Shown here: positions 1 through 64,000 of the stretch, in pieces
Numbering within the stretch: position 1 is the stretch's first letter
Layout of the letters: the number at the start of each line of letters is the position of its first letter
Assembly: GCF_008087625.1 (NCBI RefSeq)
Contig: NZ_CP042997.1
Coordinates: 7,006,001 to 7,070,000 of the forward strand
From: Aquisphaera giovannonii
GTDB taxonomy: Bacteria; Planctomycetota; Planctomycetia; Isosphaerales; Isosphaeraceae
Direction: 5' to 3'
Length of the DNA stretch: 64,000 nt
The notes under the pieces: generated by a model
Told to the model about the DNA's origin: nothing
Seen by the model: the letters and a program-made list of their open reading frames with translations, nothing else
Databases searched by the model: none
Position numbers and translations under genes: made by a program

Positions 1-1711
1 AGCCCGAGGCGTACCAGCACGAGGCCAGGCGGGCCCCGGCGGCCGAGCCGGGGACGGACAGGGCCCGGCCGTCGGACGTCGTCGAGGACCAGGTCATCAG
101 GCCGCCTCCGGAGACCGTCACGGCGGCGTAGGACGGGCTGGAGGTGGAACCCCGGGGGATGGTGTAGCCGTCGCCCCCGACGGTGCCCTGCCAGTCGCCC
201 TTGGCGGCCGAGTTGACGCCCGCGAACGAGGCCGAGACCGGGGGAGCGTCGAAGAACAGTCCGCTGACGGCGGCGCTCGGCCCGGCGGTGCGGGTGACGA
301 CGAACTGGACGTGCCCGGAGAGCCTCCACGTCAGGTACATCCCGCCGCCGAAGGCCGACGCCGAGCGCGTGTCCAGGACGGCCCCGGTGGCGGGGTCGAC
401 GACCTTGATCTGCTCGGCCCGCCCGGCGTTGTCCCAGTCCAGCAGGTACAGCGACACGTCGTGCGGCTGGCCGTCGGTCAGCGCCACGTCGATGGTGAAG
501 GAGCCCGAGGCGTACCAGCACGAGGCCAGGCGGGCCCCGGCGGCCGAGCCGGGGACGGACAGGGCCCGGCCGTCGGACGTCGTCGCGGACCAGGTCGCCA
601 GGGAGGCGCCGGAGAGCCCCACGGTCGCGTAGCGTGGGAAGGCGTAATCTCCCCCGGCGAAGTCATGGCCGTCGGCTCCGAACACTCCCTGCCAATCCCC
701 TTGATCGCTCATGTTTCTGGAGATGAAAGTCGCCGAAGTCACACACTTCGGCTGTCCGAAAAAGAGTCCGCTGACGGCCGCGGTGCTCCCCGCCAGTGGC
801 GTGACTCTGATCCTCACATGGCCGATTGCCGTGAGTCCGAGGTGAGTGCCCAGTTCGAAGTTCGTGATGGTCCGCGAGTCGAGGACGGCCCCCGAATTCG
901 GATTGATGATGTCGATCCGCTCCGAAGCCGCAGCGCCGGCCCCGTATGACAAGTAGAGGGAGATGAAGTGCGCCTGTCCGTCGACGAGGTTGACGTCGAT
1001 AGTGAAGGGCTGGCTGCTGGACCAGGCCGCGGCGATGCCCGGGCTGGCCGTCGAGCTGGAAGTAGACAGGTTGCGGGGCTCGGTCGGGCCGGAGTTCCAG
1101 ACCGTGGTCGTCGCGCCGGAGACGGTGGCGGTGGCGTAGGTGGGGAGGGACGATGCAACGCCGGCTATCATGTAGCCGTCGGAACCGTACACTCTCTCCC
1201 AATTACCTCGGCTGCTCCAGTCAGTGGTGACGAACGACGCCTGAGAACTTCCAGATTGGTTGTTGAAGAACAGGCCGCTTATGACCGCGGGACCACCGGC
1301 GAACGGGGTGACTCGAATCTGCACGTGCCCCTTGATGGTCCAGGTCAGGTACGATCCGCCCGAGATCGTGGAGAGCGTCCTCGAATCAAGCACGGTGCCG
1401 GAGGAGGCGTCGACGAGATCGACGGACTGGACTTTTGAGGCCCGGGTCCAGTCCACGGCGTAGATTGATATAGAATGGGCCTGCCCATCGGCGAGGTTGA
1501 TGTCGATGGTGAAGGGCTGGCTGCTGGACCAGGCCGCGGCGGTGCAAGGGCCGGCCGTCGAGCCGGGAGTGGACAGGGCTCGGGGGTCGGTCGAGCCGGA
1601 GTTCCAGACCGTGGTCGTCGCTCCGGAGACGGTGGCGGTGGCATAGGTGGGGAGGGACGATGCAACGCCGGCCATCATGTAGCCGTCGTGCCCATACAGC
1701 GTCTGCCAGCC
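1..1711 (-). repeat. Tandem coding repeat, units of about 501-507 bp
   Basis: Three full units and one partial unit encode the C-terminal half of the dockerin protein. Each begins with a W(Q/E)xxxGxDGY-like signature and ends in SGLFF. Bases 1-84 are identical to 502-585, and the match continues with scattered changes beyond that. The first two units are in turn most like each other, for example around 1000-1060 versus 1506-1566. The array continues past the left edge. Confidence 0.8.
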
Positions 1712-3376
1712 CCCGCCGGTGGCCGAGTCCCTGGACACGAACGCCCCGCCGACCGTGCCGTTCAGGATCCCCTGGACGAGGGCCAGGTCCTTGGAGTTGA
1801 CCACGCCGTCCCCGTTGGAGTCCCCCTGGCTCATCCAGGTCCCTGTCCTCCCCATGTTCGCCTGCACGACGGCGAGGTCCTTGGAGTCGACCACGCCGTC
1901 CCCGTTGGCGTCGCCGGTCGGCAGGATGCTCGTCATGACGGCATCCCACTTGTAATTGCCGGGGTTGCCGAGCTGGGTCACGAGGCCCCAGTAGCTGTCG
2001 TTGAGCGCGTAGTAGGTGAAGTTGGACCCGCCGTACTCATCCCAGAGGTCCCGCATCACCTTGTAGACCTGGGCGATTCGCGGGTCGTTTGTGATCGTGC
2101 TGTTGACGACGTCCCAGTTCGTGGAAGAAGCAAAGAAGCCGAAGCCGCCCTCGTAGGTGATGAGCGGCACGCCGTATTTAGTCGCGACGGCGCTGTTCGT
2201 ACTGACCCGGGAGATGTACTTCGTCTCGAGGAACGTGTACATCATGGAGATCAGCTCGTCCGCGGTCAACGTGGACGGCAGCTTGAAATCGAGGTAGGGG
2301 GCGATGGCCAGTGCATACGCCGACCCGGAGGCCTCCCCGTAATTGGTGGTCAAGAAGCTGAGCTCCGCGTTGTTGTAGTCGCTCGACGCCGCCCAGCCGG
2401 GGAGGACCGGCAGCACCCGCGACGACGAGGCGCCGAACTCCTGCTTGAAGATGTCCCCGTCGTGCTTGGTCATGTACGCGGTCTGCTGGGCGACACGGTA
2501 GATGTCGCTGGTGGCGGTCACGAGCGGGTTGGACTTGGACGCCGCCAGCACCTGGGCGTAAGCCTGGAAGCTGGTGTTCCAGGTCTCGTTGGTGTACTCG
2601 ACGTAGACCTTGAGCGCGGGGTCGAGCCGGCTGCTGATGAGGTCCGCGAGCTGCTTGACGTAGTCATCGCTGGCACGGACCGGGATGTTGATCCACATGT
2701 CCTTGTGAGCCGTGTTGCAGAGCGTGATCATGTCCTCGTACGGGACGCCATTCATGGTGAAGGTCTGGAAGTCCCCCGGCTCGAACCGGTCGGACCAGTT
2801 GACCTCGCTGGGGCCGCCGTAACCGTCCCACTCGAGAAACCGGAGGTACGAAAACGGCTGGATGGACTGGAGGAACGTGTCGGTGTAGATCTGGCTCTGG
2901 TTCGGCGCGGTGCCGTAGCCGGGTGTGATGATGTGCAGGTCGCCGAAGGGGTGGCTGGGGTCCAGGCCGGAGGCCTGGATGCCGAGGAGCCCCTTGGTGT
3001 TGTTGATCGTCACGGTGCCGTGGTAGAGGCCGTCGGCCCCCAGGGTGAACGGCGTCACAGACGAGGCGATGCCGGAGAACGTCAGCGTCGCGGTCCCGGA
3101 ATAGCTGACGGAGTAGGCGCCGGCCGGGTAGCCGGTCATCGACGTGAAGGTCCGGGCGGTCACCAGAGGGTAGCCCTGGGGGGTCAGGCTGGTGATGTAC
3201 CCGTTGTCGTTGAGGTTCGTCCAGCCCCTCAGTGAGTCGCGGACGTCCACCCAGACCGGGGCGTTGAGGTAGTCGGTCTGCTGCTTCACGTTGACGCCGG
3301 TCTGGCTCAGGAGCAGCCGGCCTTCCATCGACTCCAGCGAGGGGCGCACTGCGAGCGCTCGTCTGCGTCTCCGCAT
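1..3376 (-). CDS. Secreted dockerin-repeat, glycosidase-like protein with tandem C-terminal repeats (partial, runs off left edge)
   Basis: The frame opens at ATG 3376 and stays open to base 1, so at least 1125 residues are present and the C-terminus is missing. The N-terminus is Arg-rich and carries LESMEGRLLLS, the LExRxLL-type motif found at the start of many exported planctomycete proteins. Residues about 100-470 look like a TIM-barrel glycosidase-type domain. VEYTNETWN puts an Asn-Glu pair at 263-264 and TYEGGFGFF puts a Glu at 409, the spacing expected for acid/base and nucleophile in clan GH-A, but this is inference. Two dockerin-type Ca-binding segments follow at about 485-540 (DANGDGVVDSKDLAVVQ and DSNGDGVVNSKDLALVQ). 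After them come beta-rich repeats whose conserved Trp codons lie at 1708, 1201, 694 and 193, so the units are 169, 169 and 167 residues long. A role at the cell surface or in polysaccharide binding is likely; the substrate is unknown. Confidence 0.8.
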   Translation of the reverse strand, partial: MRRRRRALAVRPSLESMEGRLLLSQTGVNVKQQTDYLNAPVWVDVRDSLRGWTNLNDNGYITSLTPQGYPLVTARTFTSMTGYPAGAYSVSYSGTATLTFSGIASSVTPFTLGADGLYHGTVTINNTKGLLGIQASGLDPSHPFGDLHIITPGYGTAPNQSQIYTDTFLQSIQPFSYLRFLEWDGYGGPSEVNWSDRFEPGDFQTFTMNGVPYEDMITLCNTAHKDMWINIPVRASDDYVKQLADLISSRLDPALKVYVEYTNETWNTSFQAYAQVLAASKSNPLVTATSDIYRVAQQTAYMTKHDGDIFKQEFGASSSRVLPVLPGWAASSDYNNAELSFLTTNYGEASGSAYALAIAPYLDFKLPSTLTADELISMMYTFLETKYISRVSTNSAVATKYGVPLITYEGGFGFFASSTNWDVVNSTITNDPRIAQVYKVMRDLWDEYGGSNFTYYALNDSYWGLVTQLGNPGNYKWDAVMTSILPTGDANGDGVVDSKDLAVVQANMGRTGTWMSQGDSNGDGVVNSKDLALVQGILNGTVGGAFVSRDSATGGGWQTLYGHDGYMMAGVASSLPTYATATVSGATTTVWNSGSTDPRALSTPGSTAGPCTAAAWSSSQPFTIDINLADGQAHSISIYAVDWTRASKVQSVDLVDASSGTVLDSRTLSTISGGSYLTWTIKGHVQIRVTPFAGGPAVISGLFFNNQSGSSQASFVTTDWSSRGNWERVYGSDGYMIAGVASSLPTYATATVSGATTTVWNSGPTEPRNLSTSSSTASPGIAAAWSSSQPFTIDVNLVDGQAHFISLYLSYGAGAAASERIDIINPNSGAVLDSRTITNFELGTHLGLTAIGHVRIRVTPLAGSTAAVSGLFFGQPKCVTSATFISRNMSDQGDWQGVFGADGHDFAGGDYAFPRYATVGLSGASLATWSATTSDGRALSVPGSAAGARLASCWYASGSFTIDVALTDGQPHDVSLYLLDWDNAGRAEQIKVVDPATGAVLDTRSASAFGGGMYLTWRLSGHVQFVVTRTAGPSAAVSGLFFDAPPVSASFAGVNSAAKGDWQGTVGGDGYTIPRGSTSSPSYAAVTVSGGGLMTWSSTTSDGRALSVPGSAAGARLASCWYASG

Positions 3377-4107
3377 CGAGGGGTCTCCATCTAGGGTGCA
3401 CTACACAATCGTGTCTGGGGGCGACGCTCCTCGCCCCGCTATTCAGCGTTTCAGGACCGGACAGGCGTCACCGCAAGCGTAGCTTCGAAAGGGACAACAT
3501 TTCTCTGATGGAGATCATTTTACTGTTCAATAATATTTGCATTAAAAAAGGAAATATGATAATTGATAAATGAGTATTTGGATATGAGCAGGGGCGCCCA
3601 GTGCGAGCCGCCTCGGTCCCTAAAGTAGGCGAGCCCCTCACGCCTGACCATCGTGGCGTGCTGCTCTCGTGTGGCATGGGGAGGTGAGGACGGGGCCTCA
3701 AGGCTGGTCCTTCTCCTTACGTTTCGGCCGGGTGGGATATCCGCATCGCTGAATCTCTGGAGTCCGTGATCTAGGGTGCCCGGGGCAAGCTGGGTAAAGT
3801 GTCGCCACGCCTACACCGGATTCCCACGCATTCGGGGCCATTCGTCCCCGGCATTAGTAACACTTCTTTCCAAGTCTAGTTCGCAATTGGAAGGCGTCCG
3901 GTCACCAGTCGGTTGTTCGTCAGTAGTCGGCATTCATGTTGCTGGTTCCATGCGCTTCTGCTGGCGGTCTCCACACGGCGCGGGCGAATGTAGCAGGGGT
4001 CAATCGGGACCGTCCTGCTCTGTCAAAAACCGCAAGCCGAAGGTAATAGTCAGCCTGATAATTGTGTGTTAATACAATTGGTTCACCGCGCAGGGCGCGC
4101 CGGGTCG
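3377..4107. other. Noncoding, partly AT-rich interval
   Basis: No convincing gene is visible. Bases about 3500-3590 are strikingly A+T-rich for this window, with a run of six A and several ATAAT-like words. They lie 120-220 bp upstream of the dockerin gene start, so they could hold its promoter, but I could not assign a -35/-10 pair. The rest has mixed composition and may be decayed mobile DNA, since a transposase remnant follows directly. Confidence 0.4.
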
Positions 4108-4515
4108 CATACGAGGCGGCCTGCGGGGCGCTACCCGAGTACGCGCACAAGTACGGCCCCAGGAAGTTCACCCAGCCCCAACTCCTGGCCTGCCCGGCGC
4201 TCAAGGAGTTCTCGGATCTCAACTACCGCGGCCTGGCCCAGCACCTCGCCGACTAACCCTGACTTCTTCGGGCTCATCGAGCTAAAGGCCGTGCCACACT
4301 TCATGACCTTCCAGTAGGTCGCGGCGCGGCTCCTGGCCGCGGTCCCCGGCCGTCGCATGCTCGACGCGGTGCTCCATCGGGCGCTGAAGGGCCGGGTGCG
4401 GAAGCGTCGCGTCCGCCTGGCGGCGATCGAGGGCATGGCCATGGGCTCGCATGAACTCAACCGCTACTTCACCAAGCGGCAGACCGACGGGGGCGGCGGC
4501 GTGGACAGGCCTTAG
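4108..4515 (+). pseudogene. Transposase remnant (N-terminal part, frameshifted and with a stop)
   Basis: Translation gives YEAACGALPEYAHKYGPRKF, then TQPQLLACPALKEF and LNYRGLAQHLAD, ending at a stop at 4254-4256. The homology resumes in another frame (FFGLIELKAVPHFMTFQ), meets a second stop at 4315-4317, and continues as ARLLAAVPGRRMLDAVLHRA and RVRLAAIEG up to a stop at 4513-4515. This is the pattern of a DDE transposase of the IS4/IS5-like group; I do not assign a family more firmly. The C-terminal catalytic part is absent. The ISKra4-like element begins 17 bp downstream. Confidence 0.6.
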
Positions 4516-4531
4516 GAACCGCAAAACAATA

Positions 4532-4549
4532 GGTGCACGTCAGCTTCTG
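4532..4549 (+). repeat. Left terminal inverted repeat of the ISKra4-like element
   Basis: GGTGCACGTCAGCTTCTG, an exact reverse complement of 6263-6280. It contains the stop codon of the full-length transposase frame. Confidence 0.8.
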
Positions 4550-4695
4550 TTTTTCTGGGCCTGGAAGACGGGGGTTTTGGGGCGTCGGGTGAACGCGCGT
4601 CCCGGCCGCGTGCGTAGATGCTTGTCCAGTCGGTCGTCGTCGCACAAGGAGGCAGCTCGCACCTGGAGGATCGCCTCGGCCCCTTTGGGATCGGT

Positions 4696-5799
4696 CTAGA
4701 ACAGCTCCGTCCCCTTGACCCTGTAGTTCATTTTCTTGACCAGCGACTCCATCCAGGCGGTCGTCACCGGCATCCCCGGGCATCGGTACTCCGGGTACTT
4801 CATCCGGCCGCGGTTGTTCTCCAGGTAGCCGATCGTCGTCGCCACGACCTTCCGCGGGTCGGCCTCGGGGGCGCCGGCGGCCGGCTCGCCGAGCTTCGCC
4901 CGCCAGGCCCGCAGCTCCTCGAGCACCTGATCGACCTCGCCGCGCCAGGCCCCGCCCATCCAGGCGAGGTACTGGTCCCAGGCGTTCGCGGGCGACTCGT
5001 GCACGGCCCGGGCCGCCGCGTGCAGGTAGCTCAGCGGGTGGATGAAGTCGAGGATCGGCGTGAACCCGCCGAAGTGCTCCTCGTGGATCGTCCAGTTCCA
5101 GGGCAGGCCGTCGCCCAGGAAGGCCTTGGCCTTCGCCTCGTGGAACCGCCGCCGCGTCGCCTCGCGCCTCATCTGCCGGCCGAAGCCCTTCGAGTCGGCC
5201 ATGCTGCTGAGCACCGTCCGCACCAGGCGCTCGGGCCGCCAGTCCTCCCCCGCCGCCGGCCCGTCGGCCTCGGGGCCGTCGCCGGGCCGCGATCCGCCCG
5301 GGGGCCCTGCCGCGGGCGGGCCGGCCGCCGCGGCCGACAGGGCCTGGGTCGCGACGATCTTCGCCACGTGGTCGTGGTCGCCGAAGCAGGCCGGCGGCTC
5401 GGGCTGGGGGTCGTCGGCCGAGGCGACCCGGGTGGCGCGGATGAAGACCGCGTTCTTGGTCTCTCGCCAACCCTCGCCGCCGCCGTGCACGCCCGGGCCG
5501 TGGCCCGGCTCGCGGGTGCGGATGCGGCCGCCGTCGCACTCGACGACCGCCAGCTCCGGCGGGGCCTCCGGCCGCGTCGCCAGGGCGTCGCCGCGGCGGG
5601 GGTCGGCGTCGCGGCGGGCGGCCAGCTCCGGGCCGACGTCCTTGACGACCCGCTCGACCGTCTTGGCGAGGACCCGCAGGTCGGCGACGCCCCGGATGAC
5701 GACCTCGGCCCGCTCGAAGGACCGGGTCTCGGCGGCCGCCACGACGACCCTGCGCACCAGCAGGGGCGTCAGCTCACGGGCGTCGAGGCCCAGCGCCAC
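4696..5799 (-). pseudogene. ISKra4-like transposase, C-terminal frame (orfB), truncated by TAG
   Basis: From a GTG at 5799 the frame reads VALGLDARELTPLLVRR and AAAETRSFERAE, which in ISKra4 proteins directly follows the FFPP zinc-ribbon segment, and it ends at YRVKGTELF before TAG 4696-4698. Past the TAG the same frame stays open for 51 codons (TDPKGAEAILQVRAASLCDD and onward) to TGA 4540-4542 in the terminal repeat. Relatives usually have Trp where the TAG sits, so a TGG to TAG change is likely. The copy is therefore probably inactive, unless the shorter protein still works. Confidence 0.65.
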
Positions 5800-6151
5800 C
5801 CGGAGGGGGGAAAAAGCCCCGCCGGCATCGGGGGCAGTGGGCGGCCGGCTCGTCGATCTCCAGGGGGCCGTCGATGGAGGCGAGGCGGCGGCGCCGGCGG
5901 CGGGGCTCGCAGCGGTCCCCGCAGGTGGGGCAGGCGGCCGCGGAGGTGGCCGCGGCGAGGTCGCCCATCCGCCGGGCCTGGATGCGGCGGCTGAGCTCGC
6001 GGCCCAGCTCGTGGGCGCGGGCCTCGATGGCCGAGTAATGGGGGACGCCGACGGCGGCCCCCTCGGCCCGGTCGAGCTCCACCGAGACCTCGGCGGCCCG
6101 GCGGAGCAATTCGCCGAGTTCCTTCCTCAGTTCGCTGGCGGTCGCATCCAT
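5774..6151 (-). CDS. ISKra4-like transposase, N-terminal frame (orfA)
   Basis: This is a 125-residue product from ATG 6151, preceded by GGAGGG on the coding strand. It has an N-terminal helical segment rich in Leu and Glu, then ACPTCGDRCEPR and HCPRCRRGFFPP, a Cys-rich zinc-ribbon pattern typical of the start of ISKra4 transposases. The frame ends just after a T5C6 run (5805-5815 on the plus strand). The next frame begins across that run in the +1 phase, so the two were one protein in the ancestor or are joined by programmed frameshifting. I cannot tell which from one copy. Confidence 0.6.
   Translation of the reverse strand: MDATASELRKELGELLRRAAEVSVELDRAEGAAVGVPHYSAIEARAHELGRELSRRIQARRMGDLAAATSAAACPTCGDRCEPRRRRRRLASIDGPLEIDEPAAHCPRCRRGFFPPPGGAGPRRP
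5805..5815 (-). other. T5C6 slippery run joining the two transposase frames
   Basis: On the coding strand the run is TTTTTCCCCCC. It lies at the end of the conserved FFPP segment and precedes the entry to the second frame, which is in +1 phase relative to the first. It could be a programmed frameshift site or a plain indel in a homopolymer. Confidence 0.45.
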
Positions 6152-6262
6152 GGCCGAGCCCTCCGGGCCGGGAATCCCTTCACCAGAACCCCGTCGCGCC
6201 GGCAGGCTACCACAGATACCCCGCGTTCTCCTATTGACGTTTTCGAGGCCCCACACGCCGCG

Positions 6263-6280
6263 CAGAAGCTGACGTGCACC
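6263..6280 (-). repeat. Right terminal inverted repeat of the ISKra4-like element
   Basis: CAGAAGCTGACGTGCACC, an exact reverse complement of 4532-4549, about 110 bp upstream of the first transposase frame. Confidence 0.8.
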
Positions 6281-6418
6281 CGCGACGCGTCATGGGGCGG
6301 GAATGGCGTTGTGGATTTCGGGGGATTGGTCTAAAGTCCGCCGCGAAGATGGCCGGGGGCGCCTGCGCCGTGGATGGAACCGCGGGGCGACGGTGGCGCA
6401 GGGGCCGGTTCGTTCAGG

Positions 6419-6859
6419 ATGAACGTCGTGAGGCTCCCTCATTCCGCGACATGGCTGGTGGTCGTGACGGGCCTCGCCTGCTGCGCGGGGTGCAGCGGGT
6501 TGCGGCCGCACAGTTTCCGGAAGATCAACCACCCGGCGCCCCTGATGAGGGCGAGGGCCGTGAGCCTCGCCGAGTCGGAGCCCAACGCGACGGCGGTCCC
6601 GGTCCTGATCGGGCACCTCAACGATCCCGACCCGGTGGTCCGGCTGGCGGCCAATGAGGAGCTGAAGAGGCGGACCGGCCGGGACTTCAAGTTCCAGTCC
6701 TGGGCGGCTCCCGAGGAAAGGGCCGCGGGGGTCAGCCGATGGAAGGCCTGGCTGACCGGGAAGCCGGACGCGCAGAGGGCCGCGGAGGTCCAGCGGAGCA
6801 CCGCGCCGCCGCGGAAGAGCATGCCGCGGCCGTCGCCGCAGGGAGAGCCGTCGCCATGA
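6419..6859 (+). CDS. HEAT-repeat lipoprotein, putative
   Basis: This 146-residue protein starts with MNVVRLPHSATWLVVVTGLA followed by CCAGC, a hydrophobic signal ending in a Cys cluster typical of lipoproteins. I chose ATG 6419 because the signal begins there; an in-frame ATG at 6374 would add 15 residues that look like noncoding sequence. Residues about 40-80 (AVPVLIGHLNDPDPVVRLAA, then NEELKRRTGRDF) form one or two HEAT-like helical repeats. The C-terminus is Pro/Arg/Ser-rich. The stop overlaps the start of the MlaE-type permease gene (ATGA), so the two are probably translationally coupled. It may be an accessory or scaffold lipoprotein of the Mla-type transporter; that role is inferred from position. 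Confidence 0.65.
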   Translation: MNVVRLPHSATWLVVVTGLACCAGCSGLRPHSFRKINHPAPLMRARAVSLAESEPNATAVPVLIGHLNDPDPVVRLAANEELKRRTGRDFKFQSWAAPEERAAGVSRWKAWLTGKPDAQRAAEVQRSTAPPRKSMPRPSPQGEPSP

Positions 6860-7824
6860 CGTCCACCACCGCCGCGGGCCGGGTGGCCGGCCGGGACCCC
6901 CGGGCGGGCGGCCCGGGACTGCCCCTGCCGCTGGAGCTGATCGGCCTGGTCGGGCGGGCCGTGGTCGCGGTCCCCGCCTACATGGGCGGGCTGGCGCTTC
7001 TCCTCATGGCCTCGGCCGCATCCCTGGTCCGCTTCCGCCGGCGGTGCTCCCAGGCGGCGCCGTTCTGGGCGACGATGAAGGGCGAGCTCGGCTGGCTGCT
7101 CGGGGTGGGGGGGCCTCTCGTCGCGCTCGTCCACGTGGGGATGGGGTCGTCGCTCTCGCTCCAGGCCTACTTCGGCAGCACGTTCGTGGACGGCACCGGC
7201 GCCGTGGTGGGCGTCGGCCTCCTGAGGAACATGGCGACGCAGATGACCGGGATGACGATGGCGGGGCTGCTCGCCCTGCGGTTCATCCCGGGCCTGGTCG
7301 GCGTGCGTCGTCGGGCCGGGGAGATCGAGCCCGAGGACCGGGGCCGGTTCATGGGGGCGGTCGCCGCGCCCCGGCTGGCGGCGGCGGCGCTGGCGACGAT
7401 GCTGCTCTCGTTCTGGGGATTCCTCGTGGGGAGCTTCGTCGGTTGGAAGTCGGCCGGCACGATGATGGGGCTGTCCACGAACATGTACTTCCTCTTCTTC
7501 TTCCGGATGATCTGGTTCCGCGACGTGATCGGCCTGATCGTCAAGGGGCTCGCCTTCGGGCTGGCCGGGGCGACGGTCTGCTGCTTCGAGGGCCTCCGCG
7601 CCGGGGACGCGGCTCGCGACGGCATCGGCATGTCCGCAGCGGACGCGGGTACGAAAGCGGATGACCGCGGGCCGGACGCCTCGGAGGCCCTCTCCGGCCG
7701 GCTGGTGCGGGCGGCGTGTCTCTCGATGGTGTCGATGCTCATCCTGAACATGACCTGGTTCCTCATGGTGTATCACGCGGTGCCGGTCTTCGGCCCGTCG
7801 CTGCTCCAGCCGCCTTCTCCGTGA
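6856..7824 (+). CDS. MlaE-type ABC transporter permease
   Basis: The 322-residue integral membrane protein matches the MlaE/YrbE permease pattern. It has an N-terminal amphipathic stretch, a hydrophobic segment near 43-60, a central VALVHVGMGSSLSLQAYFGS segment like the conserved MlaE loop, and several further membrane spans. In the family it forms the inner-membrane channel of a phospholipid transporter with an ATPase (MlaF) and an MCE protein (MlaD). An Ala/Asp-rich insert of about 35 residues (GIGMSAADAGTKADDRG region) sits before the last membrane segment. The start overlaps the upstream lipoprotein stop, and the MCE gene begins 70 bp downstream. No ATPase gene is present here. Confidence 0.8.
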   Translation: MTSTTAAGRVAGRDPRAGGPGLPLPLELIGLVGRAVVAVPAYMGGLALLLMASAASLVRFRRRCSQAAPFWATMKGELGWLLGVGGPLVALVHVGMGSSLSLQAYFGSTFVDGTGAVVGVGLLRNMATQMTGMTMAGLLALRFIPGLVGVRRRAGEIEPEDRGRFMGAVAAPRLAAAALATMLLSFWGFLVGSFVGWKSAGTMMGLSTNMYFLFFFRMIWFRDVIGLIVKGLAFGLAGATVCCFEGLRAGDAARDGIGMSAADAGTKADDRGPDASEALSGRLVRAACLSMVSMLILNMTWFLMVYHAVPVFGPSLLQPPSP

Positions 7825-7894
7825 GCGGAGGGGCGTGGGGCGGTCCGACGGATATTCCCGTGGCGAGGGGCCACGCAGGGGAGGGGCTCCCGAT

Positions 7895-9184
7895 ATGAGC
7901 GCTCGGCGGACGACGATGCGGGACGTGGTCGTGGGCCTGGTGGTCCTGGCGGCCGTCGGGGGGCTGCTCGCCCTGATGGGCAAGGCCAGCGACGGGCCGG
8001 GCTTCCTGGCGCGGCAGAAGACCGTGGACGTGATCTTCCGGGATGGCCAGGGCATCCGCGTCGGCAGCCCGGTCCGCGTGGCCGGCCTGGACGCGGGGAA
8101 CGTCGTGGACCTGGACCTCGTGAAGGTGAAGGACGTGCTCTGCGCCCGGGTCCGCATCTCCCTGCCGGCGAACCTGCTGGAGAAGCTGCCGCAGGACTCC
8201 AAGATCTCGATCAGCCCCGGCCTCACGGGCATGAGCCACGTCAACATCGTCGCCGCCGGGCAATCGCAGGCGACGCTCACCCCCGGGCAGCAGGTCTGGG
8301 GCGTGGAGAGCTCGTTCTTCGACCCGATCATCGAGCAGGTGGGGCTGGGGCCCGTGGAGCGCAGCCACCTGTCGCACACGATCGCCGAGGTGCGGGAGAC
8401 GGTCGACACGGTCGGCCCGAAGCTCCGCCAGGTGCTGACGACGCTCTCGGACACCACGAGCAACCTGAAGGGCCTGAGCGACTCCATCCGGCCGGCCGTC
8501 GAGAACACGATCGGGCACGTGGAGGACCTCTCGCGGCGGATCGCCGCCAACGGGGCGAAGATCGAGTCCACGCTGGCGAGGGTCGAGTCGATCACCCGCC
8601 AGGCGGACGGCATCCTCGCGGAGAACCGCGAGAACGTCGCCGCGACCGTGGGGTCGGTCCGGAACATCGCGGCGTCGGTGGACGACGTCATCGTCAAGGA
8701 CCGGGTGAAGGTGGAGAAGCTCCTCGACGGCGCGGACATGACCCGGGCGAGGGCCGACCGCGTGCTCTACCGTGCGGACCTGATCGCGGAGCAGGCGGTC
8801 CAGATCGTCACCCACAACCGGGCGGACATCGAGCGGTCGATCGCGAACGTCCGCGACGCCACCGATTGGGGGAACAAGCTCGTCCAGAAGATCTTCTCCA
8901 ACCCGTTCGTGCTGAGCCCGTTCTACAAGCCCAACAATGAAGACCTCCGCGTGCAGGCGGTCTACGACGCGGCCCAGGTGTGGACGAAGGGCGCGCAGGA
9001 GTTCAACGACGCGGTGAAGGAGCTGGCCGCGGTGCAGGCCCAGGCGAAGACGCCGGAGCAGCAGCAGGAGGTGGCCGCCCTCCAGGCGAAGGCCATGGCG
9101 ATGGCGGACCGGCTGAACATGACCTCCGCCGCCCTCGCGGACGGCCTGAAGAGGCCGGCGAGCACCTCGCGGCGGCTGCGGTAG
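7895..9184 (+). CDS. MlaD-type MCE-domain protein
   Basis: The 429-residue protein has a single N-terminal membrane anchor (residues about 9-27, VVVGLVVLAAVGGLLALMG), then an MCE domain at about 38-125 (KTVDVIFRDGQGIRVGSPVR, VAGLDAGNVVDLDL). A long helical region to about residue 400 is rich in coiled-coil heptads with repeated T, S and V. MCE proteins form hexameric rings or tubes that bind lipids between membranes, and the helical tail is the part that forms needle-like tunnels in long members. ATG 7895 follows GGGGAGGGG; a longer start at 7835 lacks support. It pairs with the MlaE-type permease upstream. Confidence 0.8.
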   Translation: MSARRTTMRDVVVGLVVLAAVGGLLALMGKASDGPGFLARQKTVDVIFRDGQGIRVGSPVRVAGLDAGNVVDLDLVKVKDVLCARVRISLPANLLEKLPQDSKISISPGLTGMSHVNIVAAGQSQATLTPGQQVWGVESSFFDPIIEQVGLGPVERSHLSHTIAEVRETVDTVGPKLRQVLTTLSDTTSNLKGLSDSIRPAVENTIGHVEDLSRRIAANGAKIESTLARVESITRQADGILAENRENVAATVGSVRNIAASVDDVIVKDRVKVEKLLDGADMTRARADRVLYRADLIAEQAVQIVTHNRADIERSIANVRDATDWGNKLVQKIFSNPFVLSPFYKPNNEDLRVQAVYDAAQVWTKGAQEFNDAVKELAAVQAQAKTPEQQQEVAALQAKAMAMADRLNMTSAALADGLKRPASTSRRLR

Positions 9185-9431
9185 GGCCGGCCGGAACCGG
9201 AGTCGGCTGGAGAAACCGGATTTTCCTTCAATTCCCACCCGCCCCCACGCCGATAAGACAGTCAGCACGCTCGAACAGGGCGTCGTTGGTGTGGACGGAG
9301 ACCGGAGTCAGGAGATCCGACTGTCGTCAGCCGGCTCACTCGCTCAAGCAGGCTCCGATTGACTACATTCGAGCAACACCCGGAACTGCAAGGGTGGAGC
9401 CGTCGGTCCGAGCACCACTTTGGAGGTCCTA

Positions 9432-9716
9432 ATGGAAATCTTCGGTGCAGGGGGGACGCAGGGCCCTCAGCCTATCTACCCGCGGCTGGCCGCTTTCAGC
9501 GTGGACGCCGGACAGACGGTGCACGCCGGGGCGCCCCGAGACCACGTCGAGATCTCCCCGCTGGGGCAGATGCTGGACGGCATCAGCCGGCTGCCGGAGA
9601 TCCGGCACGAGAAGGTGGAGGAGATCCGCCGCCAGATCGCGTCCGGGGCCTACGAGACGCCGGAGAAGCTGGAGCTGGCGCTCGACCGGATGATGGACGA
9701 GATGATGGGGCGCTGA
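9432..9716 (+). CDS. FlgM-like anti-sigma-28 factor
   Basis: A 94-residue protein from ATG 9432, preceded by GGAGG at 9422-9426. The N-terminal 45 residues are low-complexity. The C-terminal half, SPLGQMLDGISRLPEIRHEK then VEEIRRQIASGAYETPEKLE, is the FlgM signature that binds the flagellar sigma factor FliA until the hook is finished and FlgM is exported. No flagellar structural gene is visible in the window, so it is an isolated copy. The next gene encodes a secretion/pilus ATPase, so a regulatory link to surface motility is possible but not shown. Confidence 0.75.
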   Translation: MEIFGAGGTQGPQPIYPRLAAFSVDAGQTVHAGAPRDHVEISPLGQMLDGISRLPEIRHEKVEEIRRQIASGAYETPEKLELALDRMMDEMMGR

Positions 9717-9979
9717 TCCGCCCGGGCCTCGTCGCCGGATCGGATCCTGGATAAACGATAGGCCGGCGCCCGGGAGATGGACTCCATCCCCGGGCGGCGG
9801 CCCTTGTCCGTTTGCGGCCGTGCCGGCCGGGGCTCTCCCGCCGAAAACCCCGAGGGTGTCATGCAACCGCTTGGAAAACCCGGCGGCGTTGCCCACAATG
9901 CTCCCGGTTCGACGTGGGGCCTCACCCGTCGAAGACCCCTCCGGGGATGGCGCAGCGACGACACCGAGGAGCCCAGGCC

Positions 9980-11551
9980 GTGGACTCAGTGCATTCGACC
10001 CCGACCCCTCCCCCCCTGAAGCCGGCGGTCCCGGCCAAGCAGGAAGGGTGGTCGCCCGCCCCGGGCGCCCCGCCGCTCTCCCCGGAGGAGGAGGCGCTCG
10101 TCCACGCGCTGATCCGCCGAGGGCTCGTGACGAGCGACCAGCTCCGGACGGCCCAGCAATACGGGGTGGAACGGGGCCGCGACCTCCGCCAGGCCATCCT
10201 GGAGATGAACCTGATCTCCCCGGAGCTGCTCAACCAGCTCGCCTTCGAGCGGCTGGCGGCCATCGCCGGCGACGCCCCCGGGGCCGCCGGGGGCGCGAAC
10301 GTGCCGGTGCCGACGGGCCCCGCGCCGCTGTCCCCGGACCGGACGCAGCACCACCGGGACATCCGCAAGGAGCTCCAGGAGATGCTCCTGACGGCCCCCT
10401 TGCCCGAGGTCGTCGCGCAGATCCTCGACCGGGCCTTCGAATGCCGGGCCACGGACATCCACTTCGATTCCCAGGAGACGGGCCTCCGCGTCCGCTTCCG
10501 GATCGACGGCCAGCTCCAGGACATCCTGTTCGTCGAGCCCCAGATCGCCTCGCCGATGATCGGCCGCCTGAAGGTCATGGCGAACCTGAACATCGTCGAG
10601 CGCCGGCACGCCCAGGACGGCCGGATCTCGCTGATGCATCACAACAGGCCCAGGGACCTCCGCCTGGCGACGTTCCCGACGATCTACGGGGAGAAGATCG
10701 TCATCCGGATCCACGAGGTCCTCACCTCGATCGTCGGCTTCACGCACCTGGGGATGAGCCAGCACCAGGCCGAGCTGATCGACCGCCTGGTGGCCCAGCC
10801 CTACGGCGCCGTGCTCGTGGCCGGGCCCGTCGGCGCGGGCAAGACGTCCACCCTGTACAACTGCCTGGAGCGGATCAATTCGCCGCTCCGCAACGTGATG
10901 ACGATCGAGGATCCGATCGAGCACCGGATCCCCGGCGTGAACCAGACCCAGGTGAACACGCAGGGGGAGATGGGCTTCGGCGAGGGCCTGCGGGCGATGC
11001 TCCGCCAGGACCCGGACGTGATCATGATCGGCGAGATCCGCGACGACGAGACCGCGCGGATCGGCATCCGCGCCGCGCTCACCGGCGTGCTCGTCTTCAG
11101 CACGCTCCACGGGTCGGACTCGCCGAGCACGATCAGCAACCTGTACAACTTCGGCATCCCGGGCTACCAGCTCTCGAGCAGCATCCTGGCGATCATCTCC
11201 CAGCGCCTGATCAGGCGGATTTGCCCCTATTGTCGGGTCACCTTCCCGGCCGATGAAAAGGTGCTGGTCGGGCTGGAGCTCGACCCGGACGAGCATCGCG
11301 GCCTCAACCTGCACCGCGGCCTCGGCTGCCCGGCGTGCTTCCAGACCGGATACATGGGGCGCACCGGCATCTTCGAGATCATGGTCGTGGGCGAGGAGCT
11401 GCGGGACCTGATGTTCCAGCAGATCCCCAAGGACGTGCTCCGGCGCGTCGCGGTGGACCTGGGGATGCGCACGCTCAAGCAGAGCGCCGTCGATAAGATC
11501 CTGGATGGGACGACGACCGTGGAAGAGGTTTACCGGGTCGTTTCGTTCTGA
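9980..11551 (+). CDS. GspE/PilB-family secretion or type IV pilus ATPase
   Basis: The protein has 523 residues from GTG 9980, which follows GAGGAG at 9965-9970; an ATG at 9947 is an alternative. It has an N-terminal MshEN-like segment (LIRRGLVTSDQLRTAQQYG), a PilB N2 region (ATDIHFDSQETGLRVRFRID), Walker A GPVGAGKTS at about 282-290, and an Asp box and Walker B (MTIEDPIEHRIPG, DPDVIMIGEIRDDETA). A four-Cys zinc motif follows (ICPYCRV and GCPACFQTGYMGRTG). These hexameric ATPases drive pseudopilin or pilin assembly at the inner membrane. No other secretion gene is adjacent, so type II secretion cannot be told from type IV pilus. Confidence 0.88.
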   Translation: MDSVHSTPTPPPLKPAVPAKQEGWSPAPGAPPLSPEEEALVHALIRRGLVTSDQLRTAQQYGVERGRDLRQAILEMNLISPELLNQLAFERLAAIAGDAPGAAGGANVPVPTGPAPLSPDRTQHHRDIRKELQEMLLTAPLPEVVAQILDRAFECRATDIHFDSQETGLRVRFRIDGQLQDILFVEPQIASPMIGRLKVMANLNIVERRHAQDGRISLMHHNRPRDLRLATFPTIYGEKIVIRIHEVLTSIVGFTHLGMSQHQAELIDRLVAQPYGAVLVAGPVGAGKTSTLYNCLERINSPLRNVMTIEDPIEHRIPGVNQTQVNTQGEMGFGEGLRAMLRQDPDVIMIGEIRDDETARIGIRAALTGVLVFSTLHGSDSPSTISNLYNFGIPGYQLSSSILAIISQRLIRRICPYCRVTFPADEKVLVGLELDPDEHRGLNLHRGLGCPACFQTGYMGRTGIFEIMVVGEELRDLMFQQIPKDVLRRVAVDLGMRTLKQSAVDKILDGTTTVEEVYRVVSF

Positions 11552-11655
11552 TGGCCTCGCGGGGGCAGGATGCCCCCCAGGGCGGATCAGAGAGCCGGGC
11601 GTCCCCGGAGGGGGCTCCGACGGCGGGTCGAGGCGAACCGGCAAGGAGGTCGGTG

Positions 11656-12627
11656 ATGCACGGCAGGAAGCAAGGCAGGGGGGCCGCGGTGGCGGCCCTG
11701 GCGATGGCGGTGGCCGCGGGATCGGCCCGCGCCGACGACAACAACGGCTTCTTCGGGCGGCTCTTCCGGCTGGGGGGCAATCCGTCCGGGGCCTCGAGCC
11801 CCTCATCGTCGGCCTTCCCCGGCCCGGCGTCCAGGCCGTCGGCCAGGCCCGGTGCCGACGCGGCACCCAGGGGCTCGGCCTCCCAGTTCGGGGACATCGG
11901 CCCGAGCACCCCGGGCGGCCCGCTTATCCCGCCGGCCGGCTCGCAGGCCCGGCCCCCGGCCGTCACCCCGGCCATCGGGCCGGTCTCCGGCGAGGGGCCG
12001 TCCACCCCGGATATCCCGCCGGCCCAGGGGGCCCAGCCGCGACTCACGCCCCGCGCCCGCGTCAGCGCGGCGGTCACCACGGCGGACCCGCTCCTGACCC
12101 GCATGGCCCTGGGCAAGTCCAACGACGGCAACACCTTCGGGATGTTCATGCAGGTCTTCGCGGACGGCACGGTCATCGATTCCGAGGGCGTCCACCGGGT
12201 GGGCCAGGCGGACCTGAAGCCGCTCGTCGAGGCGATCCAGAACGGCGAGCTGTCGAAAGTCCGGGGCCATTGCGGAACCCCGTCGAATGACTTCATCGAA
12301 TATGTGCACGTCGTGATCTACGAGCGGCGGATGGGCCGGCTCCAGGCCCATTCGTTCTCGTACGCCGGGAATCCGCAGGGGTGCGACAACGGCATCCGCT
12401 ACCTCCACACGGCCCTGGAGAACCTCCAGACCAAGCTCAGCCGCCCGCCCGCGGTGGCCGCGAACTCCGCCCCCGGGGCGGTCACGTCGGCCGCCTCGAT
12501 GGCGTCGCCGGCCCCGACCTCGGCCGGCGGAACGGCCGTCTTCAGCGCCCCGCCGCTCCCCGACCCGGCGACCCCGGCCACGTCCGGCGCCGCGACGATC
12601 CCGCTGAGCCCCGAGCCCCCGCGTTGA
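11656..12627 (+). CDS. Secreted Pro/Ser/Ala-rich protein of unknown function
   Basis: ATG 11656 follows AAGGAGG by a good distance. The first 26 residues form a signal peptide (GAAVAALAMAVAAGSARA then DD). Residues about 35-150 are Pro/Ser/Gly/Ala-rich and low in complexity. A compact domain spans about 150-265, including ADPLLTRMALGKSNDGNTFG, MFMQVFADGTVIDSEGVHRV and CGTPSNDFIEYVHVVIYERR. I do not recognise this domain; it looks folded and conserved in style, with a Cys pair (HCGTP and QGCDNG). The tail is again low-complexity. It lies 104 bp after the ATPase gene and may be co-transcribed with it. An envelope role is inferred only from the signal peptide. Confidence 0.6.
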   Translation: MHGRKQGRGAAVAALAMAVAAGSARADDNNGFFGRLFRLGGNPSGASSPSSSAFPGPASRPSARPGADAAPRGSASQFGDIGPSTPGGPLIPPAGSQARPPAVTPAIGPVSGEGPSTPDIPPAQGAQPRLTPRARVSAAVTTADPLLTRMALGKSNDGNTFGMFMQVFADGTVIDSEGVHRVGQADLKPLVEAIQNGELSKVRGHCGTPSNDFIEYVHVVIYERRMGRLQAHSFSYAGNPQGCDNGIRYLHTALENLQTKLSRPPAVAANSAPGAVTSAASMASPAPTSAGGTAVFSAPPLPDPATPATSGAATIPLSPEPPR

Positions 12628-12782
12628 AGCCCGGGCGGCCCGCCCGGGGGGAACGCGATCCTCCGGGCGGGGCGTGACGGCCCCGCCTCATTCGGCCCGG
12701 GAATGGCTGCCTCGGGGATTCGCCCGTGCGTATGATCGGATAGCGGGCACCATCCGACAGACGCTCCAACCGGGTTCGCACC

Positions 12783-13265
12783 ATGGCCGAGCGACACACG
12801 ATCGACTTCGACTGGGATGCCTTCAACGTCCTCACCGACCACGACGCCCGGACGATCACGCTCCAATTCGAGCGTACCCTGGACGGCCTGGGGCCGCTGA
12901 GCCCTTGTGCGGCGGCGGTCCTCGCCGACATACGTCGACGCTTCGGCGACGGCCTCCTCGGCCGGCTTCGCCGTCGTCTCGCGGATCAACGGTCCCCGTT
13001 CGAGCTCGCCCGCTCCCCCACAACGCATCCGGACGGCCCGCATGCGGTCCGCTTCGTCCTGGCGGTCCGCGACGGGTTCCGGACGGATTCCGCGCTCTCG
13101 ACGCTCCTCGAATTCCTTCGGGGCCGGCCGGGATTTCGCCGGATCACCGGCCCGCCGCTGGATCCCGACGAGCCGCACGAACCACACCCCGCGCCGGCCG
13201 CCGACGCATCGACGGCTGCACAAGCCACGCTCCTGACGATGCTCCGCCGACGTCGGAGCGGCTGA
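12783..13265 (+). CDS. Hypothetical protein, 160 residues
   Basis: It starts at ATG 12783 with MAERHTIDFDWDAFNVLTDH. No signal peptide or membrane segment is visible. It is Arg-rich and mostly helical by composition, with ALSTLLEFLRGRPGFRRI and a Pro/His-rich linker (PDEPHEPHPAPAA) near the C-terminus. No family is recognised. Codon use has the strong third-position G/C bias of neighbouring genes, which favours a real gene. No clear Shine-Dalgarno sequence precedes it. Confidence 0.45.
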   Translation: MAERHTIDFDWDAFNVLTDHDARTITLQFERTLDGLGPLSPCAAAVLADIRRRFGDGLLGRLRRRLADQRSPFELARSPTTHPDGPHAVRFVLAVRDGFRTDSALSTLLEFLRGRPGFRRITGPPLDPDEPHEPHPAPAADASTAAQATLLTMLRRRRSG

Positions 13266-13600
13266 GTCGATACACTGCCCCGCACCCCGCCTTGGCCCGG
13301 GCGTTTCCCCGGGTCTCCCCACCTTCCCGATTCATCGGCAGTCGGGTTCATCGCCGGGGCCGGACTGATGCGGGGCACACGCGGGAGGCGGGAAATTGTC
13401 AATCGAATCCCGAAATTCCTCACAGCCCGAGCGACTGGCGATCGATAAGAACTCCACAGAGACCGGTCGGGTTGAACAGTGAGAGTCGCCGGAACGATCG
13501 GTCGAGATTCGGTCCAGAAACGGTCCCGGCGCCAGTAGGCCGGAGAGGCGGGAGGGCCTCCCGGCGCGTTTCGCGCACGATCCCAAGGAGGGGAAAGACA
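13266..13600. other. Noncoding interval upstream of the lipoprotein gene
   Basis: No gene is supported. A plus-strand frame is open through this stretch into the next gene, but its composition and lack of a ribosome site argue that it is chance. Somewhat lower G+C around 13395-13480 may hold the promoter of the following gene; AAGGAGGGG at 13584-13592 is its ribosome site. Confidence 0.4.
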
Positions 13601-14272
13601 ATGTTCCAATCCGCGCGGCACCGGAGCCCGATGACCCCGCGCTGGGTTCGCGGCCTGATGGCGGGTGCCTTCCTGGCCATGATCTCCACCACGCACGTCG
13701 GATGTGGCCTGAGCTACGTCTTCCGCAGCATCTCCCCGCTCCACCCGACCGGCTGGTCGTTCGCCTGGCCGATCCTCCCCTCGCAGTCGCAGCGGCTCGA
13801 GGAGGACATGAAGCGCGAGGAGCGCGATCGGGTGCCGATCCTCGATCCGATCCCGGCCGACGGCATGGGGGCGGCCTGCCTCGACCCGCCGAGCGAGGAA
13901 GAGGTCTGGAACAAGGTGCCCAAGTTCAAGAACGGCTCCCCGGTCTTCTACGAGACGCAGCGGAACAACGTCCGCATCCTGATCGAGAAGATCGGCGAGA
14001 AGGTTGATCCCTGCAAGATCTACCCCCTGGCCGGCCCGTGCCAGCTCGTGCACTGCCACTACAAGGGCACGATCTATTACGACGAGCTGTACTGGTCGGA
14101 CTACCCGATCCCGTTCAACCACGTCGCCCACAGGGTCGAGGTCGTCTACATCGACAAGGACCACCTCCGCCGCTGCGGCGGACCGGACAACGTGGACCGT
14201 CCGCCGGCCCCGATCGGGGTGAACCCGGCGGCCGCGGCCGCCAACTACACCGGGCCCGCCGTCGGGCGTTGA
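13601..14272 (+). CDS. Putative lipoprotein of unknown function
   Basis: This 223-residue protein has a clear ribosome site (AAGGAGGGGAAAG) just before ATG 13601. The N-terminal signal (GLMAGAFLAMISTTHVGCGL) ends in a lipobox-like HVGC, so Cys about 32 may be lipidated. The mature part holds FAWPILPSQSQRLEEDMKRE, YETQRNNVRILIEKIGEKVD and CQLVHCHYKGTIYYDELYW, with several Cys residues (DPCKIYPLAGPCQLVHC) that could form disulphides or bind metal. I do not recognise the family. A strong hairpin follows its stop. Confidence 0.65.
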   Translation: MFQSARHRSPMTPRWVRGLMAGAFLAMISTTHVGCGLSYVFRSISPLHPTGWSFAWPILPSQSQRLEEDMKREERDRVPILDPIPADGMGAACLDPPSEEEVWNKVPKFKNGSPVFYETQRNNVRILIEKIGEKVDPCKIYPLAGPCQLVHCHYKGTIYYDELYWSDYPIPFNHVAHRVEVVYIDKDHLRRCGGPDNVDRPPAPIGVNPAAAAANYTGPAVGR

Positions 14273-14333
14273 CCCGGCGGCCCGCGACGCACGACGGCAG
14301 GCGCGACGGGACGGACCGATCCCGACCGATCAA

Positions 14334-14364
14334 CCGGCCTCCCCGGTCCATCCGGGGAGGCCGG
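14334..14364. terminator. Hairpin terminator between convergent genes
   Basis: A perfect 13-bp stem, CCGGCCTCCCCGG with CCGGGGAGGCCGG, surrounds a TCCAT loop. It sits 60 bp after the plus-strand lipoprotein gene and 23 bp beyond the end of the minus-strand deacetylase gene, so it can act for both. There is no long U tract on either side. Confidence 0.6.
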
Positions 14365-14386
14365 CTTCATGCGCGGGGCCGCGGGG

Positions 14387-15310
14387 TCACGGCTTGCCGA
14401 AGAAGGGGAAGATAGCCATGAGCTCCTCCTTCGAGGGTTGGCTGCCGTACTCGCAGACCTCGAAGGCCTCGGCGAACTTCACGGCCTTCCCGCCGTCCGG
14501 GCCGAGGAGCTCCACCAGCTTGCCGCGGAACCGGTCGGCGGTGGCGGCGGCCCGGCCTTCCATCCGCTTCCGGCTGAAGGCCAGCCGTCCCTCCCGGTCG
14601 GACGGCACCTGGTCCAGGTAGTTGAAGAGCCAGGGATTCCATTCGTAGAACTGGGACTCGAGCGCGTCGTAGCAGGCCACCTTCTTCTCCATGACCGGGT
14701 CGAGCGGGACGACGACGTCCGGGGAGAACGGGTTGGGCTTCTGGAAGTTGTCCTCGCAGTAGAGGAAGACCGGGTTCTTGCGGAGCGACGGGACGTCAGG
14801 GCAGAAGCTCGGGACGATCACCATGAAGGCCGCGTCCTGCACGAGGACGGCGGTGTAGCGGTGGTCGGGATGGTAGTCGTTGGTGCGGGGCGAGATGACG
14901 ACGTCGGCCTGCCACTCGCGGATCTTGCGGGTGAGGGTGCGGCGATTCTCGAGCGTCGGCATCAGCTCGCCATCGTGGATATCCAGGACTTCGGTCTCGA
15001 TGCCCAGGATCTTCGCGCACCGCTTGACCTCCGCGGCCCGCCGGCGGGCGAGCGGCGCGCCGGCGATCTGGTGATGGCCGATGTCGCCGTTGGTGACGCT
15101 CACGAACTTGACCTTGTAGCCGAGCCCGGCCCAGCGCGCGGCCGTCCCGCCCGCGGCCAGCTCGCAATCGTCGGGGTGGGCCCCGAAGACGATGACCCGG
15201 AGGGGCTTCGGATCCGCGGCCAGGGCCGGCGGCGGGGCGAGGGCGAGGAGCACGGCCAGTGCCCCGAGGACGCGGGCGGCCGCGCGGGCCGTCATCGCTC
15301 GTGCGTTCAT
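14387..15310 (-). CDS. PIG-L/LmbE-family deacetylase, secreted
   Basis: 307 residues from ATG 15310, with AGGAGTG just upstream on the coding strand. A signal peptide covers residues about 1-31 (VLGALAVLLALAPPPALAA). The PIG-L motif VIVFGAHPDDCELAAGG (AHPDD at 44-48) supplies the metal ligands and catalytic Asp, and DYHPDHRYTA carries the second conserved His region. The family hydrolyses N-acetyl groups from glucosamine-type sugars or related small molecules through a zinc-bound water. The full-length fold is present. The export signal suggests it acts outside the cytoplasm, so a cell-wall or environmental sugar is more likely than a cytosolic thiol precursor. The exact substrate is unknown. 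Confidence 0.85.
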   Translation of the reverse strand: MNARAMTARAAARVLGALAVLLALAPPPALAADPKPLRVIVFGAHPDDCELAAGGTAARWAGLGYKVKFVSVTNGDIGHHQIAGAPLARRRAAEVKRCAKILGIETEVLDIHDGELMPTLENRRTLTRKIREWQADVVISPRTNDYHPDHRYTAVLVQDAAFMVIVPSFCPDVPSLRKNPVFLYCEDNFQKPNPFSPDVVVPLDPVMEKKVACYDALESQFYEWNPWLFNYLDQVPSDREGRLAFSRKRMEGRAAATADRFRGKLVELLGPDGGKAVKFAEAFEVCEYGSQPSKEELMAIFPFFGKP

Positions 15311-15446
15311 GATCCACTCCTGTTGACGTGTCGCCGGGTCGCGAAGGCGCCCCGGATCGGGCCAGCGTAACACGCCCCGGGCGGCCCCACGAGTCGCCGA
15401 CGCCGCGGCTTGCCCTCGGGGAAAACGCCGCCGTAGAATTGACCCC

Positions 15447-17327
15447 ATGAAGACCCCACGAGAGGCACGTCGTCGCCTGTTCATCGCCGCGGTCCTCGCC
15501 CTCCTCCCCCCGCACCGGCCGGACGCGGCGGGGGCCGAGGCCGATCCGCGGGCGGGCCGCGGGGACGAGCGCCCCGGCGAGGTGCTCGAGCGTGCCGGCC
15601 AGCGGGGCCTCGACGGCCGGCTCGCCGGGGATCCCCGATCGGGGTTCTCATTCATCCCCGAGGGCGGCCGCGCGCCGATCCCGCTGAAGGCGGGCGCGGT
15701 CGTCGCCTTCCGGCCGACGGCGGAGACGCCCTCGGCCATCCCGCCCCCGTTCCGCGTCCGCGTGGGCGAGTCGGCGAGCCTCTCGGGGACGATCCGCGAG
15801 CTCGGCGAGGACCGGGTCGCGATCCGCGTCCCCTGGCAGCCTGCCGACGTCCGGATCGTGCGCCGGGCCGTGCAGTCGATCGTCCAGCGTTCCGGCGAGG
15901 CCAAGGTCTTCGCCGATTCGTTCGAGCGGATCGAGCCGTCGCGATGGGCGGCCCGGGGGAGGGCGGAGTTGAGGTCGGCCGCCGAGGGGCGCGGCGTGCG
16001 GCTCGCCGCCCCGGGATCCTCGCTGCTCCATCGCCTCGCCGAGCCGCTGGCGTCCGGGCGCCTGGACGTCGCCTTCCTGGATGACGCCGCGATCGCGCCG
16101 GGACGCCGATGGACCGCGGACCTGACGTTCCGCGGGCCCGCCGGGCCGGCCAGCGTCCGGGTCGTCCTCGGCCGTGACGAGGAGAGCCTGGCCGTGGAGT
16201 GCCCGGACGGCCCGGCCCTCGCGGTGCAGCGGCTCGCCAGGGTCCGGGGCTGGCGGCGGCTCTCCATCCGCTTCGGCCCCGAGCAGACCGAGATCTCCGT
16301 GGACGGCCGAGAGCTGGCCCACGGCAAGGGGCCGTCGGGGCCGCTCGAAGCCTTCGCGTTCCGCGCCGAGGGGCCCGAGGAGGGGAAGGGGGCCGGGGAG
16401 CCCGCCGGACTCATCGGCGGGGTCCAGCTCGTGCGATTCGCCGAGACGCCCGCGAGCCTGGAGATCGACCCGTCGCAGGATGAGGTCCGGCTCGTGGTCG
16501 GGGACCAGCTCTACGGATCGGTCCGCGGGGGCGACGGCGATCGGGTGGAGGTCGTCGTGGACGACAAGGCCGTCGGCGTCGACTGGGACGGCGTCAGCGG
16601 GCTCTATTTCCGCCGCCAGGCCGTGGCCTCTCGCCCCGTCGAGGGCCTGCTGGCCAGGGTGGACTGGCTCGCCACGCCCGGCGAGCCGCAGGCGAGTCGC
16701 GAGCTCGATCACGCGGATGGGGCGATCTCGGCGTTCGACTCCGCGGCCCTCACGCTGGAGACGCCGTACGCGGGCACGCTGGTGATCCCTCGCGGCCGGC
16801 TCACGCGCATCCGCCTGGATGACGCGGCCTGGCGCGTGGTCATCGATCCGGCGGCACATCACCTGGGGGATAACGTCTCGACCTCGCCCCCGCTCCTCGA
16901 TCCCCCGCTGCCCGAGGGCGGGCTGCTCGTCCGCAGCTTCGACCTGCCCGAGGCCCCGGCGGCCGATCGTCCGGCCTTCGTCGTGCTGGACGTCGTCCAG
17001 GTGGTCGGCGAGGCGGCCGGGTCGGACTTCTCGCCCCTCGTTGCCAGGGGCGAGCTCCGGACGTACGTCGAGGCCAACGGCCGTCGCGTGGATTACATCA
17101 ATCGATATGTTGCGACCTCCAATGAGACGACGGAGAGGATCCGGATCCCCCTGCCGCCGGGCCTGCTGAAGGCGGGCCAGAATGAGCTTCGAATCGTCCA
17201 GACCGGCATCGCCAAGGATCCGACGTGGTTCGATGACCTGGGGATCCTCGGCGTCGCCATCGAGCTGGACGGCCCCCCGACCAGGACGCCGTCCGCCCCC
17301 GCACCGAGCCCCAACGCGAAACCGTGA
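15447..17327 (+). CDS. Large secreted beta-rich protein of unknown function
   Basis: The 626-residue protein opens with MKTPREARRRLFIAAVLALL, a signal peptide with a basic head. The body is beta-rich by composition. Residues about 150-330 look like a concanavalin-type lectin/LamG-like sandwich (VFADSFERIEPSRWAARGRA, RVRGWRRLSIRFGPEQTEIS, VDGRELAHGKGPSG), a fold often found in planctomycete surface proteins. The C-terminal part (residues about 470-610) has a second beta-sandwich-like stretch. No catalytic motif is seen. The gene lies 4 bp before the diadenylate cyclase gene, which suggests co-transcription, though no functional link is evident. Confidence 0.6.
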   Translation: MKTPREARRRLFIAAVLALLPPHRPDAAGAEADPRAGRGDERPGEVLERAGQRGLDGRLAGDPRSGFSFIPEGGRAPIPLKAGAVVAFRPTAETPSAIPPPFRVRVGESASLSGTIRELGEDRVAIRVPWQPADVRIVRRAVQSIVQRSGEAKVFADSFERIEPSRWAARGRAELRSAAEGRGVRLAAPGSSLLHRLAEPLASGRLDVAFLDDAAIAPGRRWTADLTFRGPAGPASVRVVLGRDEESLAVECPDGPALAVQRLARVRGWRRLSIRFGPEQTEISVDGRELAHGKGPSGPLEAFAFRAEGPEEGKGAGEPAGLIGGVQLVRFAETPASLEIDPSQDEVRLVVGDQLYGSVRGGDGDRVEVVVDDKAVGVDWDGVSGLYFRRQAVASRPVEGLLARVDWLATPGEPQASRELDHADGAISAFDSAALTLETPYAGTLVIPRGRLTRIRLDDAAWRVVIDPAAHHLGDNVSTSPPLLDPPLPEGGLLVRSFDLPEAPAADRPAFVVLDVVQVVGEAAGSDFSPLVARGELRTYVEANGRRVDYINRYVATSNETTERIRIPLPPGLLKAGQNELRIVQTGIAKDPTWFDDLGILGVAIELDGPPTRTPSAPAPSPNAKP

Positions 17328-17331
17328 CCCG

Positions 17332-18243
17332 ATGACCGGCCCCCTCAAGATCCTGTCGAGGAGCATGGTGCGGCACTCGCACGCCATCGCGCGGGAGGTC
17401 GGCGCCCGCGTGATCATGGTCCACGCGGACGTCATCGTCGAAGGTGGCGAGCTGCAGGCGCTCGTCGAGGACGTGAATTTCCGGGTGATCCTCGTCTCCC
17501 GCAAGGCGGGGTTCCACGCGCCGGGGGGCCTCGAGGAGATGTGCTCGGTCGTCCACATCCCGGACATCGCGATGACGCGGGCGGGGCAGGTCAAGGTCGC
17601 GACGCTCGTGGCGGCGGCCGAGAGCCTGATCCAGGCCGGCGACCGGATCCTCTGCCTGACGGGGATCGACGGGTCGAACGCGATCGACACGATGATGGTC
17701 CTGGACATGGGGACCGAGATCGAGCTGTTCACCTCGATGGCGGCGGACCCGCTGCCCAAGGACGTCGCCCCGGCCGTCTTCGAGCGCATCCTGACCCTCG
17801 CCAGCGAGCTCGGCGTCGAGGGTCGCGAGGGCCGGGCCGTCGGCACGCTCTTCGTCGTCGGCGACCACGAGCGGACGCTCTCGCAGAGCCATCAGCTCGT
17901 GTTCAACCCGTTCCACGGGTATCCCGAGGAGGAGCGCAACATCCTCGACCCGAGGCTGGAGGAGACCATCAAGGAGTTCTCCGCCATCGACGGCGCGTTC
18001 GTCGTCCGCGGCGACGGCGTGGTCCTCAGCGCGGGGCGCTACCTGGCGCCGCGGGGCAAGCTCGACGAGCCGCTCCCGCAGGGCCTGGGGACCCGCCACG
18101 AGGCCGCCGCCACCGTCACGGTGACGACCTCAGCCCTGGCCGTCTGCGTCTCGCAGTCCACGGGCACCGTCTCGATCTTCAAGCGCGGCCGGCTCATCCT
18201 GGATATCCAGAAACCCCGGGGCCAGGGCACCGACGGGCTCTAG
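17332..18243 (+). CDS. DisA_N-type diadenylate cyclase (c-di-AMP synthase), putative
   Basis: 303 residues from ATG 17332. The C-terminal third has the two signature motifs of DAC domains: DGA at 220-222 (SAIDGAFVVRGDGVVLSAGR) and the RHxxA motif at 255-259 (GLGTRHEAAATVTVTTSALA), followed by SQSTGTVSIFKRGRLI. These bind ATP and metal to make c-di-AMP. Residues 1-150 form a separate alpha/beta domain (ILSRSMVRHSHAIAREVGAR, DRILCLTGIDGSNAIDT), reminiscent of the pyruvate-kinase C-terminal fold. There are no membrane helices as in CdaA and no helix-hairpin-helix DNA-binding tail as in DisA. It is a soluble, distinct type. Catalysis is inferred from motifs. Confidence 0.78.
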   Translation: MTGPLKILSRSMVRHSHAIAREVGARVIMVHADVIVEGGELQALVEDVNFRVILVSRKAGFHAPGGLEEMCSVVHIPDIAMTRAGQVKVATLVAAAESLIQAGDRILCLTGIDGSNAIDTMMVLDMGTEIELFTSMAADPLPKDVAPAVFERILTLASELGVEGREGRAVGTLFVVGDHERTLSQSHQLVFNPFHGYPEEERNILDPRLEETIKEFSAIDGAFVVRGDGVVLSAGRYLAPRGKLDEPLPQGLGTRHEAAATVTVTTSALAVCVSQSTGTVSIFKRGRLILDIQKPRGQGTDGL

Positions 18244-18267
18244 AGCGTCCACGGAACCGGGACGGCG

Positions 18268-18550
18268 GGACGGGGGGATTACCACCACGGATAGCACGGA
18301 TAACACGGATGGAGGCGGTGAGATCAGACGGTCCCTGTGTGCAGGCCAGACCTGCCCGCATGAAGGCCAAGTCAGGGCGGCGGAGCTGCATCTCAAATCA
18401 GGATCAGAGCCGACACGACTTGCCCGCCCGAATCAAATGTCTGTGACCTCTGCGCGTCTCAATGAAATTCGTTGTCGCTGATGACCCGCCGTCCGTTTAT
18501 AGTCCCCTTCCGTGTTATCCGTGCTTTCCGTGGTGGTAATCCCCCCGTCC
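18268..18550. repeat. Inverted-repeat-bounded element (MITE-like), 283 bp
   Basis: Bases 18268-18309 and 18509-18550 are 42-bp inverted repeats with a single mismatch. They contain ATTACCACCACGG and AGCACGGATAACACGGA. The 199 bp between has no gene and is lower in G+C. No target duplication could be identified at the edges. It fills the gap between the diadenylate cyclase gene and the coiled-coil membrane protein gene. The structure is that of a short non-autonomous element or a folded repeat. Confidence 0.65.
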
Positions 18551-18580
18551 GCTCTCGGTGATCCATTCTCCCGACGCTGG

Positions 18581-20209
18581 CTACCGACCCTTGTTGAGCT
18601 GGTCGTAGTAGGAGCGGATATGCTTCTCGACGTTCCGGGGGATCTTCTGGTTGGTGAGGGCGTCGGCGGCGTTGGCTGAGGCGGCGTCGACCTCGCCCTG
18701 GATGTCGATGACGCTCTGGCCCTTGACGGTCTTGCTCGGCTGGGTGAGCCCCTGGAGGACGGCCCTGCCCTTGCGGAGCTGCTGCTGGACCTTGGTGGCG
18801 TAGGTGGCGGTGTCGTCCTGGGCCTCGGGGCGGTCTCCTTCACCCCGGCCGCGGCCGAGGCCGTTGCCCATGCCGCGCCGCATGCCGTCCAGCCCGGCCA
18901 TGCCGGTGTCGTTCTGGCCCATCTGGTTCATGCCCTGCCCGTCCATGGCGTTCTTGGAGTCCTGGATGTCTGCCATCGCCCCGTCCAGGGCCTGCATCTC
19001 CTCGAGCTGCTTGGCCATGCTCTCGAGCTGCTGCTGCGTCATGCCCAGCGACTCGGCCGCCTGCTTCATGTCCCCTCGCTTGAGGGCCTCCTGCGCCTGG
19101 CCCAGCTTGGAGGCCATCTGGGAGAGCTGCTGGAGGCCCTTGCCCTGCTGCTTGAGCTTCTCCATCTCCTTGTCGTATTGCTCCTTGCTCAGGCCCCCAT
19201 TCTTGAGCGCCTCGTCGAGCTGCTTCTTGCGCTCGGCCATGTTGGCGGCCTCGCTCAGCTTCTTGGCCATCTCGCCGAGCTGCTGCTCCAGGGCCTTCTT
19301 CTCGGCCTGGGTCATCTCGCCCTTCTGGAGCTTCTCCTGGAGCTGCTTGATCTGCTCCTCGGCCTTCTTGAAGTCGCCCCGGGCCAGGTCCTTGGCGAGC
19401 TGGTCGGCCGGGCCGTTCTCGCCCATCTCCTTGAGCTGCTGGAGCTGACGGTTGACCTGGTCCGGGCTGCCGAGCTGCTTCTGCCGCTCCTTGAGGGCGT
19501 CGGACAGCTTGTTCATCTGGACGAGCAGCTTGTCCTTCTGGGCCGGGGGGGCCTTGGCCATGTCCTCGGCCTGCTTCTGGATCTGGGCGAGCAGCTTCTC
19601 GGCCTCGGGGAACTTGTCCTTGTCGATCGCCTGCCGCTGGGTGGAGATCTTCTCGGTCAGCGCCTCGGTCTGCTTCGCCAGGCGCTTGCCGTCGGCCTGG
19701 GCGTCCGTCTTGGCGACGGCCGACCGCTGGGCCCAGGCGGGCAGGAAGAGCGTCCCCACGGCCAGGGCCGCCGGGATCAGGACGACCCAGGCGCGGCGGG
19801 GGAGGCGGAGCCCGAAGGGCGACGTCACGTCGAGCGCCTGGACCTTCCTTCGCGCGTCCGCCATGAGGGCACGCCCGGCCGGGGTGTCGCGGAGCTCGGC
19901 CGGCAGGGTCAGCGCGGTGCTGAGCCGCTCGTTGAGGTGGAAGGCCCGATCGATCGCGACCGCGGCGTCGAGCCGGCTGGGGCCGGTGAGGATGGCGACC
20001 CCCGCCGCGATGAACGCGCCCACGCCGGAGGCGATCACGAATGGCAGCCACTGCGGACCGGGGATCGCCCGGTCGAGGAACCTGCTCGCCGCGAGGACCA
20101 CCGCCACCGCGACCAGGGCGAGGGCCAGCGTCCAGACGAAGGTCGCGACGAAGCGTTGCAGCCTGAGCCGCCGAAAGACCTGCGCCACCGGCTTTTCCAG
20201 CTCGCGCAT
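18581..20209 (-). CDS. Membrane-anchored coiled-coil protein, function unknown
   Basis: This 542-residue protein begins at ATG 20209 with GGGGAGGAACG before it. Three hydrophobic segments lie near 20-41, 53-74 and 136-158. Between the second and third is a short soluble segment (DAAVAIDRAFHLNERLSTAL). From about 170 to 420 it is an almost continuous Gln/Lys/Glu/Leu coiled coil (QLKEMGENGPADQLAKDLAR, KALEQQLGEMAKKLSEAANM), and then comes a Gly/Met/Asn-rich linker. The upstream part resembles membrane proteins found near Bat/MoxR clusters, but no family is confirmed. It could act as an envelope scaffold or sensor. It is transcribed away from the sigma factor gene. Confidence 0.6.
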   Translation of the reverse strand: MRELEKPVAQVFRRLRLQRFVATFVWTLALALVAVAVVLAASRFLDRAIPGPQWLPFVIASGVGAFIAAGVAILTGPSRLDAAVAIDRAFHLNERLSTALTLPAELRDTPAGRALMADARRKVQALDVTSPFGLRLPRRAWVVLIPAALAVGTLFLPAWAQRSAVAKTDAQADGKRLAKQTEALTEKISTQRQAIDKDKFPEAEKLLAQIQKQAEDMAKAPPAQKDKLLVQMNKLSDALKERQKQLGSPDQVNRQLQQLKEMGENGPADQLAKDLARGDFKKAEEQIKQLQEKLQKGEMTQAEKKALEQQLGEMAKKLSEAANMAERKKQLDEALKNGGLSKEQYDKEMEKLKQQGKGLQQLSQMASKLGQAQEALKRGDMKQAAESLGMTQQQLESMAKQLEEMQALDGAMADIQDSKNAMDGQGMNQMGQNDTGMAGLDGMRRGMGNGLGRGRGEGDRPEAQDDTATYATKVQQQLRKGRAVLQGLTQPSKTVKGQSVIDIQGEVDAASANAADALTNQKIPRNVEKHIRSYYDQLNKGR

Positions 20210-20753
20210 CGCGTTCCTCCCCGAAGGCGTGTGCGGCCCGGAGGCCGGGGTGGGCACTCTGACGAACGTCGTAAGGCAAGTCTATCGGCGGCGCCGAGGC
20301 TTTTCAAGGTGCGATCCGCGTTCGGCTTGGGGCCGACGGACGGCCGGAAATGGGGCATCATCCCAAATGACCGGGGAGCCATCACGGGGAGGTTGACAGT
20401 TGGCACCGCCCCGCATGTACGGGTGACCACAATCGTCAGATCGCGGTTCGGACGGGCGAAGCCTCCAGCCTCGCACGTCAGTGCGATCCGAGGCCGGGCG
20501 GCGTCTCCCGGCTCGCCGGCGTCGCCGCATGCCTGTCCGGCTCACGCCGGAGGCTGGAGGCTTCGCCCGTCCGAACCACCCGCTCACGCGGGTGGTCACG
20601 TGTCCAGGGATTCCCTGGCGAAGTGTCAAGGTGGACTTCAGCATTTGGGACGATCCCGGAAATGGGGATCTTTTCCGACTTTCCCGGATTGGTCGGGGGA
20701 CGTGCCGCACTAAGCTGGGTGGGGAAAACGATCCGACGGGGGAGATCCCGGAG
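20210..20753. other. Divergent intergenic region holding an inverted repeat
   Basis: There is no gene between the divergently transcribed coiled-coil protein (minus) and the ECF sigma factor (plus). It contains an inverted-repeat element (20423-20599, described separately). The sequence between 20600 and 20753 probably holds the sigma gene promoter; I could not assign a -35/-10 pair with confidence. Confidence 0.4.
20423..20599. repeat. Inverted-repeat element with 27-bp perfect arms
   Basis: Bases 20445-20471 and 20551-20577 are perfect 27-bp inverted repeats containing TTCGGACGGGCGAAGCCTCC. Outside them GTGACCAC (20423-20430) and GTGGTCAC (20592-20599) are also complementary, so the foldback extends outwards with an imperfect spacer. 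The 79-bp loop is G+C-rich and itself partly self-complementary. No gene is inside. It resembles a short palindromic dispersed element; whether it recurs elsewhere in the genome needs a search. Confidence 0.65.
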
Positions 20754-22871
20754 ATGGCGAGCGCGGAACGGTCGGAACTCCTCACCCAGATCGAACGCCT
20801 CTACCAGGGCGGGACGTCGGCCTACGAGAGCGACGGCCAGTTGCTGGACCGTTACCTGAGCCGCGGGGACGAGTCGGCCTTCGAGTCGATCGTGGAGCGG
20901 CACGGGCCGCTCGTGCTGTCGCTCTGCCGGCGATTCCTTCGCGACCGCGGCGAGGTCGAGGACGCGTTCCAGGCCACGTTCCTCGTCCTGGCTCGGAAGG
21001 CCTCGTCGATCCGCAATCGCCCGGCGCTCTCCAGCTGGCTCTACGGCGTGGCCTACAAGGTCGCGACGCGGGCCCGGGGCGAGGCCCTCCGCCGCCGCGA
21101 GCGGGAGGCGACCGGCCTGGACTTCGATCCGGAGGCGCCCGCCCCGGCGTCGGCGGGGCCGGACGAGATTGCCCCGGCGATCGACCAGGAGCTGAGCCGC
21201 CTGCCGGAGAAGTTCCGCGCCCCGATCGTCCTCTGCTACCTCAAGGAGCAGACGCACGACCAGGCCGCCGCCGAGCTGCGGTGGCCCGTGGGGACCGTCC
21301 GCAGCCGGCTCGCCCGCGGCCGTGCGCTGCTCCGGGACCGACTGGCCCGCCGAGGGTGCTCGCCGGTGGCCGGCCTGATCGGCGCCCCGGCCGTCCGCTC
21401 GGTCGGGCGTTTCCTGGCGCCGGTGCCGGCGCCGCTGGTGACCTCCACGGTCGCGGAGGTCGCGCGGTTCCTCGCCGGCCCGGCCGGCGCCGCGGCCCGG
21501 CCCCTGACCCTCGCTGCCGCCTTGACTTCGGCCTCAACCACATCCGGGTCGGCCACGACCCTGGCCCAGGGAGTGCTCACGACGATGGCGTTCACACCGC
21601 TCAAGATGGTCGCCACCGGGCTGACGGCCGGCGTCCTCATCGGAGGCCTCGGCACGGGGGCCTACACCCTCCGCCCCGCGGCGGCGGGCCAGGAGAAGGC
21701 CCCGGCCGCTCCGGCCGCTCCGCCGCCGGTCCAGGAGAAGGGGGCCCGGGCTCACCCCGACGCGCCGCCGGTGTCGCCGGAACTTCCGCCGCCGCGGCCC
21801 GACGCCCTCGCGCCGCGGAGCGACCCGCGTTTCGTCGTGAACGACCCGGGCGTTGACGCCAGGTTGAACGCGCTGGAACGCAAGATCGACCTGCTGCTGG
21901 AACGGCTCGGCGACGCCATGAGCCGGCCCACCCCGACGACACCGAGTGTTGATGTACCGGTCCCGCTCTCCACGGCACCGGCGTTGGATCGTCGCGTACC
22001 GGATGCGCCCGCCTCCGACTCCCTTTCGCCCCTGGTGGCGGACGAAATGCCGATCCGAAGAGGGCCTTTGAGGAAGGAAATTCGATCCGCCCCGGAACTC
22101 GCACCGGACGTCGAAGAATCCCGGTTGCCCGCGCCTCGCCCCAGCCAGGCGCCAACACCGGCCGGAACGGACTCGCCCGCATTGCGGGTCATAGACCCTT
22201 CCCCGAGCCGTCACGACTCCGCCTTGCCCATCGGAGATTCGAGGTCCCCATTCCAGATGGAGGGGGGACCCGATGGAGACGGGGCGGTTGCCCTGGCGGG
22301 GACGCGCAGACCGCTCGATCCGGGCCGCGGGGTCGCCCCGACGTCGATGCGTGAGATCGAGGCGGCGATCGGGATCGCGTTGACCGAGCTCGCTCGGAGC
22401 AGCCAGTTATACCGCCAGGGGGCGCTCTCGCAGAAGGAGTTCCGTGCCCCGGCGGAGCAGGTCCAGCTCCTCATCGGGCGCCTGCGGGGCATCCAGGATG
22501 AGCTCGCCGAGGAGGCCGAACGGCAGACGATCGAGATCCAGAAGGCCGAGGCCGAGCTGCAAGTCGCCACGGCGGAGCAGAAGGCCGCCGACGGCGCCGC
22601 AACCAGATTTCGTCGGCTGAAAGAGCGTGGTGAGATCAGCTCCGGGGAGCACGACAAGGCCGAATCGGAGCTCTCTGCGACGACGGCCCGCGTCGCCGTT
22701 CGGCAGGCCGGTCTCTCCGCGGTTATGTTGCGGGCCAGGCAGGTCAAGGCCCGACGCGACGCGGCCCACGAGATCATCGAGACGGCCCAGAAGCAATTGG
22801 CGCAGCTCGTCGCCCCCGACGGCCCGGCCATGCCGATGTCGCCGGCGAGTCCCCCTCCATCGCCGCGGTGA
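20754..22871 (+). CDS. ECF sigma factor with membrane-anchored coiled-coil C-terminal extension
   Basis: 705 residues from ATG 20754. Residues about 35-90 are sigma region 2 (DESAFESIVERHGPLVLSLC, GEVEDAFQATFLVLARKA). Residues about 140-195 are region 4 with a helix-turn-helix (LPEKFRAPIVLCYLKEQTHD, AAELRWPVGTVRSRLARGRA). A membrane helix follows at about 281-305 (MVATGLTAGVLIGGLGTG), then a Pro/Ala-rich stretch. Residues about 530-690 form a long coiled-coil hairpin resembling HlyD-type membrane fusion proteins (RFRRLKERGEISSGEHDKAE). Extended ECF factors are known in planctomycetes, where the extension is thought to act as a built-in anti-sigma or sensor. Here the extension would lie outside the cytoplasmic membrane. 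Regulon and signal are unknown. Confidence 0.8.
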   Translation: MASAERSELLTQIERLYQGGTSAYESDGQLLDRYLSRGDESAFESIVERHGPLVLSLCRRFLRDRGEVEDAFQATFLVLARKASSIRNRPALSSWLYGVAYKVATRARGEALRRREREATGLDFDPEAPAPASAGPDEIAPAIDQELSRLPEKFRAPIVLCYLKEQTHDQAAAELRWPVGTVRSRLARGRALLRDRLARRGCSPVAGLIGAPAVRSVGRFLAPVPAPLVTSTVAEVARFLAGPAGAAARPLTLAAALTSASTTSGSATTLAQGVLTTMAFTPLKMVATGLTAGVLIGGLGTGAYTLRPAAAGQEKAPAAPAAPPPVQEKGARAHPDAPPVSPELPPPRPDALAPRSDPRFVVNDPGVDARLNALERKIDLLLERLGDAMSRPTPTTPSVDVPVPLSTAPALDRRVPDAPASDSLSPLVADEMPIRRGPLRKEIRSAPELAPDVEESRLPAPRPSQAPTPAGTDSPALRVIDPSPSRHDSALPIGDSRSPFQMEGGPDGDGAVALAGTRRPLDPGRGVAPTSMREIEAAIGIALTELARSSQLYRQGALSQKEFRAPAEQVQLLIGRLRGIQDELAEEAERQTIEIQKAEAELQVATAEQKAADGAATRFRRLKERGEISSGEHDKAESELSATTARVAVRQAGLSAVMLRARQVKARRDAAHEIIETAQKQLAQLVAPDGPAMPMSPASPPPSPR

Positions 22872-22895
22872 CTCCATCGGACCGCTCTGGTTCCT

Positions 22896-22924
22896 GCGGG
22901 GGGCGGGCACGGCTCGCCCCCCGC
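22896..22924. terminator. Hairpin terminator between convergent genes
   Basis: GCGGGGGGCG (22896-22905) pairs perfectly with CGCCCCCCGC (22915-22924) across a 9-base loop. It lies 25 bp after the sigma factor stop and directly before the end of the minus-strand isochorismatase gene, so it could serve both. Confidence 0.5.
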
Positions 22925-22925
22925 G

Positions 22926-23495
22926 TCATTGCGCCGTCGGGCCGGCCTCCTTCACCATCCGGCTGAACTCCTTGAACTCCGGCCGGTCGGCGGTCCCCAG
23001 CCATTCGAAGAGCACGGCCTCGGTAGTGGAGACCGTCGCGCCGGCGTGCTCCAGGCGGCGGAGGCAGAACTCCCAATCGAACTTCTTCCGCGAGGCGACG
23101 GCGTCGGCCGGGACCTGCACGCGGAAGCCCATGTCGAGGAGCTCCAGGGCCGTCTGGGCGACGCAGACGTGGGCCTCCACTCCGGCCAGGGTGACGTGGC
23201 GGATGTGCCGCGAATACAGCTGCTCCACCAGCCAGGGCACGGCGCAGCAGTGGAACGTCATCTTCGAGTGCCGCTCGGGGATCTGCTCCACGATCGGCGC
23301 GACGGTCGGGCCGAGGCCTTTCGGGTATTGCTCGGTTGCCCAGGTCGGCATCCCGAGCATCGCCGCGCCCCGGGCCAGCCGGCCCGCGTTGGCGGTCACG
23401 GCATCCCCGTCAGGGATCGCGGCCAGGAGCTTCTCCTGCATGTCGACCACGAGCAGGGCCCCGTGGCGGGCCGTCAGTCGTTCGGTGACTCGCAT
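22926..23495 (-). CDS. Isochorismatase-family cysteine hydrolase
   Basis: This 189-residue protein matches the isochorismatase-like hydrolase fold. The catalytic triad is visible: Asp18 (ALLVVDMQEKL), Lys78 (ERHSKMTFHC) and Cys111 (GVEAHVCVAQTALELLDMGF). The cis-peptide region LAGVEAHVCV is typical. The length is normal. Members of this family hydrolyse amides or esters such as nicotinamide or N-carbamoylsarcosine, or have unassigned functions like YcaC. Nothing nearby identifies the substrate. The gene is single and convergent with the ECF sigma factor. Confidence 0.85.
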   Translation of the reverse strand: MRVTERLTARHGALLVVDMQEKLLAAIPDGDAVTANAGRLARGAAMLGMPTWATEQYPKGLGPTVAPIVEQIPERHSKMTFHCCAVPWLVEQLYSRHIRHVTLAGVEAHVCVAQTALELLDMGFRVQVPADAVASRKKFDWEFCLRRLEHAGATVSTTEAVLFEWLGTADRPEFKEFSRMVKEAGPTAQ

Positions 23496-23712
23496 GTTGG
23501 CCTCCTCTCCGAGGACACGAAGGCATTGCCTCCGCTTCGAGCCTAAATCGATCCGGTATTCGGATCAATGCGCCGCCGACCGCTCACCCGCCGCTCCTTG
23601 CTCCAACCTCTCGGCATCGTTACGATACTGGCCGATCGAGAATCGCGCTCTCGCCGCCCGGCGGACGTGGAGAGGGGCGCGGGTGGTCGCCCTCCCCGCA
23701 AAGGGTTCCGAA

Positions 23713-25404
23713 GTGGCCGACAAGCCTCGACTCCTGGTCATCGATCGGGACGCATCCCCGGACGACGCGACCGTCGCGGCGCTCGGCGACGCGTTCGAGG
23801 TGGTCACCACGCAGTCCATCTCGAAGGCCCTCTCGCTCCTCCGCGGCTCGGCCTTCGCCGGCGTCTACGTGGACGCGTCGCACCTCTCGGCGGTCCGCTG
23901 GGTCGGCATGATCCTCCAGGCCGAGGAGATCCTGGACGCGATCTCCGACGGCGTCGCCGTGGTGGGCCCGGACCTCCAGATCACCTGGGCCAATCCCGAG
24001 TTCCTCCTCCTCACCGAGCCCGGCGCGGAGGTCATCGGGGTGCCGTTCATGCAGGCGATCCCGGAGGCCGATGTCCAGGGCAACGAGGGCTCCCCGTTCG
24101 CCGCCGCCGTGTCCACGCGACAATCCGCGACGGGGGTCGTGAAGATGCGCGGGGGGCGCTATCTCCGGATCACGGTCACCCCGGTCTTCGATGCCTCCGG
24201 GACGCTCTCCCACCTCATCGCCCTGACCCGCGAGATCACGGACGAGACCCAGCAGCAGCTCAAGGTCGACGCCATCGCCAGGGCGGGCGACGAGCTGGCG
24301 GACCTGACGCCGGAGGAGCTCGCCGAGATGCGGGCCGACGAGCGGACGGACCTGCTCAAGTACAACATCACGCGGCACATGAAGGACCTGATGGGGCTGG
24401 ATTACCTGGAGATCCGCCTCCTCGACAAGAAGACCGGCGAGCTCCATCCCCTGCTCAGCGAGGGGATGTCGCCCACGGCCGCCAACCGGGAGCTGCTCGC
24501 CCGCAAGGAGGGCCACGGCGTCACCGGCATGGTCGCCGCGACCGGCCAGAGCTACGTCTGCCCGGATACCACCAAGGATCCCATCTACATCGAGGGGGCG
24601 GCCGACGCGAGGAGCTCGCTCACCGTCCCGCTCATCTACCACGGCACCGTGATCGGCACCCTCAACGTGGAAAGCCCCCAGCCGAACAACTTCGACGATC
24701 GCGACCGCCAGTTCCTGGAGATCTACGCCCGGAACATCGCCGGCGCCCTGAACACCCTGGAGCTGCTCCAGGCCGAGAAGCAGAGCGCCGCGACCGCCTC
24801 GGTCCAGGCGATCAGCCTCGAGGTGGCGCTGCCGCTGGACGACATCATCACCGACGCGACGACCGTCCTCGACCGCTACGCCGGCCACGACGACGACATC
24901 GTCGCGAGGCTCCGGCACCTCCTCTACCGGGCGAGGGAGATCCGCGGGCTGATCTACAAGGTCGGATCGACCATCGCGCCGCCCGTCGCCCGGAAGGCGA
25001 CGGGCGCGGCGGCCCGCCTCGAAGGGCGGCGGATCCTCGTGGTCGATGCGGACGAGGGGATCCGGCGCTCGGCCCACCACCTGCTCGGCGAGGAGGGGGC
25101 CGACGTGGAGACCGCCCGCGACGGACGCGAGGCGATCGCCATGACCAAGCTCGCCTCCTACGCGGTCATCCTCGCGGACATCCGCCTCCCGGACATGGAC
25201 GGATACGAGATCTATCACCGGCTCCGCGAGATCCACCCGGAGACGCCCGTCATCCTGATGACCGGCTTCGGCTACGACCCGACGCACTCCATCGTCAAGG
25301 CCCGCCAGGAAGGGCTCCAGACGATCCTCTACAAGCCGTTCCGCGCCAACCGCCTGATGGACGCCGTCGAGCAGGCCCTCCGGCCCGGCCCCCAGCAGGG
25401 CTGA
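23713..25404 (+). CDS. PAS-GAF-receiver signalling protein without kinase domain
   Basis: 563 residues from GTG 23713, preceded by AAAGGG. An earlier start in the same frame is possible, but the domains begin here. Domains in order: a degenerate receiver-like segment (RLLVIDRDASPDDATVAALG, GVYVDASHLSAVRW), a PAS domain about 75-195 (EEILDAISDGVAVVGPDLQI), a GAF domain about 215-360 (GVTGMVAATGQSYVCPDTTK), a helical linker, and a C-terminal receiver with acceptor Asp489 (VILADIRLPDMDGYEIYHRL) and Lys in YKPFR. No HATPase or GGDEF/EAL domain is present. It probably senses a small ligand or redox state and is phosphorylated by a separate kinase. The output is unknown. Confidence 0.75.
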   Translation: MADKPRLLVIDRDASPDDATVAALGDAFEVVTTQSISKALSLLRGSAFAGVYVDASHLSAVRWVGMILQAEEILDAISDGVAVVGPDLQITWANPEFLLLTEPGAEVIGVPFMQAIPEADVQGNEGSPFAAAVSTRQSATGVVKMRGGRYLRITVTPVFDASGTLSHLIALTREITDETQQQLKVDAIARAGDELADLTPEELAEMRADERTDLLKYNITRHMKDLMGLDYLEIRLLDKKTGELHPLLSEGMSPTAANRELLARKEGHGVTGMVAATGQSYVCPDTTKDPIYIEGAADARSSLTVPLIYHGTVIGTLNVESPQPNNFDDRDRQFLEIYARNIAGALNTLELLQAEKQSAATASVQAISLEVALPLDDIITDATTVLDRYAGHDDDIVARLRHLLYRAREIRGLIYKVGSTIAPPVARKATGAAARLEGRRILVVDADEGIRRSAHHLLGEEGADVETARDGREAIAMTKLASYAVILADIRLPDMDGYEIYHRLREIHPETPVILMTGFGYDPTHSIVKARQEGLQTILYKPFRANRLMDAVEQALRPGPQQG

Positions 25405-25408
25405 AATC

Positions 25409-25437
25409 GCCGGGGCCGTCCGCGCCCGGCCCCTGGC
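25409..25437. terminator. Possible hairpin between convergent genes
   Basis: GCCGGGGCC and GGCCCCTGGC are near-complementary, with one extra base in the right arm and a 10-base loop. They lie 4 bp after the stop of the PAS-GAF-receiver gene. The stem is G+C-rich with no U run, so this is tentative. Confidence 0.3.
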
Positions 25438-25523
25438 GTCGCCGTCGATTCAGGCCCGGTCCACGCCCCATCGACGGCGGGCGGGGCAGGCCACTTTCGG
25501 GCCGCCGCGGGAGGTCCCGGAGA

Positions 25524-27653
25524 TCAGATGTAAACGCGCCGGTTGTAGATGTACCACTCGACCAGGAGGACACCCAGCATGAGCAGGGCGAAGGTCCGCC
25601 ACCAGTCCTGCTTGCGCGGCTCCGCCTGGCGGGTCGTCTCCACGGCGTTGTAGCCGATCTTGATGCGATAGCGCTCGGCCTGGCCTTCGGGCGTGCCGTC
25701 CGGCACGAGGCCGCGCGTCGCGAGGTCGCTCTCGCGTGGGTCGAAGAGGTTCACGGTGAACGGGAGCAGGCCGTCGGGCTGCCATCGGGCGTGGTAGATG
25801 CCGGTCCTGGTGGCCTGGTTGTAGACGTAGGTCCCCTGCGGGGACCGGGAGAGCGTCTCCGTGGAGCGTCCCTCGGCCGACGTCACTTCGATCGTCTTGC
25901 CCGACGCCTCGGCCCGCAGGGCGACGGGACGCCCCGGCGTCCGGTCCTGCTCGGCGGCCGCGTCGCGCGTGTTGCCCAGGCCCTGGACGCCGTTCAGGAG
26001 GAACAGGGGGAAGCTGATGTAGCGGAACCAGGTCGTGTTCGGCTTGCCGGCGTCGAGGAGGGGGAAGAGGACCACGGTGTCGGTGTATCCCTCGCGGGGC
26101 GCCGCGAAGGCCAGCGGTCCCTGGTTGCTCTCGATCAGGGTCGTCGCCCCGGGCGGCGGCTCGACCAGGTTGGCCTTGGCGACGAAGACGAGGCCCAGGT
26201 CCCGGACGTATTGCATCAGCGGGTGCCCGATGTTCCAGTCGAGGATGACGGGCTGCGAGACGGCCTTCGTCTTCTCGTAGGCAGGGCCGGGGGGCAGGGC
26301 CCCGAAATAGAGCGTGTTCGCCTCGGGGGGGGCCTCGGGCCGGAAGCCGTCGTAGATCACCAGGTCATACCGGCCCCCGCGGACCTCGCGGGCCAGGGCC
26401 TCGCCGCGGGCCTCCTCCGGGGAGGCGACCCGGATGTCGGCCATGGAGGCGGTCGTCGGCGTGTTGAACGCATCCAGCAGGTAGCGATTGCCGTCCGTGA
26501 CGGCCAGCACCTGCGCCTTGCGGGTGTTGCCGACGATCGCGAAGGCCCTGTTGTCCACGTCGAGCGCGTCCTTCGCGGCGAGGTTCACCTCGAACTCGGC
26601 GAGCGTCGGGTCGACGATGTCGAACGTGAACGACTGGTCGCCGCCGGCGGGGACCTTGAGCGCCACGGCGTCCACGAGGTCCCCCTCGCCCCCGGGCTTG
26701 TCGGCGGCGTGGCGAATCAGGCGGGCCTCCGTCTCGACGTCCTCGCCGCGGTAGTTGTGCACGCGGCCGAAGAGCTGGAAGAGCTCCGGCCGCTCCTCGC
26801 CGCTCCTCGCCTGGAGGGCCAGGATCGCCACGTTGTCGGAGGGATTGCCGGCCTTCGGCTTGTCGCCGGGCGTGGCGGCCGCCTCGGCCGCCGGCACATA
26901 GGGGGGGGGCGGGGGGCCGATGATGACGAGCTCCGGCTCGAGGTTCCCGAGGCTGAAGCCCTCCACGTCCCCGAAGCCGCCGTCGGTGTAGACGAACAGC
27001 TTGGGGGTCGCCGGCGCCATGGTGGCGACGACGCCCTCGCCGATCTGCTTCGACGGGTTGGCCAGCCCCGCGGCGACCTGGAGCGCCTCGCGGAGGGAGG
27101 TCGTGGACTGGGTCGGCTCGATGGCATCGATCCGACGGAGCAGGGCCCGCTTGTCGCCGGTGTAGAGGGACACCACCTTGGCCGTCTCCGCGAACGAGAT
27201 GACCATGGCCAGGTCGTCGCCGCCCATCGCGTTCACGACGTCCCGGGCCTTGCCCTTGGCCGCCTCGAGCCGGCTGGGGGGCGTGTCCGTCGCGGACATG
27301 CTCGCGGAGTTGTCGATCATAAGCACGTACCGCTGGCTCTGGCCCCCGGTGCCAGACGTCCGGAGGCCGACGAGCGCGAGCATCGCCATCGCCACGGCCA
27401 GGAGCTGGAGGAAGAGCAGGAGGTTCCGCCTCAGACGCTGGAAGAGGCTGTTGACGTGCAGGTCCTCCAGGCTCCGCCGCCAGAGCAGGGTGCTCGGGAC
27501 GACGACCGGGCGACGCCGCAGCTTCAGGAAGTAGAGGGCGATGATGCCGACGGGCACGCCGGCCAGGACGAACCACCGCGCCGGGCCGAGCGGCGAGGTG
27601 AGCTCCCAAGCCCCGCCGAGGGAGCCGAGGCGATTGAGGGCGTTCCAGAACAT
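25524..27653 (-). CDS. BatA-like VWA-domain membrane protein
   Basis: 709 residues. The N-terminal BatA-type region has two membrane spans (WFVLAGVPVGIIALYFLKLR and LLLFLQLLAVAMAMLALVGL) separated by PVVVPSTLLWRRSLEDLHVN. A VWA domain follows from about 108, with the MIDAS motif D114-N-S116-A-S118 (VLMIDNSASMS). Later parts are a beta-rich periplasmic region (QSFTFDIVDPTLAEFEVNLA) and a third membrane span at the C-terminus (FALLMLGVLLVEWYIYNRRV). In Bat/MoxR systems such proteins bind metal-dependent partners and are remodelled by the MoxR ATPase. It is the last gene of the seven-gene run. Confidence 0.8.
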   Translation of the reverse strand: MFWNALNRLGSLGGAWELTSPLGPARWFVLAGVPVGIIALYFLKLRRRPVVVPSTLLWRRSLEDLHVNSLFQRLRRNLLLFLQLLAVAMAMLALVGLRTSGTGGQSQRYVLMIDNSASMSATDTPPSRLEAAKGKARDVVNAMGGDDLAMVISFAETAKVVSLYTGDKRALLRRIDAIEPTQSTTSLREALQVAAGLANPSKQIGEGVVATMAPATPKLFVYTDGGFGDVEGFSLGNLEPELVIIGPPPPPYVPAAEAAATPGDKPKAGNPSDNVAILALQARSGEERPELFQLFGRVHNYRGEDVETEARLIRHAADKPGGEGDLVDAVALKVPAGGDQSFTFDIVDPTLAEFEVNLAAKDALDVDNRAFAIVGNTRKAQVLAVTDGNRYLLDAFNTPTTASMADIRVASPEEARGEALAREVRGGRYDLVIYDGFRPEAPPEANTLYFGALPPGPAYEKTKAVSQPVILDWNIGHPLMQYVRDLGLVFVAKANLVEPPPGATTLIESNQGPLAFAAPREGYTDTVVLFPLLDAGKPNTTWFRYISFPLFLLNGVQGLGNTRDAAAEQDRTPGRPVALRAEASGKTIEVTSAEGRSTETLSRSPQGTYVYNQATRTGIYHARWQPDGLLPFTVNLFDPRESDLATRGLVPDGTPEGQAERYRIKIGYNAVETTRQAEPRKQDWWRTFALLMLGVLLVEWYIYNRRVYI

Positions 27654-27696
27654 GCGGCCTCTCCCCTTTCGCGCCCAGGCGCGGCGTGGCCTCGGA

Positions 27697-27834
27697 TCAG
27701 AGATCGCGTTCCCGGCCGAACTCGCCCTCCCGCTCGCCCTTCCTCTTCATGACCATCATGTAGAGGACGTAGGCCACCACGGCCCCGGCGACGCCGAAGA
27801 AGATCCAGGGATCCGTGACCGTCCAGCGGCTCAT
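27697..27834 (-). CDS. Small single-pass membrane protein (45 residues)
   Basis: ATG 27834 overlaps the stop of the DUF58 gene (ATGA), so translation is probably coupled. The product, MSRWTVTDPWIFFGVAGAVV and on through AYVLYMMVMKRKGERE, has one hydrophobic segment of about 22 residues followed by a strongly charged tail of about 15 residues. The gene fills the gap before the BatA-like gene exactly, with TGA 27697-27699. Nothing identifies the family. Its place suggests a small subunit or stabiliser of the DUF58/VWA membrane complex. Confidence 0.6.
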   Translation of the reverse strand: MSRWTVTDPWIFFGVAGAVVAYVLYMMVMKRKGEREGEFGRERDL

Positions 27835-28793
27835 TTCACCAGCCCTCGCTCGCGCAGGTAGTTCAGCACCAACTTGTCGAAGGGGAGCTGGTTCGTCGTG
27901 AAGATGTACGTGATGCCGCGCCGCGTGCACCACTCCTTCAGGTCGCCGACGAAGGCGTTCAGGTTGTCCTTGTAGCGCTTCAGCAGGGGGGCGCTCATCG
28001 TGATCTCGGTCACCTCGTCGTCCTCGGAGTCCACCAGCCGGAGGTCGCCCACGAGCTCGGGCTCGACCTCCTCCCGGCTGAGCAGGTGGATGACGAAGAT
28101 GTCCATCTTCCGCGCCAGCAGGTAGCGGAGGGCGTCCTCGTAGCCGTGCTTGTCCAGGAAGTCGGAGATCACGACCACGATGCCCTTGCCGGCGTGGCGG
28201 ATCGCGAACTCCTTCGCGGCGGCCTTCAGGTCGCTCTCCCCCGAGGGGGCGAGCCGGTCCAGGTAGTCGACGATCCGCCACATCTGGGAGCGCCCGCGGA
28301 TGCCGGGGAGCCCCTGGTCCAGCCGGCTGGCGAACGTGTCCAGGATGACGCGGTCCTGATTCACCAGGCCGATGAACGCGAGCGCCGCGGCCACCTGCTT
28401 GCCGTAGCGGAGCTTGGTGGGAGTGCCGAAGTTCATCGACACGCTCGTGTCCAGGAGCGTGTAGACGTGCAGGTCTTCTTCCTCGAGGAAGAGCTTGAGG
28501 AAGAGGCGGTCCAGCCGGCCGTAGACGTTCCAGTCGATGTGCCGGAGGTCGTCCCCCACGGTGTAGTTCCGGTGCTCCGCGAACTCGACCGACGTCCCCC
28601 TGCGGCGGCTCTTCCGCTCGCCCTTCATCCGACCGACGATGATCTTCCGGCTGACCAGCTCGAGCTGCTCCAGCTTGTGGAGGAACTCCGGGTCCAGGAG
28701 CGGCTCGTCCCCCTTCGCCGCCGCGCGGCCCGGCGCCGCGGAGGGGCTGGGGGCGGCGGTCCGCGGCGTCGGCATCGGCTCGGCGGTGCTCAT
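27831..28793 (-). CDS. DUF58-domain protein of the MoxR-associated type
   Basis: 320 residues. The conserved DUF58 block is present: SVEFAEHRNYTVGDDLRHID, followed by W and NVYGRLDRLFLKLF. A VWA-like MIDAS motif lies in LLDTSVSMNFG. The N-terminal 25 residues are Pro/Ala/Ser-rich and probably disordered. DUF58 proteins are found in operons with MoxR ATPases and VWA proteins, as here, and are thought to be substrates or partners of the ATPase. The length is normal for the family. The stop codon overlaps the start of the 45-residue membrane protein. Confidence 0.85.
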   Translation of the reverse strand: MSTAEPMPTPRTAAPSPSAAPGRAAAKGDEPLLDPEFLHKLEQLELVSRKIIVGRMKGERKSRRRGTSVEFAEHRNYTVGDDLRHIDWNVYGRLDRLFLKLFLEEEDLHVYTLLDTSVSMNFGTPTKLRYGKQVAAALAFIGLVNQDRVILDTFASRLDQGLPGIRGRSQMWRIVDYLDRLAPSGESDLKAAAKEFAIRHAGKGIVVVISDFLDKHGYEDALRYLLARKMDIFVIHLLSREEVEPELVGDLRLVDSEDDEVTEITMSAPLLKRYKDNLNAFVGDLKEWCTRRGITYIFTTNQLPFDKLVLNYLRERGLVK

Positions 28794-28832
28794 CGAGGGG
28801 CCTCGCGGCGGCGGTCCGCCGATGACGTGCGG

Positions 28833-29198
28833 TCAGGTGAGATGGTCGTAGATCCAGAAGAGGGACAGGATGAAGCCGACGGCCACGCTCAGGCCCACCA
28901 TCCAGGGCAGGAGCGCCGCCAGGAAGATCGTCGCCCGGAGGCGCATGCTCACCGGCGGGCATCGGTTCAGGAACCCGAGCGCCGTGAGCCAGCTCTCCAC
29001 GACGACGAGCGAGCCGACCGCCGCCGCGATGAACGCGAGGAGCGCCTCGTCGCGCCAGGCGAGGGAGGCCACGGCGAAGAGCGTCGCGCACAGGCCGACG
29101 ACGGCGAGGATGTCGCCCCGGGAGAACAGGAGGCGTTCCTCGCGGGGCGGCTCCCATTCGAGCTCGGGCCGCGGCGTGGGGTCGTAGATGTCGTGCAT
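28833..29198 (-). CDS. Small multi-pass membrane protein
   Basis: 121 residues with three or four hydrophobic segments (ILAVVGLCATLFAVASLAW, LLAFIAAAVGSLVVVESWL, IFLAALLPWMVGLSVAVGFI). The N-terminal 25 residues are charged and probably cytoplasmic. It sits between the MoxR and DUF58 genes with 47- and 39-bp gaps, so it is part of the same transcript. No known family was recognised. A membrane role linked to the VWA complex is inferred from position. Confidence 0.65.
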   Translation of the reverse strand: MHDIYDPTPRPELEWEPPREERLLFSRGDILAVVGLCATLFAVASLAWRDEALLAFIAAAVGSLVVVESWLTALGFLNRCPPVSMRLRATIFLAALLPWMVGLSVAVGFILSLFWIYDHLT

Positions 29199-29245
29199 GG
29201 TCCGGCCGTCTGTTCCGTGTCGTCGGGGGCGTGCGGGGCGGTGCG

Positions 29246-30271
<1,026 letters not shown>

Positions 30272-30339
30272 CACGGGGTCCTTTCGAGCGGGAGGCGGTG
30301 TTCGTCGGCGATGTCGTCCTGGCGGGCCCTCGGGCGCCC

Positions 30340-33300
30340 TCATCCGGTCGGCCGGCCCGGCGGGCCCGCGTCCTTGTCCTTGTCGTTCCCCTTCTCCTTC
30401 TCCCGCTCCTCCCAGACGCGCTGCTTGGCCTTGAGGAGGCGGTTCGTGTAGCCGGCCTCCTCGGCCCTGGGCGCCTCGGGGGCGAGGCCCCCTCGCGGCG
30501 GGCTGGACGCCGGGCCCTCGGCCCGCGGGCGTCCCGGGGCCGGGCCGCCCAGCAGGGGCTCGTCGGCGGGCCGGGCGGGCGCCTCGGGCGCGGTCGCGGC
30601 GTCGAACCGGGAGGCGAAGCGAGGGCGATCGAGCTGCTCGCCGACCTCCGCCTTGCGGCTGCGGAGCTTGTCCATGTAGTCGCTCGCCGGCGCGGGCTCC
30701 AGGCCGCGGAACCTCCGCCAGCGGTCGGCGATCGCCCGCCGCATGCGGTCGGTATCCGGGGCGATCCGGCGGACGGCGACGTCCGCCAGGAACAGGCAGG
30801 CGGCGAGCCAGAGCAGGGTCGGCCAGAGGGCCGCGAAGGAGCGGGGATTGACGAGCGACGGGTCGCGTCGGAAATGGTCGGCGCCATCGGCCGTCCGGCC
30901 CGGGTCGACGCGGCCGTCGGCGGACGTCTTCCAGCGGACGACCTCGCCGTCGGTCAGGCTTGCGAGGTTCTCCAGGGGCGCCGGGTTGGACTTCAGCTCG
31001 CGATACTCGTCGGAGTAGGGGACCGAGACGCCCGACGAGATGACCCCGTGCGTGTCCCCGGGGCCGAGGTACCCGAGGTTGACGAAGTAGTTCCCGGAGG
31101 CCTCCGCGTTCTCGACCGTGGCCTCGTACCGCCCCGGCGCCGTCTGGACCAGCTCCACGCTGGACGGGTTCAGGGCGGGATCGACGACGTTCCCCTGGAT
31201 CCGGAGGCTGTTGAGGAACTGATTGTCCTTGTCCAGCGCGTCCACGACGATCTTGATCCGGCCCTGCTCGCGGCGGACCGTGAGGTTCAGGTTGCCGTGG
31301 TCGGCGGGGCGCATCGCCCAGCGGACGACCTGGGACCAGAAGGCCGCGTAGTTGGACCAGTCCGGCCAGGCCTTCGCCCACCGCCGGCCGGCGTCCGACG
31401 TGAACGCGACGGATCGCCCCAGGCCGTAGGTCCAGTGGGCCAGAACCGGGTTCACCTGGCCGGTCGGCAGGGGCGAGACGATCGGCAGCTCGACGAGCTC
31501 ATTCTCCTTGGGCGACGTCAGGACGAGCCCGGTGATGCCCGGCAGGTCGTCGCCCAGCCGCGTGGTGAGCTCGCTCGTCGAGCTGTTCAGGCGCGGCGTC
31601 CACGGGGTCTGCTGCTCGAAGATCAGCGGGCGCGAGATCGTCCGCGCCTCCTTCTGGTAGATCCGCGGCAGGGCCCTGGGATTGGTGACGTTGTAGAAAC
31701 GGCCCTTGGTCCGCAACGCGAGGTTCCGCATCGTGCTCATCGAGCCCGGGTCGTTCCCGTGCGCCGCGGTCAGCACGGTCGTGACCGTGACCTTGCTCTG
31801 GACGAGCTGGTTCAGCACGCCGGACGTCGGGGGCGTCGGGTCGCCGTCGGAGATGACGACGATGTGCTTGGTCATCGCGTCCTTGACGTTGTTCAGCCCC
31901 CTCATGGCCATGATGAGCGAGGGGTCGAAGTCGGGCATGTCGCCGGGCGTCATGCGGTCGATGGCCCGGAGCATGCTGCCCCGGCCGGTCCCGATCGGCC
32001 GCAGGGTGAAAAGCCAGGCCTCCTGGCCCTCCCAGTGGAGCATGCCCGTGTAGTCGTAGGTGGAGAGCGCGTTGATGGCCGCCTTGGCGACGACCTTCTG
32101 CCAGTAGTTCCCCTCGGGGATCTCGCTGGCGTGCATGATCAGGACCATCGCGCCGATGCCCTGGACCTTGAGCGCCTTGATCTGCATGTCCACCGGCAGG
32201 GCCTTCTCCACCGGCGTGTTCATCCAGCCCCCCGCGCCGAAGCTCTCCCGGCCGCCGAGCATGAGCAGGCCGGCGCCCATGTCGTGGCAGTTCGAGGCCA
32301 GGAGCTGGTGCTGCGACTCGGTGAAGGACTCCTTGGGGACGTTGGCGAGGATGACCGCGTCGTAGGGCTGGAGCTGGGCGAGGTCCGTCGGCAGGGGGTC
32401 GCCGCCGACGTCGCCCGTGCCGTCGATCCGGGGGGCGGCGAGGGCCTTGACCTCGATCTCCTTCTCGCGGAGCGCCTTGACGAGCTCGGCGTGCTCGCCC
32501 TTCGTGCCCTCGATGAGCAGCACCTGGGCCTTGCCGCGGGCGTGCGTGAAGCCCTCGGCCTGGTTGTTCACGGTCTTGCGGTCGCCGCTCCCCTCGCCGG
32601 GGACGAAGACGGCCTGGAAGGTGTAGAAGTTCGGCTCGGTGATCAGCTGCTTGAGCGTGAAGACGTTGACCCCCCGCTCCAGCTCGACCGGCACCGGCTT
32701 CTCGTTGCCGGCCGCCGGGACGGCCGTCCGGTCGGCCTTCTGGAAGATCTGGAGGGTCCCGCGCGTCGGCTCGCTGGCGCGGACGACCACGTTGATGTTG
32801 ACCGTCTCGCCCTTCTTCACGTCGGGGGGTATGGAGACCTTCTCGACGAGCACCTCGCTGTCGTAGCGGTACTCGATGGGCAGCACGTCCACCTGCACGC
32901 CCAGCGCCTTGGCGGCGAGGGCCTGCTCCAGCAGGTTGCCCCGGTTCTCGTTGCCGTCGGAGAGGAAGACGACGCGGCGGGCGGTGTCCTCGGGGAAGGT
33001 CGCCAGCGCCAGCTTGAGCGCGGCGCCCGGGTCGGAGTTCTCCGGGTCCACGGTGCTCTCGATCCCCAGGAGGTTCAGCTCGCTGGGGGCGGGAGGCACC
33101 TCCACGCGGGGCGCCCGGCCGAAGACGAGGACGCCGGCCAGGTCCTCCTTCCGCCGCTTCCGCGAGGCGTCGGTCACGTACTCGATCGCGGCCTTCTGCT
33201 GCTCGCGGGGGATGCTGTTGGAGGCGTCGATCACGAACATCGTCGTCAGCCGGTCGGAGCGGCGCACGGTCTGGAGCTCCGCGAGCGCCAGGAGGATCAG

Positions 33301-33459
33301 CGTGATGACCGCCGCGCGGAGGCCGATGGCGAGCGCGCGCCGGAGCGGCCCCAGCCCGGACAGGCTGCGGTAGCTCATCCAGGCGAGGGGGATCAGGATG
33401 GGCGGCAGGAGGGCCAGCCACCAGGGCTGCCCCAGGATGAGCGACGTGTTACCGAACAT
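30340..33459 (-). CDS. Large VWA-domain membrane protein
   Basis: 1039 residues, with GGAGGAG before ATG 33459. Two N-terminal membrane spans (WWLALLPPILIPLAWMSY and AAVITLILLALAELQTV) come first. A VWA domain follows with MIDAS D78-A-S80-N-S82 (TTMFVIDASNSIPREQQKAA). A glutamine-amidotransferase-like segment comes next (KAQVLLIEGTKGEHAELVKA, GAGLLMLGGRESFGAGGWMN), then a second VWA-like region (HIVVISDGDPTPPTSGVLNQ), a beta-rich part, a further membrane span (SFAALWPTLLWLAACLFLA) and a charged, coiled tail. This domain order is typical of the large VWA proteins of MoxR clusters. It probably assembles with the BatA-like protein and is acted on by MoxR. Confidence 0.82.
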   Translation of the reverse strand: MFGNTSLILGQPWWLALLPPILIPLAWMSYRSLSGLGPLRRALAIGLRAAVITLILLALAELQTVRRSDRLTTMFVIDASNSIPREQQKAAIEYVTDASRKRRKEDLAGVLVFGRAPRVEVPPAPSELNLLGIESTVDPENSDPGAALKLALATFPEDTARRVVFLSDGNENRGNLLEQALAAKALGVQVDVLPIEYRYDSEVLVEKVSIPPDVKKGETVNINVVVRASEPTRGTLQIFQKADRTAVPAAGNEKPVPVELERGVNVFTLKQLITEPNFYTFQAVFVPGEGSGDRKTVNNQAEGFTHARGKAQVLLIEGTKGEHAELVKALREKEIEVKALAAPRIDGTGDVGGDPLPTDLAQLQPYDAVILANVPKESFTESQHQLLASNCHDMGAGLLMLGGRESFGAGGWMNTPVEKALPVDMQIKALKVQGIGAMVLIMHASEIPEGNYWQKVVAKAAINALSTYDYTGMLHWEGQEAWLFTLRPIGTGRGSMLRAIDRMTPGDMPDFDPSLIMAMRGLNNVKDAMTKHIVVISDGDPTPPTSGVLNQLVQSKVTVTTVLTAAHGNDPGSMSTMRNLALRTKGRFYNVTNPRALPRIYQKEARTISRPLIFEQQTPWTPRLNSSTSELTTRLGDDLPGITGLVLTSPKENELVELPIVSPLPTGQVNPVLAHWTYGLGRSVAFTSDAGRRWAKAWPDWSNYAAFWSQVVRWAMRPADHGNLNLTVRREQGRIKIVVDALDKDNQFLNSLRIQGNVVDPALNPSSVELVQTAPGRYEATVENAEASGNYFVNLGYLGPGDTHGVISSGVSVPYSDEYRELKSNPAPLENLASLTDGEVVRWKTSADGRVDPGRTADGADHFRRDPSLVNPRSFAALWPTLLWLAACLFLADVAVRRIAPDTDRMRRAIADRWRRFRGLEPAPASDYMDKLRSRKAEVGEQLDRPRFASRFDAATAPEAPARPADEPLLGGPAPGRPRAEGPASSPPRGGLAPEAPRAEEAGYTNRLLKAKQRVWEEREKEKGNDKDKDAGPPGRPTG

Positions 33460-33513
33460 CGCCTGAGGCTCCTCCCGCCCGTGACATCATCGCGCGACGC
33501 CGGAATCCCGTCG

Positions 33514-34440
33514 TCACATCCGGAACCTCTGCACGCGGTGGTTGTTCGAATCGATCACGGAGACCTCGCCGCGGCTGTCCACCGCGAGCGCCCAGGGATT
33601 GTTCAGCTCGCCCGGCCCCCGGCCGGACCGGCCCCAGGTGCCCAGCGGCTTGCCGTCGAGGGTGAACTTCTGGACGCGATGATTGCCGTATTCGCACACG
33701 TACAGCGCCTTGTCGGGGCCGATCGCCAGGTCGTAAGGATAACTCATCTGCCCGGGCTCCGCCCCCCGCGACCCCCATTGCCGCAGGACCTTGCCCTGGG
33801 TGTCGAAGACCTGGATCCGATGGTTGCAGCTGTCGGCCACGTAGAGGCGTTCGTCCTCGTCCATGGCCAGGGCGCGAGGCCGGAGGAATTCGCCCGGCTC
33901 GTAGCCGTGGCCGCCCCACTGGCGTAGCCACTTCCCGTCCGGGGAGAAGACCTGGATGCGGTCATTCTCGCCGTACTCGGCGACGTAGAAGTTCCCCGCC
34001 TTGTCCAGGACCACATCCGTCGGATAGCCGAACCGACCGGGGGTCGTCCCCTGGACGCCGTCGCCGAGCTGCAGGAGGATCTCGCCGGACGGGGAATAGA
34101 CGAGGACGCGGTAGAAATGCGTGTCCGCCACGAGCAGCCGGCCGAGCCGATCGACCGTCAGGCCGCTCGGCCCGTCCACGTTGAAATCCGGCGTCCGCCA
34201 GCCGCGGAGGTATTGGCCGTCGCGGTCGAAGACCTGGATCCGATCGGTGAGGTCGGCGAGGTACAGATCATCCTGCGCGTCGAACGCCGCGACCCGCGGC
34301 TTGTGCAGCCAGCCGGGCTTCGTCCCGTGGACGCCCCAGACCAGGTCGGGCACCGAACGCCCCGCCGGCCCGCAGCCGACAACGCCGGTCGCGGACGCCA
34401 GGAGGAGGACGAGCGCCGTGAGCTTCCGCGATCGGGGCAT
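33514..34440 (-). CDS. NHL-repeat lipoprotein
   Basis: 308 residues. ATG 34440 starts a signal peptide (KLTALVLLLASATGVVGCGP) with a lipobox-like VVGC, so the protein is probably a lipoprotein. An upstream GTG at 34485 would spoil the signal. The rest is six or so NHL beta-propeller repeats, with the signature ending in NHRIQVF, NHRVQKF or NDRIQVF (for example LYVADSCNHRIQVFDTQGKV). NHL propellers bind proteins or ligands. It lies 54 bp upstream of the large VWA gene and may be the first gene of the cluster. No enzymatic motif is seen. Confidence 0.78.
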   Translation of the reverse strand: MPRSRKLTALVLLLASATGVVGCGPAGRSVPDLVWGVHGTKPGWLHKPRVAAFDAQDDLYLADLTDRIQVFDRDGQYLRGWRTPDFNVDGPSGLTVDRLGRLLVADTHFYRVLVYSPSGEILLQLGDGVQGTTPGRFGYPTDVVLDKAGNFYVAEYGENDRIQVFSPDGKWLRQWGGHGYEPGEFLRPRALAMDEDERLYVADSCNHRIQVFDTQGKVLRQWGSRGAEPGQMSYPYDLAIGPDKALYVCEYGNHRVQKFTLDGKPLGTWGRSGRGPGELNNPWALAVDSRGEVSVIDSNNHRVQRFRM

Positions 34441-34680
34441 CGTGGACCGTCGTCTCACTCGTCGCTCCCCGGGGCGATTCGTCACCAGGACCGTCGAGCC
34501 CGCCGGCCGCCGCGACGGGGCCGCACTCGCGTCGGACCCGGCCGACGACTAGAATCTACAGAGGAGCGGACCTCGGACGCAAGTCCTAGACCGGCCGGCG
34601 ATCCAGGTGTGGCGCCCGGCGGCCGCGGCTCGCGGGGCGTCCGTGGCGGGCCGGCTCCTGCGGGAGGCGAGCGACGAGCC

Positions 34681-34986
34681 ATGCCGGAGTGGTACGCCGC
34701 CTGCGGAAGCGGCGAGCTGGACGCGGGCCGCGCCATCCTGCGGGAGGTCGGCGGGCTCAAGCTCGCCCTCCTCCGCGAGGGCGATTCGATCGTCGCCCTG
34801 TCCGACCGCTGCCCCCACGCCGGCGGGTCGCTGGGCCGCGGCTGGGTCGAGGAGGGCGAGCTCGTGTGCCCCCTGCATCGCTGGAGGTTCCGCCTGGCCG
34901 ACGGCCGCTGCACGACGATGCGCGGCCAGTCGGTCCACCGGTTCCGGGCTGAGCGGCGGGGCGAGGAAGTCTGGGTCCTGGTCTGA
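34681..34986 (+). CDS. Rieske [2Fe-2S] ferredoxin-like protein
   Basis: 101 residues from ATG 34681, preceded by GGGAGGCGAG. The cluster-binding motifs are Cys44-Pro-His46 (SDRCPHAGGSLGRGWV) and Cys63-Pro-Leu-His66 (ELVCPLHRWRFRLADG), the CxH and CxxH pair of soluble Rieske proteins. The length fits NirD- or ferredoxin-type members, which transfer electrons to oxygenases or reductases. No partner reductase or oxygenase lies nearby, so the redox partner is unknown. It is transcribed divergently from the NHL lipoprotein and 21 bp before the next small gene. Confidence 0.85.
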   Translation: MPEWYAACGSGELDAGRAILREVGGLKLALLREGDSIVALSDRCPHAGGSLGRGWVEEGELVCPLHRWRFRLADGRCTTMRGQSVHRFRAERRGEEVWVLV

Positions 34987-35007
34987 TGCGACGAAGGAGG
35001 CGGACCG

Positions 35008-35247
35008 ATGGCCACCGAGGAAGAGAAGAAGCACGCGTACAAGGCGTTCAAGAAGCGGCTCAAGCTGATGCGCCTGGACGACGAGTCGGGGCTCAGCCCC
35101 GGCAGCAAGACCTCGAAGATCGGCGGCATCACGCCGCCCCCGGGCCATCCGGCCGGCATCTGGGAGGAGCTCGCTAAAGACGGGAAGCTCAAGAAGGAGG
35201 GCCACGGCGTCTACTCGCTCGCGAATGAGATCCAGCCGAGGTCCTGA
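35008..35247 (+). CDS. Small basic protein of unknown function
   Basis: 79 residues with GAAGGAGG just before ATG 35008. The sequence is rich in Lys and Gly with a conserved-looking centre (KTSKIGGITPPPGHPAGIWE). It has no signal or membrane segment. The strong ribosome site and position 21 bp after the Rieske gene favour a real gene in the same transcript. I do not recognise the family. Confidence 0.65.
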   Translation: MATEEEKKHAYKAFKKRLKLMRLDDESGLSPGSKTSKIGGITPPPGHPAGIWEELAKDGKLKKEGHGVYSLANEIQPRS

Positions 35248-35398
35248 TCGATCTACGCGACCGGCTCCGACTCCCGTGGCGTCTGCAGATGCCGGGTCGC
35301 TACCAAGTCGAAGCCTTGGCGACCGACATCTTGGCGAGGCGGCGTGCCGTGCCGAAGCGGACGACCGACGCCACCGATGTGCCGACCAGCAGGCATTC

Positions 35399-36316
35399 AT
35401 GCGACCCATTGTCACGAGCGGTCAAATGGTCGAGACCTTCCGCGTTCCTCTCCGTGTGCGGTTGGTCATCGCAATGCTCCTCGCTGTGTTCGCGGGCCTG
35501 GGCGTCTTGTGTATGGTGCAGCCGTTGATGGAACTGCCGTGGGCAGGAACGCGTTTCGTCCAGTTGGTCGGGGCCATACTTTTCGGGGGGGCGGCGGCAT
35601 CATTCGGGATCTACCTTCCCTGGTTGCGCGACACCTACGAGTTAAGCGAAGAAGGGATCACGTGGGTGCAGCGGGGGTGGCCGGTCACGGTCCGCTGGAA
35701 GGACGTCACAGGCCTGATCGAGTCCCCGGACGCTTCTTGCCTTGAGTTGCACGCCCAAGGCCCAGAAGGGCCGATCGTCTTCCGCCTGCGGAGTGGGCTC
35801 GGGCGATACAACCGTCTCCGCGAACTCGTCATGGAGCGTACGGACTGGTTGCGGCTGGCGGCCTTTCCGGACGGAACGGCCCTAACGCTTCCGTTGACGA
35901 TTTACCGGCCGGTCGGGTATTTCCTCGCGATGCCACTTGTCGCATTGATCTCGCTTGGCGTCGCGGTCCTGTTTGCCAGCGCGGAGCAGTGGCTTCTGGC
36001 GGGTGTCGCCGTAGCATTCGCCCTGGCGACATCCCTGCGATGGTACGCAATCGACATCGCCGCAGAGTTCATCCGGCTGCGTCGTCCGCTTTGGCCGCAG
36101 GTGATCCCGGTCGCGTGCATCCGCGATGTTCGCCTGGACCTGATGAACGAGCACGGAGCCTCCTGCTCGGACGTCGTCGTTGACTGGACGGGAGGACGGC
36201 CAGTCAGGCTCTACGGCGCCAGAGGTGGCGGACTTCGACTTTTCGCGGCCCTCCAGATGGCCCGTCATCAGGCCGGTCAGATCTCAGAGCCAGACCTTCA
36301 GACGCCCTCTCAGTGA
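35399..36316 (+). CDS. Membrane protein with PH-like segments, function unknown
   Basis: 305 residues if it starts at ATG 35399; ATG 35426 is equally possible, as neither has a good ribosome site. Two membrane-span pairs are visible near 20-70 (LVIAMLLAVFAGLGVLCMV, LVGAILFGGAAASFGIYL) and near 180-225. Between them lies a beta-rich segment (YELSEEGITWVQRGWPVTVR, WKDVTGLIESPDASCLEL) of a type seen in small bacterial PH-like domains. Third-position G+C is visibly lower than in neighbouring genes (more TTG, GCA, GTT codons), which may mean transfer. Its 3' end overlaps the minus-strand MBL gene by 33 bp. Confidence 0.55.
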   Translation: MRPIVTSGQMVETFRVPLRVRLVIAMLLAVFAGLGVLCMVQPLMELPWAGTRFVQLVGAILFGGAAASFGIYLPWLRDTYELSEEGITWVQRGWPVTVRWKDVTGLIESPDASCLELHAQGPEGPIVFRLRSGLGRYNRLRELVMERTDWLRLAAFPDGTALTLPLTIYRPVGYFLAMPLVALISLGVAVLFASAEQWLLAGVAVAFALATSLRWYAIDIAAEFIRLRRPLWPQVIPVACIRDVRLDLMNEHGASCSDVVVDWTGGRPVRLYGARGGGLRLFAALQMARHQAGQISEPDLQTPSQ

Positions 36317-37165
36317 GTCCGGCAGGCGACGCTCGATCACCCGCTGGATCTGGTCCGGGTGGAGGCGCGTGCTGAAATGCGAGGCGATGATGACCTCGTT
36401 TTCGAATCGGTCGGCCCGGGCGAGGATGTCGTCCAGGTGGGTGTGGCCGTACTTGTGGATGATCGACGGACGCTCGTTGGGCGCGACGAAGGTCATCTCC
36501 ATGATCAGGACCTGCGCGCGATAGACCTCCGGCAGCACGTCCAGCCCGGCCGGGGCGGAGTCCCCCATGTACGCGACCTTCGGGATCCGGATCTCGGCGG
36601 AGACCTCGACCCCCGACAGCCGCAGGTCGCGGATCTGGTCGCCGGTGAGGTCGTGGTATTCGGGCTTGAGCTTCCTCCGCCGCTCCCAGACCAGGTATCC
36701 CAGCGAGGGGATCGTGTGTTTGGTAGGGAACGCCTTCACCACCAGCTCCCGCGACAGTTCGATCTCGTCGCCCGGCCGCACCGGCACCAGCTCGGCGGCC
36801 ATCCGGCCGCGGTCCAGCCGCTGGATGGCGCGGAGGAGCATCTGGACCCCCTCCATCGCTTCCTCCGGCAGGTGGATCCTCGGCGGCTCCATCTTGAGCA
36901 TGCGGCGGCGGGCGATCAAAACCGGCAGGGCCGCGATGTGGTCCAGGTGGGAATGGCTGACGAACCAGTTCGGCGTCGTCATGAACGACCAGGGCTGGGC
37001 CCCCATGTCGAACCCGATCTTCAGCTCCGGCACGCGCCAGTACGTCTGCACCGCCGCCCGGGAATACCCCTCGACCGTCAGCCCCCTGTGCACCAGCGAC
37101 CGCACCGGGGCGTTGTCCACCGGGTGGTCGAGCGATTCCACGGACGAGTCCAGTTCAGTCGCCAA
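36284..37165 (-). CDS. MBL-fold hydrolase of the ribonuclease Z type
   Basis: 293 residues if the start is TTG 37165, which has AGGAGAG about 6 bases before it. The metal-binding motif HSHLDH is at 71-76 (FVSHSHLDHIAALPVL). Other metallo-beta-lactamase landmarks are present (VAYMGDSAPAGLDVLPE, GHTHLDDILARADRFENE, IASHFSTRLH). The arrangement resembles ribonuclease Z and related tRNA 3' endonucleases, but the exosite arm is not evident, so tRNA processing is only one option. No other tRNA-related gene is close by. The gene overlaps the end of the neighbouring plus-strand gene. Confidence 0.78.
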   Translation of the reverse strand: MATELDSSVESLDHPVDNAPVRSLVHRGLTVEGYSRAAVQTYWRVPELKIGFDMGAQPWSFMTTPNWFVSHSHLDHIAALPVLIARRRMLKMEPPRIHLPEEAMEGVQMLLRAIQRLDRGRMAAELVPVRPGDEIELSRELVVKAFPTKHTIPSLGYLVWERRRKLKPEYHDLTGDQIRDLRLSGVEVSAEIRIPKVAYMGDSAPAGLDVLPEVYRAQVLIMEMTFVAPNERPSIIHKYGHTHLDDILARADRFENEVIIASHFSTRLHPDQIQRVIERRLPDSLRGRLKVWL

Positions 37166-37323
37166 GCGATCTCTCCTGCACAATCTCGATCACCGACAGG
37201 CATGCCGAAGGGCGGGGCCGATACCGACGCGAGAATCCTCTATTATAGGGGACGCGGGCCCGCGCCGATACGCCGGATGGCGGAGGTGCGCCGCGGGCTC
37301 CATCTCCCGTCGGGGGGCGTGAC

Positions 37324-38439
37324 ATGTCGTCGAGGGTCGCCGTCTTCGGTCCGGCCTACCTGGATCGCGTGATCGAGGTCGATGGCCCGCTCGGCCGGGC
37401 GCCGGGAGATCCCCCGCTCGATCAGAGCGTGGAGGGCAGCCTCGGGTTCGCCGGCGGCGACTCGCTCGTGCTGGTGGACGGGGCGGGGGATGCCCTCGAG
37501 ATCGTCCCCCCCGATGGCTGGCCGGGGCCCCTGGGCCGGATCGACGTCGGCATGGACCGCGGCTTCGGGGGCGGGGAGGGGGCCCTCGCCCGGCTGCGGG
37601 GCGTCGCCGTCCGCGACACGCTGGGGGGCATGGGCGCCGGGTTCGCCGCGGCGCTCCGCGGGAGGCTGGTCCACGCGCTCGGGGCGGGCGACGACCCGAC
37701 CAGCCGGGCCGTGCAGGCGATGCTCGCGGCCGAGGGCATCGACGGCCGGCCGATCCGGATCGCGGGCCGGCCCGCCGACTGGACGCTGCTGGTCTCGAGC
37801 GGGGTACACGGCGACAAGCTGGCGATCGGCTTCCGCGGATGCCACTCCGCGCTGCGGGCGTCGGACCTGGCCGAGCCGCTCTCCGAGCCCTGCGACCTCC
37901 GGGTCGTGGCGGGGCTTTCCAACCGGCTCGCGGCCGCCGCGCTCGAGGCTCCGGGCGCGCGATTGCGGCTCTTCGCCCCGGGGATGCGGAACATGACGGA
38001 TCGTTCGCATCCCGTGGCGACGTTCGCACGCTCGGTGGACGTGCTCTGCTGCAATCGGGGCGAGTGGGAGGCCCTGCACGACCGGGACGACGTGGCCTGG
38101 AAGGTGTCGATCCTGGTCGTGACGGACGGGCCGAGGGGTGCGACCGCCCGGTTCACGACGCCCGACGGCGAGCCCGGCAGGCTGACCCTCCCGACGCTCC
38201 ACCGCGGCCGTCCTCCCCGGGACACGAACCACGCCGGCGAGGCGCTGGGCGCGACCGTCGCCGCCACCCTGCTCGAGGCCGGCTGGGACGCCCGGACGGG
38301 GATCGTCCCCAGGGACCTGCTCCGCCTGGCGATGCTGCGGGGATCCGCGGCCGCGGCGCTCGTGCTGGATCGGGCCGACTTCGGCTTCCCCTCGGGTGCG
38401 GAGGTCGGAGAGGCGGTCCGATCTTCGGGGCTCGGGTGA
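37324..38439 (+). CDS. Divergent PfkB-family sugar kinase
   Basis: 371 residues. PfkB-like layout: N-terminal VAVFGPAYLDRVIEVDGPLG, a Gly-rich region (GGMGAGFAAALRGRLVHALG), RSVDVLCCNRGEWEALHD, then the ATP/substrate motif region. That motif is normally DTxGAGDxF; here it reads D300-TNHAGE-306, so the catalytic Asp position holds Glu and the first Gly is His. The change may weaken or alter activity, or the protein may not be a kinase. It stands alone with no sugar-metabolism genes around it. Confidence 0.62.
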   Translation: MSSRVAVFGPAYLDRVIEVDGPLGRAPGDPPLDQSVEGSLGFAGGDSLVLVDGAGDALEIVPPDGWPGPLGRIDVGMDRGFGGGEGALARLRGVAVRDTLGGMGAGFAAALRGRLVHALGAGDDPTSRAVQAMLAAEGIDGRPIRIAGRPADWTLLVSSGVHGDKLAIGFRGCHSALRASDLAEPLSEPCDLRVVAGLSNRLAAAALEAPGARLRLFAPGMRNMTDRSHPVATFARSVDVLCCNRGEWEALHDRDDVAWKVSILVVTDGPRGATARFTTPDGEPGRLTLPTLHRGRPPRDTNHAGEALGATVAATLLEAGWDARTGIVPRDLLRLAMLRGSAAAALVLDRADFGFPSGAEVGEAVRSSGLG

Positions 38440-38539
38440 GCCTGGATCCGGCCCGGATCGACGTGCCGCCCCTGGCCGAGCTGCGGGGCCGCCGCTACAA
38501 TCCCACCTGGTTGATCACCCGCTCGGGGAGGAGAGGCGA

Positions 38540-39232
38540 ATGCGTCGCACGAACGTGCTGCTCGTCGTCGCCGGCCTCATGGTCGGCATGGCCGTGGCGG
38601 CCCACTGGCCCCTCCGCGCCCAGCCCGACGCCGGGGCCGGGGCGAGGCCGTCGAGCAAGCCTTCCGGCTCCCTCCAGGATGCCCTGCTGAAGCCATACGA
38701 CTTCCGCTTCTCCCGCCCGACGTCGCTCACGGAGGTGGCCGCCCGGCTCTCCCAGGATCTGGGCGGCCCGGTCGTGCTGGACCTCGCCGCCCTGGACCGG
38801 CTCGAGGTCAAGCCGGGGGACTCCGTGCAGCTCGATCTCCGCGGCGTTCGCCTGAAGACCGGCTTGAAGCTTCTCCTGGACCAGGCCGGGCTCTCCTTCC
38901 GCGTCGTCCCCGAGGACAACCTCATGATCCTCACGGACAAGGAAGGCGCGGAGGACCCCATCGACCGGGTCAACCAGGAGGTGCGGGAGTTGCACCGCGA
39001 CATCCACGAGGTCCAGGACACCCTGGACGAGGTCCTCGACTCGTTGGGGGGGACCTCGGAGGAGGGCGCCCGCGTCCGGAAGCCGACGATCATCGAGGAG
39101 ATGCCGGCGGAGCCCGACGCGAAGCCGAAGGAGGAGATGCCGGTCCCCAAGGCCCGCGAGGCCGAGCCGGACCTCGAGGCGAAGCCCAAGGCGCCCAAGG
39201 TGCCCGCCGGCCGTCCCCGGCGACGCGCCTGA
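38540..39232 (+). CDS. STN-domain (secretin/TonB N-terminal-type) exported protein
   Basis: 230 residues with GGAGGAGAGG before ATG 38540. A signal or anchor segment (NVLLVVAGLMVGMAVAAHW) comes first. Residues about 50-140 match an STN-like fold (RPTSLTEVAARLSQDLGGPV, LKTGLKLLLDQAGLSFRVVP), the short domain found before TonB receptors and secretins. Then comes a coiled stretch (DPIDRVNQEVRELHRDIHEV) and a Lys/Glu/Pro-rich tail. No secretin or TonB receptor follows, so the domain stands alone here. An envelope role is likely; no more can be said. Confidence 0.6.
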   Translation: MRRTNVLLVVAGLMVGMAVAAHWPLRAQPDAGAGARPSSKPSGSLQDALLKPYDFRFSRPTSLTEVAARLSQDLGGPVVLDLAALDRLEVKPGDSVQLDLRGVRLKTGLKLLLDQAGLSFRVVPEDNLMILTDKEGAEDPIDRVNQEVRELHRDIHEVQDTLDEVLDSLGGTSEEGARVRKPTIIEEMPAEPDAKPKEEMPVPKAREAEPDLEAKPKAPKVPAGRPRRRA

Positions 39233-39271
39233 TCCTCCCCCGCCGACCCCAATCCCGACCCGAGCCGCCGC

Positions 39272-40558
39272 ATGCAGCCAGGCCGCGAAACCCGTCCCGC
39301 CGCGACGACCGATCCCGCCGCGACCCGGCCCGTCGGGTCGCAAGCCGCCGATGCGGGCCCCGATAGTTCCCGACGGCGGCCACCGGAGGGACGCCGCACC
39401 TGGCTCGAGGATCCGCGATCCTTCGTCCTGATCGTCCTCGGCGCCGTCGCGGCGATCGGCATCGCCTGGAAGCTCCTGCTCGCCTGGCGGACCCGGCTGG
39501 GCGTGTCGCGGCTGCTGGAGCCCGACGTCACCCCGGAGGAGGTCGCCGGGGCGTCGCGGTTCCAGCGCGCCGGCCTCATGGAGCTCTTCCGGATCATGGG
39601 CGACCCGGAATCCCGGCTCACCCCCGCGCACCGCGAGGCCGCGGCCGCGGCGCTCGCGACGCTCTGGGCGGAGGATCAGCTCGTCGCCGAGGAGGAGCAG
39701 GCGTTCGTCCGCCGCGGCTACGTCGTGGACTGGAAGGCCCGCCGCCGCTATCCCCGTGCGCTGGCGTGTCCGCTGCCGATCGCGGTCCATTACGGCGTCC
39801 CGGCGTTGAGGGCCTCCGGGCCGGGCGTGCACGCCGACAACCTGGAATGGTCCCACCGGATCCTCGGGGCCAGGCGGGCGTCGCTCGAGCAGTGGTCGCC
39901 CTGGGCACCCGGGGCCGGCCGGCCGTCGTGGGAGATCCTGCCGGGCGACTTCGAGGGGATGGGCCCGCATCGCCTGGTGCTGGAGGCCCGCGTCCGCACG
40001 CGCGGGCTCACGAGCAGCTGGGAGATCGAGCTGCCGAAGGTGCCGTTCCCGATCGAGCTCGACCCCCGGCTCGAGGTGGGCTCCCTCCTGGCCTCCCCCG
40101 ATCAGGCCCACGCCCGGGCCATGGAGGCCGGCCTCGGCCTGGAGTCGGACCCCGCCGAGCCCGATGGCCCCGCCACCTTCCTCCCGCTGGGCCGCGAACT
40201 CGCCGTCCGGAACCCCCCGCACCTGGTCATCCGGATCCCCTTGCCGCGCGACCTGGCCCACCGGATGTTCCTGGAGATCGACGGCGTGCCGGGCCGGTTC
40301 CGCGCGGGCGACCTCGTGCTGAGCGGCCAGGGGGCGGGGCGAGGCGACGAGGATCGGGCGGCACCTCGCCCCCTTTCCGTCCCGATCCGCGCCCTCGAGG
40401 GGCCGGAGCAGCCGGCCCTCGAAAGGCCCGGGACCTATCGGGCTCGGATGGCCCTGGAGCCGGACGAGGCCCTCGGGTGGTCCGACCCCGAGATCCGATC
40501 CGTCTGGCCGACGAGGCTGGACACCGAGTGGGTGCCGCTGGAGATCGTCCGGCGCTGA
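39272..40558 (+). CDS. Membrane-anchored protein of unknown function
   Basis: 428 residues. An N-terminal Pro/Arg-rich segment of about 45 residues is followed by one membrane span (FVLIVLGAVAAIGIAWKLLL, about 51-70). The rest is soluble and mixed alpha/beta (LMELFRIMGDPESRLTPAHR, FEGMGPHRLVLEARVRTRGL). No domain is recognised. It lies 39 bp after the STN-like gene and is convergent with the pdxA-like gene. A short hairpin (GGGCCT with AGGCCC) overlaps its end. Confidence 0.6.
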   Translation: MQPGRETRPAATTDPAATRPVGSQAADAGPDSSRRRPPEGRRTWLEDPRSFVLIVLGAVAAIGIAWKLLLAWRTRLGVSRLLEPDVTPEEVAGASRFQRAGLMELFRIMGDPESRLTPAHREAAAAALATLWAEDQLVAEEEQAFVRRGYVVDWKARRRYPRALACPLPIAVHYGVPALRASGPGVHADNLEWSHRILGARRASLEQWSPWAPGAGRPSWEILPGDFEGMGPHRLVLEARVRTRGLTSSWEIELPKVPFPIELDPRLEVGSLLASPDQAHARAMEAGLGLESDPAEPDGPATFLPLGRELAVRNPPHLVIRIPLPRDLAHRMFLEIDGVPGRFRAGDLVLSGQGAGRGDEDRAAPRPLSVPIRALEGPEQPALERPGTYRARMALEPDEALGWSDPEIRSVWPTRLDTEWVPLEIVRR

Positions 40559-40572
40559 CCGGGCCTCGCCGC

Positions 40573-41661
40573 TCAGGCCCGCGCCCGATCCGCGGACCGG
40601 GCCGCGGCCAGCCGGGCGGCGACGCGGACGGCCTCGATGAGGCTGGTCGGATCGGCGACGCCCTTCCAGGCGATGTCGAACGCGGTCCCGTGGGCGACGC
40701 TCGTCCGGACGATCGGCAGGCCGAGCGTCACGTTCACGGCGCGGCGGAACCCGGCCGTCTTCAGCGCGATGTGCCCTTGGTCGTGGTACATCGCCACCAC
40801 GGCGTCGAACGCGCCGGCCAGGGCGCTGTGGTAGAGCGTGTCGTTGGGATACGGCCCGTGGACGTCGATGCCCTCGGCGGCCGCGAGCCTCACCGCCGGC
40901 GCGATGATCCGGATCTCCTCGTCGCCGAACAGGCCGTTCTCCCCGGCGTGCGGATTGAGGGACGAGGCCGCGACCCGAGGCGGCTTGCCGCCGGTGAGCG
41001 GTCGCATCGCGCGGTGAGCCAGGCGGATCTTCTCGAGGACGGACTCGATCGTCACGAGGTCGAAGACCTGCCGCAGCGCGACGTGCAGCGTGACGTGGAC
41101 GACTCCCAGACCCGGCCGCCCGGGCTTCGCGGCCTCGGGGGCGTCCCCGTCCGACGATGCCGCGAGGTACAGCATCATGGCGTGCTCGGCGACCTCGCAG
41201 CGCTCGGCGAGGATCTCCGTATGCCCCGGGTGGCGGACGCCCGCGAGCCGGAGCGACTCCTTGTTCAGGGGCAGGGTCACCAGGGCGTCGATCCGGCCAT
41301 CGAGGGCCTCGTCGATCGCGACGTTCAGGAACTCGTGGGCCGCGAACCCCGCGCGGCGGTCCACCCGCCCGGCCGGGACGTCGGCCAGCGTACCCGCCTT
41401 CAGGATCGCATGCGGCGTGAAGCAGGGGATCGACGTCGGCGACGGGATCGCCTCGGCCGGGGCCGCGATCGACGCGACCTCCGCCGCCGATCCGACCAGC
41501 TTGCAGGCCCGGCGGAGCACCCCGACGTCGCCGATCACCAGGGGCGAGCAGAGGCGATGGAGCACCGGGTCGGACCAGGCCCGCGCGATGACCTCGGGCC
41601 CGATCCCCGCCACGTCCCCCATCGTGAGCGCCACGCGGGGACGATCCCAATCTGCGGCCAT
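40573..41661 (-). CDS. pdxA: PdxA-type 4-hydroxythreonine-4-phosphate dehydrogenase family protein
   Basis: 362 residues. Family landmarks are present: MGDVAGIGPEVIARAWSD near the N-terminus, TLPLNKESLRLAGVRHPGHT, ASSLNPHAGENGLFGDEE and MYHDQGHIALKTAGFRRAVN. These surround the substrate and metal sites (His and Asp ligands) of the NAD-dependent enzyme that oxidises 4-phosphohydroxy-L-threonine in pyridoxal phosphate synthesis. The protein is about 30 residues longer than typical PdxA, mostly near 165-185. Related PdxA2-type enzymes act in four-carbon acid catabolism. No other pdx gene is present here, so the exact role is open. Confidence 0.85.
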   Translation of the reverse strand: MAADWDRPRVALTMGDVAGIGPEVIARAWSDPVLHRLCSPLVIGDVGVLRRACKLVGSAAEVASIAAPAEAIPSPTSIPCFTPHAILKAGTLADVPAGRVDRRAGFAAHEFLNVAIDEALDGRIDALVTLPLNKESLRLAGVRHPGHTEILAERCEVAEHAMMLYLAASSDGDAPEAAKPGRPGLGVVHVTLHVALRQVFDLVTIESVLEKIRLAHRAMRPLTGGKPPRVAASSLNPHAGENGLFGDEEIRIIAPAVRLAAAEGIDVHGPYPNDTLYHSALAGAFDAVVAMYHDQGHIALKTAGFRRAVNVTLGLPIVRTSVAHGTAFDIAWKGVADPTSLIEAVRVAARLAAARSADRARA

Positions 41662-41892
41662 CTTCGGTTCTCACCTCGCGAGGACTCGGCCCGCCGCGTG
41701 ATGGGCGGCATATGACTCCATACATGCGCAATCCCCGCGCCTTTCGGCAAGGGGAACCGTCGCGGCCCGATCGGCTCCCCGGCGCGGCGATCGGGGCCGG
41801 GCGGCCGCCGGACCGCTGGTCAGCCGCGAGGCCCGTCGAGTACCATCGAGGGGTTCCATCCCCCCACGCCCATCGACGGTGACGGTAAAGCG

Positions 41893-43686
41893 ATGCTCAA
41901 CCAGGAACTGAAGAACCAGATCGTCTCGCGCGTCCTGCCCGGGGTGAGGACCCCGGGGCAATACGTCGGCGGCGAGCTGAACAGCGTCGTGAAGGACCAC
42001 GCGACGGTGCGCGGGAAGGTCTGCCTGGCGTTCCCCGACACCTATGCGCTCGGCATGAGCCATCACGGCCTCCAGGTGCTCTACAGCCTCCTGAACGCGG
42101 GGGACTGGGCCTGCGAGCGGGTCTTCACGCCCCTGCCGGACTTCGAGGCCGGCCTCCGGGAGCATGGGCTGCCCCTGACGAGCCTGGAGACCTTCACCCC
42201 GCTGCGGGACTTCGACGTCCTCGGCTTCTCGCTCCAGTACGAGATCTGCGACACGAACGTCCTGACCATGCTGGACCTGGGCGGCATCGCCCTGCACGCG
42301 GACGACCGCGGCCCCGAGGGCACGCTCGTCATCGCCGGCGGGCCGGGCGGCCAGAACCCGGAGCTGCTGGCGCCGTTCATCGACCTCTTCGTCATCGGCG
42401 ACGGGGAGCCCAGCCTGCCGGTCGTCTGCGAGCTGTGGACGGGAATGAAGAGCTCGGGCCTGTCGCGCGAGGAGAAGCTGGCGCGGATCGCGGCCGAATG
42501 CCCCTGGGCCTACGTCCCGAGGTTCTACGAGCCGATCTACGGCGAGGACGGCACGATCGTCGAGATCCGCCGCACCCGGGACGACGTGCCGGCGAGCGTC
42601 CGCCCGTGCGTCATCCAGGACCTGGAGGGGACGCCACTCCCCACGAAGCCGATCGTCCCGTTCGTCGAGACGGCCCACGACCGGATCGCCATCGAGATCA
42701 TGCGCGGCTGCCCCTGGCAGTGCCGGTTCTGCCAGAGCACGGTCATCAAGCGGCCCCTCCGCTACCGGACCGTCGAGACGATCGTCCAGTCCGCGCTGGA
42801 GAGCTACGAGAGCACGGGCTATGACGAGATCAGCCTCCTGTCCCTCTCCACGAGCGACTACCCGCACTTCGAGGAGCTGGTGACGCGGATGAGCGAGGTG
42901 TTCACCCCGCTCGGCGTGAAGATCTCCCTGCCGAGCCTGCGGATCACCGAGACGCTGAAGAAGATCCCGGCGCTCCTCCAGGAGGGGCGACGGAGCGGCC
43001 TGACCCTCGCGCCGGAGGTCGCCCGCGACGACATGCGCGAGCAGATCCGCAAGCCGATCAACAACACCGACCTCTACGACGGTTGCGCCGAGGCCTTCCG
43101 TCGCGGCTGGAGGAAGGTGAAGCTCTACTTCATGTGCGGCCTGCCGGGCGAGCGGAAGGCGGACCTGGACGGCATCGTCGAGATGGCCGAGACCATCGCC
43201 CGGATCGGCAAGGAGGTCACGGGCCGATACGCCGACGTCACGGCCGCCGTGTCCAACTTCGTCCCCAAGCCCCACACGCCTTATCAGTGGAACGGGATGA
43301 AGCCCCGCGAGTACTTCCACTGGGCGCACAAGTACCTGCGGTCCCGGGTCCGGGTGCGGTCGGTGTCGGTCAAGGTCCACGACATCGAGCGGAGCCTGCT
43401 GGAGGGCATCCTGACGCGCGGGGACCGCCGGGTCGCCGCCGCCGTCGAGGAGGCCTGGCGCCGCGGCGCCCGGCTCGACGCCTGGACGGAATACTTCGAC
43501 GCCAACCTGTGGTGGAAGACCTTCGAGGACATGGGCATCGACGTCCCGTTCTACAGCCAGCGCGAGCGGCCGGTGGACGAGGTCCTGCCCTGGGACCACA
43601 TCCACATCAAGTACGGGCGCGACTACCTGGCCAAGGAGCAGAACCGCTCCGTCGTCCAGCTCGAGGCCATGGCGGGGGCGGTCTGA
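41893..43686 (+). CDS. Radical SAM protein of the B12-binding-like TIGR03960 type
   Basis: 597 residues. An N-terminal B12-binding-like region (VCLAFPDTYALGMSHHGLQV, DVLGFSLQYEICDTNVLTML) precedes the radical SAM cluster motif CPWQCRFC, with Cys273, Cys277 and Cys280. The barrel includes LSTSDYPHFEELVTRMS and GLTLAPEVARDDMREQIRK. This is the layout of the TIGR03960 family, often fused with or next to a DUF2344 protein involved in an unassigned tRNA or cofactor modification. No DUF2344 partner is next to it. The next gene begins at the base after its stop codon (TGA then GTG). Confidence 0.85.
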   Translation: MLNQELKNQIVSRVLPGVRTPGQYVGGELNSVVKDHATVRGKVCLAFPDTYALGMSHHGLQVLYSLLNAGDWACERVFTPLPDFEAGLREHGLPLTSLETFTPLRDFDVLGFSLQYEICDTNVLTMLDLGGIALHADDRGPEGTLVIAGGPGGQNPELLAPFIDLFVIGDGEPSLPVVCELWTGMKSSGLSREEKLARIAAECPWAYVPRFYEPIYGEDGTIVEIRRTRDDVPASVRPCVIQDLEGTPLPTKPIVPFVETAHDRIAIEIMRGCPWQCRFCQSTVIKRPLRYRTVETIVQSALESYESTGYDEISLLSLSTSDYPHFEELVTRMSEVFTPLGVKISLPSLRITETLKKIPALLQEGRRSGLTLAPEVARDDMREQIRKPINNTDLYDGCAEAFRRGWRKVKLYFMCGLPGERKADLDGIVEMAETIARIGKEVTGRYADVTAAVSNFVPKPHTPYQWNGMKPREYFHWAHKYLRSRVRVRSVSVKVHDIERSLLEGILTRGDRRVAAAVEEAWRRGARLDAWTEYFDANLWWKTFEDMGIDVPFYSQRERPVDEVLPWDHIHIKYGRDYLAKEQNRSVVQLEAMAGAV

Positions 43687-45366
43687 GTGTCGGGGGGGGC
43701 GGGGGCGGGCGACGGATCGGGGGGCTCGGCGTCGGTCCGGCTCGATGCAAGGGCCGCGGCCTGCCTGATCGGGGCGATCACCTCGTGCCTGCTGCTCCGG
43801 GTCCCGCTGATCCTGAACGCGCCGTCGCACCTGGACAGCGACCTCGCCGTGGACGGCCTGACCCTGATCGACGCCCTCCGCGGCCACTGGCGCTGGCACT
43901 ACCCCGGCACTCCCTTCAGCGGGTCCCTCGCGGTCCTGCTGAGCCTGCCCCAGGCGATGGCCTGGGGGGCGACCCCCTGGACGCTCGTCAGCGGCGGGGC
44001 CGTCGCCCACATCCTCCTCCTGGTCGGGGCCTTCGGGCTCGCCTGGTCGGCGTTCGGCCGGGGGCCCGCCCTGTGGTCCCTGATTCCCTTGACGTTCGCG
44101 TCCACGGGGATGATCTGGCTGTCGGGCCGCATCACCGGCGGCCACCTGCTGGTGGCGGGCTGGAGCGCCTGGGCGTGGGTCCTCTGGATCGGATTCGTCC
44201 GCGGGCGCGAAAGCAAGTCTCGGTCGCTGGCGCTCGGCGTGTGGTGCGGGCTGGGCCTCTACATCGATTCCATGTTCCTGATGACGCTCGTCGGCCTCGT
44301 CGTCGGGACGGCGGCCGCACTCCTCCGGGCCGGAGCCGGGCCCGAAGGCCAACGATCGCGGCCCGGGACGCCCGCGCTGGCCCTCCTGGTCGCGGGGTTC
44401 CTGCTTGGCGCCTCGCCGCGATGGATCGGCGCCTGGCTGGATCCGCACGACCCCTATCACGAGCAATTCGCCGGGAGCCTGGATCCCCCGGTCCTGATGC
44501 AGCACGCCCGGATCCTCCTCCTGGAATGCCTCCCGCGCCTGGTCGCGGGGCATCGCCTGCCCGGATTCGAAGCCGATCCGGACCCGGCGAGGCTCGGCGA
44601 AGGGGGCCCGCTCTGGACCGGCGACGCGGCCCGCAAGGCGGTCGGCTGGATCGCCTATCCGACGACGGCGATGGCGATCGGACTGGCCCTCGCCGCATCC
44701 TGGGCCCTCGCCTCGGCGTCCCTCCGACATCGCGACGCCGCCTCGCGCTCGATGGCGGCGGGGCTCATCGCCGCGTCGCTCGCCATCGCCGGGGCGTTCC
44801 TGATCAACCGGAACATCTTCAACGCGGACAACTACCGGTATCTCGTGCTCTGGCTGGTGCCCTGGGCGCTCGGCTCGGGCCTTGTGCTGGATCGGCTGGC
44901 GTCGAGGCCCCGCGCGGGGCGGCTGCTCGCGGCCTCCTTCGCGGTCGCGTACGCGGCGCTGTTCACCTCGGATGCCGCCTCGTGGTATCGTCATCTCGGG
45001 TGGCTGGGCGACGGCCTCTTGCCGGTGCGGCGGCGGGTCGACGACCCGGCCCTGCGGTGGCTGGAGGACCATCCCGACGTCCGGGCGATCTTCGGCGGAT
45101 ACTGGGACGTGTACCGGCTCTCGTTCCTGCGTGGCGGATCGGTGCGGGGCGTCCCTTTTTCCATGTTCCCGGATCGCTTCCCGGAATGGTCGGCGGCGAT
45201 GCCCGGGGGGCGGCCCTCGATCCTGGTGGCCCGCCGCACGCCCGAGGGCCAGCAGTTCGTGAAGTCCGCACTCCGGGACGGGGCGAAGGTGCTCCATCGC
45301 GACGGCCGGGTGACGATCCTGGACTGGCCCGCGACGGGATCCGGCGGGGCGAGATCCGCGCGTTGA
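43687..45366 (+). CDS. Multi-pass membrane protein, GT39-like glycosyltransferase
   Basis: 559 residues from GTG 43687, immediately after the radical SAM stop, so translation is coupled. Ten or so hydrophobic segments are visible. The first loop has LNAPSHLDSDLAVDGLTLID, where the Asp-x-Asp matches the acidic motif of PMT/ArnT-like GT-C glycosyltransferases. The C-terminal soluble part (YRLSFLRGGSVRGVPFSMFP) is periplasmic. GT-C enzymes use lipid-linked sugars. A polyprenol-phosphate donor is inferred only from the family. Confidence 0.62.
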   Translation: MSGGAGAGDGSGGSASVRLDARAAACLIGAITSCLLLRVPLILNAPSHLDSDLAVDGLTLIDALRGHWRWHYPGTPFSGSLAVLLSLPQAMAWGATPWTLVSGGAVAHILLLVGAFGLAWSAFGRGPALWSLIPLTFASTGMIWLSGRITGGHLLVAGWSAWAWVLWIGFVRGRESKSRSLALGVWCGLGLYIDSMFLMTLVGLVVGTAAALLRAGAGPEGQRSRPGTPALALLVAGFLLGASPRWIGAWLDPHDPYHEQFAGSLDPPVLMQHARILLLECLPRLVAGHRLPGFEADPDPARLGEGGPLWTGDAARKAVGWIAYPTTAMAIGLALAASWALASASLRHRDAASRSMAAGLIAASLAIAGAFLINRNIFNADNYRYLVLWLVPWALGSGLVLDRLASRPRAGRLLAASFAVAYAALFTSDAASWYRHLGWLGDGLLPVRRRVDDPALRWLEDHPDVRAIFGGYWDVYRLSFLRGGSVRGVPFSMFPDRFPEWSAAMPGGRPSILVARRTPEGQQFVKSALRDGAKVLHRDGRVTILDWPATGSGGARSAR

Positions 45367-45424
45367 GACGGGCGAGGGCGGGGCGGAGATCGCGACGCCT
45401 CGACGGAAAGGGAGAGGACTGACC

Positions 45425-47980
45425 GTGGCCGATGCCGCGACGGCGACCGAGCCCGCCGACCCCTGGTTCCGGGAGAGCCCCTGGGGCTGGTCCGATCTCG
45501 CGGCGCTGGCGATCTGGTCGGCCGCGGTGGCCTGGCTCTTCTGGGACGCGGTCATCCTCCGCGGCGCGCTCTTCTACTTCGACATCACCGAGATCAACTA
45601 CCCCTACCGGGCCTTCTTCGCCGAGGAGCTCCGCGCCGGGCGTTTCTCGCGCTGGTGCCCGTGGCTCTACTGCGGCATGCCGCTGTATAGCGAGAGCCAG
45701 GCCGGGTATCTGCACCCGTTCAAGTACCTCCTCTACCCGTGGATGGAGACCTGGAAGGCGTTCAATCTGGACACGATCCTCTCCGTCTGGCTCACGGGGG
45801 CCGCGACGTTCGGCTGGCTCCGGCGGCACGTCGCCCCGGCCGCGGCGCTGACCGGCGCGGCGCTCTTCGGCATCGGCGGCTTCACGTGGGCGCACCTCGT
45901 CCACACGAGCATGATCAACGCCCTGGCCAGCGTGCCGATCCTCATCTGGGCGCTCGAGTGGTCGTGGGACCGCGGCCACTGGCGGGGCGTCGTCGTCGGC
46001 GCCGCGGCGATGGCCTGCCAGGTCTTCGCCGGCCACCTCCAGGACGTGCTGCTGACGGCGGGGATCGTGGGCTGCTACGGGGCGTATCGCGGGATCACCT
46101 CCGGCCCGGGCCGCTCCCGATGGCGCGAACCCGCCATGGCCGCCGCCCTCCTCGTGCTCGGCGTCCTCCTGTCGGCGATCCAGTGGATCCCCTCCAAGGA
46201 GCTGCTCGACAGGTCGCCCAGGGCGGGCGGCCTGACGTATGAGGACCTGACCTATGCCTCGTGGTCGCCCGAGCTGCTGCCGACCCTCCTGATCCGCGAG
46301 GCCTACGGCACGAGGGCCCGGGACACGGACTGGATGGACGGCTTCTATCCCTATCACGAGATGGACGCGTACCTCGGCGCCCTCGGCCTGGCCCTCGCCC
46401 TCGTCGGCATCGGCGGGGCGGGGCGGGAGGACCGGTGGACGGGGTTCTGGTCGCTGCTGGCGATCCTCGGCGGCCTGCTCATGCTCGGCCGATTCACGTT
46501 CCTCTTCGATTATGCGAATCGGATCCCGGTGCTGGGCAGCTCCCGGGAGCCGGTACGCTTCCACCTCTGGTTCTCGCTGGCGGTGGCCGCGATGGCGGCC
46601 GTCGGGGTGGAGCGGCTGTCGAGGCCCGGGGCGGTCCGCCTCGCGGGCGCCGCGAAGCTGCTCGCCTGCCTGGCAGTGGCCTCGGGCCTGATCCTGGCGT
46701 ACAACTACGCCCCGGTCTGGACCCAGCCCCGGCGATGGACTCAGCCGTATCACCTGGATCGCTATCGCTGGCTGGGCCGGGAATTCGGGTGGGCGGCCGG
46801 CCGCAACCTCGCGATCGTGACCGCCGGGCTCGTCGCCGCCGCCCGGGCGGCGAGCTCCTCGAACGCCTCGCTGCGAGGACGCCTCGCCTGGGCCCTGCCG
46901 GTGCTCGTCCTCGTCGACCTGGCCTCGGCGCACGCCCGCGATGTGCCGACCGTGGACCCCGCCTACTGGACGAAGCCCCCGGCCAGCGTCGAGGCGCTCC
47001 GCGCCGACCCGGGCTTCATCCGCGTCTTCGGCGACGGCGACAAGCATTCGGGCGAGCCGGGATACGCGTCGGAGCCCATCGACTTCCTCCCGGTTCGCGA
47101 CCCGCTGGACTGGAGCCTGGCCGCGGCCTGGGGCCTGCGCGGCGACAAGGGGGAGACCCCCATGAAGTCCAAGCGGCTGCTCGACTATTTCGACGCGGTG
47201 AATCACCCGGGGTGCGGCCGTTTCGACATCGAGAGCGTGTCGCACATGGTGGTGGGGCGGGGCCTCCAGGCCGGCTTCCGTCCCAACCGGCCCGTCGGCG
47301 CGGCCTTCGTCCATCGCAATCCCGGGGCGTTGCCGCGGGCCAGGCTCCTCGGCCGTCCCGTGTATGTCAGGGACGCCGCGGAGGGCGTGGCCGTCCTGGA
47401 GACGCAGGGGAAGGACAACCTCCATCGGCTGGTCGTCGAGGATCCGACCCGGCCCCTGCCGGAGGCCGCCGAGGTCGCGGGCAAGGCGGCGATCGTCGAG
47501 GACCTGCCGGAGCGGATGACCGTGGAGACCGACTCGGCGGGCCCCTCGTACCTTTTGGTCGCGGACACGTTCGACCCCGGCTGGTCGGCGACCGTGGACG
47601 GCGTGCCCGCGGAGATCCGCCCCGGCTACGTCGCCTTCCGCGCCGTCTACCTGGCGGCCGGCCCGCACCGGATCCTGTTCACGTACCGCCCCGCCGGCTT
47701 CCTGCTCGGTTCCGCGATCTCGGCGGTCGGGCTGCTCGCCTCGGCTGTCCTCCTCTTTCTCCGAGCCGCCAAGCCTGCGCCTGGGCAGGAACATGCGATC
47801 GTGCGAGGGCTGCCGCGCGCCCGCGGGATGGCCCTGGCGTGCGCCTTCGCCATCGTGCTGCTGTCCGCCTTCACGATCTCCGAAGGCCTCCGGCCCGCGG
47901 TCCATGGGAGGTGGAGGAACGCCTTCCATCGGTTCACCTGGGGTTCCGGCATCGAGGCCATGAAGGAACACCGCCAGTGA
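45425..47980 (+). CDS. YfhO-like multi-pass membrane protein
   Basis: 851 residues from GTG 45425. Ten or more hydrophobic spans are visible, with the YfhO-type opening ([40 protein letters not shown]) and family-typical GNTD-like loops. A C-terminal periplasmic beta domain follows ([39 protein letters not shown]), then a last hydrophobic hairpin. YfhO proteins are GT-C-like glycosyltransferases implicated in teichoic-acid or glycan decoration in Gram-positives. The substrate in planctomycetes is unknown. It shares a direction with the GT39-like gene and probably works in the same envelope-glycan pathway. Confidence 0.72.
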
Positions 47981-48070
47981 ATGGCGCGTGCATGACCGGT
48001 CGATACGTACGGCGTCGGGGCGGTCGCCATGCGAGTCCGGGGGAGATGGGCAATCGGCCGCGCAGTGGGA

Positions 48071-48099
48071 TTGAATTCCCCGGCGGAATCGCCTATGGT
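48071..48099 (+). promoter_or_regulatory. Sigma-70-like promoter for rpsO
   Basis: TTGAAT (48071-48076) and TATGGT (48094-48099) are separated by 17 bp, 70 bp upstream of the rpsO start. The region between it and the gene is open for a leader RNA, but I did not identify a structured S15-binding site. Confidence 0.4.
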
Positions 48100-48168
48100 G
48101 AACGACTTAAAGCGGTACTGGATCACACAGAGATGGCCCCGGTATCGGGCCGCGCAGTGGGGAGAGAG

Positions 48169-48438
48169 ATGTCGATCACCAAGGAGAAGAAGACGGAGCT
48201 CATCGGGACGTTCAAGCGTGGCGAGCATGACACGGGCTCGCCGGAGGTGCAAATCGCACTGCTGACGGCTCGGATCAACGGGCTGACCGATCACTTCAAG
48301 ACGCATGCCAAGGACCACGCCAGCCGCCGGGGGCTGCTGAAGATGGTCTCCAAGCGTTCGGGCCTGCTCAAGTATCTGCGGCTGCATGATCGTAAGAAGT
48401 ATCTCGACCTGATCAGCCGCCTGGGGATCCGCAAGTAA
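48169..48438 (+). CDS. rpsO: 30S ribosomal protein S15
   Basis: 89 residues, the usual length, with GGGGAGAG before ATG 48169. The S15 core is unmistakable: [61 protein letters not shown]15 binds 16S rRNA at the central domain junction and is needed for 30S assembly. It is followed after 360 bp by pnp, the conserved order in many bacteria, where S15 often represses its own mRNA. Confidence 0.97.
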
Positions 48439-48798
48439 GCCGGGCCCCGGCCCCGTTGGCCACGCGGATCGCCCCGAGCGGGGCGGCCGCGATGGCCCTC
48501 CGGCCGAGCCCGAGCGTGCCGGCGGCCCTCGGGGAGGTGCGATCGAATCCCTCCGCCGCCGGCCATTCGTGCCGGCCCCGTTCAAAATGTCTCAAGGTCC
48601 CATGCCGGGGCCGCCTCCGCCGGGTGCGTGCGAGAGCCCCGGGCCCAGGCGCCCCGAGCCCATCTTCCCCGGGCCCGCCGCCATCGTCCCCCAGGTACTC
48701 CGCGAGAGATGGCCGGGGCCGACGAGCGAGCCGCAGGGACCATTCCCCATCCTCATTCATTCGGCGGCCGCAACGCGCGGCCTTGCAGGTAGCACTCC
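48439..48798. other. rpsO-pnp intergenic region
   Basis: No gene is supported in these 360 bp. A short hairpin (CGCCCC/GGGGCG near 48470-48485) follows rpsO and may attenuate or terminate transcription. The remainder is Pro-codon-like, C-rich sequence with no clear start or ribosome site. In other bacteria this region carries RNase III or PNPase autoregulation sites; nothing specific can be seen here. Confidence 0.4.
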
Positions 48799-51105
48799 AT
48801 GTCCAACACCGTGAGCTCCCGAAAGTCCGTCGAGCGGACGATCGGCGATAAGAAGATCTCCATCGAGACGGGCCTCCTGGCGAAGCAGGCCAGCGGCGCC
48901 GTCGTCGTCCGGCTCGGCGACACCATGACGCTCGTCGCCACCATGGCCGCCCCGGGCCGCGAGGGCCTGGACTTCTTCCCCCTGACCGTCGACTATCGCG
49001 AGAAGACCTACGCCGCGGGCAAGTTCCCCGGCGGCTTCATCAAGCGCGAGGGACGGCCCAGCACGAAGGAGATCCTCACCGCCCGCCTCATCGACCGCCC
49101 GATCCGGCCGCTGTTCCCCGACTGGTATCGCGAGGAGGTCCAGATCCAGGCCGGCCCCATCTCGGCCGACCGCCAGAATGACCCCGACGTCCTCACCATC
49201 CTCGGGGCGTCCGCATCGCTCCTGCTCACCAAGGCGCCGTTCCAGGGCCCCATCGGCGCCGTCCGGCTGGGCCGCATCGACGGCAAGCTCATCCCGTTCC
49301 CCACGGCCGAGGAGATCGAGCAGAGCGACCTCGACCTGGTCGTCGCCAGCACCTCCAAGGCCGTCGTCATGATCGAGGGCTTCGGCGAGGAGCTGCCCGA
49401 GCCCGAGATGGCCGACGCCATCATGGAGGCCCACCGGCTGAACCAGGAGCTGATCCAGCTCCAGTACGACCTGCTGGAGGCCCTCGGCCGGCCCATCCCC
49501 CAGCAGAACGAGACGGAGCCCGACCCGCTCCGCCAGCTCGTCTACGACCGCTACGGCCACCAGCTCCGCGAGTCCAAGCAGATCGTCCTGAAGCAGGAGC
49601 GGAACGCCGCGACCAAGGGCCTGCTGGAGCAGATCAACAAGGACCTGATCCCGGCGGAAGGCCAGGCCCAGGTCGTCGCGCTGCCCGGCGGTGGCGAGGA
49701 GGCCGTCACCCCCGCGCGGATCAAGGCCGCCTTCTACGCGGTCGAGGAGCGGGTGGTCCGGGAGCTCATCCTCGACGGCAAGCGGCCCGACGGCCGCGGC
49801 CCCCGCGACCTGCGGGCGATCCGCTGCGAGGTCGGCCTGCTGCCCCGGGCCCACGGCTCGGCGCTCTTCCAGCGCGGCGAGACCCAGGCGCTGGTGACGA
49901 CCGTCCTGGGCACCTCCGCGGACGAGCAGCGGATCGACGGCATCATGGACGAGTTCAGCAAGAAGTTCATGCTGGACTACAACATGCCGCCGTTCGCCGT
50001 CGGCGAGATCCGCCCCATTCGCGGCCCCGGCCGCCGCGAGATCGGCCACGGGGCCCTCGCCGAGCGGTCCGTCGCCCCGATCCTGCCGCCGCCCTCGAAG
50101 TTCCCGTACACGATCCGCGTGGTCTCGGACATCCTGGAGTCCAACGGATCCAGCTCGATGGCCTCGGTCTGCGGCGCCACGCTCAGCCTCATGGACGCCG
50201 GCGTGCCGATCTCCGACCCGGTCGGCGGCATCTCGATCGGCCTGGTCCAGGATGAGCACACCGGCCGGCACGTCCTCCTCACCGACATCATCGGCGACGA
50301 GGACCACTTCGGCGACATGGACTTCAAGGTCGCCGGCACCCAGCGCGGCGTCACCGGCATCCAGCTCGACCTGAAGAACAAGGGCATCACCGAGGAGATC
50401 ATCCGCGAGACCCTCGAGCAGGCCCACGAGGCCCGCCTGGAGATCCTCCGGGCGATGCTCCGCGCGATCAAGCGGCCCCGCGAGGAGATCTCCGAGAACG
50501 CCCCGCGGCTGATCCAGATCCAGATCAACCCGGAGAAGATCGGCCTGGTCATCGGCCCCGGCGGCAAGACGATCCGCCGGCTCCAGGAGGAGACCGGCGC
50601 CAAGATCGACATCGAGGACAGCGGCGTCGTCACCCTCTCCAGCCCCGACGCCAGCGGCGCCGAGGCCGCCCGCGACAAGATCGTGGCGATGACCGAGGGC
50701 GTCCAGATCGGCCGGATCTACGAGGGCCGCGTGACCTCGATCAAGGACTTCGGCGCGTTCGTCGAGATCCTGCCGGGCAAGGACGGCCTCGTCCACATCA
50801 GCGAGCTGTCCGACGGCTACGTCGCGAGCGTCACCGACATCTGCCGCATCGGCGACCCGATGCTGGTCAAGGCGATCGCCGTGGACGACCAGGACCGCGT
50901 CAAGCTCTCCCGCAAGGCGGCACTGGCCGAGCGCGGCGAGGTCGACGAGTTCGCCTCCCGGACCCGCCCGGCCGGCGCCCCCGAGCGTCCCCAGGGCGGC
51001 CCGCCCCGGCGTCCCCCCCAGGGCGGCCCCGGCGGCCCCGGCGGTGGCGGCGGCTACGGGGGCGATCGGGACCGCGGCCCGTCGCGGGGCCCGTCGAGGC
51101 CCTGA
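48799..51105 (+). CDS. pnp: Polyribonucleotide nucleotidyltransferase
   Basis: 768 residues. Two RNase PH domains are present (first with [20 protein letters not shown]; second with [20 protein letters not shown] and [16 protein letters not shown] containing the catalytic Asp residues). They are followed by a KH domain ([20 protein letters not shown]) and an S1 domain ([20 protein letters not shown]). A Pro/Gly/Arg-rich tail of about 50 residues ends the protein. PNPase degrades RNA 3' to 5' by phosphorolysis as a trimer, often in a degradosome. The basic tail may add RNA or partner binding and is longer than in E. coli. Confidence 0.97.
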
Positions 51106-51196
51106 TCGAATGGAAGCATGGTCCCCGGGGGGTGACCTCCCCTCGGGGCTCGTCCGTTCTCCGGTCCGATACACCAAATCCGGTCGAGTCCTCCCG

Positions 51197-51985
51197 ATGG
51201 CCAATCCCCTCGCCGGCACACTCCCCGACAGCGCGCCGGCCGGCCCGCCCATCGGCGACCTGGGCCATCCGGTCGACGCGGAGTCCGAGGCGACCCGTCG
51301 GCTCCGCGAGCAGTATGCCGAGATCTCCCAGCTCGCCGGCGGCCTCGCCCACGAGGTCCGCAACCCCCTCTCCACGCTCTCGCTCAACCTGGACCTCCTC
51401 TCCGAGGATTTCCAGAAGCCGGACACCCCGCGCGATCGTCGCGTCAAGCAGCGGGTCGAGCGATTGAAGCGTGAGGTCCAGCGGCTCCACGACATCGTCG
51501 AGAATTTCCTCCGCTTCGCCCGATTCCAGGAGGTCGAGCTCACCCCGTCCGACCTGAACCTCGTCATCGAGGAGCTCTGCGACTTCTACGAGCCCCAGGC
51601 GGCGACGCAGGGGATCGTCCTCAGGACTCACCTCGCATCGAGCCTCCCCCCGGTGGCCCTGGACGCGAACCTGTTCAAGCAGGCCCTGCTGAACCTGGTC
51701 CTCAACGCCGAGCACGCCATGCCCGACGGCGGCGAGCTCATCCTCACCTCCCGCCGCGACGGCCCGCAGGCCGTGATCGAGGTGACCGACACCGGCACCG
51801 GCATCCCCCCGGAGGTCCTCCCGCGGATCTTCGACGCCTTCTACTCCACCCGGTCCAACGGCAGCGGCCTGGGCCTGCCCACCACCCGCAAGATCGTCGA
51901 GGCCCACGGCGGCCTCATCGACGTGCAGAGTGCCCCGGGCAAGGGCTCGCGGTTCACCGTCCGCCTGCCGCTCGCGCGGGGGTGA
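51197..51985 (+). CDS. Histidine kinase lacking a sensor domain
   Basis: 262 residues from ATG 51197; ATG 51110, 5 bp after pnp, is also in frame. After a short disordered N-terminus comes the phosphoacceptor H-box ([20 protein letters not shown]), then the HATPase domain with N-box [18 protein letters not shown]1 [20 protein letters not shown] and G2 [18 protein letters not shown]. No membrane span or PAS/GAF sensor is present, so it must sense through partner proteins or its short N-terminus. It precedes the NtrC-type regulator gene by 229 bp and is its likely kinase, as in FlrBC- or HydHG-like pairs. Confidence 0.85.
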
Positions 51986-52214
51986 CGATCCGGCCCGCGT
52001 CGAGGCCGCGCCCGGCTCGTCGCGGCGACCCCGGCCCGCGCCGGCTCGACCGGCCCGGTCCCTTGCGCCCACCGGCCCGGAGGGGCGTCCGCGATCTCCG
52101 GGCCGGCCCCCATGGGAACCGGACATTCGCCCGGTCCGGGCGGCTGGTGATGGGGCCGGGGGCCCGTTAGAATGGCCCTTTCGACCCAGGGCAGGGGGGA
52201 GACAGCGACCGCCG

Positions 52215-53591
52215 ATGGACCATCAGATCCGCGTCCTCGTGGTGGATGACGACGAGCCGCACGCCGAGGCCGTGGCCGAGAGCCTGGAGCGCGTGGGGTA
52301 TGAGTGCGTCGTCGCCACGAGCGGCCGCGAGGGGCTGCGGCTCATCGAGGAGCAGACCTTCGACATCATCATCACCGACCTCATCATGGACGGCGTGGGC
52401 GGCCTGGAGATCCTCGCCAAGGCCAAGCGCGAGCTGCCCGACGCCGAGGTCGTGATCCTCACCGGCCACGGGACCATCAAGACGGCCGTGACCGCCATGC
52501 AGGCCGGCGCGACGACGTACCTGACCAAGCCGCTGGACATCGGCGAGCTGCGCACGGTCGTGGACAAGGCCTCGCAGTCCCAGCGGCTGGCCCGGTCGAA
52601 CATCGAGCTCCAGAAGCAGCTCAACGAGAAGTTCGGCTTCGAGGGCGTCGTCGGCAACTCGCCCGCGATGCACACCGTCGTGGCCCGGCTCCGCCAGATC
52701 GCGCCCACGTCCGCTTCGGTCCTGATCACGGGGGAGAGCGGCACCGGCAAGGAGCTGGTCGCCAAGGCGCTGCACAACAACAGCCCTCGGCGGTACAAGC
52801 CGTTCGTCACGCTGAACTGCGCGGCGCTGTCGGACAACATCCTGGAGTCGGAGCTGTTCGGCCACGTGAAGGGGGCCTTCACCGGCGCGGACCGCGAGCG
52901 CAAGGGCTGGTTCGAGCACGCCAACGGCGGCACCCTCTTCCTGGACGAGGTCGGCGACATCCCCCTGGGCACGCAGGTGAAGCTGCTCCGCGCCCTCGAG
53001 AACGGCGAGATCGTCCGGGTCGGCACGAACGAGCCCATCAAGGTGAACGTCCGGCTGATCTCGGCCACCAACCGGGACCTGGCCGACGCGATCGCCAAGG
53101 GGGACTTCCGCCAGGACCTCTATCATCGGCTCAAGGTCGTCAGCATCAAGCTCCCGCCGCTCCGCGAGCGTCGCGAGGACATCGACCTTCTGATCGACCA
53201 CTTCCTCCGCGAGTTCACGGCCTCGCACGAGAAGAAGATCAACGCCATCACCCCCGCCGCGCGGAAGGCCCTCCGCCAGTACTCCTGGCCGGGCAACGTC
53301 CGAGAGCTCCGGAACGTCGTCGAGAGCATGGTCGTGATCGACTCCGACGGGGTCATCGACATTGACGACCTGACCGAGGACCTCCAGGCCGTCTCGACGG
53401 GGACGTCCGCCGGGGCCCCCTCGGCGGCCGGGTCGGATGCGCTCGTCGGCAAGTCGCTCGAGGAGACCGAGAAGTATTACATCCTCGAGACGCTCAAGCT
53501 GACCGGCGGCAACCGCGAGGAGGCCGCCCGGATCCTGGGGATCGGCGAGCGGACGCTCTACCGCAAGTTGAAGGAATACGGCGGCGGCTGA
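52215..53591 (+). CDS. NtrC-family sigma-54-dependent response regulator
   Basis: 458 residues. Receiver domain with acceptor Asp55 ([14 protein letters not shown]) and Lys in YLTKPLD. AAA+ sigma-54 interaction domain with Walker [17 protein letters not shown], the GAFTGA loop ([15 protein letters not shown]) and Walker [17 protein letters not shown]-terminal Fis-type helix-turn-helix ([20 protein letters not shown]). It activates sigma-54 promoters when phosphorylated, presumably by the kinase encoded just upstream. The target genes cannot be seen from this window. Confidence 0.93.
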
Positions 53592-53670
53592 GCCCCGGAG
53601 AATGACCTCCTCGCCCGATCGACGGACCGACCGTTCCACCCCACCCGCGAAGACCATCGAGGGAGCCACC

Positions 53671-54948
53671 ATGACCGTCCCCGCGCCCCACGCCGCCTCG
53701 CCCCGCCGCCTCCTCGGCCTCGTCGCCATGCTCGCCCTCCTTGACGCGACGGCCCGCGCCCAGGACATCCTCCCGCGGGCGACGCCCGAGTCCGTCGGGG
53801 TCTCCTCCGAGCGGCTCCAGCGGGTCCACGAGGCGATCCAGAGGCAGATCGACGACAGGAAGATCAGCGGCGCGGTCACCCTGGTCGCCCGCCGCGGGTT
53901 CGTCGTCCACCTGGAGGCCCACGGCCTCAAGGACATCGAGACGAAGGCCCCGATGACCGTGGACACCATCTTCAAGATGGCCTCGTGCTCCAAGCCGGTG
54001 ACCGCCGCCGCCGTCCTGATGCTCGTCGAGGAGGGGAAGATCCGCCTCAACGACCCGGCCTCGAAATTCATCCCGGAGTTCAAGGACCAGAAGGTTGCCG
54101 TCGAGAAGGAGGGCTCCAAGGACGTGGAGCTCGTGAAGGCCGACCGCGAGGTCACCGTCCGCGACCTGCTCACCCACACGTCCGGCCTACTCTCCGGCGG
54201 CGCCGGCTCGAAGAACGCGAAGCGCGAGGACTGGTGGCCGAAGGAAGACGACACGCTGGCCACCGTGGTCCCGCGCTACGCCAAGTTCCCGCTCGACTTC
54301 CAGCCCAGCAGCAAGTGGCAGTACAGCGGCATCGCCGGGATCGACACGCTGGCCCGGATCGTCGAGGTGGCCTCCGGCCAGACGTTCGACCTGTTCCTGC
54401 GCACCCACCTGTTCGAGCCGCTCGGCATGAAGGACACCACCTTCGTCCTGCCGGACGGCCGCAAGGACCGGCTGGCGACGATCTACCAGAGCTCGCCGAA
54501 TGGGCTCGTCAAGAACGCGATGCAGCTGAACTTCCCGAAGGGTTATCCCTCGGGCGCCGGGGGCCTCTACTCGACGGCCGCGGACTATTTCCGCTTCGGC
54601 CAGATGCTCCTCAACGGCGGCCGGGCCGAGGGCGGCCAGGTCCTCTGCCCGCGGAGCGTCTCGCTCATGTCCACGAACCAGGTCGGCGACCTGTTCACCA
54701 ACGTGATCGGCCGCAAGGAGGGCATGGCCTTCGGCTTCGCGGTCGAGATCGTCCAGGATCCGGTCCTCGTGGGGACCTACCGATCCGCCGGCAGCTTCGG
54801 CTGGGACGGCGCCTTCGGCACCCACTTCTTCGTCGATCCCCAGGAGCAGCTCGTCGCCGTCCTCCTGATCCAGACCTCCAACGGCCGGGCCATGCACCCG
54901 GACTTCGAGACGGCGGTCATGCAGTCGCTCGTCGAGACGGAGCGATGA
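53671..54948 (+). CDS. Class C beta-lactamase-like serine hydrolase, exported
   Basis: 425 residues with a signal peptide (RRLLGLVAMLALLDATARAQ). The SxxK motif is S105-C-S-K108 (IFKMASCSKPVTAAA). The second motif reads Y218-S-G (WQYSGIAGIDTLAR) instead of the Tyr-x-Asn of true class C enzymes. GWDGAFGTHFFVDPQ near the C-terminus may hold the third motif. Such proteins include esterases, D-aminopeptidases and penicillin-binding proteins, as well as beta-lactamases. The changed Asn favours an esterase or peptidase-like activity over antibiotic hydrolysis. It is expressed alone and exported. Confidence 0.8.
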   Translation: MTVPAPHAASPRRLLGLVAMLALLDATARAQDILPRATPESVGVSSERLQRVHEAIQRQIDDRKISGAVTLVARRGFVVHLEAHGLKDIETKAPMTVDTIFKMASCSKPVTAAAVLMLVEEGKIRLNDPASKFIPEFKDQKVAVEKEGSKDVELVKADREVTVRDLLTHTSGLLSGGAGSKNAKREDWWPKEDDTLATVVPRYAKFPLDFQPSSKWQYSGIAGIDTLARIVEVASGQTFDLFLRTHLFEPLGMKDTTFVLPDGRKDRLATIYQSSPNGLVKNAMQLNFPKGYPSGAGGLYSTAADYFRFGQMLLNGGRAEGGQVLCPRSVSLMSTNQVGDLFTNVIGRKEGMAFGFAVEIVQDPVLVGTYRSAGSFGWDGAFGTHFFVDPQEQLVAVLLIQTSNGRAMHPDFETAVMQSLVETER

Positions 54949-55089
54949 GTCGACGACCCCGGCGCAACAACCGCCGGCTCGTCCTTCAGCCATCAGCCTT
55001 GATCGGCCGGGCTGCGACCTGATCGGCCGCGGCCCGGGCCTAATTCCCGTTCTGGAGGATCCAGAACCCGCGAGATGCGAGCTCAGTGA
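54949..55089. other. Noncoding interval
   Basis: Nothing recognisable lies between the serine hydrolase stop and the start of the nested repeat element. Confidence 0.4.
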
Positions 55090-55252
55090 CTGTCCCACAA
55101 GTCCTGTACCCCAAGCAGCGTCTCGTCGCGACCAGCCTCCGGCGAGAGGAAGGTCCGGATCCGCTTCCCCCCTTACGAAGGGGGGATACAGGGGGGTGAA
55201 TCCGATCGCCTCGGCCTGGATCGATACACCCCCTCTGGCTCCCCCTTCGTAA

Positions 55253-55437
55253 GCTATGCTTTACCCACAAGTCGAACGTACGGGCTCCCGGGTAGGGTGG
55301 GTCAGCCGAGCTTGCGAGGCGCAACCCACCGCATTTCGGTGGGTTGCGCCGACTCCGTCGGCTGACCCACCCTACTCCGATGCGACCTCGCAAGGGCCTG
55401 GCCGGAAAGAACTTGCGACTTGTGGGTAAAGCATAGC
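55253..55437. mobile_element. Inner 185-bp MITE with 22-bp perfect inverted ends and 7-bp target duplication
   Basis: Bases 55253-55274 and 55416-55437 are perfect 22-bp inverted repeats (GCTATGCTTTACCCACAAG at the left end). They are flanked by the direct repeat TTCGTAA at 55246-55252 and 55438-55444, the classic footprint of a transposon insertion. The target is the loop of a hairpin (CTCCCCC-TTCGTAA-GGGGGAG). Within the element a second palindrome, 55292-55375, folds into stems of 18 and 13 bp. No gene is encoded, so it must be moved by a transposase made elsewhere. Confidence 0.75.
55292..55375. repeat. Hairpin core of the inner MITE
   Basis: GTAGGGTGGGTCAGCCGA (55292-55309) pairs perfectly with 55358-55375, and GGCGCAACCCACC (55318-55330) pairs with 55338-55350 around the 7-base loop GCATTTC. 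Confidence 0.75.
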
Positions 55438-55532
55438 TTCGTAAGGGGGAGAACCGGGATCGGCTCGCCTTCTTGAGAGGGATTGCAGGAAGCGTTGCTT
55501 ATGGGACAGACTCTTAATGCTCAATGAAGGGC

Positions 55533-56063
55533 TCAGCCCGCGTTCGCGACCGTGATATCCAGGTTCTGCCTCTCCCCGATCTGACGCAGCCCGTCCTCCC
55601 AGCCCTTGTCGGCCAGGCCGGGCGGGACGAGGATCTTCGCCGTCATCGCGAAGAGCGGGACGCCGCTGGTCGCGCCGGGGGCGCACTCGGAGTCCGCCGA
55701 CTCGATGTCGATCCCCTGCTCGGAGAGGTAGCGGGCGATGCCGTTGATGATGCCCTCGTGGTCCGCCCCCTCGACCGCGATCCGATAGGGACGCCAGCCG
55801 GCTCGGGCCTCGAAACCGGGGTAATCCGCGGGGGTCTTGGTGACCTTGTAGCCGCGCGCGGAAAGCGCCGAGAGGTCCGCGTCCAGGCGGGCGAGCGAGT
55901 CCGAAGGCAGCGTCACCAGGACGAGCACGGCGAACTCGCCCCCGAGCCGCGCCATGCGGCTCGTCTCCACGTTCCCGCCGCGTTCCAGGAGCAACCGGGT
56001 CACTTCCTCGACGAAGCCGATCCGGTCGGGGCCCGTCAGCGTCAGGACGAAGGTCTTCTTCAT
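55533..56063 (-). CDS. Two-ACT-domain protein (GcvR-like)
   Basis: 176 residues from ATG 56063, with GGAGAG before it; a GTG at 56078 would add five residues. Two ACT domains are visible: residues 1-80 (TFVLTLTGPDRIGFVEEVTR, RGGNVETSRMARLGGEFAVL) and 95-170 (YRIAVEGADHEGIINGIARY, LSEQGIDIESADSECAP). This arrangement is that of GcvR-type and related amino-acid-sensing regulators, which bind small ligands and modulate partner proteins. No glycine-cleavage gene lies nearby, so the ligand and target are unknown. Confidence 0.8.
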   Translation of the reverse strand: MKKTFVLTLTGPDRIGFVEEVTRLLLERGGNVETSRMARLGGEFAVLVLVTLPSDSLARLDADLSALSARGYKVTKTPADYPGFEARAGWRPYRIAVEGADHEGIINGIARYLSEQGIDIESADSECAPGATSGVPLFAMTAKILVPPGLADKGWEDGLRQIGERQNLDITVANAG

Positions 56064-56337
56064 GGCGTGCTCTCCCACGGACTCGATCCAGGATCTGCGG
56101 TCGTTTCCGCCAACATCATAGCCGCCCCCCGTTCGTCCCCACCACGGCCCGGCCGCCCCGTCGGGACGCGAATTCGGCCTTCAGCCAGCCGAGAAAACTT
56201 GCTACAGCCTGGACTTCGAGCGGACTCTCCCGGACTCCCGGCCATTTCCCGCGCGGCCTGTCGAAATCGATGGGCGTCGATCGTCATCGATGGTGAGCAC
56301 GACCATCGCCGTGCCGAACGGGATTGATAGCCATAAC

Positions 56338-56754
56338 ATGGAGTGGATGATGCTCTACGTGATTTCGGCCTACGAGACCCCGGAAGATTTCGAGGCTCGT
56401 TCCAACGAGTCGAAGCATTCCTACTGGGGAGCCTGGAAAGCCTATGCGGAAGCCCTGACCGAGGCCGGAGTGAAGGTCGGCGGTCGGGGCCTGATGGCGC
56501 CTTCGACGGCCACGACCGTCCGGCTCCGGGAGGGCGAGCGGTTCGTCCAGGACGGTCCGTACGCCGACACCAAGGAACAACTCGGCGGATTCTGCCTCAT
56601 CGAGGTCCCGGACCTGGACGCGGCGCTCGACTGGGCCGCGCGCTGCCCCGCCGCGGCGACGGGGGTCGTGGAGGTCCGCCCGGCGCTGCCGAGCTGCGAC
56701 CCCGCCGCGATGGAGAGGAATGCGGCCGAGCCTTCGCTCGCCGCCGCCCACTGA
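56338..56754 (+). CDS. YCII/DGPF-domain protein linked to an ECF sigma factor
   Basis: 138 residues from ATG 56338 (MEWMMLYVISAYETPEDFEA), where YCII proteins usually begin; an ATG at 56290 would add 16 residues. The family motif reads DGPYADTKEQLGGFCLIEV, close to the DGPF consensus. Such proteins are encoded beside ECF42-type sigma factors, as here: its TGA overlaps the ATG of the next gene (TGATG). The family is thought to be a partner or substrate-binding module in those pairs, but its biochemistry is not settled. Confidence 0.75.
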   Translation: MEWMMLYVISAYETPEDFEARSNESKHSYWGAWKAYAEALTEAGVKVGGRGLMAPSTATTVRLREGERFVQDGPYADTKEQLGGFCLIEVPDLDAALDWAARCPAAATGVVEVRPALPSCDPAAMERNAAEPSLAAAH

Positions 56755-58028
56755 TGTCCGGGGGGCGTCACCCGGACGCCCGGCGGGCGGCGGAGATCGC
56801 CGCCCGCGACTCCTACGGCCGACTCGTCGCCTACCTCTCCTCCCGGTCTCGCGACGTGGCCGCCGCCGAGGATGCCCTCGGCGAGGCCTTCCGCGCCGCG
56901 CTCGAGGCCTGGCCGGAGTCGGGGGTCCCGGCCAATCCCGAGGCCTGGCTGCTCGCGGTCGCACGCCGGCGGATGATCGACGACTCGCGCCACGAGCGGG
57001 TCAAGGAGTCCGCCCGGGCCTCCCTGGAGGTCGTCGCCCGCGAACGGCAATCGCAGTCCGAGCCCGCGGACGCCGACGAGGCGGCGTTCCCCGACGATCG
57101 CCTGAAGCTCCTCTTCGCCTGCGCCCACCCGGCGATCGACCCCGGGTCGCGGACGCCGCTGATGCTCCAGGCGGTGCTGGGGCTGGACGCCGCGCGGATC
57201 GGCTCGGCCTTCCTCGTGTCGCCGGCCGCGATGGGCCAGCGCCTGGTCCGCGCCAAGGCGAAGATCCGGGACGCCGGGATCCCGTTCGACGTCCCAGGTC
57301 CGGCCGCACTCTCGGCCCGGCTCGGCCCCGTGCTCGATGCCGTCTACGCGGCCTACGGCGCCGGTTGGGAGGCCCCCGCCGGGGCCGGCGCCGATGCTCG
57401 CCGCCGCGGCCTGGCGACCGAGGCCATCTGGCTCGCCCAGATCCTCGCCGAGCTGCTCCCCGACGAGCCCGAAGCCCGCGGCCTGCTCGCCCTCCTGCTG
57501 CATTGCGAGGCCCGCCGCGAGGCCCGGTATTCGGCCGACGGCGTCTTCATACCCCTCGACGAGCAGGACGTGTCCCTCTGGTCGCGGCCGATGGTGGCCA
57601 GGGCCGAGCGTGAGCTCGCCGCGGCCGCCGCCATGCGGTCGATCGGCCGCTACCAGCTCGAGGCCGCTATCCAGTCCGCCCACGCGACGCGGATCCATGG
57701 CGGCCGGACCGACTGGGAGGCCGTGGCGATCCTGTATGAGCAGCTGGTGCGGATCGCGCCCGCCCTCGGCGCCCTCGTCGGCCGCGCCGCGGCGATCGCG
57801 AGGGCCGCCGGACCCGACGCCGCCCTGCACGCCCTCGACGAGATCCGTCCCGCGGCCGCCCGGGCCTATCAACCCTACTGGGCCGTCCGGGCCCATGTGC
57901 TCGCCCTCCTCGACGACCGCGAGGCCGCCCGCGACGCGTACGGGCGGGCCATCGGCCTGGCCGAGGATCCTCGCGTCCGCGATTTCCTGATCCGCCGTCG
58001 CGATCACCTCGAGGGCGTCCGCCCCTGA
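56754..58028 (+). CDS. ECF sigma factor, ECF42-like, with C-terminal TPR-like domain
   Basis: 424 residues starting at ATG 56754, overlapping the YCII stop by one base. Region 2 is at about 20-85 (YGRLVAYLSSRSRDVAAAED, ALGEAFRAALEAWPE, WLLAVARRRMIDDSRHERVK). A region 4-like segment is at about 110-170 (LKLLFACAHPAIDPGSRTPL, AAMGQRLVRAKAKIRDAGIP). The C-terminal half (about 180-420) is the helical DUF6596/TPR-like extension typical of ECF42 factors (RSIGRYQLEAAIQSAHATRI). These sigma factors have no classical anti-sigma factor; the extension is thought to control activity. Its stop overlaps the end of the minus-strand WD40-like gene by 25 bp. Confidence 0.85.
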   Translation: MSGGRHPDARRAAEIAARDSYGRLVAYLSSRSRDVAAAEDALGEAFRAALEAWPESGVPANPEAWLLAVARRRMIDDSRHERVKESARASLEVVARERQSQSEPADADEAAFPDDRLKLLFACAHPAIDPGSRTPLMLQAVLGLDAARIGSAFLVSPAAMGQRLVRAKAKIRDAGIPFDVPGPAALSARLGPVLDAVYAAYGAGWEAPAGAGADARRRGLATEAIWLAQILAELLPDEPEARGLLALLLHCEARREARYSADGVFIPLDEQDVSLWSRPMVARAERELAAAAAMRSIGRYQLEAAIQSAHATRIHGGRTDWEAVAILYEQLVRIAPALGALVGRAAAIARAAGPDAALHALDEIRPAAARAYQPYWAVRAHVLALLDDREAARDAYGRAIGLAEDPRVRDFLIRRRDHLEGVRP

Positions 58029-59176
58029 TCGGCGCTCGCTGCGTCGAGGTGGAAGAGGACAACCGATCGCGGGGTGGCCGCCACCAGCGACGTGCCACCG
58101 GGCGAGAAGGCCACGGAACGAACCGGGCCCGAGAGCCCATCGGATTCCGCCCGGGCTCGAGCGCGTCTCACGTCGCACAGCACGAGCTTACCCCGCTCCC
58201 CGTTGCCGAGGCCGATGCCCAGGGTATCGCCGTCCGGCGAGTACACCAGGCAACGGACCGACCAGTCTCCATCCGCCCGGAAAAGCTCCCGGGAGTCGTC
58301 GGTCGCGAGGTCCCAGAGCCGGACCAGGCCACTCCCCCCGGCCGCGACCGCCGTCCCGTCCGGCGAGAAGGCCACGGCATCGACGAACTCCTCATAGGTC
58401 GTCGAACGGGTCCGAACTCCGGTGCTCGCGTCGAACAGGTGGACCGCGCCTCCGCGCACCCCGCAGGCGATGCTCCATACGCCGAAGGGCCAGGGCGACA
58501 GCCCGAACGGACCTCTCGCGTCGCAGACTGACGCGGCGAAGGTGACGGTCGCCAGGGTCCGCCCGTCGCCCGAGATGGCGATCGCCTTGGCGGGCCTCTT
58601 CGGCACTTCGGAAACGAATCGCACGCGGCCGTCCGGCATGTCCCAGGCCGCGATCCCCCCGAGGTCGGTCGAGGCCGCCAGCACCCGGCCCCCCTGCGAG
58701 TACACGAGGCCCGTGATCCCGAAAGCCGGTTCGGCGGTGAGCTCGCCCCGCGGCTCCCCGGTCCTTGCATCGTGGAGTCGAACGCCCCGCATCAGGCCGA
58801 CGGCCAGGGTCTTGCCGTCGGGCGATAGGGCCACTGCGCCGTATTCGTCGATCTCCGTGGCGACCCGCAGGCGTTCACGCTTCTCGGCGATGTCGAGGAT
58901 CGGTATGGCGCGGCTCGACGAAACGTACCGATTCTGTTCGTCGTACAACCAATCGTCTCGCATGGCCGCGACCCCGCGGCCGTCGGGGAGGAAGGCGACG
59001 GAATTGGTGGAATAGATCGGTAGTTTGCCCCGAGGATTCTCCGATAACCTCACCCCGCTCGCGAGCCTTTCGGGGGGAGGGGCGGCTGAAGGAGCGCGGA
59101 AGCGAGCAACGGCCACAGAGGACGCGACGCAAACGGCGGCGATCGAGGCCACGACGGCAGGAGCGACGCGTCGCAT
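58004..59176 (-). CDS. Secreted WD40/YVTN-like beta-propeller protein
   Basis: 390 residues. A signal peptide or anchor covers about 1-25 (APAVVASIAAVCVASSVAVA). The rest is built of WD40-like repeats with the SPDGTxLA signature (AVALSPDGKTLAVGLMRGVR, AVAFSPDGTAVAAGGSGLVR, CLVYSPDGDTLGIGLGNGER). Repeat ends read VRLWDLATDD or similar. The propeller probably mediates protein contacts at the cell surface or in the periplasm. No enzyme domain is present. The gene is convergent with and slightly overlaps the ECF42-like sigma factor gene. Confidence 0.75.
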   Translation of the reverse strand: MRRVAPAVVASIAAVCVASSVAVARFRAPSAAPPPERLASGVRLSENPRGKLPIYSTNSVAFLPDGRGVAAMRDDWLYDEQNRYVSSSRAIPILDIAEKRERLRVATEIDEYGAVALSPDGKTLAVGLMRGVRLHDARTGEPRGELTAEPAFGITGLVYSQGGRVLAASTDLGGIAAWDMPDGRVRFVSEVPKRPAKAIAISGDGRTLATVTFAASVCDARGPFGLSPWPFGVWSIACGVRGGAVHLFDASTGVRTRSTTYEEFVDAVAFSPDGTAVAAGGSGLVRLWDLATDDSRELFRADGDWSVRCLVYSPDGDTLGIGLGNGERGKLVLCDVRRARARAESDGLSGPVRSVAFSPGGTSLVAATPRSVVLFHLDAASADQGRTPSR

Positions 59177-59734
59177 GGGGCCACCTCAGGCAGACGAGAT
59201 GCCTCGCGAAGAGATCGGCGGTGCCTATTGTAACGGACCGCGCAGCAAGGGCCCATGCGAGCTCACGGAGCGTCGCGTCCCCTCGAATTTACGGCGTATC
59301 GGACAGCCGGTCGAGAGGCCGCCGAGGGACCTCGCGGGCTCGGATGTTCTCGACGTTTCACGGCCGCCAACCCCGATGAGGCACGACCCGGCGAGTGGGT
59401 ATGCCCGAGCGGCGACATGGGGCCCGGCCGACGACGGACGGACGCGAGTCGCGGAGCGTGGCATCGTGAGGCGGCTTCTCCCCGGCCGCCAGCGACCGCT
59501 GGGAGAGCCAGGCCCGGCAGCACACCGACGTCGCCTTCACGAAGGCGTCGGGCTGCGACCTCCGCATCGTCCGGGAACAGATGGTCCGAGTCGTGGTCGG
59601 TCGCTCTGAAGTCGCCGTCATGCCCTGCGTGCAGGCCCCCGGCGGCCCGTCCCCACGACCTTGCAAACTTTCTGTACGCCAGTTTAGCAGGTAAAATAGG
59701 AGGAAAGAGCAGGGGGCTTTGCGGAGGGCAGGGG
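59177..59734. other. Divergent intergenic region, possibly with a coding remnant
   Basis: No gene is well supported between the WD40-like gene and mutL. Around 59500-59695 the plus strand has a frame reading RWESQARQHTDVAFTKASGC and onward that could be a decayed gene, but no family is recognised. Near 59680-59700 the sequence turns A+T-rich (TAAAAT, then AGGAGGAAAG), a likely promoter and leader for mutL. Confidence 0.35.
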
Positions 59735-61738
59735 ATGGGTGTGATTCGCCAGTTGCCACCTTCGGTCGTGAACCAGATCGCCGCGGGCGAGGTGGTGGAG
59801 CGGCCGTCCAGCGTGGTGAAGGAGCTGCTGGAGAACGCGATCGACGCCGGGGCGACGCGGGTGGACGTCTCCGTCGAGCGGGGCGGCAAGGACCTGGTGC
59901 GGATCGCCGACAACGGCTGCGGGATGGGCCCGGAGGACCTGCACCTCGCCTTCCAGCCCCACGCCACGAGCAAGCTGGCCGACGTGGAGGACCTGTACCG
60001 GGTCCGGACGCTCGGCTTCCGGGGCGAGGCCCTGGCGGCGATCGCCGAGGTCTCCCGGGTCCGCTGCCAGACGCGGCAGGCCGGGGCCGACGAGGGGTCG
60101 GAGATCCAGATCGAGGCCGGCATCGCCGGCCCGATCAAGCGGTGCGGGATCCCGGTCGGGACCATCATGGAGGTCCGCAACCTCTTCTTCAACGTCCCGG
60201 TCCGCAGGACGTTCCTGAAGTCCGACCAGACCGAGGCCGGGCACGTCACGGAGACCTTCTGGCGGATCGCCCTGGCCCATCCGGAGGTCCACCTGACGTT
60301 CCGGTCGGGCGGGAAGGTCCTCCACGACCTGCCGCCGGTCACGGGGATGCGCGACCGGATCGCGGTCTTCTTCGGCCGCGAGCTGGCGGAGTCGCTGCTC
60401 TGGGTGGAGGGCGAGCTCGAGAGGATCCACCTCTGGGGCTACGTGGCCCACCCGTCGCAGAGCCGGTCGAGCACCAAGGGCCAGTACCTTTTCCTGGGCG
60501 GGAGGTACGTCCGGGACCGGTCGCTCGGCCACGCCCTGGGGGAGGCCTATCGCGGGCTCCTGATGGTGGGCCGCAACCCCGTGGCGTTCCTCCACCTGGA
60601 GATCCCGCCGGAGGAGGTGGACGTGAACGTCCATCCGACGAAGATCGAGGTCCGGTTCCGCGACCCCCAGCGCATCTACAGCCATCTGCTCTCGACGCTC
60701 CGGCAGACGTTCCTCACGAGCGACCTCCATTCCCGGCTCCAGGCCGCGCAGGATCAGCCGGCCGCCGCGGGACCCGCCCGGACGATGGCCCAGGAGCCGG
60801 CGGCGAGCATCCCGACGGACGCCGTAGGCGTCCCCGATTTCGACCGATCCGGCCGGGCCCCCGATCGATCGGCCGTCGCCTCGTGGTTCGATCCGTCGAG
60901 GAGTGCGCCGGGGGCCGGCGCGTCGCCCGGCATCCCCGAGTCGCTGGGCCAGGCCGCGCCGCCCGAATGGGCGCGGGCCCTGCCCAGCCGGTTCGAGTTC
61001 GGGCCGGGCGACGAGTTCGACGAGTTCACCTCCCGCGTGGCGGCCCAGGCCCCCCCGGCGGCGCCGACGGCTTCCGCCGGCCTCGACGCGTCGGCGGCAT
61101 CGGTCGTCCCGACGACTCCAGCCGCGGGGGGCACGCCGGCGACCGCGGATCCCGCGTCGCTCAAGGGGCCGCTGAAGGCGATCCAGGTGCACGACAGCTA
61201 CCTGATCGCCGAGACGGCGGACGGCATGATGGTGATCGACCAGCACGCCCTCCACGAGCGGATCATCTACGAGGAGCTGCGCCAACGCGTCGCGGAGGGC
61301 CGGGTGGAGTCCCAGGGCCTGCTCGTCCCCGAGCCCGTCCACCTGGCCGCGGACGAGGCCGCGGCCGTGCTGGATCAGAAGGACGTCCTGGCGGGGCTGG
61401 GGCTCGAGATCGAGCCCTTCGGCGGCGACACGGTCGTCATCCGCAGCACCCCGGCGATGCTCGGGCACCTCGCCCCGGATCGACTCCTCCGCGACCTGGC
61501 CGAGCACCTCCAGTCGAGCCCCATCCCGCCGACCCGGGACGCCCTCGTCGCCGAGATCCTCCACATGGTCTCCTGCAAGGCCGCGGTCAAGGCGGGCGAC
61601 AAGCTGGAGCCGGACGAGATCGCCGCCCTCCTGGCCCGGCGGCACCTGGTCGCCGACTCCCACCACTGCCCGCACGGCCGGCCGACGGCCCTGGTCTTCA
61701 CGAAGGCCGAGCTCGAGAAGCAGTTCGGGCGGATCTGA
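59735..61738 (+). CDS. mutL: DNA mismatch repair endonuclease MutL
   Basis: 667 residues from ATG 59735, preceded by GGAGGG. The GHKL ATPase domain has Glu33 and Asn34 (ELLENAIDAGATRVDVSVER), DNGCGM at 59-64 and GFRGEAL at 94-100. A Pro/Ala-rich linker of about 130 residues leads to the C-terminal domain, which carries the endonuclease metal motif DQHALHERIIYEE (Asp502) and CPHGRP at 645-650. This is the nicking type of MutL found in bacteria without MutH. It acts with MutS, whose gene is not in this window. Confidence 0.95.
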   Translation: MGVIRQLPPSVVNQIAAGEVVERPSSVVKELLENAIDAGATRVDVSVERGGKDLVRIADNGCGMGPEDLHLAFQPHATSKLADVEDLYRVRTLGFRGEALAAIAEVSRVRCQTRQAGADEGSEIQIEAGIAGPIKRCGIPVGTIMEVRNLFFNVPVRRTFLKSDQTEAGHVTETFWRIALAHPEVHLTFRSGGKVLHDLPPVTGMRDRIAVFFGRELAESLLWVEGELERIHLWGYVAHPSQSRSSTKGQYLFLGGRYVRDRSLGHALGEAYRGLLMVGRNPVAFLHLEIPPEEVDVNVHPTKIEVRFRDPQRIYSHLLSTLRQTFLTSDLHSRLQAAQDQPAAAGPARTMAQEPAASIPTDAVGVPDFDRSGRAPDRSAVASWFDPSRSAPGAGASPGIPESLGQAAPPEWARALPSRFEFGPGDEFDEFTSRVAAQAPPAAPTASAGLDASAASVVPTTPAAGGTPATADPASLKGPLKAIQVHDSYLIAETADGMMVIDQHALHERIIYEELRQRVAEGRVESQGLLVPEPVHLAADEAAAVLDQKDVLAGLGLEIEPFGGDTVVIRSTPAMLGHLAPDRLLRDLAEHLQSSPIPPTRDALVAEILHMVSCKAAVKAGDKLEPDEIAALLARRHLVADSHHCPHGRPTALVFTKAELEKQFGRI

Positions 61739-61875
61739 GGTGAGCGGCCTGCGCCCCTTTGCTCGGGGCAGGTCCGCGTCGTAGAATCGTCCCTGATGGG
61801 AGGGTGCATCGCGCCGAACCTGGCGCGGGAACCGACACCTCCGAGGGTCTCTCCGAAGCGGGGTGCCTCGTGGCG

Positions 61876-63378
61876 ATGATCTGCGTGACGATCGGGCGGG
61901 GGCGGCATTCGTCGCTCATCGAGGAGTGGCAGGCCGCCGCGAAGGCCGGGGCGGACCTGGCGGAGCTGCGGGTGGATTGCCTCCGCCGCGACCCGGACCT
62001 GAAGCGGATCCTCGCGGAACGCCCCACGCCGATCGTCTTCACCGCACGCCGGGGCCCCGACGGCGGCCTCTGGCGCGGCAACGAGGAGAAGCGGCTCCAG
62101 CTCCTCCGCGAGGCCATCGCGCTGGGCGTCGAGTACGTGGACCTGGAGCACGACGTCGCCGGAAAGATCCGCCGCTTCGGCAAGACGAAGCGGATCGTGA
62201 GCTACCACAACCTCAAGAACACGCCGGCCGACATCCAGGACGTCGTCGAGGAGTGCGAGAAGCTCGACCCCGACATCATCAAGATCGCCACCAACGCCCC
62301 GACGCTCGCCGACGCCAGCCGGGTCCTCCGCCTGGGGGAGACGGGCAAGTTCCCGACGATCCCGATCGCCATGGGCGAGTCCGGCGTCTTCACCCGGATC
62401 TTCGGCGCGAAGTTCGGCTCGCCGTTCACCTACGCGGGCTTCAACCCCGAGCGCGTCTTCGCGGTCGGCATGCCCCAGTTCGGGGAGCTCAAGAACGACT
62501 ACAACTACCGCCGGATCGACGACCGGACCGAGATCTACGGGGTCATCGGCGACCCGATCGGCCACAGCCTCAGCCCCGCCATCCACAACGCCGCCTTCCG
62601 AGAGCTGGGCCTGAACAAGGTCCTCGTGCCGTTCCAGGTGCCCCAGGGGGGGCTCGAGTCGTTCCTCACGGACACGACGTGGCTCGGGCTCAAGGGCTTC
62701 AGCGTCACGATCCCGCACAAGGAGGCGATCATTCCCCTCCTCCAGCAGAAGGAGAACGCGGTCGAGCGGACCGGCGCGTGCAACACCGTGGTGGTCGACG
62801 CCGAGGGCCGCCGCTGCGGCTTCAACACCGACTACCGCGCCGCGATGGACTCGCTCGAGGTCGGCATGGGGAGCGTCGAGGGCTCCGACGGGCCGAGCCC
62901 GCTGGTGGACAAGCAGGTCCTCGTGCTGGGCGCGGGGGGCGTGGCGCGGTCGATCGCCCGGGGGCTCTCGCGCCGCGGGGCCCACGTCACCATCTGCAAC
63001 CGCCACGACGAGCGGTCGACCGCGCTGGCCGAGGAGGTCGGCTGCCGGATGGTCACGTGGTCGCAGCGCGCGACGGTGATCGCCGACGTGATCGTCAACT
63101 GCACGCCGGTCGGGATGCACCCGAACGTGGACGACACGCCGCTGCCCCCCTCGGCCTTCCAGCGCACGGGCATCATCGTGTTCGACACGGTCTACCACCC
63201 GGAGCACACGATGCTCCTGAAGCTCGCCCGCGAGCGGCAGGCCGTCGCCATCTCCGGCGTGGACATGTTCCTCCGCCAGGCGGCGCTCCAGTTCAAGCTG
63301 TACACCGGGCAGGACGCCCCCCTGGACGTCATGCGGGCCACCCTCAAGCGCAAGCTCGGGCCGCTCCGGGAAGACTGA
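61876..63378 (+). CDS. aroDE: Bifunctional 3-dehydroquinate dehydratase / shikimate dehydrogenase
   Basis: 500 residues from ATG 61876; GTG 61870 is also possible. The N-terminal half is a type I dehydroquinase with the Schiff-base Lys in DIIKIATNAPTLADAS and the catalytic His in RIVSYHNLKNTP. The C-terminal half is shikimate dehydrogenase: YGVIGDPIGHSLSPAIHNAA, GFSVTIPHKEAIIPLLQ and the NADP-binding VLGAGGVARSIARGLSRRG with NRHDERS. The fusion catalyses steps three and four of the shikimate pathway, as in plants. Shikimate kinase, step five, is the next gene. Confidence 0.93.
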   Translation: MICVTIGRGRHSSLIEEWQAAAKAGADLAELRVDCLRRDPDLKRILAERPTPIVFTARRGPDGGLWRGNEEKRLQLLREAIALGVEYVDLEHDVAGKIRRFGKTKRIVSYHNLKNTPADIQDVVEECEKLDPDIIKIATNAPTLADASRVLRLGETGKFPTIPIAMGESGVFTRIFGAKFGSPFTYAGFNPERVFAVGMPQFGELKNDYNYRRIDDRTEIYGVIGDPIGHSLSPAIHNAAFRELGLNKVLVPFQVPQGGLESFLTDTTWLGLKGFSVTIPHKEAIIPLLQQKENAVERTGACNTVVVDAEGRRCGFNTDYRAAMDSLEVGMGSVEGSDGPSPLVDKQVLVLGAGGVARSIARGLSRRGAHVTICNRHDERSTALAEEVGCRMVTWSQRATVIADVIVNCTPVGMHPNVDDTPLPPSAFQRTGIIVFDTVYHPEHTMLLKLARERQAVAISGVDMFLRQAALQFKLYTGQDAPLDVMRATLKRKLGPLRED

Positions 63379-63398
63379 CGAAGGGGCTGGCGACGACG

Positions 63399-63950
63399 AT
63401 GCAGGCGAATCACGGAGAGCGAGGCCGCGGGCTGGTCCTGGTGGGCTATCGCGGCACGGGGAAGTCCACCGTCGGCCGGATCGTCGCCGATCGGGCCGGG
63501 CGGGAGTTCGTCGAGGTGGACGCCGAGATCGAGCGCCGGGCGGGGCGGTCGATCCGGGCCATCTTCGCCGAGGACGGGGAGCCGGCCTTCCGCGACATGG
63601 AGGAGGAAGCCGTCCGCGGGCTCGTCCGGGACTTCCCCGGCGCCGTGCTCGCCACGGGCGGCGGCACGGTCATGCGGGCGACGAACCGCGGGCTCCTCCG
63701 CGGCCACGGCCTCGTGGTCTGGCTGCGGGCCGAGCCGGCGGAGCTGGCCCGCCGGATCGAGGCCGACGCGATCTCGTTCGCCACCCGGCCCGCGCTCACC
63801 GCGGCCGGCCCCCTCGCGGAGATCCCCGCGGTCCTCGCGGCCCGCACGCCCGCCTATCGCGAGGCCGCGGATCACGAGGTGGAGGCCCAGGGCCACGCCC
63901 CCGAGCGGATCGCCGAGCAGATCCTGGCACTCTGGACCGCCGGAGCCTGA
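63399..63950 (+). CDS. aroK: Shikimate kinase
   Basis: 183 residues from ATG 63399, 20 bp after the aroDE stop. Walker A is VGYRGTGKSTVGRIVAD, followed by EFVEVDAEIERRAGRSIRAI (shikimate-binding Asp), FRDMEEEAVRGL and the Gly-rich substrate loop ATGGGTVMR. It phosphorylates shikimate at O3 using ATP. The size is normal for AroK. It forms an operon with aroDE, so three consecutive steps of aromatic amino acid synthesis are coded together. Confidence 0.93.
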   Translation: MQANHGERGRGLVLVGYRGTGKSTVGRIVADRAGREFVEVDAEIERRAGRSIRAIFAEDGEPAFRDMEEEAVRGLVRDFPGAVLATGGGTVMRATNRGLLRGHGLVVWLRAEPAELARRIEADAISFATRPALTAAGPLAEIPAVLAARTPAYREAADHEVEAQGHAPERIAEQILALWTAGA

Positions 63951-63980
63951 GCCCGCGCGGGCAGGAAGGACGCGACCGCC

Positions 63981-64000
63981 GTGATGCCGATGGGGCCGGT
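63981..64000 (+). CDS. Possible start of the next gene (partial, right edge)
   Basis: AGGAAGGA at 63963-63970 precedes GTG 63981 and ATG 63984 in the same frame. Only seven codons are visible, so nothing can be said about the product. Confidence 0.3.

Follow-up and report, generated by a model that had tools for sequence, protein, structure and literature searches.

Which class of diadenylate cyclase is encoded at positions 17332 to 18243 of the window (the whole 64,000-nucleotide stretch of Aquisphaera giovannonii DNA analysed here), and what might control its activity? The original prediction, made from the sequence alone, described a soluble diadenylate cyclase with an unrecognised N-terminal half. 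The features of the locus are as follows.

17332..18243, + strand: dacZ-type diadenylate cyclase gene, "A type", 303 aa (open reading frame, Pfam, orthologues)
17359..17733, + strand: DacZ_P/pyruvate-kinase-C-like sensor domain, residues 10–134 of the window DacZ (PF21755, fold, profile)
17812..18192, + strand: DAC catalytic domain, residues 161–287 (PF02457, 76.7 bits, cut-off 27; structure match)
17989..17997, + strand: DGA motif, residues 220–222 (sequence and alignment)
18088..18108, + strand: GTRHEAA motif, residues 253–259 (alignment)
15447..17327, + strand: upstream co-directional gene, 626 aa, with a signal-peptide-like start as judged by eye; its stop lies 4 bases before dacZ
18581..20257, − strand: convergent neighbour, 558 aa, with one strongly hydrophobic stretch, coiled-coil-like; outside the system

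The dacZ frame opens with an ATG, 4 bases past the stop codon of the upstream gene. The GC content at its three codon positions (0.69/0.44/0.97), together with the conservation of the protein, indicated that this is a real gene. A close A-type orthologue was present in 32 of the 45 genomes of the family, its own genome counted. The remaining 31 orthologues shared 58%–94% identity with the window DacZ, the one in genome G016 covering residues 117–303 only, and the DacZ of Aquisphaera insulae was the closest among the named records found (94%).

The window protein combines a C-terminal DAC domain carrying DGA and RH motifs with an N-terminal domain of pyruvate-kinase-C-like (PK_C-like) fold, and it has no transmembrane helices. 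Judged by these features, it is a member of the already described DacZ/CdaZ class. A membrane-type (CdaA) or DisA-type cyclase was ruled out by the family scores, which were 28.4 bits for the CdaA/DacA model TIGR00159 (cut-off 188.8) and 27.1 bits for the DisA family model (cut-off 201), and by the lack of a membrane-helix-like stretch (highest 19-residue Kyte–Doolittle mean, 1.32) and of a DisA-type tail, as only 16 residues follow the DAC domain. Pfam, hydrophobicity and the protein end thus agree with the original prediction of a candidate soluble c-di-AMP synthase lacking the CdaA helices and the DisA tail. The DAC fold and motifs are common to the window DacZ and to CdaA, CdaS, CdaM and DisA; in contrast to these proteins, it has neither a membrane-helix-like stretch nor a DNA-binding tail, and its sequence matches to solved structures begin at residue 204 or later. 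A PTS_EIIA_2 domain was absent from the window DacZ in the Pfam scan of the protein. An anti-phage role was also considered and rejected: PADLOC offered only a diadenylate cyclase model for the window DacZ (46.5 bits) and none for another DAC-like protein of the genome, L003. No RNA element reached its Rfam gathering score in the 64-kb window.

The catalytic motifs were followed through an alignment of 80 sequences, some of them partial, comprising the window DacZ, 68 loci and 11 DacZ proteins of a second type. Asp220–Gly221 and Arg255–His256, the latter opening the RHEAA motif at residues 255–259, were kept in 80 of 80 sequences. The loss of motif residues among orthologues, which would have spoken against the original prediction, was not seen. 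Ala222 was found in 78 of the 80, the exceptions being Gly in the A. insulae sequence L044 and Ser in the Singulisphaera acidiphila sequence L049. An AlphaFold2 model of the window DacZ was built from alignment A1, which takes in 54 of the 69 available sequences (mean pLDDT, 85.8; pTM, 0.85), and was compared with known structures using VIA-align. Its DAC part matched CdaA, DisA and the Bacillus cereus protein 2fb5 at Z scores of 13.7–15.2. The match to 2fb5 covered residues 83–292 (Z 15.2, rmsd 2.5, 140 aligned), and that to CdaA (8c4n) covered residues 143–293 (Z 14.7, rmsd 2.7, 131 aligned). Within A1, the DAC domain was matched by all 54 members, DacZ_P by 48 and PK_C by 11 (E ≤ 0.01 in each case), and PK_C matches of relatives in a Pfam scan scored 20.9–24.0 bits, under the cut-off of 28.

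The N-terminal half is a recognised domain. The curated Pfam family PF21755 ("DacZ_P, probable sensor domain") covers residues 10–134 at 99.4 bits (cut-off 27.4), and a DacZ family with a PK_C-like N-terminal domain is already described in passages of PMC6741144, so this part of the original description was incorrect. The comparison of residues 1–150 with pyruvate kinase C domains, proposed at the same time, gave a positive result: residues 6–132 of the model matched the C domain of pyruvate kinase 5ws9 (Z 14.1, rmsd 2.3, 120 aligned). The suggested role as a sensor stands as likely, whereas its novelty does not; a new sensor domain was ruled out by the Pfam coverage and the predicted fold. 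A profile of 22 N-terminal halves (A3) weakly matched residues 488–528 of pyruvate kinase M1 (best E, 0.0025). Pyruvate kinase thus shares a fold with this half of the window DacZ, which, in contrast, has no kinase domains. Arg83, Gly111 and Asp119 were invariant among the 22 aligned halves and may line a ligand pocket. Since Gly111 and Asp119 fall in the stretch aligned with pyruvate kinase 488–528, which contains the effector loop in pyruvate kinase, a phosphorylated metabolite or a nucleotide would be the likeliest effector.

In passages of Braun et al. (2019, PMC6741144), Haloferax volcanii DacZ produces c-di-AMP with Mn2+ in vitro, DacZ and DacY/CdaZ are argued to be one family with a PK_C-like N-terminal domain, and the DacZ/CdaZ family is stated to occur in some bacteria; Isosphaera pallida, Rhodopirellula islandica and Planctomicrobium piriforme are among the sequences of the DacZ tree published there, and the DacC and DacD classes include spirochaete, deltaproteobacterial and verrucomicrobial proteins. 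H. volcanii DacZ and Methanocaldococcus jannaschii CdaZ (DacY), as portrayed in those passages, place an N-terminal PK_C-like domain before a C-terminal DAC, as does the window protein. In contrast to them, the window protein is bacterial and scored 129 bits, below the required 430, against its top NCBIfam model, DacZ NF041371 (the Diadnylcyc_Halo equivalog). It also differs in matching Pfam DacZ_P and no other DacZ N-domain model, and in having an exported-looking, beta-rich protein as its operon partner. The remark that c-di-AMP signalling is little explored in planctomycetes held up, in that a literature search gave no paper on the subject, judged by title.

The 10.5-Mb genome contained three DAC matches, namely, the window gene, L133 and L003. 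L133 is a second DacZ with a DacZ_P–DAC arrangement, here called the B type; taken as a long match at 36%–44% identity, this type occurred in 39 of the 45 family genomes (hand count). The search for phosphodiesterases and receptors, another check proposed with the original prediction, yielded candidates for both. A stand-alone 363-aa DHH–DHHA1 protein (L115), both domains of which exceeded the cut-off, is a candidate phosphodiesterase. Candidate targets were an RCK-type channel composed of ion-channel, TrkA_N and TrkA_C domains (L117) and a 383-aa KdpD–Usp protein (L119:1057-2205, − strand), which has a sensor and a Usp domain and no histidine kinase part. By eye, its Usp domain contains SxS and a Tyr at roughly the expected spacing, a partial fit to the published (A/G/C)XSXSX2N(Y/F). 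The search for c-di-AMP riboswitches reached 13.7 bits at best (gathering score, 38), and that for the PII-like receptor CdAMP_rec found none. This large planctomycete genome thus holds likely parts of a c-di-AMP pathway, including two DacZ-type cyclases, which makes a role for c-di-AMP in it testable.

As a separate observation, the KdpD–Usp gene lies near a KdpB-like frame, as judged by eye. The third DAC-like protein (L003:277-1956, + strand; 559 aa) has a weak DAC domain in which DGA is kept and the RH motif is missing; Pfam matched nothing in the first 400 residues of this protein.

In the reading that we favour, with a probability of roughly 0.87, an oligomeric DacZ senses a metabolite through its PK_C-like domain and tunes its predicted synthesis of c-di-AMP, a messenger that would act on potassium handling. 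From the computed domains, predicted fold, motif conservation and candidate pathway parts, we infer the activity, the oligomer, the ligand and the targets. The C-terminal DAC domains of at least two subunits would come together and condense two ATP molecules into c-di-AMP, as the family and the motifs suggest, and the N-terminal domain would set cyclase activity upon sensing its ligand. The DHH–DHHA1 protein would remove c-di-AMP, and the RCK-type channel and the KdpD–Usp protein would presumably mediate its action on K+ handling, as in other phyla. Weighing against this reading are the NCBIfam DacZ score below its cut-off, the two replacements of the DGA Ala, the partial Usp motif and the negative outcome of the riboswitch and PII-like receptor searches.

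The 626-aa protein encoded upstream had no Pfam or NCBIfam match. Its predicted model was beta-rich (mean pLDDT, 84.2), with a concanavalin/GH16-like jelly roll at approximately residues 148–333 (best Z, 17.2); the fold match spans mainly these residues and carries no claim of an enzymatic role. Of the 32 A-type genomes, 30 have this partner directly beside dacZ and in the same orientation; of the two exceptions, one had the partner on another contig, and in the other it was not found. In 6 of 24 loci (L061, L062, L063, L064, L066 and L070), the partner stop and the dacZ start overlapped by 4 bases, with starts chosen by script. A distant partner (24%, E 1.8e-20) also lay upstream of dacZ in Planctomycetes bacterium Pan216. 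The partner was matched in 43 of the 45 family genomes, 12 of which had it without an A-type dacZ, some as partial or weak matches. In genome G021 (L132:5262-5315), dacZ is missing between the partner and the convergent gene, which lie 52 bases apart; this looks like a clean loss. Thus, given the adjacency in 30 of 32 genomes on the one hand and the 12 partner-only genomes and G021 on the other, the link between the partner and dacZ is real but not obligatory. A scan of seven window ORFs around dacZ turned up no MscS domain, a further contrast with the archaeal systems.

Beyond the known DacZ class, the interest lies in a different architecture of relatives. PF21755 was detected in 73 of the 392 genomes of a phylum sample (E ≤ 0.001), in 68 of them over the cut-off. 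Behind the long-frame matches were three-domain proteins composed of PTS_EIIA_2, DacZ_P and DAC; the idea that these matches were pyruvate kinases was dropped, as those read proved to be EIIA fusions. Examples are as follows.

L142:1080-2441, + strand: EIIA–DacZ fusion
L139:1045-2412, − strand: EIIA–DacZ fusion
L093:5341-6858, + strand: EIIA–DacZ fusion

Their DacZ_P and DAC parts are homologous to the window DacZ, which, in contrast, has no EIIA domain. Fusions accounted for 18 of the 68 DacZ loci, and 39 were found in all, 36 of them distinct after three duplicates were set aside. Pfam placed EIIA above its cut-off in all 12 fusion proteins scanned, which include records named Spirochaetes, Hydrogenedentota, Verrucomicrobia and Fibrobacter; DacZ_P was above the cut-off in seven of them, below it in two (L100 and L104) and unreported in three (L097, L098 and L110). 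In all 21 genomes picked for long frames and counted (G358 and G364 were left out), EIIA and DacZ_P occurred in the same stretch, 39–120 bases apart. The EIIA active-site His was kept in 34 of the 36 distinct fusions and was Gln in L089 and L091. An HPr and an EIIA_2 domain were present in 40 of 40 genomes tested, so phosphorylation of EIIA is possible in principle; the genome of the window DacZ has an EIIA frame and an HPr frame separated by approximately 220 bases. The unfused dacZ loci scanned contained no EIIA-like frame (flanks of up to approximately 6 kb, often shorter). These three-domain proteins, spread over several phyla, are possible PTS-controlled c-di-AMP synthases, and their extra domain may hint at what controls the window DacZ. 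No published report of an EIIA–DAC fusion was found among the titles and beginnings of abstracts listed, in a search that did not take in key reviews and thus does not establish absence from print; passages of PMC6741144 (in which PTS, EIIA and phosphotransferase are absent), PMC7288161 and PMC5575661 make no mention of one.

The DacZ_P–DAC tree was rooted at its midpoint and had no archaeal rows. It held 23 A-type rows (L052, L054, L056, L063 and L069 were left out), 10 unfused rows outside the A group, 11 B-type rows and 36 of the 39 fusions, the three duplicates being dropped; a further tree omitted L069, L105, L106 and L111. A supported (starred) group (97/96) united the A type with the unfused Thermodesulfobacteriota type and a single Myxococcales row; this group branched among the fused rows, and the B type lay on the other side. 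The fused label changed twice on the tree, one change being forced by the starred branches alone, and 5% of bootstrap trees contained a branch with the fused rows alone on one side. On the simplest reading of the tree, EIIA may have been lost at least once; such a loss may date to the ancestor of the window type, although the root is uncertain.

Three other explanations of the window protein were weighed against the metabolite-sensing cyclase. It could be a catalytically dead DAC that serves as a c-di-AMP receptor or a structural protein, and both the replacement of the DGA Ala in two of the 80 sequences and the degenerate third DAC of the same genome would fit such a fate; however, the Asp, Gly, Arg and His are unchanged throughout the alignment, and we regard this as highly improbable. 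Alternatively, the cyclase and its exported-looking partner could form an envelope-stress or osmotic module in which the partner reports outside conditions. The same-strand adjacency in nearly all A-type genomes, the stop/start overlaps at script-chosen starts and the distant partner preceding dacZ in Pan216 point in this direction. Nevertheless, the family genomes that have the partner (in some cases as partial or weak matches) and no A-type dacZ, as well as the state of G021, argue against a fixed module, and no membrane-spanning link from the partner to the cytoplasmic cyclase was seen; such a module therefore seems quite unlikely.

The third alternative, which we consider rather doubtful, holds that the window DacZ descends from EIIA–DacZ fusions, lost its EIIA and is now bound and regulated by a free EIIA whose gene lies close to that of HPr; the phosphorylation state of the PTS would then set the c-di-AMP level. 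The number of distinct fusion relatives, the Pfam confirmation of EIIA in every fusion protein scanned, the juxtaposition with DacZ_P in every long-frame genome counted, the kept active-site His, the position of the unfused A-type group among fused rows, and the co-occurrence of HPr and EIIA_2 are in line with this descent. On the other side, no EIIA-like frame accompanied unfused dacZ genes within the flanks scanned, the root is a midpoint one, support is low (85/89 and 83/26) for the forks by which the A-type group joins the fused rows, and only one label change is forced by supported branches. In addition, a tool warning indicated that long branches meet where F_L110 and F_L111 join the B type and where F_L098 joins F_L142.

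The metabolite-sensing cyclase thus remains our preferred explanation for the window protein itself. A broader proposal, which we put forward tentatively as possible rather than probable, is that DacZ cyclases are direct PTS outputs in several phyla. The fused EIIA would turn the PEP/PTS state into c-di-AMP and hence into potassium and osmotic control, and the window DacZ would represent a branch that dropped EIIA and now relies on either a free EIIA or the metabolite-sensing PK_C domain alone. To our knowledge, an input signal is known for only a minority of diadenylate cyclases. If the proposal is true, a built-in, phosphorylatable PTS domain would be a concrete, testable input linking c-di-AMP and potassium with the status of carbon, energy or nitrogen. 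A connection between PTS and potassium is plausible because, according to PMC9239096, unphosphorylated EIIA-Ntr (PtsN1) of Sinorhizobium binds KdpD. The fusions would use a second messenger for what EIIA-Ntr in proteobacteria achieves by binding KdpD directly.

TrkH and TrkA were also tried as general neighbours of dacZ and rejected, as a tblastn search with the L089 proteins matched only L089 and L091. At these two loci (L089:1208-4171 and L091:417-3338), which belong to related genomes, one of them named Fibrobacter, trkH and trkA lie beside the EIIA–DacZ gene.
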